From Gordonia amarae NBRC 15530 (GTDB lineage: Bacteria; Actinomycetota; Actinomycetes; Mycobacteriales; Mycobacteriaceae), in contig NZ_BAED01000011.1 in the NCBI RefSeq assembly GCF_000241345.1, forward strand, positions 1 to 37,730: a DNA stretch of 37,730 bases, read 5' to 3'. Under the pieces are notes generated by a model, which did not search any database, had not been told where the DNA came from, and was given only the letters and a program-made list of their open reading frames with translations. Positions within the stretch are counted from its first letter, which is position 1; each line of letters opens with the position of its first letter. Below are positions 1 through 37,730 of the stretch, in pieces. A program made the position numbers and the translations under genes.

Positions 1-123
1 TGTCGGGTTGCTTGTGTGTCGGTTCGGCCTCGGGGATCAAGATGTCGGGTTGCTTGTGTGTCGGTTCGGCCTCGGGGATCAGAATGTCGGGTTGTTTGTG
101 TGGCGCTTCGGTCTCAGGCGGCA
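1..123. repeat. Three tandem copies of a 42-bp repeat
   Basis: Copies start at 1, 43 and 85 with a period of exactly 42 bp. The first two are nearly identical, differing at the last bases, and the third is diverged. The period is a multiple of three, so it encodes a 14-residue peptide repeat on either strand. The array may continue left of the window. Confidence 0.85.
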
Positions 124-124
124 T
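1..124 (-). CDS. Partial repeat-containing protein, N-terminal 41 residues, runs off left edge
   Basis: On the minus strand an ATG at 124-122 opens a frame that stays open to the window edge. It begins MPPETEAPHKQPDILIPEAE and then repeats a 14-residue unit (PEAEPTHKQPDILI) encoded by the 42-bp tandem repeat. Between the divergent repeat copy (85-123) and the others, four of seven codon changes are silent in this frame (CCT/CCC, AAA/AAG, ATT/ATC, CTG/TTG), which favours coding on this strand over the plus-strand frame through the same DNA. The product is hydrophilic, rich in Pro and Glu, and has no domain I recognise. It starts about 100 bp beyond the terminator of the flavin reductase operon, so it is probably a separate unit. 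The rest of the gene lies outside the window. Confidence 0.45.
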   Translation of the reverse strand, partial: MPPETEAPHKQPDILIPEAEPTHKQPDILIPEAEPTHKQPD

Positions 125-170
125 GTTGTTTGCTGCACCTACGGCTGCGTTTCGGAACCATTCCTCTTGA

Positions 171-215
171 TCCCTGAGGGCGAGGCGACGAAGGAGCGAG
201 CGTCACGAAGGGTCC
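171..215. repeat. Possible dispersed intergenic repeat
   Basis: This segment has the composition of a family of intergenic repeats I recall from Gordonia and relatives: a CCCTGAG-type end, GCGAGCGAAGGAG-like inner blocks and a GAAGGGTC end. Only one copy is in the window, so the assignment rests on memory of the pattern. Confidence 0.3.
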
Positions 216-225
216 GGTGAGGAAA

Positions 226-252
226 GGCTCCCAACGTTATTCGTGGGGAGCC
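226..252 (-). terminator. Hairpin terminator of the flavin reductase operon
   Basis: GGCTCCC at 226-232 pairs with GGGAGCC at 246-252 around a 13-nt loop. It lies just beyond the stop codon of the minus-strand flavin reductase (stop at 262-260). There is no strong U-run. Confidence 0.55.
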
Positions 253-259
253 GTTACGG

Positions 260-766
260 TCACGTGGTGGGGGAGTGTTCGCCGAAGGCTCCGCGGAAGA
301 ACAGGAGGGGGGATTTGGGGGAGGCGACGGTCAGTTCCCGGACGGCGCCGACGACCAGGTGGTGGTCGCCGAGTTCCACGGTCGTGTCGATGACGCAGTC
401 CACCCACGCGACCACGCCGTCGAGCACCGGATTGCCGGTGACCGAACGTTCCCATCCGACACCGGCAAATCTGTCCACACCCTTCTTCGACATCTGCCGG
501 CACACCGATTCCTGGTCGGCGGCAAGGGCATTGGCGCAGAAGCGGCCGGCCGCGAGAATCTTGGGAAGGGTCGATGAGCCCTTGTCGACGAGGAACGACA
601 CCAGCGGAGGTTCCAGCGACACCGAGGTGAACGAGCCCACCACCATGCCGACCGGGACATCCCCGTCGTCGATGGTGGTGACCGCGACAACGCTGGTGGG
701 GAAGTGCCCGAACACATCCCGCAGGTAACGTCCCTCGAACTCCGGTGCGACAGTTGATTCGCTCAT
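260..766 (-). CDS. Flavin reductase, HsaB-like (FMN-binding split barrel)
   Basis: The 168-residue product is a single flavin-reductase domain of the HpaC/HsaB family. These enzymes use NAD(P)H to make free reduced FMN or FAD for a partner monooxygenase. Recognisable features are the N-terminal FGHFPTSVVAVTT strand, the flavin-contacting VGSFTSVSLEPPLVSFLV block (about residues 43-60), the FCANALA segment and the closing LLFFRGAFGE. The ATG at 766-764 is preceded by AAGGAAGGG. The gene starts 37 bp downstream of the HsaA-like hydroxylase stop on the same strand, which makes that enzyme the obvious partner. The FMN-dependent monooxygenase at 7987-9300 also needs reduced flavin and has no closer reductase. 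The family call is firm; the partner is inferred. Confidence 0.88.
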   Translation of the reverse strand: MSESTVAPEFEGRYLRDVFGHFPTSVVAVTTIDDGDVPVGMVVGSFTSVSLEPPLVSFLVDKGSSTLPKILAAGRFCANALAADQESVCRQMSKKGVDRFAGVGWERSVTGNPVLDGVVAWVDCVIDTTVELGDHHLVVGAVRELTVASPKSPLLFFRGAFGEHSPTT

Positions 767-803
767 CGATCCCTTCCTTGCCTCGCGGAGAATGTGTGCG
801 CCG

Positions 804-1994
804 TCAGACGACGACGATCATTCCCTGCGGCGTCTCCAGACCCATGTTGTGCAGCGAATTGGCGTGGTACACGGCACCGTCGGTGTGGATCATGTGCTGC
901 AGACCCACGTGCGCGTCGCGCCAGTGCCGCTGCATCGGGCTGGACTTGCGGATCGCGCCGCCGCCGGAGCGGGCGAAGATCTCATCGAGTGCCGACACCG
1001 CGCGCCACGCGCACCGCACCTGGTTCCGGCGCTGGTTGGAGCGTTCCTGCAGCGTCGGTTCACCACCGGCGGCGATGGTGTCATGGATGCGGCTGATGCC
1101 CTCGATGAGCTGGACGCGTGCGGCCTCGATCTCGGAGGCGGCCTCGGCCGCGGCCCGCAGGATGTACGGGTCGTCCTTGGACAGCACACCTGTCGCCGAC
1201 ACCCGGCTCTGCTGGATCTCGTAGTGGTGGGCGAGCGCACCCTCGCAGATGCCGATGGTGGCGGCGGTGATACCGAGCGGGAACATCACACCGAACGACA
1301 ACTTGTACAGCGCTTCGGGACGCCCGGACCGCTGCGCGGCGACCCCGTTGGAGATGTCGTCCTGGGTGACGGTGCGGTACTTGGGGACGACCGCCTTGTC
1401 GACGACGACGTCCTTGCTGCCGGTGCCGCACAGGCCCACGACATCCCACGAGTCGTCGATGAGCTGGTAGTCCTTGCGGGGGATCACCACGTGCATCACC
1501 TCGGGCGGCAGCACCGGCATGCTGGTGCCGGAGCCGTCGCCCTTGAGCGCTCCGAGGAAGTCCCACTTGCAATGATCGGAGCCGGACGAGAACGGCCAGC
1601 GGCCGCTGAGTGTGAAGTTGTCGTCATCAATAGGGTCGGCGACACCGTTGGGCATGTACGGGGAGGCCACCCAGGTGTCCGGGTCCTCCCCCCAGATCTC
1701 TTCCTGCAGTTTGCGATCCATCTGGGCCAGCTCCCACGGGTGCACACCCACCACGCCGGCCACCCAGCCGGCGGCGGGGTCGGCGGCGGCGATGGCCATG
1801 ACGGCCTCGGCGAAGTCACGGGGCTGCGCGGCGTAGCCCCCGAAGTCGGTGGGCTGCAGCATCCGGATCACCCCGGTCTGCCGCAGCAGCTCGGCGGTGC
1901 GATCGCTCAGTTTGCCCAGGCGCTCGTTCTCCTCTGCGAGGGAGGCGAACTCGGCCCTCGCCTCCTCGATGCGCTTGTGTACTTCGTGTGCCAT
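804..1994 (-). CDS. HsaA-like flavin-dependent monooxygenase (acyl-CoA dehydrogenase fold)
   Basis: The 396-residue product has the acyl-CoA dehydrogenase fold of two-component hydroxylases such as HsaA, about 394 residues, which ortho-hydroxylates 3-HSA in steroid catabolism using reduced flavin. Visible landmarks are an N-terminal helical region with QTGVIRMLQPTDFGGY, the mid-domain WPFSSGSDHCKW and GLCGTGSKDVVV blocks, and the C-terminal MQRHWRDAHVGLQHM motif typical of this subgroup. An acyl-CoA dehydrogenase would normally have a catalytic Glu, which I do not see at the expected place. The open frame extends upstream, but the ATG at 1994-1992 has CGGAGGT eight bases before it and matches family length. 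The flavin reductase follows at once. The likely role is phenol-to-catechol hydroxylation ahead of the extradiol dioxygenase at 6904-7935. Confidence 0.85.
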   Translation of the reverse strand: MAHEVHKRIEEARAEFASLAEENERLGKLSDRTAELLRQTGVIRMLQPTDFGGYAAQPRDFAEAVMAIAAADPAAGWVAGVVGVHPWELAQMDRKLQEEIWGEDPDTWVASPYMPNGVADPIDDDNFTLSGRWPFSSGSDHCKWDFLGALKGDGSGTSMPVLPPEVMHVVIPRKDYQLIDDSWDVVGLCGTGSKDVVVDKAVVPKYRTVTQDDISNGVAAQRSGRPEALYKLSFGVMFPLGITAATIGICEGALAHHYEIQQSRVSATGVLSKDDPYILRAAAEAASEIEAARVQLIEGISRIHDTIAAGGEPTLQERSNQRRNQVRCAWRAVSALDEIFARSGGGAIRKSSPMQRHWRDAHVGLQHMIHTDGAVYHANSLHNMGLETPQGMIVVV

Positions 1995-2212
1995 GTTTCG
2001 GGTACCTCCGACTTGTGTTCTGTGCCGGCGCGCTGCGGCCGACCCTGTGTTCTGTGTGACCGGCCCGGCGCGGCGGGCGGAACCGGTCTCCTTCCGGGGC
2101 GTGTGGCTTGTCCGGCGTGCGGTCCGGCGCGGACCTGGTGCGCGGTGTCGATCTTGTGTGCCACGGCGGCTTTCCTGTCCCGGCACTCCCAGTGAGCGGG
2201 AAAGTCTGTCGG

Positions 2213-3076
2213 TCAGTCTGTTCCGCGGGTGAGGAATTCAATGGCGATGCGCTCGAACTCCTTTTTGCGTTCGATCTGGATCCAGTGCCCGCAGTGGGAG
2301 AAGGTGTGCAGCTCGACGTTCGGCATCCACCGGTTGGCGAAATGCGCCTGGTCGTAGGGCAGCATCCGGTCCTCGCGGCCCCACAGCATCAGCGTCGGTG
2401 TGGTGACGCTGTCCGGGCGTGTCCACAGCGGTGTGTAGGCGGCCTGGAAGGCGGGATTGAGCAGGGCGCCGAAGACCGCGGCATTGCGGGCGAGCACACC
2501 GTCGGCGGTGGCATTGGCCATCCGCTCGTCGATCAGTTCGTCGGTGACCAGCGCCTGGTCGAACAGCATTGTTCGGACCCATTCGGTCATCCGCTCGCGG
2601 GTCGGGTCCTGCAGGAACGCGAACAGCTTCTGGAAGCCCTCGCTCGGTTCGGTCTGGAACAGGCTGCGCGAGAGCCCACCCGAACCCATGATCGCCATCC
2701 GCTCGACCCGGCCGGGCAGATTGGCGGCCATCTCCGCGGCCACCGCACCGCCCATCGAATTGCCGATGAACAGTGCCGACTCGATGCCGAGGTGATCCAT
2801 CAGCCCGGCGATCCGGCGGGCCGCGTCCAGTGAATACACCTCCTTGAACTCGGGCAGCGAGCTGGCACCGAAACCCGGCAGGTCGGGCATGATCACCCGG
2901 AAGTGCTCGGCGAACACCGGCAGGTTGTGCCGGAAGTTGGACCACGCGCTCACGCCCGGGCCGGAGCCGTGCAGCATGATCAGCGGACGTCCCGAACCTG
3001 CTTCGTGGTAAAGGAATTCAACACCGTCGACGGTGGCGGCCTTCTTGGTCGATTCGTAGGTCAGTTCGTCGGTCAC
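2213..3076 (-). CDS. HsaD-like alpha/beta hydrolase (meta-cleavage product hydrolase)
   Basis: The product is 287 residues, close to HsaD and BphD. It shows the oxyanion-hole HGSGPGVSAWSNF (residues 36-48), the nucleophile elbow GNSMGG with Ser107, an Asp in WGREDRMLP and the catalytic His in SHCGHWIQIE. The HGSGPG and SMGG forms are typical of C-C bond hydrolases that split the vinylogous acid left by extradiol ring cleavage. The GTG at 3076-3074 is chosen because the family N-terminus aligns there and a purine-rich AGAAGGGCGAAGG precedes it; the longer frame upstream is not conserved-looking. The gene heads a minus-strand operon with the HsaA- and HsaB-like genes. The 218 bp between it and the HsaA-like gene hold nothing I recognise. 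Confidence 0.85.
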   Translation of the reverse strand: MTDELTYESTKKAATVDGVEFLYHEAGSGRPLIMLHGSGPGVSAWSNFRHNLPVFAEHFRVIMPDLPGFGASSLPEFKEVYSLDAARRIAGLMDHLGIESALFIGNSMGGAVAAEMAANLPGRVERMAIMGSGGLSRSLFQTEPSEGFQKLFAFLQDPTRERMTEWVRTMLFDQALVTDELIDERMANATADGVLARNAAVFGALLNPAFQAAYTPLWTRPDSVTTPTLMLWGREDRMLPYDQAHFANRWMPNVELHTFSHCGHWIQIERKKEFERIAIEFLTRGTD

Positions 3077-3160
3077 GCCTTCGCCCTTCTGAAGGATTCG
3101 GGGTTTCTCGCCCGCGCGGGGTCTCATCACGGGCGGTGAGGCCGAACCTAATCCGATGGG

Positions 3161-3190
3161 GTGAGCTGGACCGGATGCGGTCTCGCTCAC
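3161..3190. promoter_or_regulatory. Nested inverted repeat in divergent promoter region
   Basis: GTGAGC, 2 nt, GACCG, 4 nt, CGGTC, 2 nt, GCTCAC: two arms with symmetrical spacing around one centre at 3175/3176. It sits between the divergent hydrolase (start 3076) and the subunit III-like gene (start 3231), where an operator would be expected. It could equally form a hairpin in either leader transcript. Confidence 0.45.
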
Positions 3191-3230
3191 CGGAAGATCG
3201 GTCCGCCGCGGGCGACGGGGTCGGCAGACT

Positions 3231-3848
3231 GTGCCGATGGTCAGCGATACCGCCACAGAGCAGGGCGACCGGCCTCCCGAGCAATCCGAAGTGCCGCATA
3301 CGCCGGGCGAAACCGGCCTGTGGGTGTTCCTGCTCGGCGACATGGTGGTCTTCGTCGTCATGTTCGTCGCGTTCCTGTCCGAACGCGCCGTCGACGCGGA
3401 CCTGTTCACCTCGTCACGTGAGTCGGTGAGCCTGGTCATCGCGCTGACCAACACGATGGTCCTGCTGGTCAGTTCGCTGGCGGTGGTGATCGCGCTCAAT
3501 GCCGTGCGCGCCGGCCGGTTTTCACCGGCCGTGCGGGCGTTCGGGGTGGCACTCCTGTGCGCGGTCGCGTTCATCGGGTTCAAGGCCACCGAATACACGC
3601 ATCTGGTGTCCGACGGGCACGGCCCCGACAGCAACGCCTATTTCATGTGGCTGTTCATCCTCACCGGGGTGCATCTGGCGCATGTGGTACTCGGTCTTGG
3701 AGTGCTGACCGCGCTTGTGCTGCGTGCCCGGCGCCGGGTGCCGGCGACGGGCACCGGCCGCATCGTCTATGAGGGCGGCGCCTGCTACTGGCACCTGGTG
3801 GACCTGCTGTGGATGATGCTGTTTCCGCTCGTCTATCTGGTGGCCTGA
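3231..3848 (+). CDS. Cytochrome c oxidase subunit III-like membrane protein (NorE/CtaE family)
   Basis: The 205-residue protein has five predicted membrane helices (about 30-50, 66-90, 102-119, 137-163 and 186-203). It carries subunit III hallmarks: FKATEY (117-122) with the conserved Glu, GVHLAHVVLG in helix 4, and YWHLVDLLWMMLFPLVYL in helix 5. Five helices rather than seven matches the short NorE-type branch. The GTG at 3231 has GGGG about 10 bases upstream; an ATG at 3237 is an alternative. The subunit IV-like gene follows 13 bp later. No oxidase subunit I or II is in the window, so this is an orphan accessory pair. What it does in a catabolic locus is unknown; help with respiratory or NO metabolism would be a guess. 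Confidence 0.85.
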   Translation: MPMVSDTATEQGDRPPEQSEVPHTPGETGLWVFLLGDMVVFVVMFVAFLSERAVDADLFTSSRESVSLVIALTNTMVLLVSSLAVVIALNAVRAGRFSPAVRAFGVALLCAVAFIGFKATEYTHLVSDGHGPDSNAYFMWLFILTGVHLAHVVLGLGVLTALVLRARRRVPATGTGRIVYEGGACYWHLVDLLWMMLFPLVYLVA

Positions 3849-3861
3849 TGGGGGAGTCCCG

Positions 3862-4176
3862 ATGACCCACAACAACGCGCTGATATCGAAGAACATTCTG
3901 CCCCACAACAGGATTCGGGAGACGCTCCGGAACCGCTATGTGCGCACCTGGCTGGTCCTGGTGATCCTGGCGGTGGTGATCCCGGTGCTCAGTGGACAAG
4001 GCCACGGCGGGACGGTGCCCACGATCGCCGTGCTGGGTCTGTCGGCGTACAAGGCCCGCCTGGTGGGCCTGGACTTCATGGAACTGCGCACCGCCCCGCG
4101 GGAACTCCGGCTGATCTTCGAAATCTATTGCCTGGCCACCTGGCTCGTGCTGTCCGGGGCGTTCGTACTGCTGTGA
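3862..4176 (+). CDS. Cytochrome c oxidase subunit IV-like small membrane protein (NorF/COX4 type)
   Basis: This 104-residue protein has three predicted helices: TWLVLVILAVVIPVLS, the TIAVLGLSAYKARLVGLDFMELR segment, and IFEIYCLATWLVLSGAFVLL. The K(A)RxVxxxFMELR pattern is the signature of prokaryotic COX4/NorF proteins. It lies 13 bp after the subunit III-like gene with GGGGAG before the ATG, so the two are co-expressed. The FAD dehydrogenase begins 31 bp later and is probably in the same transcript. The biochemical role of NorF-type proteins is not settled. Confidence 0.78.
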   Translation: MTHNNALISKNILPHNRIRETLRNRYVRTWLVLVILAVVIPVLSGQGHGGTVPTIAVLGLSAYKARLVGLDFMELRTAPRELRLIFEIYCLATWLVLSGAFVLL

Positions 4177-4207
4177 AACCAACCGTCAACTACTGAGGAG
4201 GAAGTGA

Positions 4208-5809
4208 ATGTCAGTGAGCGAAGAGAGTTTTGACGTCGTCGTCGTCGGATCCGGAGGTGGTGGCCTGATAGGTGCGTACACCGCCGCATCCCGCGGGCTG
4301 CGTACGCTGCTCATCGAGAAGACCGACAAGGTCGGCGGCACCACATCGTATTCGGGTGGGGGGTCCTGGTATCCGGGCAGCGCGCCACTGCTGCGTTCGG
4401 GTATCGGGGAATCCGATCTGGAGGCGGCACGTACCTACCTGCGTGCCGTGGTCGACGATGCCTCCCGTGAGGACCTGCAGGACGCCTACCTCGCCGCCGG
4501 TGCCCAGTTGATCGACGAACTGGAGAAGAACCCGGTGTTCGGACAGTTCGACACCGCGCCCGTGCCCGATTACTTCGGCACGGTCGAGGGTGCAACCCTG
4601 CACGGCCGCACCGTCTTTCCGGCGCCCGTCCCGGTTGCCGAGATCGGTGAGCACGCGGACATCGTGCGGCGTTCGATCTACACCGAGCGGTACGGGCATA
4701 CCGAGGACGAGATCCTCATCGGTGGGCGCGCACTCATCGGCCGGGCGCTGAAGGCGTTCCTGGAGACCGGCAACGGCACGCTGAAGCTGAACACGGCGCT
4801 CACCGAGCTGGTGGTGGAGGACGGCCGCATCGTGGGCGTCGAGGCCACCACCGACGGACAGAGCGTGCGCTACCGCGCCGGACGCGGCGTCCTGCTGGCC
4901 ACCGGCGGATTCGAGCACAACACCGAACTGCGGGCCAAGTACGACAACTACCCGCTCAAGGGCGACTGGTCCGATGCCGTCGGATCCAATGTGGGCGACG
5001 GGCATGTCGCCGGCATCGCGGTGGGCGCCGACACCGAGCTGATGGACGAGGCCTGGTACATCTCGGGAGTCGTCCAGCGCGACGGGCTGCCGCTGTTCAA
5101 CGTGACCCGCGGCGGCATCTGGGTCAACGGGGCCGGACAGCGATTCACCAACGAGGCCGCACCGTACGACCAGGTGGGCCGCGCGATCCGCGCGGGTGAC
5201 CGCACCACCGGTGTCTCGCACGCACCCACGCACTGGATCTTCGACCACAAGCAGCTGGCGCGTGACGGATTCGGTGGCAAGTCGCCCGATACCCCGGTCG
5301 ACGAGGACTGGTTCACCTCCGGCACCATCAAACGCGCCGACACCCTGGAGGAACTGGCCGCGATCATCGGTGTGCCCGCCGACGCGCTCACCGAATCGGT
5401 GGCGAAGTTCAACGGTTTCGTCCCCGGTGGCGTCGACGAGCAGTTCCACCGCGGCGAGAGTGCCTGGGACCAGATGGTGTCGTTCATCGTCGGATACCCG
5501 GCGCTGCCGGAACAGGCGTTCGTCCAGCCCATCGAACCCGAGGGACCCAACTCGCTGCTGGTGAAGATCGACACCCCGCCGTACTACGCGGCGACGATCC
5601 TGCCGTCGGACATCGGTACCAAGGGTGGGCTCAAGACCGACACCAAGGCCCGCGTGCTGCGTGCCGACGGCACCGTCATCGACGGCCTGTACGCCACCGG
5701 CAATACGATGGCCGCCATGTCGGGCACCGTGTACCCGGGTGCCGGCACCCCGGTCGGCTCCACCCTGGCCTTCGCCTACCTCGCCGCCCGCGACATCGCC
5801 GGCGACTGA
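4208..5809 (+). CDS. KstD-like FAD-dependent dehydrogenase (copy 1)
   Basis: The 533-residue flavoprotein belongs to the 3-ketosteroid delta-1-dehydrogenase / fumarate reductase flavoprotein family. The N-terminal FAD site is VVVGSGGGGLIGAYTA (11-26) followed by LLIEK. Residues equivalent to the four KstD active-site positions appear present: Tyr122, Tyr320 (in RFTNEAAPY), Tyr509 and Gly513 (in YPGAG). This supports 1,2-desaturation of a cyclic 3-ketone, or a related ring desaturation. GAGGAGGA precedes the ATG. The gene ends 11 bp before a perfect palindromic terminator. The window holds a second, diverged copy at 21985-23694, so the two may act on different intermediates. Activity on an actual steroid is inferred. 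Confidence 0.85.
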   Translation: MSVSEESFDVVVVGSGGGGLIGAYTAASRGLRTLLIEKTDKVGGTTSYSGGGSWYPGSAPLLRSGIGESDLEAARTYLRAVVDDASREDLQDAYLAAGAQLIDELEKNPVFGQFDTAPVPDYFGTVEGATLHGRTVFPAPVPVAEIGEHADIVRRSIYTERYGHTEDEILIGGRALIGRALKAFLETGNGTLKLNTALTELVVEDGRIVGVEATTDGQSVRYRAGRGVLLATGGFEHNTELRAKYDNYPLKGDWSDAVGSNVGDGHVAGIAVGADTELMDEAWYISGVVQRDGLPLFNVTRGGIWVNGAGQRFTNEAAPYDQVGRAIRAGDRTTGVSHAPTHWIFDHKQLARDGFGGKSPDTPVDEDWFTSGTIKRADTLEELAAIIGVPADALTESVAKFNGFVPGGVDEQFHRGESAWDQMVSFIVGYPALPEQAFVQPIEPEGPNSLLVKIDTPPYYAATILPSDIGTKGGLKTDTKARVLRADGTVIDGLYATGNTMAAMSGTVYPGAGTPVGSTLAFAYLAARDIAGD

Positions 5810-5820
5810 CCGCTACGACG

Positions 5821-5854
5821 ACAGGGGCGGCTCCCGATCGGGAGCCGCCCCTGT
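5821..5854. terminator. Perfect 34-bp palindrome, bidirectional terminator
   Basis: The 34 bases are fully self-complementary, giving a long GC-rich stem centred on GATC. It lies between the convergent stops of the KstD-like gene (5809) and the membrane protein (5924) and can serve both strands. Confidence 0.85.
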
Positions 5855-5923
5855 GCTGTGCGGTTCGTGCTGTCGTTTGGGAGCCCCGGCGACCTTTCGG
5901 CACCTGGCGCAACCACCTCAGAC

Positions 5924-6694
5924 CTACACCAGCACGGGGAGCTGGTTTTCGGCGGCTTCCTTTTCCTCGGAGTCGACGGCCTTGAGCAGCAGCAGCGGGG
6001 TGGAGATCTTCCACACCGCGTACGCCAGGCAGGGCAGCCAGAAGGCGAACAGACCGTTCCAGGCCAGGGGGCCGTCCTTGAACACGTAGATGAACGCACC
6101 CGGGGCCAGGACCACTGCGAGCATGAAGTTGACGTAGGCGAACCAGCGCGGGAACACCGGCTCGGTGCGCTTGTCGATGAGGGTGGCCCAGCCCAGGCAC
6201 ACGCACTGCAGGCAGAAGATGAAGGCGAAACCGACGTACGAGAAGTAGAACAGGTCGGTCATCAATTGCAGGATCTCCGGGGAGCGTTCCTCGACCCGGT
6301 ACGCGGCGGCCGACAGGATGAACATCGGGTAGAAGAATCCGATCGGGGCCACCACACCCATCAGCACCTGATTCATGGTGAGCACGCCCCAGCCGCGTTC
6401 GATGCGGCGCATCTGCCAACTCGTGGTGACCACGAAGAAGTATTCGAGCGGGATGACGAACGAGCAGATCACCGTGGTCCACAGGATGCCGGCGCGATTG
6501 TCGATCATCCATTCCTTGACGTGATCGGCGCTCGATTGCGGATCGAGCGGCGGCTGCACCTTGGACAGCATGAAGAAGCAGCCGCCCTGCACGGCCATGA
6601 CCAGGAAGCCCGACCACGCCGAGAAACGCTGGAACTTATACAGATACGACTTGTCGACCGCGAATTTGGGCGGCGACATCTCTTGGATGCTCAC
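5924..6694 (-). CDS. Six-helix membrane protein of unknown function
   Basis: I do not recognise the family. The 256-residue product has six hydrophobic segments (about 24-43, 68-91, 109-131, 148-171, 185-205 and 213-232), short loops, and a charged, Glu-rich C-terminal tail. There is no signal peptide, no transporter ATP site and no clear heme-ligand pattern. The GTG at 6694-6692 is preferred because AAGGAGA lies nine bases upstream; an internal ATG at 6678 is possible. It is transcribed alone, divergent from the extradiol dioxygenase and convergent with the KstD-like gene. Its place inside the catabolic locus suggests a role in substrate or product transport, or as a membrane redox partner, but nothing in the sequence proves either. 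Confidence 0.8.
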   Translation of the reverse strand: MSIQEMSPPKFAVDKSYLYKFQRFSAWSGFLVMAVQGGCFFMLSKVQPPLDPQSSADHVKEWMIDNRAGILWTTVICSFVIPLEYFFVVTTSWQMRRIERGWGVLTMNQVLMGVVAPIGFFYPMFILSAAAYRVEERSPEILQLMTDLFYFSYVGFAFIFCLQCVCLGWATLIDKRTEPVFPRWFAYVNFMLAVVLAPGAFIYVFKDGPLAWNGLFAFWLPCLAYAVWKISTPLLLLKAVDSEEKEAAENQLPVLV

Positions 6695-6750
6695 GGCACG
6701 GATCTCCTTTGCTCAATTCCCGAACGCCGGCCGCCGCGCGAGTGCGCGGT

Positions 6751-6783
6751 GACCTTGTGCCCCACAGTGTGGTGGTGAAGGTC
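6751..6783. promoter_or_regulatory. Nested inverted repeat between divergent genes
   Basis: GACCTT (6751-6756) pairs with AAGGTC (6778-6783), and CCACA-G-TGTGG (6762-6772) shares the same centre at 6767. It lies in the 209-bp divergent region between the membrane protein (start 6694) and the extradiol dioxygenase (start 6904). It is a candidate operator; no regulator can be assigned. Confidence 0.35.
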
Positions 6784-6903
6784 CACACCCGCGGGTACCT
6801 TCCCGGTGACTGAGATCACTGCTTATGCAACATATTCGGCCAAACCTATGGTCATCGCCATACATCGGACACCTGTTCGTCGAAAGTGTGAGGAGATCTG
6901 ACC

Positions 6904-7935
6904 ATGGCAGTTGAATTGCCCCCATACCGTCCTCAGCTCGCCCAATGTGGCGCGATCGCGCTGGGCACACCCCAGCTGGAGGTCTCGCTGAAGTTCTTCC
7001 GTGACATCCTCGGCATGGAGGAGGTCGAGCGCGTCGGCGACACCGTCTACCTGCGTGGATATCAGGAGATGAAGCACCATTCGCTGGTGCTGTTCCAGAA
7101 CGACACCGCCACCGTCGACTCCTACAGCTTCCGGGTGTCCCGGCCCGAGGACGTGGAACTGTTCTACAACCAGCTTCTCGCCGATGAGGTGGAAGTGGTG
7201 GAATTGCCGACGGGCCACCAGGCAGGGCGCGGCACCGCCATCCGGTTCGTGGTTCCGCACGCCGGCCACACCTTCGAGCTGTACTACGACATCGACGCAC
7301 CGGAGGCCCCCGAGGAGATCCGGTCGCGGCTGCTCAGCAATTCCTCCCGCCGCCGTGGACTCGGGGTGCGCAGGCTCGACCACTACAACATCCAGGCCGG
7401 CTTCGAGAACGTGGGCAAAGCCGAACAGTGGCTGCAGAATTCGCTCGGCTTCAAACGCCGCGAGTACGTGCACCTGCCTGACCACCCGGACATGCTGATC
7501 GCGTCGTGGTCGGCGGTCACCTCCCAGGTGCACGATCTGGCGATCGCGATGAGCATGAACAATCAGGACAATCAGCTGCACCACGTCGCTTTCAATCTGG
7601 AGAATCACAGCGACCTGCTGGTGGCGGCCGACACCCTGCGTGACCTGGATGTGCATTTCAACTGCGGTCCCGGCAAGCACGGAATCGGGCAGGCGATGTA
7701 CCTGTACCTGCGTGAACCCGGTTCCGGCCACCGCATCGAGCTGTACTCGGGCGGCTATCACATCTTCGATCCCGACTGGAAGGCGCTCGGCTGGGAGCCG
7801 ACCAACCAGGACGGTATGACCTGGTTCGGTCAGGAACTCGACGTCACCCAGGACGGCGAGATGGCCACCTCCACCGAGTCGGTGTCGTCGCTGACATCGC
7901 TGATCGGTCAAAAGGATCCGGCCCCGGTGGCCTGA
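6904..7935 (+). CDS. Type I extradiol ring-cleavage dioxygenase (HsaC/XylE-like)
   Basis: The 343-residue product has two vicinal-oxygen-chelate modules, the second carrying the iron site. Predicted Fe(II) ligands are His160 (LDHYNI), a His in LHHVAF (226/227) and Glu279 (HRIELYSGGY). His210 in VHDLA matches the acid/base His of XylE, and Tyr284 and His259 (GPGKHG) fit the other conserved active-site positions. It should cleave a catechol next to one hydroxyl, giving the substrate of the HsaD-like hydrolase at 2213-3076. GAGGAGA precedes the ATG. It is the first gene of a plus-strand run with the FMN monooxygenase and BVMO. It is longer than HsaC (about 300 residues) because of a C-terminal tail from about residue 290. 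Confidence 0.9.
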   Translation: MAVELPPYRPQLAQCGAIALGTPQLEVSLKFFRDILGMEEVERVGDTVYLRGYQEMKHHSLVLFQNDTATVDSYSFRVSRPEDVELFYNQLLADEVEVVELPTGHQAGRGTAIRFVVPHAGHTFELYYDIDAPEAPEEIRSRLLSNSSRRRGLGVRRLDHYNIQAGFENVGKAEQWLQNSLGFKRREYVHLPDHPDMLIASWSAVTSQVHDLAIAMSMNNQDNQLHHVAFNLENHSDLLVAADTLRDLDVHFNCGPGKHGIGQAMYLYLREPGSGHRIELYSGGYHIFDPDWKALGWEPTNQDGMTWFGQELDVTQDGEMATSTESVSSLTSLIGQKDPAPVA

Positions 7936-7986
7936 CACCTCATCACCTCGAAGCCAACTACTCGCCACACGCAAGCAGGGAATCGG

Positions 7987-9300
7987 ATGTCAGAACAACG
8001 GTATTTGCATTTGAATCTCGTCGGGAACGAGATCAACAGTCATCAGGGCGCGCCGGCCTACGAGCGCGACCACGGCGGCGGACCGGACCGGCAGAACGCC
8101 TATCTGCCGATCTCGGAGATGGGCAAGCTCGCAGAGGAAGGCTACTTCACGGCCATGTTCCTCGGCGACATCGCGGGCACCGCCGGCTCGCCCGCCCCCG
8201 ACGGGGGTCCGCCCGAACCGATCACGGCGTTCGCGGCGCTCGCCCGCGAAACCTCGTACCTGGGCCTGATCGCGACGGCGTCGTGCTCGTTCTACGATCC
8301 GTACAATCTGGCCCGGCTGCTGGCATCGATCGACCAGATCTCCGACGGCAGAGCTGGATTCAACGCTGTCACCAGCGTGAGCGACGAGTGGGCGCAGAAC
8401 TACAGCATGGAGGCGCACCTGGACCGGATCACCCGGTACAAGCGGGCCGACGAGTTCCTCGACATTCTGACCGCGCTGTGGGAGAAACGTGAGATCCGGA
8501 TCGACGCCGACCAGATCACCCGCTTCTACTCCGAACAGATCAATCACCGCGGCGAGCACTTCCAGGTGCTCGGGCCGCTGAATGTGGCGCCGAGCCCGCA
8601 GGGCCGACCGCTCATCGCGCAGGCAGGCGGTTCCGGACCGGGAATCGCCGTGGCCGCCAAGCACGCCGAGATGGTGTTCACCAACGCCACCACCCGGCAG
8701 CAGGCCGCCGACTACCGAGCCGAACTCGACGCGGCCTTGGTCGCCCGGGGCCGCGCCGCGGGCAGCGTTCCCGCCATCCCCGGCCTGGTCCCGTACCTGG
8801 GCAAGACCCGCGCCGACGCCGAGGACCTGTTGCACGCCCTCGACGAGAACGTGCCGTACGAGTTGTACGCCCCGTTCGCGCTGGTCCAGTTCGGGCTGGA
8901 GTTCACCTTCGACAGCATCAACGATCCGTTCCCGGTCGATCAGATCCCGCACCCGGAGACGGTGAAGGACACCATCAAGAGCACCTACGGCAACTATCTG
9001 GGCCTGTACAACTGGATCACCGAGAATCCGGGCGTCACGGTGCGGGACGTCACCGCGCAGTCGCTGGCCCGTGGTGGCGCCCAGCACCGCAAGTTCGTCG
9101 GTTCCTATGACGAGTTCGTCGACGATCTGGCGTCCTGGCATGCCGACGGTCAGGTAGGCGGCTTCAACCTGATGTTCCCGACCAGTGTGATCGGCGTGAA
9201 AGATTTTGTCGCGGAAGTTGTTCCGCGCCTCATCGATCGGGGCATCTATCGTGGAAAGCCGGACACCCGGCCGCTACGGGAACGTTTCGCGGGGGAGTGA
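7987..9300 (+). CDS. FMN-dependent monooxygenase, NtaA/SnaA/DszA family
   Basis: This is a 437-residue bacterial-luciferase-fold, group C flavoprotein monooxygenase. The N-terminus (LHLNLVGNEINSHQGA), the ASCSFYDPYNLARLLASIDQISDGRAGFNAVTS block and HFQVLGPLNVAPSPQGRPLIAQAGGSGPG are typical of the NtaA/SnaA/DszA branch. Known members use FMNH2 to oxidise nitrilotriacetate, pristinamycin intermediates or dibenzothiophene sulfone, and some cleave C-N or C-S bonds or do Baeyer-Villiger-like chemistry. The reaction here is unknown. FMNH2 must come from a separate reductase, possibly the HsaB-like protein at 260-766. The start ATG has CAGGGAA upstream, and the stop overlaps the upstream edge of the BVMO gene, implying coupled translation. 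Confidence 0.88.
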   Translation: MSEQRYLHLNLVGNEINSHQGAPAYERDHGGGPDRQNAYLPISEMGKLAEEGYFTAMFLGDIAGTAGSPAPDGGPPEPITAFAALARETSYLGLIATASCSFYDPYNLARLLASIDQISDGRAGFNAVTSVSDEWAQNYSMEAHLDRITRYKRADEFLDILTALWEKREIRIDADQITRFYSEQINHRGEHFQVLGPLNVAPSPQGRPLIAQAGGSGPGIAVAAKHAEMVFTNATTRQQAADYRAELDAALVARGRAAGSVPAIPGLVPYLGKTRADAEDLLHALDENVPYELYAPFALVQFGLEFTFDSINDPFPVDQIPHPETVKDTIKSTYGNYLGLYNWITENPGVTVRDVTAQSLARGGAQHRKFVGSYDEFVDDLASWHADGQVGGFNLMFPTSVIGVKDFVAEVVPRLIDRGIYRGKPDTRPLRERFAGE

Positions 9301-9305
9301 GCACT

Positions 9306-11162
9306 GTGACCGTGGAGCTCCGAGATCCCGGACCTCAGCCGGACACCTACGATCCGGACTGGGTGCACGCCAAGTACGCCTTCGAGCGGGCCAAACGCCT
9401 GCGCCGTGACGGTCTCGACCAGTTCGTCGAGGTCACCGCGGAGTTCTCGCACTACGCCGACGACCTGTACACCGAACGCACCGAACGTGACCCGGTCGAC
9501 GACGAGGTGCAGGTGCTGGTGATCGGCGCCGGCCTGGGCAGCCTGATCGCCGCGGTCCGGCTGCGTGAGGCCGGATTCGATGACATCCGGATGGTGGACA
9601 AGGCCGGCGATGTGGGCGGTACCTGGTACTGGAACAGGTATCCGGGCGCGCAGTGCGATGTCGAGGCGTATGTGTACATGCCGCTGCTCGAGGAACTCGA
9701 CTACATCCCCGAACGCAAGTACGCATTCGGTCCCGAGATCCGCAAGCACTGCGTGCGTATCGCCGAAAAGTATGACCTGTACCGTAATTCGCTGTTCCAG
9801 ACCGCGGTCACCGGGATGGAATGGGACGACGACGCGGGCAAGTGGACGGTCACCACGGACCGGGGCGACACCATTACCGCGACCGTCGTCGTGGTGTCGC
9901 CCGGTCCGCTGAGCCGCCCGAAACTGCCAGGCATTCCCGGGATCAACGAGTTCACCGGGCACACCTTCCACACGAGCCGCTGGGACTACGGCTACACCGG
10001 TGGTGGCGAGGAGAACTGGGAGCTGACCGGCCTGGCCGACAAGACGGTCGGCATCGTCGGCACCGGGGCGACTGCGCTGCAGTGTGTTCCGCACACGGGG
10101 CGGTTCGCTGAGCAACTCTACGTGTTCCAGCGCACCCCGGCCGCGGTGGACGTGCGCGGTGATCATCCGACCGACCCCGGGTTCGCGGCAGGACTCAAGC
10201 CGGGCTGGCAGAAGGAACGGATCGAGAACTTCACCCACTGGACCTCGGGTGCCGGTGCCGAGGTGGACCTGGTCTCGGACGGGTGGACCAAGGTGTCCAA
10301 CGACCTCACCACCCCTGCCGTGCTGCGGGAGATGGCCCGGCGCACCGAGCCGATGACGATGGAGGATATCGGCGAATTTCTCTACGAAGAGGACTTCAAG
10401 TCGATGGAGGCCGTGCGCGCACACATCGCCGACGTCGTCGACGATCCGGAGACCGCCAAGGCCCTCACCCCCTGGTACAAGCGGATGTGCAAGCGGCTCA
10501 GCTTCCACGACTCGTACCTGCAGACGTTCAACCGGGACAACGTCACTCTCGTCGACACCGACGGCCGGGGCATCGAACGGCTCACCACCGACGGCGTGGT
10601 GGTCGGCGGCACCGAGTACAAGGTGGATGCGCTGATCTTCGCCACCGGCTTCGAGGTCGGCACGAACTACACCAAGCGCGCCGGGTTCGATATCGTCGGC
10701 CGGAACGGGATCAGGCTCAGCGACAAGTGGGCCAAGGGGCCGCGCACGCTGCACGGCCTGCAGACCCACGACTTTCCCAACTGCTTCTTCCTGGGCTACA
10801 CCCAGTCGGGTATCGCCCCCAACTACGTGCACACCGCGGAGGAACGCGCCGGACATCTGGCCTACCTCCTGGGCCGGTGGCGTGAGCTGGGCGGTGGCGT
10901 GATCGAGGCCGACCAGGATGCCGAGGAACAGTGGTGCACGGCGATGGCCGACAGCACCGTGGTGGGCAAGCAGTTCTTCCTCGACTGCACACCCAGCTAT
11001 CTCGATTCCGAGGGCGACAACGACAACCCCGACAGCCTGCTGGTCGCCGGCTACGGCGGCGGGCCGATCGCGTTCTTCGACATCCTCCGGCAGTGGCGTG
11101 AGGCGGGGGACATGGCGGGGGTCTCGGTCAGCGGCGGAGCCCCGGCGGCGCCGGGACGCTGA
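9306..11162 (+). CDS. Type I Baeyer-Villiger monooxygenase
   Basis: The roughly 618-residue product shows the full type I BVMO signature: FAD Rossmann VIGAGLGSLIAAVRLREAG (about 72-90), DVGGTWYWNRYPGAQCDV, the fingerprint FTGHTFHTSRWD (about 216-227), and the NADPH Rossmann GIVGTGATA (about 249-257). The N-terminal extension of about 70 residues resembles the steroid-, phenylacetone- and cyclopentadecanone-monooxygenase branch, whose members accept bulky ketones. It would turn a cyclic ketone into a lactone, or a side-chain ketone into an ester. GTG at 9306 is preferred because GGGGGAG ends nine bases upstream. An in-frame GTG at 9297, overlapping the previous stop, would add three residues. 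The lactone must be opened by a hydrolase; the HsaD-like enzyme or a gene elsewhere could do so. Confidence 0.9.
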   Translation: MTVELRDPGPQPDTYDPDWVHAKYAFERAKRLRRDGLDQFVEVTAEFSHYADDLYTERTERDPVDDEVQVLVIGAGLGSLIAAVRLREAGFDDIRMVDKAGDVGGTWYWNRYPGAQCDVEAYVYMPLLEELDYIPERKYAFGPEIRKHCVRIAEKYDLYRNSLFQTAVTGMEWDDDAGKWTVTTDRGDTITATVVVVSPGPLSRPKLPGIPGINEFTGHTFHTSRWDYGYTGGGEENWELTGLADKTVGIVGTGATALQCVPHTGRFAEQLYVFQRTPAAVDVRGDHPTDPGFAAGLKPGWQKERIENFTHWTSGAGAEVDLVSDGWTKVSNDLTTPAVLREMARRTEPMTMEDIGEFLYEEDFKSMEAVRAHIADVVDDPETAKALTPWYKRMCKRLSFHDSYLQTFNRDNVTLVDTDGRGIERLTTDGVVVGGTEYKVDALIFATGFEVGTNYTKRAGFDIVGRNGIRLSDKWAKGPRTLHGLQTHDFPNCFFLGYTQSGIAPNYVHTAEERAGHLAYLLGRWRELGGGVIEADQDAEEQWCTAMADSTVVGKQFFLDCTPSYLDSEGDNDNPDSLLVAGYGGGPIAFFDILRQWREAGDMAGVSVSGGAPAAPGR

Positions 11163-11260
11163 GCACACCGGTATCGGGGTGCCGATCCCGGCAAAACCCG
11201 GGGGGAAACAATGGACAACTCTGAATCACAGGGCTTTTCGAGAAAAGGACGCGGCAGCAG

Positions 11261-12493
11261 ATGAGAGTGAAGAGTGTGCGGGCAGCGGTGGCCACCGCGG
11301 CGGTCGCGGTGGTGGCCACCGCGGGGCTGGCCGGCTGCGGCAGCGACGACGACGATTCGGCAGGGTCGTCGTCGGTGGCGGTGACCGCGCCGGAGGGTTC
11401 GTTCCCCGGCAAGGCGGCAACCGGGGCGCCGGTGAAGATCGGCCTGATCAACCCTGAAGGCGGACCGGCGATTTCGATGCCGGAGAACCGCGAGGCCGCC
11501 GAGGCCGCGACCAAGTACGCCAACGAGAATCTCGGCGGCATCGGCGGGCGGCCCATCGAGCTGGTGGTCTGCAAGAACAAGGAAGACACCGCCTCGGCCC
11601 GCGAATGCGCCAACCACATGGTCGAGTCCAAGGTGAGCGCGGTGGTGGTCACGGCCACCTCGATGAGCACGGTGATGGCGCCGATCATCACCAAGGCCGG
11701 GATCCCGTACACCGCGGTGGCCGGAGCCGGCGCGGAGATCATGTCGGACAACGCTTTCATCTGGTCGGGTGCCTCGGGCGCCTACCAGTACATGGCCAAG
11801 TACTCGGCCAAGGAGAACCTCAAGAGCGTCACCGCCTACGCGATCGACGTACCGGCGAGCATGACCGGACTTCAGGTGGTGGCGACGCCCGCCTTCAAGG
11901 CCGCGGGCATCGACTTCAAGGTCGTCCGCATCCCGGCCGGAACCCCCGAGGTGACCCCCCAGGTCAGTGCCGGCCTGACCGACAAGACCGACGGTGTGAT
12001 CGTCATCGGTAACACCTCGATGTGCACGGCGGTGTTCAAGTCGCTGGCCACGCTGGGCGCCGACGTCAAGAAGATGACCCCGCAGTCGTGCGCCGACGCG
12101 CAGGTGTACAAGTCGGTGGGCGACTCCCTCGACGGGACCCGCGTGTTCACCACCGCCGACACCCGCTCCGATGATCCGGAGAGCCAGTTGTTCCGGGCTG
12201 TGATGACCAAGTACTCCCCGAACACCGACCCGCACGGATATGCGGTGGCCGGATATCAGGGTGTGCTCGGACTGGTTCGGGCCACGGAGTCGCTCGACGG
12301 CTCCGACACCTCGCCTGCCGCGTTCATCAAGGCGATCAAGACCGCCAAGGATGTGAAACTCCCTGCCGCGCATGGACTTACCTTCACCTGTAATTCGACC
12401 GCACAACCGCAGTTCAAGGCGGTCTGCGGCAAGGGCATGATCGTCGTCTCGCTGAAGAAGGGCGAGGCAACCGATCTGGAAGTCGTCCAGTAG
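11261..12493 (+). CDS. ABC-type substrate-binding lipoprotein (Leu/Ile/Val-binding fold)
   Basis: The 410-residue product starts with a lipoprotein signal: MRVK, a hydrophobic stretch, then LAGC with Cys26 as the lipidated residue, followed by an Asp/Ser-rich linker. The rest matches type I periplasmic-binding proteins of the branched-chain amino acid family (VKIGLINPEGG start; two-lobe pattern with SAVVVTATSMSTVMAPIITKAGIPY). Related lipoproteins in actinobacterial catabolic loci bind aromatic or cyclic acids. No permease or ATPase gene lies in the window, so it is an orphan. It may work with transport genes elsewhere or act in sensing. It sits 98 bp after the BVMO and ends at a strong terminator. 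The fold is firm; the ligand is unknown. Confidence 0.88.
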   Translation: MRVKSVRAAVATAAVAVVATAGLAGCGSDDDDSAGSSSVAVTAPEGSFPGKAATGAPVKIGLINPEGGPAISMPENREAAEAATKYANENLGGIGGRPIELVVCKNKEDTASARECANHMVESKVSAVVVTATSMSTVMAPIITKAGIPYTAVAGAGAEIMSDNAFIWSGASGAYQYMAKYSAKENLKSVTAYAIDVPASMTGLQVVATPAFKAAGIDFKVVRIPAGTPEVTPQVSAGLTDKTDGVIVIGNTSMCTAVFKSLATLGADVKKMTPQSCADAQVYKSVGDSLDGTRVFTTADTRSDDPESQLFRAVMTKYSPNTDPHGYAVAGYQGVLGLVRATESLDGSDTSPAAFIKAIKTAKDVKLPAAHGLTFTCNSTAQPQFKAVCGKGMIVVSLKKGEATDLEVVQ

Positions 12494-12506
12494 CCGGTGC
12501 ATACAA

Positions 12507-12540
12507 GAACGCGGCCGAGGAGAGATCCTCGGCCGCGTTC
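12507..12540. terminator. Intrinsic terminator between convergent genes
   Basis: A 14-bp GC-rich stem (GAACGCGGCCGAGG and its complement) closes a 6-nt loop and is followed by TTT. It lies between the convergent stops of the binding lipoprotein and the IclR regulator and can act on both. Confidence 0.9.
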
Positions 12541-12588
12541 TTTAGGTCCTACCGATATGCGGTTGTGTTCAGGAGGAGCGGGATGCGA

Positions 12589-13383
12589 TCACCAGGTCGC
12601 GGGGCCGGCGGCGAGTGCGTCGGAGATGGTGCGGGCCGCATGCAGTACCAGCGGTGCCAGGGGTTCGAGCGGGGCGTCGGCGCGGACGGCCACGGACAGG
12701 GCGCCCACGGGGCCGTCGTCGGTCCGGATGGCAGCACCCACGCAGGCGAGTCCGGGGATGAGCTGACCGCGTTCGACGGCGAGCCCGTTACGCGAACGGA
12801 TGCGCGCGAGCTCGCGGTGCAGTCCGTCGACATCGTCGATGACCGGTGCCGAACCGGTACTGCGGGTGGCGTTCATGATCTGGTTGTCGACGTACTCGGG
12901 GGCCATGCCCGCCATGATGGCCTTGCCGGCCGCTGTGCGGTGGGCGGGGGCCCGGCCGCCGACGCGGGAACTGAGTCGCGCTCCGGGACGGCCGCCGAAC
13001 ATGTCGAGGTAGTAGATCTCGGTGCCCGCGAGGGTCACCAGGTGGGTGCACGCCCCCGTGCGGTAGGTGAGTGCTTGCAGGACACCCGAAGCAGCCGAAC
13101 GCAATTCGTGCTGAGCCAGCTCCCGGCCGCCGAGGGTCAGGGCCCGGCTGCCGAGACTGTAGTGCGTCTTGGCATGGATCAGCCAGCGGCACTGCACCAA
13201 CTGGTCGAGGATGCGGTGCGCGGTCGAGCGGGGCAGACCCGTATGCCGGGTGACCTCGTCGAGCGTCAGTCGCGCCAGGGGCTTGTCGAATGCCTCCATG
13301 ATCAGGGTCATGCGCTCCACCATCGACAGCGGCAGGTTGCCGCGGGTGTCGACGTCGGAGTCCTTCTCCAGCAATGCGGTCAT
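12589..13383 (-). CDS. IclR-family transcriptional regulator
   Basis: The 264-residue protein has the IclR layout: an N-terminal winged helix-turn-helix (about 20-80, with LTLDEVTRHTGLPRSTAHRILDQL) and a C-terminal effector-binding domain (AHRTAAGKAIMA, and the VERGQLIPGLACVGAAIRTDDG segment typical of the ligand pocket). IclR proteins commonly control aromatic and ring-catabolism operons. The ATG at 13383-13381 gives the usual length; the open frame upstream is Pro-rich and reads through a G-run region, so it is not used. The ribosome site (GGACGGAA) is weak. The gene lies 107 bp after the RibB-like gene on the same strand and could be read from that operon or its own promoter. Its targets are unknown; the neighbouring operons are the natural candidates. 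Confidence 0.88.
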   Translation of the reverse strand: MTALLEKDSDVDTRGNLPLSMVERMTLIMEAFDKPLARLTLDEVTRHTGLPRSTAHRILDQLVQCRWLIHAKTHYSLGSRALTLGGRELAQHELRSAASGVLQALTYRTGACTHLVTLAGTEIYYLDMFGGRPGARLSSRVGGRAPAHRTAAGKAIMAGMAPEYVDNQIMNATRSTGSAPVIDDVDGLHRELARIRSRNGLAVERGQLIPGLACVGAAIRTDDGPVGALSVAVRADAPLEPLAPLVLHAARTISDALAAGPATW

Positions 13384-13427
13384 AGCGTTCCGTCCATAAG
13401 GGTCAGGGCCGGGAGCCGAAGGCGTTC

Positions 13428-13459
13428 GGGGCCAGGGGGTCAGGGGGCAGGGGAAAGGG
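13428..13459 (+). other. Five-run G-quadruplex-type motif upstream of iclR
   Basis: Plus-strand G-runs of 4, 5, 5, 4 and 3 are separated by loops of 3, 3, 2 and 3 nt. This fits the canonical intramolecular G-quadruplex pattern with one run to spare. It lies 45-76 bp upstream of the iclR start, on the template strand for that gene. Confidence 0.6.
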
Positions 13460-13490
13460 TCTGTGCGGACCAGCGGTAGGGGCCGGGCGG

Positions 13491-14141
13491 TCAATACCGG
13501 CTGTGGGCCGGCACCTGCCGATGCACGATCGGGATGTTGTGGCGTGCGGCGAAGGCCGCCGCGTCGTCGAGGTCGGGGAGTCCGGTGCCGCCGGGGGTGA
13601 CGAGCGCGGCCAGCACCGCGGCGACCGAACCCGCGTGTTCGGCGAGTTCGAGTGCGGCAGCGGCGGAATCACCGCAATGCCGTCCCGCCGCCACCCGGAC
13701 CGGGAGTACATGTCCGGGACGGGTGAAATCAGCGGGTGTGGCATCACTCGCACCGAGCAGGCGGATGGTGCGGGCACGATCGGCGGCGGAGATACCCGTA
13801 CCGATCCCGGCTGCCGCATCCACACCGATGCATTGCTGCGAGGCCATCCGGTCGGCGGACGGCGCGATCGGTGGCAGCCGGAGCTGATCACACCGGCTGT
13901 CCCGGAGAGCTACCTCCAGGAACCCCGACGAGTGCCGGATGAGGACCGCGGCCTGGTGGGTGGTCAGTCTGTCGGCGGCGCCGACGAGGTCGAAAGGTCC
14001 TGCGGGATCGTCGTACATCAGCACGAAGCCACCCCGTCGGAGCGCCGCGACGGCCTCGGTGAGCGTGTCCGCACGCGATGATCCGGGACGCATCGGGCGA
14101 ACGAGCCGGCCGTCGAGATCGGGGTCGATGATGGCGGTCAT
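13491..14141 (-). CDS. RibB-like protein (DHBP synthase fold) with degraded active site
   Basis: The 216-residue product aligns by eye with 3,4-dihydroxy-2-butanone 4-phosphate synthase (RibB) over its whole length. It keeps TGISAADRARTIR (115-127), DFTRPGHVLPVR (138-149) and an IRHSSG segment (68-73). The catalytic pieces are lost: the acidic loop DREN-EGD is replaced by a shorter DDPAGPFD (44-51), and GHTEA is replaced by GDSAA (157-161). Normal riboflavin-pathway activity is therefore unlikely, and a new function is probable. It starts 4 bp after the stop of the 98-residue protein and is the last gene of the crotonase/CoA-transferase operon. The frame could start further up, but the ATG at 14141 fits the RibB N-terminus. 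Homology is fairly sure; function is unknown. Confidence 0.72.
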   Translation of the reverse strand: MTAIIDPDLDGRLVRPMRPGSSRADTLTEAVAALRRGGFVLMYDDPAGPFDLVGAADRLTTHQAAVLIRHSSGFLEVALRDSRCDQLRLPPIAPSADRMASQQCIGVDAAAGIGTGISAADRARTIRLLGASDATPADFTRPGHVLPVRVAAGRHCGDSAAAALELAEHAGSVAAVLAALVTPGGTGLPDLDDAAAFAARHNIPIVHRQVPAHSRY

Positions 14142-14145
14142 GGCG

Positions 14146-14442
14146 TCAGTCCGAAGCCGGCAGCGGGGTGGACGATTTGGCGGCCAGCGGCACACCGCTC
14201 ACTGCGAGCTGACCGTCACCCGCTGTGGTGCACAGCAATTCGACGGCACCGTCGTCGGTGACGTAACGCTTGCCGAGCTGGGTGGTGCCTGCCTTCGGCG
14301 GAGTGCCCGGTGCGGCGGGAGCGGTTTCGGACATGGCCGAACCGTCGCATGTGAGGTCCAGATCTTCTGCGCCCCAGCGCACCACGATCACCGAGGTGGT
14401 GTCGACGGTGCTGTAGAGCCGCTTTCCTGCGGTGGGTTTCAT
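14146..14442 (-). CDS. Small conserved-looking protein, 98 residues, unknown function
   Basis: I do not recognise this family. A good ribosome site (GGGAGGA) precedes the ATG. The N-terminal part (RLYSTVDTTSVIVVRWG) looks like beta strands. A Pro/Ala-rich linker follows (about 42-50), and the C-terminal part (VELLCTTAGDGQLAVSGVPL) looks like a second strand pair. There are two cysteines, Cys32 and Cys71. There is no signal peptide or membrane helix. It lies 33 bp after the CoA-transferase and 4 bp before the RibB-like gene, so it is co-translated with both and may be a subunit or carrier in their reaction. That is inference from position only. Confidence 0.7.
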   Translation of the reverse strand: MKPTAGKRLYSTVDTTSVIVVRWGAEDLDLTCDGSAMSETAPAAPGTPPKAGTTQLGKRYVTDDGAVELLCTTAGDGQLAVSGVPLAAKSSTPLPASD

Positions 14443-14475
14443 GGCGGTCCTCCCGATGTGATGTGAAAGTGCCTG

Positions 14476-16875
14476 TCAGAAGGCGAGCTTGGTACCGATG
14501 ATCTTGTTCTGCTCCAGCACCTCGATGTCGGCGGCGGACAGGCCGAGACCGGTGAGGATCTCGGTGTTGTGCTCGCCGAGCAGCGGGGCCGAGCGCATGG
14601 TGGGGCCTTCGGGGGTGCCGGAGAAGCGCACCGGCAGGGTGGTGTGTGAGGCGGTGCCGTTCACCGGGTGGGTTACCTGGGCGAAGAATCCGCGTGCCTG
14701 GAGCTGTTCGAGGCCGGCCTGCCGGTGCGGCTGGATCACCTTGGCGACCGGGACACCGGCCTCCCACAGGGCGGCCACGATGTCGTCGTCGGAACGCTCC
14801 CGGCACCACGCGCCGAGTCGCTCGTCGACCTGGTCGTGGGCGGCGCGCCGTCCGGCGGCGGTATCCAGCGCCGGGTCGGTGGCCCACTCGGGGGAGCCGA
14901 TGGCCGTGCGCAGGGCCGCCCACTGGTCGTCGGTCTCGACGGCGATGGCGACCCAGTTGTCGTCGCGGCCGAACTCGTCCAGGCCCGAGGTCTGATACAG
15001 ATTCTGCGGTGCCGCGACGGGGCCCCGGTTGCCCTGCCGGTTCAGCAGAGCGCCGTAGGCCGAGTATTCGATGAACTGCTCGGCGGCCACATTGAGCGCC
15101 GCGTCCACCATGCTGGCCTCCACCAGGGTGCCCTCGCCGGTGCTGTCGCGGTGGGCCAGGGCGATGAGGAGGCCGTTGAGTGCGTGGATGCCGGCGTTCG
15201 GGTCGCCGATCGTGTACGGCTCCACCGGGTTCTGATCGGGATGACCGGTCAGCCAGGTCAGGCCGGAGGCGTCCTCGATGACGTAGGCGAAGGCGGCCTT
15301 GTCGCGCCACGGCCCGTCGAGACCGAAACCGGGCATCCGCACCATGATGATGTCGTCTCGCAGCGCCTTGACCGATTCGTAGTCGAGGCCGATCTGGTCG
15401 AGCACGCGCGGGGTGTAGTTCTCCACCAGCACGTCGCAGGTCTTGATCAGCTCACGCAGCAGTTCCTGGCCGCGTTCGGTCTGGAAGTTGAGGGTGATGC
15501 TCTTCTTGTTGGTGTTCAGGCCCGAGAAGATCGGCGACTTCTCCCACCACAGTTCGTCGGTCATCGGGACGCCGGCGATCATCCGGGTGCCGTCCGGACG
15601 CGACGTCGATTCGAGGTGGATGACCTCGGCGCCGAGGGTGGCGAGGATGTGGCTGCAGGAGGGGCCCGCCCAGAACGCGGTCATGTCGAGCACCCGCATC
15701 CCCTCGAACGGCAGCCCGATGGATTCGCCGGTGTACTTGGCGGCTTTGGCTTCTCGTTTCTCGGTGAGGATCGCTGTGTGTTCGCCGAGGCGGGGCGCGG
15801 CCTCCGGCCGGGGCAGGTCGAACGCGCTCATCGTGTACGGCCGGTCGGGCTGGCTGAATCCCGCGGTCGGGTTCTTGACGAAGGTGCCGCGTTCGCCGAA
15901 GTGAGCCATGTCGGTGGCGTTCGCGCCGTTGACCACCGGCGAGTTGGGAATCCGGAAGGCGGTGGCCTGCTCGGCGACATCCTCGACGGTGCGCTCGGCG
16001 ATCCACTCGTAGATCTGCGGTGCGAGCTCACCGGCACGGGCGGTGATCGCCAGCGGCGCATCGGGATCCACCCATTCGGGGTGGCCGACGAGCACGCAGA
16101 GATCCGACCATTGCTGCGCGGTGGCCGCACCGAGAGCCACCATGCCGTCGGCGGCCTGGGCGACACCGGGCACGAAGATCGACCGTTCGGACCGGAACGG
16201 CCGTTCCCGCAGCTCCAGGAAGGTGACGGGGTGGTAAGTCAGGCCGGCGACGGCGGTCTCGAGCTTGGACAGGTCCACGATCTGTCCCCGGCCGGTGGAC
16301 GCGGCTGAGCGGAGGGCGGCGAGGGTGGCCGCGGAAGCGTACGCACCGCCGAACCATTCGCCGATCTGGCCGCCGATGTGGATCGGTGCCCGGTCGGGGG
16401 CGCCACGGCCGAGACCGACCACACCGCCGGACCATGCCTGCACGGTGAATTCGGTTGCCGCACGGTCACTCCACGGACCTTCGAGGCCGAACGGGGTGAT
16501 CGTGGTGACCACCAGGTGCGGGTGGGCGGCCAGCAGCGCCGCGGGCGTCAGGGACTCGACCGCCGCGAACGGGGATTCCCGCGACCAGATCACCGCGTCC
16601 GCGGAGTGCAGCAGTGCGGTGAGCCGGTCGGCCTCGTCGACGCCGATCACGGCGCTCTTCTTGGATGAGGAGAGGTAGGAGAACAACGCCCCGTCGGTGC
16701 CCGCGTCGATGGAGGCGCCCGATGCGGACCAGGTGCGCAGCGAATCACCGTCCGGTGATTCGATTTTCACGACCTCGGCGCCGCCGTCGGCGAGGATCTT
16801 GGTGCAGTAGGCGCCCGCGATGCCCGCGGACAGGTCGACGATGAGGTACTGGTGAAGCGGGGCCGGTGCGGGCAT
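14476..16875 (-). CDS. Tandem double-domain CaiB/BaiF family CoA-transferase
   Basis: At 799 residues this is two class III CoA-transferase domains fused head to tail, about 1-375 and 388-799; single-domain members are about 400 residues. Each half has its own Rossmann-like start (LIVDLSAGIAGAYCTKILADGGAEVVKIE and MRVLDMTAFWAGPSCSHILATLGAEVIHLE). The nucleophilic Asp of the family is present in domain 2 (Asp558, GDPNAGIHA), but its counterpart in domain 1 is Glu173 (GEWFGGAYA). So one half is probably catalytic and the other altered. It would move CoA between a donor thioester and a carboxylic acid, giving acyl-CoA activation without ATP. GGAAGG precedes the ATG. The crotonase is 47 bp upstream in the same operon. 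Confidence 0.88.
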   Translation of the reverse strand: MPAPAPLHQYLIVDLSAGIAGAYCTKILADGGAEVVKIESPDGDSLRTWSASGASIDAGTDGALFSYLSSSKKSAVIGVDEADRLTALLHSADAVIWSRESPFAAVESLTPAALLAAHPHLVVTTITPFGLEGPWSDRAATEFTVQAWSGGVVGLGRGAPDRAPIHIGGQIGEWFGGAYASAATLAALRSAASTGRGQIVDLSKLETAVAGLTYHPVTFLELRERPFRSERSIFVPGVAQAADGMVALGAATAQQWSDLCVLVGHPEWVDPDAPLAITARAGELAPQIYEWIAERTVEDVAEQATAFRIPNSPVVNGANATDMAHFGERGTFVKNPTAGFSQPDRPYTMSAFDLPRPEAAPRLGEHTAILTEKREAKAAKYTGESIGLPFEGMRVLDMTAFWAGPSCSHILATLGAEVIHLESTSRPDGTRMIAGVPMTDELWWEKSPIFSGLNTNKKSITLNFQTERGQELLRELIKTCDVLVENYTPRVLDQIGLDYESVKALRDDIIMVRMPGFGLDGPWRDKAAFAYVIEDASGLTWLTGHPDQNPVEPYTIGDPNAGIHALNGLLIALAHRDSTGEGTLVEASMVDAALNVAAEQFIEYSAYGALLNRQGNRGPVAAPQNLYQTSGLDEFGRDDNWVAIAVETDDQWAALRTAIGSPEWATDPALDTAAGRRAAHDQVDERLGAWCRERSDDDIVAALWEAGVPVAKVIQPHRQAGLEQLQARGFFAQVTHPVNGTASHTTLPVRFSGTPEGPTMRSAPLLGEHNTEILTGLGLSAADIEVLEQNKIIGTKLAF

Positions 16876-16922
16876 TCGGGGGCCTTCCGTAACTGACGGT
16901 CTGAGATCGGGGAACGGCGCGT

Positions 16923-17930
16923 TTACTCGGCGCGCCGGCGAGCGGACTTGCTGAGCCGGAAGTCAGGCGGAAAACCCTCGTCGAAATCCTTGACCGCGTT
17001 GTTGATTCCGGCCGACAGGGTGTCCTCGTCGAGGGTGAGTTCCTGCGCGTCGGGCTTGGCGTGGTTGCCGATGGTCTCGAACAGTGCGGTGAGCATGCTG
17101 CCCATGTATTCGCCCTGGTTCTGTTTCATCAGCTCGAAGAAGATCTTCTGCATGAAGATGGTGTCGGCGGGGCGGTTGCGTGCGCACGCCAGCGCGTACT
17201 TGTCCACCTCGGCCTCGAGCTGGTCGCGGGAGACCACCTTGTTGGCGAAGCCGCAGTCGTACATCTCCTGCGCGGTGAACGGGCGCCCGGTGAAGACCAT
17301 CTCCTGGAATCTGCGGATGCCCATCGTCTGCGCCCAGGTCCACATACGCGGGCCGAAACCGATGTACCGGAACGCCGGATGCCCGAAAAGCGTGTCGTCC
17401 GAGGAGATCACGAGGTCGGCGTCGGCGGCCTGATAGAAGTGCCAGCCGTAGCAGTAGCCCTTGGCCTCGACGATGGAGATCTTCTTGAACTCCTGCAGGC
17501 TCCGGCAACCGGCGGCCGCGTTGGCATACCAGTTGGTGATGGCGGCGCCATGCCGGAACGAGCCCAGCGGCGGGAAGTTGACGGCGGAGTCGTCGTCGAC
17601 CCGCAGCTCGCGCAGCCAGCCACTGGCCGTCGGATCCATCGACATGGCCATCGCCTCGGGGATATCGGCCCCCGAGCCGAGATTGGAACCGACACCGCGG
17701 ATGACCACGACCTTCACATCGTCGTCGATCTCGGCGCGGTGCAGCAGGTCCGCGTACCGCAGCCGGGCGTCGGCCGTGGGGGCGTTGAGATGATCGGGCC
17801 GGTTGAAAGTGATGGTGGCGATCTTTGTCGCCGGATCCTTCGAATACAGAATAATTTCTTCGGCGCTGGACGGTTCGTACGTTGTGCCGTTTGTGCCGGT
17901 TGCGTCCTTGGTGCCGGAAATGTCGGTCAT
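16923..17930 (-). CDS. Crotonase-superfamily protein lacking both hydratase glutamates
   Basis: The 335-residue product has the crotonase fold: IATITFNRPDHLNA (38-50), the oxyanion-hole region GSNLGSGADIPEAM (81-94) and the second turn GYCYGWHFYQAADADLVIS (158-176). In enoyl-CoA hydratase two Glu residues add water. Here the GGGCE-like position reads YGWHF (161-165) and the PE position reads HPAFR (184-188), so neither Glu is evident. It is also longer than typical hydratases, with an insert at about 95-145. A hydrolase, retro-Claisen or isomerase reaction is more likely than simple hydration. The ATG at 17930 matches the family start; a much longer open frame upstream is rejected. This is the first gene of the operon running to 13491. 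Confidence 0.82.
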   Translation of the reverse strand: MTDISGTKDATGTNGTTYEPSSAEEIILYSKDPATKIATITFNRPDHLNAPTADARLRYADLLHRAEIDDDVKVVVIRGVGSNLGSGADIPEAMAMSMDPTASGWLRELRVDDDSAVNFPPLGSFRHGAAITNWYANAAAGCRSLQEFKKISIVEAKGYCYGWHFYQAADADLVISSDDTLFGHPAFRYIGFGPRMWTWAQTMGIRRFQEMVFTGRPFTAQEMYDCGFANKVVSRDQLEAEVDKYALACARNRPADTIFMQKIFFELMKQNQGEYMGSMLTALFETIGNHAKPDAQELTLDEDTLSAGINNAVKDFDEGFPPDFRLSKSARRRAE

Positions 17931-18208
17931 GTACTCGCTCAGATCCCTTGATATCGGTCGCGGAATGAGTCGGAATGTCCGAATCGTTCGCGAGCAGGTG
18001 GCGCGGAATGGTTTACGGAAACTATTCGACGAAAATGCCGGAAACGGTGGAAGGGCGGAACGGCCCGGGGGCCGGCAGTCCGGCCGGTGGTCGTCGTTAC
18101 CTGTGGTTGGGAAGGTTGGTATGCATGGCCCGTGGGGCCCGGTCAAGGTCGTTCGGTGTCGATCACCGGTGACCTATGTCCCAAGTGAACCGCATCACAC
18201 GGTGAAAG

Positions 18209-18226
18209 TCAATCAAGTGCTTGATT
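18209..18226. promoter_or_regulatory. KstR2-type operator upstream of the crotonase operon
   Basis: An inverted repeat AATCAAG-TG-CTTGATT at 18211-18226 contains an exact match to AnCAAGnnCTTGnT, which I recall as the KstR2 operator consensus. On the minus strand it is followed by TTGACT, a possible -35 element. The site is about 280 bp upstream of the crotonase start. The local TetR protein is the nearest candidate binder. Confidence 0.65.
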
Positions 18227-18249
18227 TAACTGTGTGTGGATCCGAAAAA

Positions 18250-18285
18250 CGCCTCTGACCTGCGGTGATCCGCAGGCCAGAGGCG
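18250..18285 (-). terminator. Intrinsic terminator of tetR
   Basis: A 15-bp stem with one A/C mismatch closes a short loop. Read on the minus strand it is followed directly by GTTTTTC. It lies 22 bp beyond the tetR stop. Confidence 0.88.
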
Positions 18286-18306
18286 GTGTGAGGGGATTCG
18301 AGGTGA

Positions 18307-19011
18307 CTACACAGGTGTGACAGGCGCGGTCCAGACGCCCACCAGCATGTCGACGAGGCCGGTGGCCATCTCTGACCAGGACGCCCGGATCGTCGGCTCG
18401 CCGTTGGCGATCGCACGCTCGCGCTGAGCGCACATCTGGATGATCAGGAACATCGAGCAGTCGACGCGTTCGGGCTGAACCTGCACGGGCAGGAACGGCA
18501 GGCACTTGAGCAGTCCGTCCATCGATGCGCGCAACGACGGCGACTGCGCGAAGGACGACTCCATCAGGATGTCGCGGAGCTCGGGATCGGTCATCATCTG
18601 GGTGCCGACCCGGGCGAACCAGGTGGGGGTGCCGATCTCGTCGAAACGGTCGGTGATGGGGCGGACCTGGCAGTCGAGCCAGTCGCGCACGTTGAGAGAG
18701 CCGGCGATCTGCGCGAGCATGGCCTCACGGGCGGGTTCGACGCTGTTGTGGAACCGCGAGACCATCGCCTCGATGAGGTCGGCCCGGCTGCCGAAGTGGT
18801 AGCCGACGGCTGCGGTATTGCCCTGACCAGCGGCTTCGGCGATCTGCCGGTTGGATACGGCGTAGATGCCGTGCTCGGCGAAGAGGCGTTCGGCGGTGTC
18901 GAGGATCAGTTCCCGCGTCGCTTCCTTCTTGCTGCTGCGACGCGTGGCGGGCCTGGCGGTACCGCCGGTTCCGGTGGGGGTGTCCTGGGAGTCGCGCAGG
19001 TTGCTCGTCAT
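18307..19011 (-). CDS. TetR-family transcriptional regulator
   Basis: The 234-residue protein has an N-terminal TetR DNA-binding domain after a basic, disordered leader of about 28 residues. The helix-turn-helix spans about 48-80, with SNRQIAEAAGQGNTAAVGYHFGSRADLIEAM. The C-terminal part is a helical ligand domain with no family-specific motif I recognise. The recognition helix is not obviously that of KstR2 (which I recall as SGSLYHHF), so this is not called KstR2. It sits between two promoter regions that share the motif TCAATCAANNGCTTGA, one controlling the crotonase operon and one the SDR/P450 run. This suggests it represses both and is released by a pathway intermediate. The ATG at 19011-19009 has only a weak ribosome site. 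Confidence 0.88.
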   Translation of the reverse strand: MTSNLRDSQDTPTGTGGTARPATRRSSKKEATRELILDTAERLFAEHGIYAVSNRQIAEAAGQGNTAAVGYHFGSRADLIEAMVSRFHNSVEPAREAMLAQIAGSLNVRDWLDCQVRPITDRFDEIGTPTWFARVGTQMMTDPELRDILMESSFAQSPSLRASMDGLLKCLPFLPVQVQPERVDCSMFLIIQMCAQRERAIANGEPTIRASWSEMATGLVDMLVGVWTAPVTPV

Positions 19012-19572
19012 GCTCGGTGACCCTGCCTCTCTCGTGTGGGGCCGGTCGCCGATGCGGGGCTCGCGGGCGGGCGGCCGCGGCCGGTGACCGTACCTTGCGT
19101 CATTGAAGAAAGTTTACTGGGCCGGCCCTGGTCTGGGTGTCGATGGCTCAGGTGAAGGAACTCCGGCCGGCGCTGTGTGGTCACGGTTGCGGCGCTTCAT
19201 CCTTGCTTGATGGTGCTGATCACGGCTCGATCAAGCGTACGCAGCGGGTGGACGTTCGGTCCGGCCGGTCTGCGGTGGTGGTGCCTCAGCGTACAAGTTC
19301 AATCAATCGCTTGACAAATTATCGCCTGGTTGCGAGTCTGCTAGTCGTGGATGAGACGTACACCACACCATGAACTGATCGTGAGTGAGTACACCTTCCG
19401 CGTCCGGGTGGGAACCGGCGTGCCCGCCGTCAACACGGATGGACCTGCCTCGTCCGGGAGCGGTGGCCCCGGGCTGTTGCGTCGCAGAATCACCCGAACT
19501 CCGGATCAATGGTGAACATCGGTGACTCATCGATATTTCTCGTGCCATATCGACTTTCGAAGGGTGGCCACA
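19012..19572. promoter_or_regulatory. 561-bp divergent regulatory region, tetR / SDR
   Basis: No supported gene lies here. It holds the operator-like site at 19299-19316 and two more GCTTGAT half-sites in opposite orientation (19205-19211 and 19230-19236, 18 bp apart). An AT-richer patch at 19110-19120 may be part of the tetR promoter. The leader from the operator to the SDR start is about 250 bp. Confidence 0.55.
19299..19316 (+). promoter_or_regulatory. Second operator-like site overlapping a TTGACA hexamer
   Basis: TCAATCAATCGCTTGA (19299-19314) matches the site at 18209-18224 in 14 of 16 positions, differing only in two central bases. It overlaps TTGACA at 19311-19316, a perfect -35 hexamer for the plus-strand SDR/P450 genes. 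I cannot pick out a clear -10. A repressor bound here would block that promoter. Confidence 0.6.
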
Positions 19573-20439
19573 ATGGCCGAAGAATTGTCAGGAAAAATCG
19601 CAGTAGTCACAGGTGCGGCTTCCGGGCTCGGCGAAGGAATTGCCGAGAAGTTTGCCGCAGAAGGGGCGAAGGTGACGGTCGCCGACATTGATGAGGCCGG
19701 TGGAGCCGCGCTGGCCGAACGACTGGGGGATGCCGCCGAGTTCGTCCGTGTCGACGTCTCCGATCCCGCCGCGATCGCCGCGCTGATCGATCACGTCGTA
19801 GCCGCCCACGGGCGCATCGACATCATGGTCAACAACGCGGGTGTCTCGGGCACCATGCACCAGAACTTCCTCGACGACGACCTGGCCGACTTCCATCGCA
19901 TCGTGGACACCAACCTGCTGGGGACGATGGCCGGAACCCAGGCCGCGGCGCGGCACATGGCCGAGACCGGCGGCGGCTCGATCGTCAACATCTCCTCGAT
20001 CGGCGGCATCCAGGCCGGCGGCGCCGTGATGACCTACCGGGCGTCGAAGGCCGCCATCATCCACTTCTCCAAGTCGGTGGCCATCGAGCTGGCCGAGCAG
20101 AACATCAGGGTCAACACCATCGCACCCGGCAACATCCCCACCCCGATCCTGGCCGCGTCGGCCGCCAAGATGGGTGCCGATGTCGACGCGTTCCTCACGA
20201 TGGTGCGGGCCGTGATGGCGTCCAACCGGCCGTTGGCCCGCGAGGGGACCGCGCAGGACGTGGCAAACGCCGCGCTGTTCTTCGCCTCCGATCGGTCCGC
20301 ATACGTGACCGGCACCCTGCTCCCGGTGGACGGCGGCACCGTCGCCGGACCGCCCAACAAACTGAAGGCGGGCGCTGATTCGCGGCCCGACTCCGGTGAC
20401 TCGCGGCTCGTGGGCGCCTCGGCGTCACAAAAGTCCTGA
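19573..20439 (+). CDS. Short-chain dehydrogenase/reductase
   Basis: This 288-residue classical SDR has the cofactor motif TGAASGLG (13-20), an acidic residue after strand 2 (VADID, 36-40) favouring NAD(H), NNAG (87-90), and the catalytic set Ser141/142, Tyr155 and Lys159 (YRASK). It probably oxidises a secondary alcohol or reduces a ketone on the pathway substrate. The ATG at 19573 is chosen because GAAGGG precedes it and the Rossmann fold then starts at the usual place; an upstream in-frame start would add residues with no homology. The C-terminal 30 residues are an extra Ser/Asp-rich tail. It is the first gene downstream of the TetR-flanking operator. A hairpin follows it. Confidence 0.88.
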   Translation: MAEELSGKIAVVTGAASGLGEGIAEKFAAEGAKVTVADIDEAGGAALAERLGDAAEFVRVDVSDPAAIAALIDHVVAAHGRIDIMVNNAGVSGTMHQNFLDDDLADFHRIVDTNLLGTMAGTQAAARHMAETGGGSIVNISSIGGIQAGGAVMTYRASKAAIIHFSKSVAIELAEQNIRVNTIAPGNIPTPILAASAAKMGADVDAFLTMVRAVMASNRPLAREGTAQDVANAALFFASDRSAYVTGTLLPVDGGTVAGPPNKLKAGADSRPDSGDSRLVGASASQKS

Positions 20440-20445
20440 CGACGC

Positions 20446-20475
20446 CGGGCCGGCGCCTACTCCGGCGCCGGCCCG
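20446..20475 (+). terminator. GC-rich hairpin after the SDR
   Basis: CGGGCCGGCGCC and its exact complement are separated by 6 nt, just 6 bp after the SDR stop. There is no T-run, so it may attenuate rather than end transcription into the P450 gene. Confidence 0.6.
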
Positions 20476-20688
20476 ATCTGCTGTTGACCGATGAGTGGGA
20501 CCGGCGATCGCAGATCGGCCGGAAGGGTCCATAGCATCTGGACACCAGACCCGGTATCTGCTTCAACTGCTTTCGAAAAGAGTCCGGACAGAACACCGGA
20601 ACGATGTGGCCGCAAGACATTTCGTGCGACCGCCCTGCGCGCGACCACACCCGACAGCCCCATGAATCAAGGATCGAGGATGCTCCGC

Positions 20689-21918
20689 ATGACCGAGACC
20701 GCCACAGAAGTCCAGAACGACACCCCGTACTTCCCGATGGACCGGGACATGCGGTGTCCGTTCGCGCCACCGGAGGGCACCCGCCTGCTGCGGGAGAAGA
20801 ACCCGGTGAGCCAGGTGGAGATCTGGGACGGCTCCACGCCGTGGCTGATCACCGGTCTGGCCGAACTCAAATCGCTGCTCAAGGACTCCCGGATCAGTGT
20901 CGACGAGTCCAGGGAGGGCTTTCCGCACTGGAACGAGGGCATGAAGGCCAATGTCGCCATGCGCCCCAAGTCGGTGTTCAACAGTGATGGCAAGGAGCAC
21001 TCGCACTTCCGCCGGATGATGACCAAGGCGTTCACCCCCAAGCGGGTCAACGCGCTGCGGCCGTTCCTGCAGGAGACCACCGACAAGCTGATCGCCGACA
21101 TGCTGGCCGGTCCCAAGCCCGCCGATCTGGTGACATCACTGGCGCTGCCGCTGCCGTCGATCGTCATCTCGCAGATGCTGGGTATCGGGTACGAGCATCA
21201 CGACTTCTTCCAGGAGAACGCGGTCAAGAGCGTCGACCGCTACGCCACACCCGAACAGAACATGGAGGCCTTCGCGGCCATGTTCATGTTCATGTACGAG
21301 CTGGTGGAAAAGAAGATGGCCGAACCCACCGACGATGTGATCAGCGACTTCGCGATCCGCGCCCGCGACGGCGAGATCGACGCCGCCGAGGCCGCACAGA
21401 TGGGCCTGGGACTGCTCATCGCCGGCCACGAGACCAGCGCCAACATGATCTCCCTCGGTGTGCTCGCGCTGCTGCAGAACCCCGATCAACTCGCGATCAT
21501 CAAGGACACCGACGACGAGGACGTGATCGCCAACGCCGTCGAGGAACTGATGCGCTACCTGGGAATTATCCACAACGGGCAGCGCCGCATCGCCGTCGAG
21601 GACATCGAGATCTCCGGCCAGACCATCAAGGCCGGCGACGGGGTGATCGTCGAACTGGCCTCCTCCAACTGGGACCCTCGCGCCTTCGAGAACCCTCAGA
21701 CCCTGGATCTACGACGTAATGTGGTGCAGCACACCGGGTTCGGTTTCGGTCCGCATCAGTGTATCGGCATGATGCTGGCTCGTGCCGAGCTGCAGATCGT
21801 TTTCAAGTCGATTTTCCGGCACGCCCCCGACCTCGCCGTGGCATGCGCACCCGACGAGATCGAGTACAAGTCCGACCGGCTCGCCTACGGCGTGTACGCG
21901 CTGCCGGTCACCTGGTAG
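20689..21918 (+). CDS. Cytochrome P450 (first copy)
   Basis: The product is a 409-residue soluble class I bacterial P450. Motifs are the oxygen-activating I-helix AGHETS (245-250), the ExxR pair Glu286-Arg289, and the heme loop FGFGPHQCIG with the thiolate Cys358. The N-terminus (DMRCPFAPPEGTRLLREKNPVSQVEIWDGSTPWLIT) resembles the CYP105/CYP55-like part of the family. ATG at 20689 has GAGGA eight bases before it; in-frame ATGs at 20662 and 20680 are alternatives. It probably hydroxylates the hydrophobic substrate. No ferredoxin or ferredoxin reductase gene is in the window, so electrons must come from elsewhere. The KstD-like gene follows after 66 bp. Confidence 0.9.
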   Translation: MTETATEVQNDTPYFPMDRDMRCPFAPPEGTRLLREKNPVSQVEIWDGSTPWLITGLAELKSLLKDSRISVDESREGFPHWNEGMKANVAMRPKSVFNSDGKEHSHFRRMMTKAFTPKRVNALRPFLQETTDKLIADMLAGPKPADLVTSLALPLPSIVISQMLGIGYEHHDFFQENAVKSVDRYATPEQNMEAFAAMFMFMYELVEKKMAEPTDDVISDFAIRARDGEIDAAEAAQMGLGLLIAGHETSANMISLGVLALLQNPDQLAIIKDTDDEDVIANAVEELMRYLGIIHNGQRRIAVEDIEISGQTIKAGDGVIVELASSNWDPRAFENPQTLDLRRNVVQHTGFGFGPHQCIGMMLARAELQIVFKSIFRHAPDLAVACAPDEIEYKSDRLAYGVYALPVTW

Positions 21919-21984
21919 CCGGCCGGATCATCGCTCACCGCTGAGCTTTTCAGTCAAGCAACGACTCAACGAACGAGGATCGCA

Positions 21985-23694
21985 ATGCCCGAATGGGACC
22001 ACGTCACGGACTTCCTGGTGATCGGATCGGGCGGTGGGCTGGTGGGCGCGCTGCGTGCCGCCGCCCTCGGCCTCGATGTGGTGGTCGCCGAGAAGTCCGA
22101 CATGATCGGTGGCTCGACCGGTATGTCGGGCGGCATCATCTGGCTACCGGACAACCCGCTGATGAAACGGGAGGGTGTCCCGGATTCGCTCGACGACGCC
22201 CGCGCCTACTTCGACTCGGTGGTGGGCAAGGCCGACGAATGCTCGCCGGCGTCGTCGCAGGCGCGGCGGGAGACCTACGTGACGGCGGGCAACGACATGT
22301 TCACCTTTCTCGAGTCCGAGGGGGTGGAGTTCCTGCGCTGCGAGGGCTATAGCGACTACTACTCCGGCGCACGCGGGGTTGTCGGCGGACACGCGCGGTC
22401 CCGGTCGGTCGAGGCCGTGGCCTTCGACACCCGGGAGCTGGGGGAGCAGGCCACGCTGCTGCGGCCGCCGGTGGCCGGGAACCTCACCATGTACACCTAT
22501 GAGGCCGGATATGTCTCCAATCTCCGCACCCGCGTGGGGATGTCGGTGATGGCTCGGGTGATGCGGCGTACCGTCGGCGGCCGGCTGCGGGGCAAGAAGC
22601 TGGTCACCAACGGTGCCGCGCTCATCGCCCATCTGCTCAAGGCGCTCGGTAGGCGGGGGGTTCCCGTGTGGACCAAGACCTCGCTCGAAGAACTCGTGGT
22701 CACCGACGGCCGAGTGGTGGGGGCGGTTCTCATCAAGGGCGGCAAGCCGATCCGGGTTCAGGCACGCGGTGGTGTGCTCCTGGCCGCCGGCGGATTCTCC
22801 CGTAATCAGCAGATGCGCGACGAGTTCTCGGCGGATCAGCCCGGCCGGGTGGAGTGGACCTCCGCCAATCCCGGTGACACCGGCGAGGTGCTGAGGCTGG
22901 CGATGGGTCTCGGAGCCGCCACTGACATGATGGACGAGGGCTGGTGGATGCCGTCCTGGCTCCTCGCCGACGGTACCCCGTCGATGACGCTGTCCGAGCG
23001 CTGCAAACCGCACTCGATCATCGTCGACGCACACGGGAATCGGTTTTTCAACGAGGCGATCGCCTATCAGGAGGCCGGTCAGCTCATGTTCGCGCATGAG
23101 AAGAAGGCCGGTGGTGCGCTGCCGTCGTGGCTGATCATCGACTCCCGGCATCGTTCGAACTACACCTTCGCGACCGCCTCACCGGGGATCACCCCGCGCA
23201 AGTGGATCGCCGACGGGGTGATGAAGAAGGCCGCCACCCTCGACGACCTGGCCCGGCAGTGCGGAATCGACCCGGTAGCGCTCGCCCGCACCGTCGAACG
23301 GTTCAACGGCTTCGCCGAAACCGGTGTGGACGAGGACTTCTACCGCGGCGAAGGTGACCACGAACGCTACCAGGGCGATGTCACCCACCAGCCCAACGCC
23401 TGCCTCGGCCCGATCTCCAAGGCGCCTTTCTATGCCGTCGCCATGTACCCCGGCGACATCGGCACCAACGGCGGACTGCTGTGCGACGAGGCGGGCCGGG
23501 TCCTGAACACCGACGGTGCGGTGATCGACGGCCTGTACGCCGCCGGCAACTGCACGGCATCGGTGATGGGCCGCAAGTACCTCGGCGCCGGGGCGACGAT
23601 CGGCCCGTCGGTGATCTTCTCCTACGTGGCCGCCGCCGACGCGGCCCGGCAGGCGACCGCAGCCGGGGAACCGGCGACCGAGACCCGACAGTAA
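21985..23694 (+). CDS. KstD-like FAD-dependent dehydrogenase (copy 2)
   Basis: The 569-residue flavoprotein is of the KstD / 3-ketosteroid dehydrogenase family. The FAD motif is FLVIGSGGGLVGALRAA (10-26), followed by VVVAEK. Active-site equivalents appear present: a Tyr in SDYYSG (125/126), Tyr361 (RFFNEAIAY), Tyr532 and Gly536 (KYLGAGATIGPS). The GATIGPS end is closer to textbook KstD than that of copy 1. It would desaturate the ring of a cyclic ketone. GAGGA lies before the ATG. It is placed between two P450s in a plus-strand run with short gaps, so the five genes from 19573 to 25849 probably form one unit. Substrate preference cannot be told from sequence. Confidence 0.87.
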   Translation: MPEWDHVTDFLVIGSGGGLVGALRAAALGLDVVVAEKSDMIGGSTGMSGGIIWLPDNPLMKREGVPDSLDDARAYFDSVVGKADECSPASSQARRETYVTAGNDMFTFLESEGVEFLRCEGYSDYYSGARGVVGGHARSRSVEAVAFDTRELGEQATLLRPPVAGNLTMYTYEAGYVSNLRTRVGMSVMARVMRRTVGGRLRGKKLVTNGAALIAHLLKALGRRGVPVWTKTSLEELVVTDGRVVGAVLIKGGKPIRVQARGGVLLAAGGFSRNQQMRDEFSADQPGRVEWTSANPGDTGEVLRLAMGLGAATDMMDEGWWMPSWLLADGTPSMTLSERCKPHSIIVDAHGNRFFNEAIAYQEAGQLMFAHEKKAGGALPSWLIIDSRHRSNYTFATASPGITPRKWIADGVMKKAATLDDLARQCGIDPVALARTVERFNGFAETGVDEDFYRGEGDHERYQGDVTHQPNACLGPISKAPFYAVAMYPGDIGTNGGLLCDEAGRVLNTDGAVIDGLYAAGNCTASVMGRKYLGAGATIGPSVIFSYVAAADAARQATAAGEPATETRQ

Positions 23695-23745
23695 ACGGCA
23701 ACAAGCACTTTCCCGCCAGCAACAGCCCATGTGAGAGGCCATCCC

Positions 23746-24954
23746 GTGACCAGTACCGCAAGTCAGAGCATTGCGAACCCCGTGAAGTACGACCCCTACG
23801 ATCTGGTGCTGAATGCCGACCCGTATCCGGCGTTCTCCGCGATCCGCGAGGAGCAGCCGCTCTATTACAATGCCGATCACGACTTCTACGCGCTGAGCCG
23901 GTACGCCGATGTCAATGCGGCGCTGGTCGACTTCAAGACGTTCAGCTCCGCCCGCGGCGCCATCATCGAACTGATCAAGGCCAACATCCCGATCCCTCCC
24001 GGCGTGGTGATCTTCGAGGATCCGCCGATCCACGACATCCACCGGAAACTGTTGTCGCGCATGTTCACCCCCAAGAAGGTGCTGGGCCTGGAAGACCAGA
24101 TCCGGGAGTACTGCGCCGCCTGCCTCGACCCGCTGGTGGGTACCGGCAATTTCGACTTCGTCAAGGACCTCGGTTCGCAGATGCCGATGAAGGTGATCGG
24201 CATGCTCCTGGGCATCCCCGAGGAAGATCAGAGCATCATCCGCGACTTCGCCAACGACCAGATGCGCACCGAGGACGGCAAGCCGATGAAGGCCGCCGAG
24301 GAGGGCATGACCACCGCCGACAACTTCGAGGCGTACATCGACTGGCGGGCCGAGCACCCGTCCGATGACATCATGACCGAACTGCTCAACGTCGAGTTCA
24401 AGGACGAGGAAGGGGTGGTCCGCCGGCTGCGCCGCGAGGAACTGCTCACCTACCTGAACGTGGTGGCCGGTGCGGGTGCGGAAACCACCACCAGGCTGAT
24501 CGGCTGGGCCGGAAAGGTCTTGGCCGAGCATCCGGACCAGCGCCGCGAACTGGCACAGGACCCGTCGCTGATCCCCAACGCGATCGAGGAACTCCTGCGT
24601 TTCGAGCCGCCCGCGCCGCATGTCGCCCGCTACGTGACCCGCGACGTCGAGTACTACGGGCAGACCGTTCCCGAGGGCAGCGTGATGCTGCTGCTGCTCG
24701 CCGCGGCCAACCGCGACTCACGCGAGTTCCCGGACGGCGATTCGTTCGACATCCACCGGAACATCAAGGCACACCTCACCTTCAGCGCGGGCCGTCACCT
24801 GTGCCTGGGGATGGCGCTGGCCCGGCTCGAAGGCCGGATCGCGCTGGAGGAGATTCTCAAGCGGTTCCCCGAATGGGAGGTGGACCTGGCGAACGCGGCG
24901 CTGTCGCCGACGTCCACGGTCCGCGGCTGGGACACCTTGCCGGCCACGTTCTGA
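23746..24954 (+). CDS. Cytochrome P450 (second copy)
   Basis: This 402-residue class I P450 is diverged from the first copy. The I-helix motif is AGAETT (243-248), ExxR is Glu282-Arg285, and the heme loop is FSAGRHLCLG with Cys353. GTG at 23746 is used because GAGAGG lies just upstream; an earlier GTG at 23731 is possible. The DPYDLVLNADPYPAFSAIREEQPLYYN start is typical of steroid- and terpene-type actinobacterial P450s. The 51-bp gap before it contains AAGTGCTTG (minus strand, 23702-23710), the core of the KstR2-type site but with poor flanks. No redox partner is encoded nearby. Confidence 0.9.
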   Translation: MTSTASQSIANPVKYDPYDLVLNADPYPAFSAIREEQPLYYNADHDFYALSRYADVNAALVDFKTFSSARGAIIELIKANIPIPPGVVIFEDPPIHDIHRKLLSRMFTPKKVLGLEDQIREYCAACLDPLVGTGNFDFVKDLGSQMPMKVIGMLLGIPEEDQSIIRDFANDQMRTEDGKPMKAAEEGMTTADNFEAYIDWRAEHPSDDIMTELLNVEFKDEEGVVRRLRREELLTYLNVVAGAGAETTTRLIGWAGKVLAEHPDQRRELAQDPSLIPNAIEELLRFEPPAPHVARYVTRDVEYYGQTVPEGSVMLLLLAAANRDSREFPDGDSFDIHRNIKAHLTFSAGRHLCLGMALARLEGRIALEEILKRFPEWEVDLANAALSPTSTVRGWDTLPATF

Positions 24955-25012
24955 CGGCAATTCTCGAACAACGACATCTGACAATCACATCGGTAGGCAC
25001 ACAGGAGGATTC

Positions 25013-25849
25013 ATGACTGGACGGGTAGCGGACAAGGTTGCCTTCATCACCGGCGCGGGCCGTGGGCAGGGACGTGCGCATGCGGTCCGGCTGGCGCAGG
25101 AGGGCGCCGACATCATCGCGATCGACGTGTGTGCGCCGATCGACGGGGTGCCGTTCGACCTGTCGAGCGAGGAAGACCTGGCCGAGACCGCGGAACTGGT
25201 CAAGGCGCAGGACCGCCGGGTGGTCACCGCCAAGGTCGATGTCCGCGACCTCGACGGCCTGACCGAGGCCGTCAAATCGGGTGTCGAGCAGCTCGGCCGC
25301 CTGGACATCGTGGTGGCCAACGCCGGAATCGCCACCGGTGGAGCGAGTCTCGGAGACATGGACTCCAAGACCTGGCAGGACATGATCGATGTCAACCTCA
25401 CCGGCGTCTGGCACACCGCCAAGGTGGCGATCCCGCACATCGTCGCGGGTGGCCGGGGCGGGTCGATCGTGCTCACCAGCTCGGTGGGTGGCCTCAAGTC
25501 GTACCCGTTCTGCGGGCACTACGTGGCGGCCAAGCACGGAGTCATCGGCATCATGCGGACCTTGGCACTTGAGCTGGCGCAGAGCAACATCCGGGTCAAC
25601 TCGGTGCACCCCACACAGGTCAACACCGCGATGATCATGAACGAGGCCACCTACAAGATGTTCCGGCCCGACCTCGAACACCCCGGACCCGACGACTTCG
25701 CGCCGCTGTCGCAGATGATGAACACCTTGCCGGTGCCGTGGGTGGAACCCGAGGACATCGCCAACGCCGCGCTGTTCCTGGCCTCCGACGAGTCCCGGTA
25801 CATCACCGGTGTCACCCTCCCCGTCGACGCCGGCGCCTGCCTCAAGTAG
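25013..25849 (+). CDS. Mycofactocin-type SDR oxidoreductase
   Basis: The 278-residue protein has the start typical of mycofactocin-dependent SDRs (KVAFITGAGRGQGRAHAVRLAQEGADIIAIDVC, 8-40). An insert after the cofactor Asp (about 40-55) is characteristic of that group, which holds NAD non-exchangeably and passes electrons to the peptide cofactor mycofactocin. Catalytic residues are Ser156, Tyr170 and Lys174 (YVAAK). AGGAGG lies before the ATG. It would oxidise a secondary alcohol, perhaps one made by a P450. The mycofactocin genes themselves are not in the window. It ends 47 bp before yrbEA; an SDR directly before yrbE is also the arrangement at mce4, where hsd4A takes this place. Confidence 0.87.
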   Translation: MTGRVADKVAFITGAGRGQGRAHAVRLAQEGADIIAIDVCAPIDGVPFDLSSEEDLAETAELVKAQDRRVVTAKVDVRDLDGLTEAVKSGVEQLGRLDIVVANAGIATGGASLGDMDSKTWQDMIDVNLTGVWHTAKVAIPHIVAGGRGGSIVLTSSVGGLKSYPFCGHYVAAKHGVIGIMRTLALELAQSNIRVNSVHPTQVNTAMIMNEATYKMFRPDLEHPGPDDFAPLSQMMNTLPVPWVEPEDIANAALFLASDESRYITGVTLPVDAGACLK

Positions 25850-25896
25850 CGCACCGCGAACACGACCGAGACAACCACCGCTGCAAGGGGAGAGGT

Positions 25897-26691
25897 ATGA
25901 GCACCAACACCGCATCGAGGCGGGGCGGCATCGTCGCCCGGTACTCGTCGGGGCCTCTCAAGGCGATCGGCGGGTTGTTCCTGATGACCGCCGACGCCGT
26001 CCGGTTCGCCTTCCGCAGGCCGTTCCAGACCAGGGAGTTCATCGAACAGTCCTGGTTCGTGGCCCGGGTGTCGCTGATCCCGACGGTGCTGGTGGCCATC
26101 CCGTTCACCGTGCTGGTCAGCTTCACCCTCAACATCCTGCTGCGTGAGCTCGGCGCCGCCGACCTCAGCGGTGCGGGTGCCGCGTTCGGCGCCGTCACCC
26201 AGGTGGGGCCGATGGTGACCGTGCTCATCGTGGCCGGTGCCGGCGCCACCGCGATGTGCGCCGACCTGGGCTCGCGCACCATCCGCGAGGAGATCGACGC
26301 GATGGAGGTACTCGGCATCAACCCGGTGCAGCGCCTGGTCACCCCCCGGGTGCTGGCATCGGGTCTGGTGGCGGTGCTGCTCAACAGCCTGGTGTGCATG
26401 ATCGGCATCGGTGGTGGCTATGTGTTCTCCGTGTTCGTGCAGGGGGTGAACCCGGGCGCCTTCGCGGCAGGGATCACCCTGCTCACCGGCGTTCAGGAGG
26501 TGATCATCTCCTCGGTGAAGGCCCTGTCGTTCGGGCTGATCGCGGGGATCGTGGCCTGCTATCGCGGGCTGATCGTCACCGGGGGCGCCAAATCGGTCGG
26601 CAATGCCGTCAACGAGACCGTCGTGTACGCGTTCATCGCGCTGTTCGTGGTGAACGTCGTGATCACCGCCGTCGGCGTGCAACTGGGATAG
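25897..26691 (+). CDS. yrbEA: YrbE-family permease A (MlaE-like) of an Mce system
   Basis: This 264-residue inner-membrane permease is of the MlaE/YrbE family. The defining cytoplasmic motif EEIDAMEVLGINP (131-143) is intact, with hydrophobic helices at about 56-80, 100-120, 150-185, 200-225 and 240-262. With YrbEB it forms the membrane core of an Mce importer, powered by an MceG-type ATPase that is not in the window. AGGGGAGAGGT precedes the ATG at 25897; the longer open frame upstream overlaps the SDR and is not used. It is the first transport gene of a tight run ending at 36124. Confidence 0.93.
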   Translation: MSTNTASRRGGIVARYSSGPLKAIGGLFLMTADAVRFAFRRPFQTREFIEQSWFVARVSLIPTVLVAIPFTVLVSFTLNILLRELGAADLSGAGAAFGAVTQVGPMVTVLIVAGAGATAMCADLGSRTIREEIDAMEVLGINPVQRLVTPRVLASGLVAVLLNSLVCMIGIGGGYVFSVFVQGVNPGAFAAGITLLTGVQEVIISSVKALSFGLIAGIVACYRGLIVTGGAKSVGNAVNETVVYAFIALFVVNVVITAVGVQLG

Positions 26692-26701
26692 GAAATCGAC
26701 C

Positions 26702-27565
26702 ATGGCTGTCATCCCGTCGCAGATCCCGAGTGTCCGGTTCCCACGTCTGGCACGTGAGGTCCGCAGGCCCGTCGGAATGCTCGGGCGCCTCGGCGATCAC
26801 GCGATCTTCTACGCCAGGGCGCTGCGCAGCGTGCCGCACGCGGCCGTGCATCACCGGCGCGAAACGATCCGTCTCATCGCCGAGACCAGCATGGGTGCCG
26901 GCAATCTGGCGCTCATCGGCGGCACCGTGGTGATCGTCGGATTCCTGACCCTGGCCACGGGAAGCACCCTTGCGGTGCAGGGCTACAGTTCGCTCGGCGA
27001 CATCGGCATCGAAGCCCTCACCGGATTCCTGTCGGCGTTCATCAACGTGCGGATCGCCGCGCCGGTGGTGGTGGGGATCGGTCTGGCCGCCACGTTCGGA
27101 GCCGGTGCGACAGCGCAATTGGGCGCGATGCGCATCAACGAGGAGATCGACGCCCTCGAATCGCTGGGGATCAACCCGATCTCGTACGTGGTGGGCACCC
27201 GGATCGCCGCCGGCATGATCGTGATCGCGCCGCTGTACGCGATCGCGCTCATCGCCTCGTTCGCCGCCTGCCAGTTCACCACGGTGGTGCTGCTCGGTCA
27301 GTCCTCGGGACTGTACGCACACTACTTCTCCACCTTCCTCAACCCGACCGACCTGGTGTGGTCGTTCGTGCAGGCCTTTGTGATGGCATTGGCGATCCTG
27401 TTGATCCACACCTACTTCGGCTTCTACGCGAGCGGCGGACCGTCGGGCGTGGGGGTGGCCGTGGGGGACGCGGTCCGAACCTCCCTGGTCGCGGTGGTCA
27501 CCGTGACTCTGCTTGTGGCCCTGGCGATCTACGGGTCCAACGGAAACTTCAACCTGTCGGGCTAG
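26702..27565 (+). CDS. yrbEB: YrbE-family permease B (MlaE-like) of an Mce system
   Basis: The 287-residue second permease subunit has the motif EEIDALESLGINP at 147-159 and the usual longer, basic N-terminus of YrbEB proteins before the first helix (about 64-88). It starts 10 bp after yrbEA with AGGAAAT upstream and ends 3 bp before mceA. It pairs with YrbEA in the cytoplasmic membrane to move lipid-like substrates inward. Confidence 0.93.
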   Translation: MAVIPSQIPSVRFPRLAREVRRPVGMLGRLGDHAIFYARALRSVPHAAVHHRRETIRLIAETSMGAGNLALIGGTVVIVGFLTLATGSTLAVQGYSSLGDIGIEALTGFLSAFINVRIAAPVVVGIGLAATFGAGATAQLGAMRINEEIDALESLGINPISYVVGTRIAAGMIVIAPLYAIALIASFAACQFTTVVLLGQSSGLYAHYFSTFLNPTDLVWSFVQAFVMALAILLIHTYFGFYASGGPSGVGVAVGDAVRTSLVAVVTVTLLVALAIYGSNGNFNLSG

Positions 27566-27568
27566 GGT

Positions 27569-28732
27569 ATGCGGACAAGTAATGACGTGATACGGCCGCT
27601 GGCCGGGCTGGGCATGGTCGTGGTGGTCATCGCCCTGGTGGCCACCGCCATCGCCATGTTCACCGGCGCCACCTCCCGCACCGACACCGTCACGGTCCAG
27701 GCACCGCGGGCGGGTCTGGTGATGGACGTCGACGCCAAGGTGCAACTGCGGGGCGTCACCGTCGGACGCGTCGCCGCCATCCGGTACGACAACGACGACA
27801 CCGCCACCATCAAGCTGGCGATGGAACCCGATCAACTGGAAAGGATCCCGGCGAACGTGGGCGTGAGTATCGCCGCGCCCACCGTGTTCGGGGCGAAAAG
27901 CGTTGAGCTGGTGATGCCGTCGCAGCCGTCGGGCAGCCATCTGCGGGCGGGACAACACCTGTCGGCACGCGACGTGGCGGTCGAGGTGAACACGGTCTTC
28001 CAGGATCTGACCGAGGTGCTGGCACAGATCCGGCCCGCCGAGCTCAACTCCGCGCTCAGCGCCATCGCGACCGGCCTGAACGGCCACGGCGACGCCCTCG
28101 GGCAGACCCTGGTGGACATGAACACCTTTCTGGGACGGGTCAATTCGCAGCTCCCCTCGCTGCGGGCGCTGCTTCGGCAGACACCGGACGTGATGAAGGT
28201 GTACGCCGACTCCAGCCTTCCGTTGCTGAATATCATGCGCAACACCAGCACTGTCAGCGACGCGGTGGTGACCGACCAGCAGAAACTGGACGCGTTCCTC
28301 ACCAGCGTGATCGGGCTGTCGGACACGGGCAAGAAGGTGCTCGGCGACAACGGATCGGCCCTGGCCAAGGTACTGCGCCTGCTGGTGCCCACCACAGCCC
28401 TCACCGACGAATACAGCGAGGCGCTCAACTGCTCGCTCGAAGGTTTCGCGGATCTGGCGGTATCACCGCCCGCGGACGTGCCCGGTCTCGGGCTGTCGGC
28501 CAACTTCCTGTGGGGTATCGAACCGTACAACATGAACGACCTCCCGAAGGTGGGTGCCAAGGGCGGCCCGCAATGCATGGGAATGCCGATCAAATATCAG
28601 CAGCGCTCACCCTTCCTGATCGCCGACACCGGCGCCGACAAGTTCCACACCGGACGGAAGTCGTTGCAGCTCAACACCGAAAGCCTGCACCAGATGCTGT
28701 TCGGTCCCATCACGGACGGAGCGCCGCGATGA
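27569..28732 (+). CDS. mceA: Mce family protein A
   Basis: The 387-residue product has one N-terminal membrane anchor (about 10-30). The MCE/MlaD domain follows (about 38-115: VMDVDAKVQLRGVTVGRVAAI, FGAKSVELVMP), then a helical region and a Cys-containing C-terminal domain (NCSLEGFADL, QCMGMP). Six such proteins, A to F, assemble as a periplasm-spanning tube on the YrbE core and ferry hydrophobic substrates through the mycolate envelope. It starts 3 bp after yrbEB with a weak ribosome site, so translation is probably coupled. Confidence 0.93.
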   Translation: MRTSNDVIRPLAGLGMVVVVIALVATAIAMFTGATSRTDTVTVQAPRAGLVMDVDAKVQLRGVTVGRVAAIRYDNDDTATIKLAMEPDQLERIPANVGVSIAAPTVFGAKSVELVMPSQPSGSHLRAGQHLSARDVAVEVNTVFQDLTEVLAQIRPAELNSALSAIATGLNGHGDALGQTLVDMNTFLGRVNSQLPSLRALLRQTPDVMKVYADSSLPLLNIMRNTSTVSDAVVTDQQKLDAFLTSVIGLSDTGKKVLGDNGSALAKVLRLLVPTTALTDEYSEALNCSLEGFADLAVSPPADVPGLGLSANFLWGIEPYNMNDLPKVGAKGGPQCMGMPIKYQQRSPFLIADTGADKFHTGRKSLQLNTESLHQMLFGPITDGAPR

Positions 28733-29772
28733 AATCCCAGTCGAGAAGGAGGCGATTCGACGCGACCACCGTCAAGTTCACCGCGTTCGTGACGGTGATG
28801 CTGGTGCTGGGCGCCTTCCTGTTCCTGGTGTTCAGCGACAAACGCTCGGGCGATGTGACCCGCTACCGTGCGGTCTTCGCCGACGCCTCCGGCCTCGTCT
28901 CCGGAGACACCGTGCGCATCGCCGGCGTGCGGGTGGGCACCGTCCGCGACGTCACCCTCGACGACAACAACCAGGTGCACGTGAGTTTCGACGTGGACAA
29001 GGCGCTGCCGGTGCCGGCCGATTCGGGTGCCGCCGTGCGCTACCTGAACCTCGTCGGCGACCGCTACCTGGAGATCACCGAGGGCAAGGGGCCATCCCTC
29101 ATGCGTTCGGGCGCACAGATCCCGATGGAGCGGACCACCCCCGCGCTCGACCTCGACGTGCTGCTCGGCGGCCTCAAGCCGGTGATCGCCGGACTCGAAC
29201 CGAAACAGGTCAACGCCCTCAGCGGCGCCGTCCTCGACGTCTTCCAGGGACAGACCACCACCGTGTCGACCCTGTTCCAGGGCAGCTCGTCACTGCTGAA
29301 CACCCTCGGCGACAACATCGGTGTCATCGAGCAGGTCATCGAGCAGCTCAAAACCGTGATGGTGACCCTCAACAAGGACGGCAAGAGGTTCGGCGAGACC
29401 ATCGACCGGCTCGACGGGCTGATCGGAAAGCTGGCCGCACAACGTGATCCGATCGGCAACGCGATCGCCTCGCTCGACAACGGCACCGCCACCGTGGCAA
29501 ACCTGCTCACCCAGGCCCGCCCGACGCTCGCGGCGAACGTCGATCAACTCTCGCGCCTGGCCCCGAATCTGAACAAGAGCAAGGACACCCTCGACAAGTC
29601 CCTGGGCCGGGCGCCGGAGAACTTCCGCAAACTCGTCCGCACGGGCACCTACGGCAACTTCATCCAGTACTACGTATGCGCGGTGACGGTCCGGGTATCC
29701 GATCCGACGGGCAAGGTCCTCACGCTGCCGTGGATCGAGCAGACGCACGGAAGGTGCGCCGACAATGCATAG
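28729..29772 (+). CDS. mceB: Mce family protein B
   Basis: The 347-residue product has a basic N-terminus (MKSQSRRRRF), a membrane anchor at about 18-34, and the MCE domain (YRAVFADASGLVSGDTVRIAGVRVGTVRDV and the LVGDRYLEI strand). A long helical tail and a C-terminal domain with Cys in YYVCAV and GRCADNA follow. The start ATG overlaps the mceA stop in ATGA. The open frame extends upstream inside mceA but is not used. Confidence 0.92.
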   Translation: MKSQSRRRRFDATTVKFTAFVTVMLVLGAFLFLVFSDKRSGDVTRYRAVFADASGLVSGDTVRIAGVRVGTVRDVTLDDNNQVHVSFDVDKALPVPADSGAAVRYLNLVGDRYLEITEGKGPSLMRSGAQIPMERTTPALDLDVLLGGLKPVIAGLEPKQVNALSGAVLDVFQGQTTTVSTLFQGSSSLLNTLGDNIGVIEQVIEQLKTVMVTLNKDGKRFGETIDRLDGLIGKLAAQRDPIGNAIASLDNGTATVANLLTQARPTLAANVDQLSRLAPNLNKSKDTLDKSLGRAPENFRKLVRTGTYGNFIQYYVCAVTVRVSDPTGKVLTLPWIEQTHGRCADNA

Positions 29773-30820
29773 ATATCGCGGCAGTGGCCTCGTCCGGGCG
29801 GGCCTCATCGGCCTGACCCTGCTCATCCTCACCGTGCTGGCCGGACTCAACACGGCCAAGGTGGGCGCCTGGTTCACCAGCATGACCTACCAGGCGGACT
29901 TCGAGGAGGCCGGTGGACTCACCGCCGGCGCCGACGTGATGGTGTCGGGCGTGCGGGTGGGCACGGTGTCCGAGGTCGAACTCCACGACGGGCTGGCCAG
30001 GGTCCATTTCACCGTCGACACCGACACCCGGCTCGGCCGTGACACCGCGGTGCAGATCCGTACCGGATCGCTGCTGGGACAACGCCTGGTCACCGTCGAA
30101 CCGAAAGGTGCGGGAACGTTGCTCCCGTCGGACGTGATCCCGGTGACCCGCACCGCGTCCCCGTACTCGCTGAACGAGGCCGTCGACGACCTCACCACCA
30201 ACGCCACCGACATCGACACCAAGCAGCTCAACGCATCGCTGGAGGTGCTCACCGACACGATGACCGCCATCAGTCCCGACCTCGGACCCACCCTCGACGC
30301 GCTCACCGACGTCTCGCGCGGCATCAACTCCCGCAACGACTCACTGCGTCAACTGCTGTCGGCCACGAGCGACATCACCGGGGTGATCGGTCAACGCGCG
30401 CAGAAGGTCAACACGTTGATCCTCAACGCGAATTCGCTGCTCGGGGTGCTGGTGCAGCGGCGCGAGCAGATCTCGTCGCTGCTGGTGAACGTGACAGCCG
30501 TCGCGAAACAACTCACCGGCCTGGTGGCCGACAACGAGAAGCAACTGGCACCCACACTGACACAACTCAATTCGGTGCTGGCCATGCTGGAGAAGAACCG
30601 TGACAACATCAGCAAGGCGCTGCCGCTGTTCGTGAAGGTCAGCACCACCCAGGGCGAGGCGGTCTCGGGCGGACCCTTCTACCAGGCGTACGTGGCCAAC
30701 CTGATGCCCGGTCCGCTGTTCCAGCCGTTCATCGACCGCGCGTTCGGACTCAAACCGGAGGCCAAGATTCCCGGACTCGGTGGGGGCATTCCGTTGCCGG
30801 GGAATCGGGGTGGACGATGA
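29765..30820 (+). CDS. mceC: Mce family protein C
   Basis: The 351-residue product has an N-terminal anchor (about 9-30), the MCE domain (YQADFEEAGGLTAGADVMVSGVRVGTVSEV, LLGQRLVTVEP) and a long coiled-coil helical region (LNASLEVLTD through ITGLVADNEKQ-type heptads). The tail is Gly/Pro-rich and ends GIPLPGNRGGR. It overlaps mceB by 8 bp and mceD by 4 bp. Confidence 0.92.
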   Translation: MHRYRGSGLVRAGLIGLTLLILTVLAGLNTAKVGAWFTSMTYQADFEEAGGLTAGADVMVSGVRVGTVSEVELHDGLARVHFTVDTDTRLGRDTAVQIRTGSLLGQRLVTVEPKGAGTLLPSDVIPVTRTASPYSLNEAVDDLTTNATDIDTKQLNASLEVLTDTMTAISPDLGPTLDALTDVSRGINSRNDSLRQLLSATSDITGVIGQRAQKVNTLILNANSLLGVLVQRREQISSLLVNVTAVAKQLTGLVADNEKQLAPTLTQLNSVLAMLEKNRDNISKALPLFVKVSTTQGEAVSGGPFYQAYVANLMPGPLFQPFIDRAFGLKPEAKIPGLGGGIPLPGNRGGR

Positions 30821-32061
30821 GAAGGCGCATCATCGCGGCGGTGATCACCGCACTGCTGGCGATCGGGATCTTCACCGTGGCGTCGCTGGGCTACCGCGAG
30901 ATCACCGGACCGCACTCGCTGACCGCCGTATTCCCCAAGACCACAGGTATTTACGTCGGCGACGACGTCCGGGTGGCCGGGGTCAAGGTGGGTACCATCA
31001 CCGGAATCCACCCGCAGGGCACCACGGTGCGGATGACGATGGACATCGATCGCGGCGTCAAGGTGCCCACCGGGGCGAAAGCCGTGATCATCGCCCAGAA
31101 TCTGGTGGCCAACCGCTACGTGCAACTCACGCCGTCCTATCGCGGCACGGGCACGACCCTGGCGGACGGCGCGATCATCCCCCTCGGGCGGACCGAGATT
31201 CCGGTGGAATGGGACGAGATCAAGAAGCAACTGACCCGTCTGGCCACCGATCTCGGCCCCGACGAGAAGGACGCGGCGAGAAACCCGGACAGCGTGGTGG
31301 GCCGATTCATCGGGGCAGCCGCCGACACCCTCGACGGCAACGGCGAATCCATGAGCAGCGCCCTGCGCGAACTCACCGACCTGTCCCGGCTGCTCGGCGA
31401 GAACACCGGCAACATCACCACCACCATCTCCAACCTGTCGCTCTTGGTGAAGGCGGTCAGCAGCAGCAGCGAGCAGATCACCTCCTTCGAACACCGGCTC
31501 GCCACCGTCAGCTCCGTCCTCGACGGCAGCCGCACCGACATCGACTCCGCCCTGACCACACTCGCCCGGGCGGTGGCCGATGTGCGCAGGTTTGTGGTGG
31601 CCAACCGTGACGGCGCCTCCGAACAGGTACGCAGACTCGCCGCGGTCACCCAGAACCTGGTGGACAGCGACGATTCGATCGAGCAACTGCTGCACGCGTT
31701 CCCCAACAACCTGTCGAACTTCTACAACATCTACAGCCCGGACACCGGAACCCAGGCCGGGGTGTTCGTGGTCAACAACTTCTCCAACCCGATCCAGTTC
31801 GTGTGCTCGTCGATCGCGAGCATCGAGAACCTGACGGCCGCCGAGGGAGCCGCGAAATGCCGCAAGTATCTCGGCCCGATCCTGTCGATGCTGAGCTTCA
31901 ACTACCTGCCGTTCCCGCTGAACCCGGTGCTCGGACCGGACCCGGAGAACGTCATCTACAGCGAGAAGCGGCTGATCCCCGGCAACAGCGATTCCGGCGG
32001 GTCCACCAAGCCGGCCAAGTCGCGGCGCGAGCTGCTCCTGCCCGGACAGGGAGGCCGGTGA
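30817..32061 (+). CDS. mceD: Mce family protein D
   Basis: The 414-residue product has an N-terminal anchor (about 4-22) and the MCE domain (LTAVFPKTTGIYVGDDVRVAGVKVGTITGI, NLVANRYVQLTP). A helical region follows, then a C-terminal domain with Cys at QFVCSSIASIENLTAAEGAAKC and a Gly-Arg-rich end. The ATG overlaps the mceC stop (ATGA), and the stop overlaps the first base of mceE. Confidence 0.92.
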   Translation: MRRRIIAAVITALLAIGIFTVASLGYREITGPHSLTAVFPKTTGIYVGDDVRVAGVKVGTITGIHPQGTTVRMTMDIDRGVKVPTGAKAVIIAQNLVANRYVQLTPSYRGTGTTLADGAIIPLGRTEIPVEWDEIKKQLTRLATDLGPDEKDAARNPDSVVGRFIGAAADTLDGNGESMSSALRELTDLSRLLGENTGNITTTISNLSLLVKAVSSSSEQITSFEHRLATVSSVLDGSRTDIDSALTTLARAVADVRRFVVANRDGASEQVRRLAAVTQNLVDSDDSIEQLLHAFPNNLSNFYNIYSPDTGTQAGVFVVNNFSNPIQFVCSSIASIENLTAAEGAAKCRKYLGPILSMLSFNYLPFPLNPVLGPDPENVIYSEKRLIPGNSDSGGSTKPAKSRRELLLPGQGGR

Positions 32062-33197
32062 TGCGGCGGCGGCACACCCGGGCGACGGCGCTCGGCGCGG
32101 CTCTGGTGAGCGTGACCCTGCTGGTCGGCGGCTGCCAGTGGGACGGCGTCAACTCACTGCCGCTGCCCGGCACCGTCGGCAACTCCTCGGACGACTACTC
32201 CATCACCGTCGAGGTGGCCAATGTCGGCACCCTGTCCCAGAATTCGCCGGTCTTCATCAACGACGTCGAGGTCGGCAGCATCGGCGAGATGCGGGTGCGC
32301 AACTGGCACGCGCAGGTCACCGTCAACCTCAAGAACGGCACCGTGGTGCCCGGCAACGCCGTCGCCAAGGTGGGACAGACCAGCCTGCTCGGGTCGATGC
32401 ACATCGCGCTCGACCCGCCGGCCGGTGAGAAACCCACCGGGGCGCTGCCCGCGGGATCGGTGATCACCCTGGACCGGTCGTCGTCGTATCCGTCCACCGA
32501 GCAGACCCTGGCGGCGGTGTCGTCGGTGATCAACGGCGGCGGGCTCGGGCAGCTCGGTGAGATCGTCAAGTCGATGAACTCGGGGCTGGTGGGGCGCGAG
32601 AGCGACATCCGCCAACTGCTCGGCAGGTTGTCGAGGTTCGTGCGGACGCTGAACCGCCAGCGCGGCGACCTGGTGACGCTGATGCGGGAAACACAAAGAC
32701 TGAGCAACACTTTCGCCGATCAGGATGAGGTGATCACCACGGCGCTGCGTAAGATCCCGCCGGCGCTGGCCGTGCTCGACGAACAGGCCCCCAAACTCAC
32801 CACCGCGATGACCAAGCTGAAAGGGTTCAGCGACACCGCTACCGGCGTCATCGACGAGGTACAGGCCGACCTGCTGACCAACCTGCGGCATCTGGAACCG
32901 ACACTCAAATCGATCGCCGACGTCGGACCGAAGATCGGGGACGCCGTCGCGTACGGGCTGGTGTACCCCTACGGGCAGCGCACCATCGACCGCGCCGTTC
33001 GCGGCGACTACATCAACCTGCACGCCACCGTCGACCTGACCGTGCCGCGGCTCAAGAAGGAACTGCTGCTCGGCACGCCGTTCGGCGACCCGAACGAAAC
33101 CATCGCCTTCGCCCCCGGCGATCCGGGCTACAAGAGCAAGCCGACGCACAATCCGCTGTTTTTCCCGATCCAGCGGTCCAAGCGAGGTGGGCGATGA
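32061..33197 (+). CDS. mceE: Mce family lipoprotein E
   Basis: The 378-residue product is the lipoprotein member, as expected at position E (LprK type). The signal peptide ends in LVGGC with Cys25 as the lipidation site. The MCE domain (YSITVEVANVGTLSQNSPVFINDVEVGSIGEM, TSLLGSMHIALDPP) and a helical tail follow. ATG at 32061 shares its first base with the mceD stop, with GGGAGG upstream; GTG at 32058 is an alternative. Lipidation would hold the Mce tube to the membrane. Confidence 0.92.
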   Translation: MRRRHTRATALGAALVSVTLLVGGCQWDGVNSLPLPGTVGNSSDDYSITVEVANVGTLSQNSPVFINDVEVGSIGEMRVRNWHAQVTVNLKNGTVVPGNAVAKVGQTSLLGSMHIALDPPAGEKPTGALPAGSVITLDRSSSYPSTEQTLAAVSSVINGGGLGQLGEIVKSMNSGLVGRESDIRQLLGRLSRFVRTLNRQRGDLVTLMRETQRLSNTFADQDEVITTALRKIPPALAVLDEQAPKLTTAMTKLKGFSDTATGVIDEVQADLLTNLRHLEPTLKSIADVGPKIGDAVAYGLVYPYGQRTIDRAVRGDYINLHATVDLTVPRLKKELLLGTPFGDPNETIAFAPGDPGYKSKPTHNPLFFPIQRSKRGGR

Positions 33198-34615
33198 TCC
33201 TGTCGAGATTCGTCAAGATCCAGCTCGCCGTGTTCGTGGTGCTGGCACTGGTCGCGAGCTGGCTGATGGTGTTCTCCTACATGCAGATTCAGACCCAGGC
33301 CGGTATCGGCCGGATCACCGTCACGATGGAGGCGCCGCGCACCGGTGGTCTCTACAGGTTCGCCAACGTCAGCTACCGCGGCGTGGACGTGGGACGCGTG
33401 TCCGAGGTGAAGCTGACAGATGACGGGGTGGCCGCCACCCTGTCGATCGAAGGTGACCGCAAGATCCCGAAGAACCTGCGCGCCAACATCCGCAGCATGT
33501 CGGCGATGGGTGAGCTGTATGTCGACCTGGTACCCGACACCGACAGCGGGCCATACCTGCGGGACGGGGAGCGGATCGCGGCGGACCGGGTGGATGTGCC
33601 CGAACCCGTCGCGCCGATGCTGGAGAAACTGAACGGCCTGGTCTCCAGCATTCCGAAGGACGACCTGTTCACCCTGGTCGACGAACTGAACAAGGGGATG
33701 GGCGGCCGTGGCTACGACCTGCAGTCCCTGATCAACTCGACGTCGACGCTGGCGTCGGGGCTCAAAGGCAACGGTGACGACACGGCGACGCTGCTGCGCG
33801 ATTCGGTGCCGCTGGTGCGGTCACAGACCGACAGTCTCGATGCGATCAGAGAATGGGCATCGGGCCTCGACGGAGTCAGCGAACAGCTCTCGACCAATGT
33901 GCCGCAAATCCGGGACCTGATGTCCGCCGGACCGGGATTCGCCGACGAGGTGAACAAGACACTCGACTCGGTGAAACTGACGCTGCCGGTGCTGCTGTCG
34001 AATGTCACCAGCCTCGGGCAGCTCGCCGTCACCTACAACGCGGGTCTCGAACAGATCCTGGTGCTGCTGCCGGCGTCGATCGCGATGATCCAGACCGTGC
34101 AGCCCAACCGCAACGGAACACAATGGGGGCTGGGCACTTTCCGCATCAGCGGGGTGTCGGAGCCGCCTGCGTGCACCGTCGGGTTCCTCGATCCGTCGCA
34201 GTGGCGGCCGATGGAGGACACCACCACCATCGACACCCCCGACGGCCTGTACTGCAAACTGCCGCAGAACAGTCCGATCGGCCTGCGTGGGGTGCGCAAC
34301 TTCCCGTGCCAGAACAAGCCCGGCAAACGCGCCCCCACCGCCGCGATGTGCAACAGCGACGAGGAGTACAAGCCGCTGGCCAACAGCCAGCCACTGTTCG
34401 GGAAGTACCCGAAGGACCCGAACCTGCTCAAGCAGGGGATCAGGCCGTCGTCGTACGGCAAGACCCCGGCAACCTCGAGTGCTTCACCGACGGTGGCGAC
34501 TGCAACCTACAACCCGAGTGACGGCAGTTATGTGGGATCCGACGGAAACGTCTATCGCCAAACCGAACTCACCGGTAAGAGTCCCACGACGTGGCAGGCG
34601 ATGATGCCGCGATGA
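33194..34615 (+). CDS. mceF: Mce family protein F
   Basis: At 473 residues this is the longest Mce subunit here. It has an N-terminal anchor (about 9-29), the MCE domain (YRFANVSYRGVDVGRVSEV, MSAMGELYVDLVP), a helical region, then a Cys-rich C-terminal domain (ACTVGF, LYCKLP, FPCQNK, AMCNSD). A Ser/Thr/Tyr-rich low-complexity end follows (about 425-473). It overlaps mceE by 4 bp. The four spaced cysteines suggest disulfides in the periplasm. Confidence 0.92.
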   Translation: MILSRFVKIQLAVFVVLALVASWLMVFSYMQIQTQAGIGRITVTMEAPRTGGLYRFANVSYRGVDVGRVSEVKLTDDGVAATLSIEGDRKIPKNLRANIRSMSAMGELYVDLVPDTDSGPYLRDGERIAADRVDVPEPVAPMLEKLNGLVSSIPKDDLFTLVDELNKGMGGRGYDLQSLINSTSTLASGLKGNGDDTATLLRDSVPLVRSQTDSLDAIREWASGLDGVSEQLSTNVPQIRDLMSAGPGFADEVNKTLDSVKLTLPVLLSNVTSLGQLAVTYNAGLEQILVLLPASIAMIQTVQPNRNGTQWGLGTFRISGVSEPPACTVGFLDPSQWRPMEDTTTIDTPDGLYCKLPQNSPIGLRGVRNFPCQNKPGKRAPTAAMCNSDEEYKPLANSQPLFGKYPKDPNLLKQGIRPSSYGKTPATSSASPTVATATYNPSDGSYVGSDGNVYRQTELTGKSPTTWQAMMPR

Positions 34616-34649
34616 CCAGCACACGAAGCGATCGACCGAGGGAGTGCTC

Positions 34650-35507
34650 ATGACCCGAACGCTGACGGGAACACTGACAGCCGGCGAATCGGTGGACACC
34701 GATGTCGCCGAACTCGAACTGGCGCAGGCCCAGGCCGCTGTCGCCGAGGCGGAGGCGGCGGCCGCCCGGGCGCGGGCCGAGGTAGCCCGGGCGCGCGCCA
34801 GAGCCGCCCGTGGCCGGGGCCCCGAACCGGCCGCCGCTGAGGTGGTTCCGGACGTTGAGGCGAAAGAGTCTGGGGCCGAGAGTGATACATCGATCGACAG
34901 CGCCGGGGTGGCTGAGCCGGAACCGGAACCTGTCGCCGAGTCAGTCGGGTCTGGCCCGGATGCCGCACCGGAAGTCAGGGAATCAGGGCGGCTACGACCG
35001 ATTCTCGGTGGTGTGCTCCGGCGCCCGACCAGGCGGGGCATTGCGCTCACCGTCATCCTGCTGATCAGCGCCGCCGCCCTCGCGGGAGCGGCCGGCATCG
35101 GGTGGCAGCATCACCAGGCGGGCGAGGACACCGCGCGGACGCGGACGTTCGTCGACGCGGCCGAACTCGGGGTCGTGGCCATCACCTCCCTCGACTATCG
35201 CAACGCCGAACGCGACGTGAAGCGGATCGTGGAACGCTCGACCGGCGAGTTCGCCAAAGACTTCACCGACAGGTCCAAGGACTTCACGTCGGTGATCCAG
35301 AAATCACAGGTCACCACCAAGGGCAAGGTCACCGGGGCCGCCCTCGAATCGATCCAGGGTGACACCGCGACGGTCCTGGTGGCGGCGACGTCCGAGGTCA
35401 CCAACGCGGCCGGAGCCAAACAGGAACCGCGCACCTGGCGGCTGCGGGTGTCGGTGACCGATGTCAATGGAACAGTCAAGGTTTCGAAGGTGGATTTTGT
35501 GCCATGA
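34650..35507 (+). CDS. Mce-associated membrane protein (Mam), first
   Basis: The 285-residue product has an Ala/Glu/Arg-rich, likely coiled-coil N-terminus (about 20-56), an acidic linker, one membrane helix (131-152), and a C-terminal Mam domain. That domain (about 160-285: SLDYRNAERDVKRIVERSTGEFAKDF, VTTKGKVTGAALESIQGDTATVLVA) is shared with Mam4A-type proteins, which stabilise Mce complexes. GAGGGAG lies just before the ATG at 34650; GTG at 34644 is an alternative. It follows mceF after 34 bp and overlaps the next mam gene by 4 bp. The strong Ala/Arg repetition of the cytoplasmic part is unusual. Confidence 0.85.
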   Translation: MTRTLTGTLTAGESVDTDVAELELAQAQAAVAEAEAAAARARAEVARARARAARGRGPEPAAAEVVPDVEAKESGAESDTSIDSAGVAEPEPEPVAESVGSGPDAAPEVRESGRLRPILGGVLRRPTRRGIALTVILLISAAALAGAAGIGWQHHQAGEDTARTRTFVDAAELGVVAITSLDYRNAERDVKRIVERSTGEFAKDFTDRSKDFTSVIQKSQVTTKGKVTGAALESIQGDTATVLVAATSEVTNAAGAKQEPRTWRLRVSVTDVNGTVKVSKVDFVP

Positions 35508-36124
35508 CCCTCACAGACGAGACTCGCCCCGACACCGTGGACGATGCGGCCGACGACGTGGAGAACGCCGGAACTGTGGAGAGCGCCGTTCCGGACGCTG
35601 AGAGCGACGGCAAGACCGGCCCAGGATGGCGTTCCAGGCTGCGGCGGAACCTGACATTGCTCGTGGCGGCGGTGGTGATGGTCGCGGCAGTGGCGACGGC
35701 GGTGACCATGTACTTCACCGTCCATCAGGACGATCAGGCCACGGACGCCGCGGCCCGCAAGGACGTGGTCGCCGCCGCGAACGCGGGGACCACGGCACTG
35801 CTGTCGTACGCACCCAAGACGCTCGATGCCGATCTGGCGAAGGGACGCACCCACCTGACCGGCCAATTCCTCACCTACTACCGGGAATTCACCGACAAGG
35901 TGGTCAAGCCCGCCGCGCAGGAGAACCAGATCACCACCCGCGCCGTCGTGAGCCGGGCCGCGGTGGAGAAGATGTCGCCCGATGCGGCCACGGTGCTGGT
36001 GTTCGTGAACCAGTCGACCACCTCCAAGGACAAGCCGGAGGCCGAACTGACGTCGAGCAGTGTCCGGGTCGGGTTGCAGCGTGCGGGTGGGCGGTGGCTT
36101 ATCTCCGCGTTTGATCCGGTGTGA
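35504..36124 (+). CDS. Mce-associated membrane protein (Mam), second
   Basis: The 206-residue product has an acidic N-terminal cytoplasmic stretch (1-40), one membrane helix (49-71) and a periplasmic Mam domain (about 80-206: LLSYAPKTLDADLAKGRTHLTGQFLTYYREF; ending GGRWLISAFDPV). This matches the layout of Mam4B-type proteins and is the usual last gene of an mce operon. The start overlaps the previous stop in ATGA. It ends about 250 bp before a strong hairpin. Confidence 0.86.
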   Translation: MTLTDETRPDTVDDAADDVENAGTVESAVPDAESDGKTGPGWRSRLRRNLTLLVAAVVMVAAVATAVTMYFTVHQDDQATDAAARKDVVAAANAGTTALLSYAPKTLDADLAKGRTHLTGQFLTYYREFTDKVVKPAAQENQITTRAVVSRAAVEKMSPDAATVLVFVNQSTTSKDKPEAELTSSSVRVGLQRAGGRWLISAFDPV

Positions 36125-36238
36125 GTTCGAGGTGGAGGCGTCAGGTGGCGAAAGGTTGGTGGTTGGTCTCGGGGGCAGGTTGTGGGGTCCCAAGTGGGTG
36201 CCAAGTGGGCTCCAAGGGGGTGGGCGCACGGTGTGGGC

Positions 36239-36355
36239 ATGAACCTCGCACTCCTGTCCTGTCCGGCGGTGCAGATCGCGCGTCGCCTCGTGGTGATCGC
36301 CGCCACCTGCACCCTCATGCTCCTCGCCGCCTACCAGCCGACCCTGCTCCCATGA
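36239..36355 (+). CDS. Possible 38-residue hydrophobic peptide
   Basis: ATG at 36239 opens a short frame beginning MNLALLSCPAVQIARRLVVI with one hydrophobic stretch in the middle. There is no clear ribosome site, only a G-rich run, and no homology I recognise. It lies between the last mam gene and the terminator, so it would be on the mce transcript. It may well be chance. Confidence 0.2.
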   Translation: MNLALLSCPAVQIARRLVVIAATCTLMLLAAYQPTLLP

Positions 36356-36375
36356 CCTTCCCGCGTCGACAACGT

Positions 36376-36417
36376 CGTCCCGCTTATCGGATACCGCGAT
36401 AACCGATAAGCGGGACG
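36376..36417. terminator. Bidirectional hairpin terminator after mce operon
   Basis: CGTCCCGCTTATCGG (36376-36390) pairs perfectly with its complement at 36403-36417 around a 12-nt loop. It lies between the convergent mam and flavoprotein genes. Confidence 0.85.
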
Positions 36418-36436
36418 AGGTTTGTGACGCGGGAGG

Positions 36437-37730
36437 TCAGTAGACGTCGCGGACGTAGCGTTTCTCGGCGGCGAGGGCCTTGACGTAGGCTTCGGCGCTC
36501 TTGGGGGAGAGTTTGCCGTGCTGGGCGACGATGCCCTTGAGGGTGCGGTCGACGTCCTTGGCCATGCGGGAGGCGTCGCCGCAGACGTAGACGTGGGCGC
36601 CGTCGTGGAGCCAGCGGTACAGTTCGGCGCCGTGTTCCTCCATGCGGTGCTGGACGTAGATCTTGCGGTCCTGGTCGCGGGAGAACGCGACGTCGAGGCG
36701 GGTGAGCAGGCCGTCGGACAGCATCGAGGTGAGCTCGTCGCGGTAGTAGAAGTCGGTGGCCGAGACCTGTTCCCCGAAGAACAGCCAGTTGCGGCCGCCG
36801 TGTCCGAGGGCCTGGCGTTCGTGCAGGAATCCGCGGAACGGGGCGATGCCGGTGCCGGGGCCGATCATGATCATCGGGGTGTCGGGATCGGTCGGTGGCC
36901 CGAAATTGGCGGCATGGGTGACGAACACCCCGATGTCCTGGGTGTCGTCGGCGTGGTCGGCCAGGAACGTCGAACACACGCCGCCGCGTGGCTTGCCCCG
37001 ATGGTCGTAGCGGACCGTCGACACCGTCAGCTGCACCTCATCGGGCCGCTCCTTCGGGCTCGACGAGATCGAATACTGGCGCGGAGTGAGAGATTTGAGC
37101 ACGTCCACCCACTCCTCGGGCGATGCCTCGACGGGATACTCGGCGAGCACGTCGACGGGCTGGCGGCCCCACGCCCAGTCGTTCAGCTTCTGCTTGTTGC
37201 CTGGCGCGGCGAGGGCGTGCAGTTCGTCCGAGCCGTTGCGGTCGGCGGCGAAGCGCACGAAATCTGCCGAGATCTTGGCGAACTCGAGACGTTCGCGCAG
37301 GGCGCGGCGGAAGGTCATGTCGTCGCCCCACACATTCACGGGTTCGCCGCCGGACAGGCCGGTGACGTCGAGCCATTCGTCGATGAGGCCGTGATTGTTG
37401 AGCGGCCACACCCCGAGCGCGTCGCCGGTGGTGTACGGCAGGATGTCCGACGGCAGGTGGAAGGCGAAGTTGCGCACGTCCTTCGCCGAACCCTCGGCAT
37501 TGAGGCGTACATTGCGGGTCAGCGTGGTGACGTACGGGTTCTTCCGGGAGAACGACCCGGTACGGATCGACGGCGCCGCCGACGAGTCGGCGGGTTCGCT
37601 GACCACGACCACCCGGTCGGCGGGCGCCTCCGGTGCGGGCGGGTGGTGGTGGCTCATCGCCTTGATGACGTTGTCGAGCCAGCCGCCGGCGGTGTCCTCG
37701 TAATCCGGTTCGCAGCTCGCGCGTTCGGTG
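36437..37730 (-). CDS. CysJ-like diflavin reductase, C-terminal part (runs off right edge)
   Basis: The frame is open to the window end, so this is the 3' part of a longer gene rather than one starting at the ATG at 37657. The edge codons read CEPDYEDTAGGWLDNVIKAM, like the end of a flavodoxin domain. A linker follows, then a ferredoxin-NADP reductase-type module: FAD motif RQYSISSSP, NADPH motif GPGTGIAPFRGFL, then YVCGDASRMAKDVDRTL and the closing KRYVRDVY typical of CysJ / sulfite reductase alpha. It transfers electrons from NADPH through FAD and FMN to a partner, classically the sulfite reductase hemoprotein. It converges on the mce operon and is probably a separate housekeeping unit. Confidence 0.87.
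   Translation of the reverse strand, partial: TERASCEPDYEDTAGGWLDNVIKAMSHHHPPAPEAPADRVVVVSEPADSSAAPSIRTGSFSRKNPYVTTLTRNVRLNAEGSAKDVRNFAFHLPSDILPYTTGDALGVWPLNNHGLIDEWLDVTGLSGGEPVNVWGDDMTFRRALRERLEFAKISADFVRFAADRNGSDELHALAAPGNKQKLNDWAWGRQPVDVLAEYPVEASPEEWVDVLKSLTPRQYSISSSPKERPDEVQLTVSTVRYDHRGKPRGGVCSTFLADHADDTQDIGVFVTHAANFGPPTDPDTPMIMIGPGTGIAPFRGFLHERQALGHGGRNWLFFGEQVSATDFYYRDELTSMLSDGLLTRLDVAFSRDQDRKIYVQHRMEEHGAELYRWLHDGAHVYVCGDASRMAKDVDRTLKGIVAQHGKLSPKSAEAYVKALAAEKRYVRDVY

What the first reader, a model, noticed from the sequence alone, without database searches (positions are those of the whole stretch)
13491..17930. Four-gene operon: atypical crotonase, double CoA-transferase, 98-residue unknown, RibB-like pseudo-enzyme
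Three of four products have altered active sites (crotonase without both Glu; CoA-transferase domain 1 with Glu for Asp; RibB-like without its acidic loop and GHTEA), and the fourth is unrecognised. They are spaced 47, 33 and 4 bp apart behind a KstR2-type operator. I know no described pathway that uses this set. It is the best candidate here for an undescribed reaction module, perhaps CoA-dependent ring opening or fragment processing. Function is inference.
Basis: partly seen in the sequence, partly recalled or inferred. Interest (0 to 1): 0.8.

Follow-up and report, generated by a model that had tools for sequence, protein, structure and literature searches.

The report
Crotonase–CoA-transferase module with orphan partners
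In Gordonia bacteria, four adjacent genes beside homologues of steroid-degrading enzymes likely attach coenzyme A to a ring-opened molecule and then cut it further; two of the four travel together across many actinobacteria, and a third belongs to an unnamed small-protein family that is likely tied to making CoA esters.

Summary
In detail: gene order, 47/33/4-bp gaps and altered active sites are in the sequence. The reading needs revising. (1) The core is a conserved pair: the crotonase gene is directly followed by the fused CoA-transferase gene in 73 of the 80 best crotonase loci. (2) The 98-residue protein is an unnamed family. It lies directly after the CoA-transferase gene in 9 of those 80 loci, beside an acyl-CoA ligase gene in 11 of 20 other neighbourhoods fetched, and in 38 of 38 family genomes with the CoA-transferase that were screened for it. 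(3) The close RibB-like gene is nearly confined to Gordonia (6 of 6 Gordonia genomes with the CoA-transferase; one Rhodococcus protein also). (4) The 'KstR2' site is likelier the operator of the neighbouring TetR gene; this is not settled. (5) An IclR gene is a likely fifth member. Best reading: CoA loading plus a non-hydratase crotonase step in a steroid-like catabolic locus. Four BVMO-bearing loci lack the amidohydrolase and M24-fold genes that most others have, suggesting two ring-opening routes into one exit. The substrate is unknown.

The parts
16923..17930 (-). Atypical crotonase (335 aa) without the hydratase Glu pair; Tyr166 and His164 invariant in 80 relatives
   Evidence: PF00378; residue counts over 80 loci
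14476..16875 (-). Fused double family III CoA-transferase (799 aa); domain 2 Asp558, domain 1 Glu173
   Evidence: two PF02515 domains; PDB alignments; residue counts
14146..14442 (-). 98-residue unnamed family; predicted all-beta, mean pLDDT 92.7
   Evidence: no Pfam/NCBIfam/PDB sequence match; 35-member alignment; model
13491..14141 (-). RibB (DHBP synthase)-like protein without its acidic loop, GHTEA and later Glu
   Evidence: PF00926; alignment to own-genome RibBA-type protein
12589..13494 (-). IclR-family regulator, likely fifth gene of the operon (ATG 13383 or TTG 13494)
   Evidence: PF01614/PF09339; start candidates; next to the RibB-like gene in Gordonia relatives
18212..18225 (.). Palindrome ATCAAGCACTTGAT upstream of the crotonase gene; likely operator of the local TetR
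18307..19011 (-). TetR-family regulator, with a homologue of 40% identity or more in 44 of 80 crotonase loci
   Evidence: PF00440
19522..25849 (+). Linked SDR1, P450a (closest solved structure CYP105Q4), KstD-like, P450b and mycofactocin-type SDR2
   Evidence: linkage
7987..11162 (+). LLM-type monooxygenase and BVMO, overlapping genes
   Evidence: NCBIfam TIGR03860 (above cut-off) and NF045818 (below cut-off) matches; linkage

Best explanation
The four genes form an operon-like run in a locus with homologues of steroid-degrading enzymes, where the fused CoA-transferase is predicted to load CoA onto a ring-cleavage acid, the crotonase would then cut or rearrange that CoA ester, the 98-residue protein likely assists the loading, and the RibB-like protein, which lacks the catalytic motifs of its family, is likely regulatory. 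Shown: order, spacing, active-site states, conserved crotonase/CoA-transferase pairing, and linkage of the 98-residue family to genes of acyl-CoA-forming families. Inferred: that oxidation by P450a, SDR1 and the BVMO/LLM pair opens a ring or side chain to an acid in Gordonia, while amidohydrolase plus two M24-fold proteins would serve this step in most other loci; that CoA comes from succinyl-CoA or is recycled from the product; that the crotonase uses Tyr/His in place of the Glu pair for a retro-Claisen-type hydrolysis or an isomerisation, as EchA20 and BadI hydrolyse ring CoA esters; and that a local TetR and the IclR protein control the operon.
For: Crotonase directly followed by CoA-transferase in 73 of 80 loci; in 2 more it directly precedes. 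A second, diverged crotonase/CoA-transferase pair (56% and 31%) lies beside the first in a genome of genus g2, probably Mycobacterium. Window homologues of steroid enzymes: HsaA-, HsaB-, HsaD- and KstD-like, all below NCBIfam's naming cut-offs, plus an Mce operon. 98-aa gene directly after the CoA-transferase gene in 9 of 80 loci, beside an acyl-CoA ligase gene in 11 of 20 neighbourhoods, and in 38 of 38 screened genomes with the CoA-transferase. EchA20 as a crotonase that hydrolyses a ring CoA ester: PMC5380842 (passages). BVMO and LLM that oxidise progesterone: PMC12239570 (abstract, section 7 and passages).
Against: No substrate, no expression data and no assay. The crotonase model failed (mean pLDDT 39.7), so roles of Tyr166 and His164 are guesses. 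The 98-aa gene is megabases from the CoA-transferase gene by linear coordinate in 7 of 27 same-contig genomes, and 9 of 20 neighbourhoods show no ligase within 500 bp. The co-occurrence is not corrected for phylogeny. Four of 80 crotonase loci have no close CoA-transferase; one of these, L055, has two CoA-transferase-like stretches of 31-32% upstream.
Confidence: 0.45

Rival explanations
1. The pair would work like CaiB/CaiD of carnitine metabolism (recalled): CoA is only a shuttled handle, passed from product to next substrate, and the crotonase does a hydration, dehydration or isomerisation with no carbon-carbon cleavage.
For: Family III CoA-transferase and crotonase are the two partners in both cases; both CoA-transferase domains match the CaiB structures, weakly.
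Against: The crotonase lacks the hydratase Glu pair; the locus carries ring-opening oxygenase homologues.
Confidence: 0.25
2. The operon would serve the canonical HIP (rings C/D) pathway as a KstR2-controlled variant of EchA20/IpdAB.
For: A KstR2-consensus palindrome stands upstream; two of three Gordonia relatives differ from its core by one base; EchA20 and IpdAB are likewise a crotonase and a CoA-transferase-type enzyme (PMC5380842).
Against: The consensus is no commoner than its control in this genome; the three Gordonia relatives share a longer, partly different palindrome there; IpdAB belongs to another CoA-transferase family (recalled); the pair mostly travels with P450, amidohydrolase and M24-fold genes.
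Confidence: 0.1
3. The RibB-like protein would be an active enzyme with new chemistry in the pathway, standing in for the amidohydrolase/M24 genes that Gordonia lacks.
For: Kept in 6 of 6 Gordonia genomes with the CoA-transferase, while this genome has no match above 32% to the amidohydrolase and to one of the two M24-fold proteins (the other was not searched); TGISAADR and RPGHV are retained.
Against: The metal-binding Glu and His of DHBP synthase (recalled) are lost; one non-Gordonia locus with BVMO and no M24 genes has no RibB-like gene within its flanks (L071).
Confidence: 0.12

Closest known systems
EchA20 (and BadI), ring-opening crotonases
   Same: Crotonase-family proteins in ring catabolism that act on CoA esters without plain hydration (PMC5380842, passages)
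   Different: Best NCBIfam scores, all below cut-off, go to PRK08272/PRK08290, not badI or menB; paired here with a family III CoA-transferase; activity unknown
Benzylsuccinate CoA-transferase BbsEF (PDB 9fn0)
   Same: Family III CoA-transferase of two unlike halves; 9fn0_B is the best PDB match of the full protein by a narrow margin
   Different: Two separate chains there, one fused chain here; YfdW scores equally on domain 2, and 4ed9 best on domain 1
DHBP synthase (RibB)
   Same: PF00926 domain, TGISAADR and RPGHV motifs
   Different: Acidic loop, GHTEA and later Glu lost; the genome has a separate RibBA-type gene with the motifs intact
pdc progesterone cluster of Caenibius tardaugens
   Same: A type I BVMO gene close to an LLM gene (PMC12239570)
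   Different: Here the two genes overlap with no regulators between them, in a far larger locus; sequence identity to the pdc enzymes not tested

Membership tests
Enoyl-CoA hydratase (crotonase with Glu pair) | PF00378 crotonase domain | tested here: met
   E 2.6e-22
Enoyl-CoA hydratase (crotonase with Glu pair) | Two catalytic Glu | tested here: not met
   Tyr166 in 80 of 80, Ala/Ser186 in 80 of 80
EchA20/BadI-type ring-opening crotonase | Hydrolytic C-C cleavage of a cyclic CoA ester | not testable with these tools
   needs assay
Family III CoA-transferase | PF02515 domain and catalytic Asp | tested here: met
   two domains; Asp558 in 74 of 74 readable relatives
DHBP synthase (RibB) | Acidic loop RENEGD, GHTEA His and later Glu | tested here: not met
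   AGPFD, GDSAA and Ala instead
KstR2 regulon | AnCAAGnnCTTGnT operator (consensus recalled) kept in close relatives | tested here: inconclusive
   present in the window; the CAAGnnCTTG core is absent at that place in 3 of 3 Gordonia loci, but two differ from it by one base
pdc progesterone cluster | BVMO and LLM genes with TetR and LuxR regulators between | tested here: not met
   BVMO and LLM genes overlap, no regulator between (PMC12239570)
98-residue family as a known domain | Match to Pfam, NCBIfam or PDB sequence | tested here: not met
98-residue family as a known fold | Clear structural match to a solved chain | tested here: inconclusive

The most novel reading that the evidence does not exclude
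An undescribed, modular actinobacterial pathway for a steroid-like or terpenoid substrate class: two interchangeable ring-opening sets (BVMO/LLM, or amidohydrolase plus two M24-fold enzymes) feed one CoA-transferase/Glu-less crotonase exit, and the 98-residue protein founds a new family of small partner proteins for enzymes that make acyl-CoA.
Probability: 0.3. Interest if true: 0.75.

Novelty: new variant of a known kind. Interest (0 to 1): 0.55.

Why it matters
If true, a crotonase encoded by 474 matched stretches in a species-level genome collection, and paired with the CoA-transferase in 73 of the 80 loci examined, would mark one step of an uncharted steroid-like pathway. The step could be tested with two purified proteins. 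The 98-residue family would give a first lead on an accessory factor of acyl-CoA formation.

Tried and rejected
Set aside: a KstR2 operator as the main control, not excluded. A KstR-type pattern (recalled) has 45 sites in the genome against 14 for its control, none in the window's contig. Rejected: an internal repeat in the 98-residue protein, suggested by its strand order but not supported by shuffles (consensus score reached by 1085 of 2000; 9 of 35 single sequences reached by 10 or fewer of 200). Led nowhere: structure of the crotonase (mean pLDDT 39.7; not used); fold comparison of the 98-residue model; NCBIfam naming beside three of the four other KstR2-consensus sites, which gave an enoyl-CoA hydratase with an acyl-CoA-dehydrogenase-like neighbour at one site and no gene that I could name as HIP-pathway (the fourth site, L152, was not scanned); paper searches for the cluster and for CYP105Q4 context (passages of PMC6237146); passages of PMC9782250. 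The BVMO/M24 exclusion (4 BVMO loci against 65 M24 loci; chance 0.0009 if loci were independent) rests on two lineages only, since three of the four are Gordonia.

Full report
WHAT IS THERE. The window lies in a 5.3-Mb genome of the genus Gordonia: genomes labelled same genus carry contigs of the lengths of named Gordonia records (G582 and L035, Gordonia hankookensis; G510 and L037, Gordonia sp. ABSL1-1). Reading on the minus strand: crotonase (16923-17930), fused CoA-transferase (14476-16875), 98-aa protein (14146-14442), RibB-like protein (13491-14141), gaps 47, 33 and 4 bp, then an IclR gene. Around it: HsaB-, HsaA- and HsaD-like proteins, two KstD-like proteins, an extradiol dioxygenase, LLM, BVMO, TetR, two P450s, two SDRs and an Mce operon; the Hsa-, KstD- and BVMO-type matches are below NCBIfam's naming cut-offs. 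P450a matches CYP105Q4 best among solved structures (504 bits); P450b matches a vitamin D hydroxylase (210 bits).

ACTIVE SITES. Crotonase: enoyl-CoA hydratase Glu positions (recalled) are Tyr166 and Ala186, with His164, Tyr166, Arg188 and Tyr189 in 80 of 80 relatives. The relatives were found with the peptide patterns KGYCYGW and MWTW[AV]QT, so residues inside those patterns are conserved partly by selection; the four named are outside them. CoA-transferase: Asp558 of domain 2 in 74 of 74 readable relatives; domain 1 position 173 is Glu in 54, Asp in 17 and other in 4 of 75, so domain 1 may still work. RibB-like: three motif positions lost, TGISAADR and RPGHV kept; many actinobacterial PF00926 proteins show like losses among those aligned, where I printed 52 rows of 122.

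CONSERVATION. A scan of one genome per species gave 474 stretches that encode a crotonase relative, of which the best 80 loci were kept. In 73 of 80 the CoA-transferase gene follows directly; in L073 and L087 it precedes; L065 ends 167 bp after the crotonase; L055, L074, L089 and L099 have no close CoA-transferase, though L055 has 31-32% relatives upstream. The 98-aa gene is within 10 of 80 loci, directly after the CoA-transferase gene in 9 (three Gordonia, Actinobacteria bacterium OK074, Streptomyces, Saccharopolyspora, Pseudonocardia, Actinophytocola, Amycolatopsis). The RibB-like gene at 55% identity or more is in 3 of 80, all Gordonia. Over whole genomes, the CoA-transferase occurs in 53 of 351 family genomes at E 1e-200 or less; of 28 genomes then searched for the RibB-like protein, all 6 Gordonia with the CoA-transferase have it beside that gene at 55% or more, and the 5 Gordonia tested without the CoA-transferase have nothing above 43%. 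One result against a pure Gordonia trait: a Rhodococcus sp. NPDC058521 RibB-like protein (54%, P0134) and crotonase (80%, P0009) are both listed with a contig of 120225 bases; I did not see that locus. So the complete foursome was seen only in Gordonia and may extend to that strain.

THE 98-RESIDUE FAMILY. No Pfam, NCBIfam or PDB sequence match. It is in 69 of 397 genomes of the order. All 38 family genomes, this one included, that have the CoA-transferase and were also screened carry it; 8 more family genomes have it but are not among the CoA-transferase matches, and whether one search drew them is not listed. On one contig the two genes are 6-54 kb apart in 20 of 27 other genomes and megabases apart, by linear coordinate, in 7; in 10 they are on different contigs. 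I fetched 20 neighbourhoods out of the matches listed, among them the second copy in this genome (L115): in 11 of 20 an acyl-CoA ligase of one clade lies within 190 bp on the same strand, in 9 none within 500 bp. The model is all-beta with mean pLDDT 92.7; no solved structure matched clearly. I infer an accessory role in acyl-CoA formation.

RIBB-LIKE GENES IN SUCH LOCI. In four Nocardia loci a RibBA-like gene lies about 6-12 kb after the CoA-transferase gene (L039, L046, L048; L184; L183 is the same genome as L048). The two sequences that I read (L183, L184) lack RENEGD and GHTEA but keep the later Glu. In L185 a degenerate RibB-like gene sits between HsaB- and HsaA-like genes, and in L187 a RibBA with intact motifs lies beside HsaA-, HsaD-, HsaB- and IclR-like genes. 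Two other RibB-like loci that I fetched (L186, L190) showed no HsaA- or HsaB-like neighbour at my threshold. A history as flavin supply for flavin monooxygenases, later turned to another use, is a guess.

TWO UPSTREAM SETS. In 65 of 80 loci at least one of two M24-fold genes is in the locus, in 63 of these 65 with an amidohydrolase gene. The four loci with a close BVMO (L035-L037, L071) have neither, and this genome has no match above 32% to the amidohydrolase and to the first M24-fold protein (the second was not searched). Three of the four are Gordonia, and flanks end at 10 kb, so this is suggestive only. In one genome of genus g2, probably Mycobacterium, the locus extends over tens of kilobases with a second crotonase/CoA-transferase pair, KstD-like, LLM, acyl-CoA dehydrogenase and methylmalonyl-CoA-mutase-like genes.

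CONTROL. The KstR2 consensus (recalled) occurs 5 times in the genome, its reversed control 7 times. In the three Gordonia relatives the same place has AAATCAAGCAGTTGATTGACTT (L036, L037; one base off the KstR2 core) or AAGTCAATCGATTGATTGACTT (L035). A related palindrome, RRRTCAA-N4-TTGAYYY, is in 29 of 80 loci (31 sites, 0 for the mirror control), mostly in front of the TetR gene in the mycobacterial loci; in 10 of these loci it contains the CAAGnnCTTG core. That exact pattern does not match at 18212 in the window, where the spacing differs; its single window match, at 30405, lies in the Mce operon. I favour the local TetR as regulator, but KstR2 binding is not excluded.

MECHANISM AND LIMITS. 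The model is given under best explanation. Direct support ends at gene content, linkage and residues; substrate, CoA donor, crotonase reaction and the roles of the small and RibB-like proteins are inferred. Ten searches of the open-access library listed no paper that I recognised as describing this set. Of four papers I saw more than the listing: PMC12239570 (abstract, section 7, passages) and passages of PMC6237146, PMC9782250 and PMC5380842. Most subscription papers are not held.

Noticed in passing
L187:1224-9139: A RibBA-type gene with intact RENEGD and GHTEA motifs sits beside HsaA-, HsaD-, HsaB- and IclR-like genes in a Nocardia genome: possible dedicated flavin supply for a flavin-monooxygenase pathway.
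   Followed up: partly
L185:5815-8295: A degenerate RibB-like gene between a flavin reductase (HsaB-like) and an HsaA-like gene in another Nocardia genome.
   Followed up: partly
L141-L144: A catabolic supercluster in a genome that is probably mycobacterial, with two crotonase/CoA-transferase pairs, KstD-like, LLM, acyl-CoA dehydrogenase and methylmalonyl-CoA-mutase-like genes; the 98-aa gene lies about 40 kb from the first pair, beside an acyl-CoA ligase gene.
   Followed up: partly
window 5924-6694 (-): A 256-aa protein with no NCBIfam match that looks like a membrane protein by eye, 82-84% identical in Gordonia relatives.
   Followed up: no
L115:2071-9631 (own genome, C63): Second copy of the 98-aa family beside an acyl-CoA ligase gene and about 4 kb from a BVMO gene 40% identical to that of the window: possibly a second ring-compound locus.
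   Followed up: no
window 7987-11162 (+): Overlapping LLM and BVMO genes, the two enzyme types shown to oxidise progesterone in Caenibius tardaugens (PMC12239570).
   Followed up: partly
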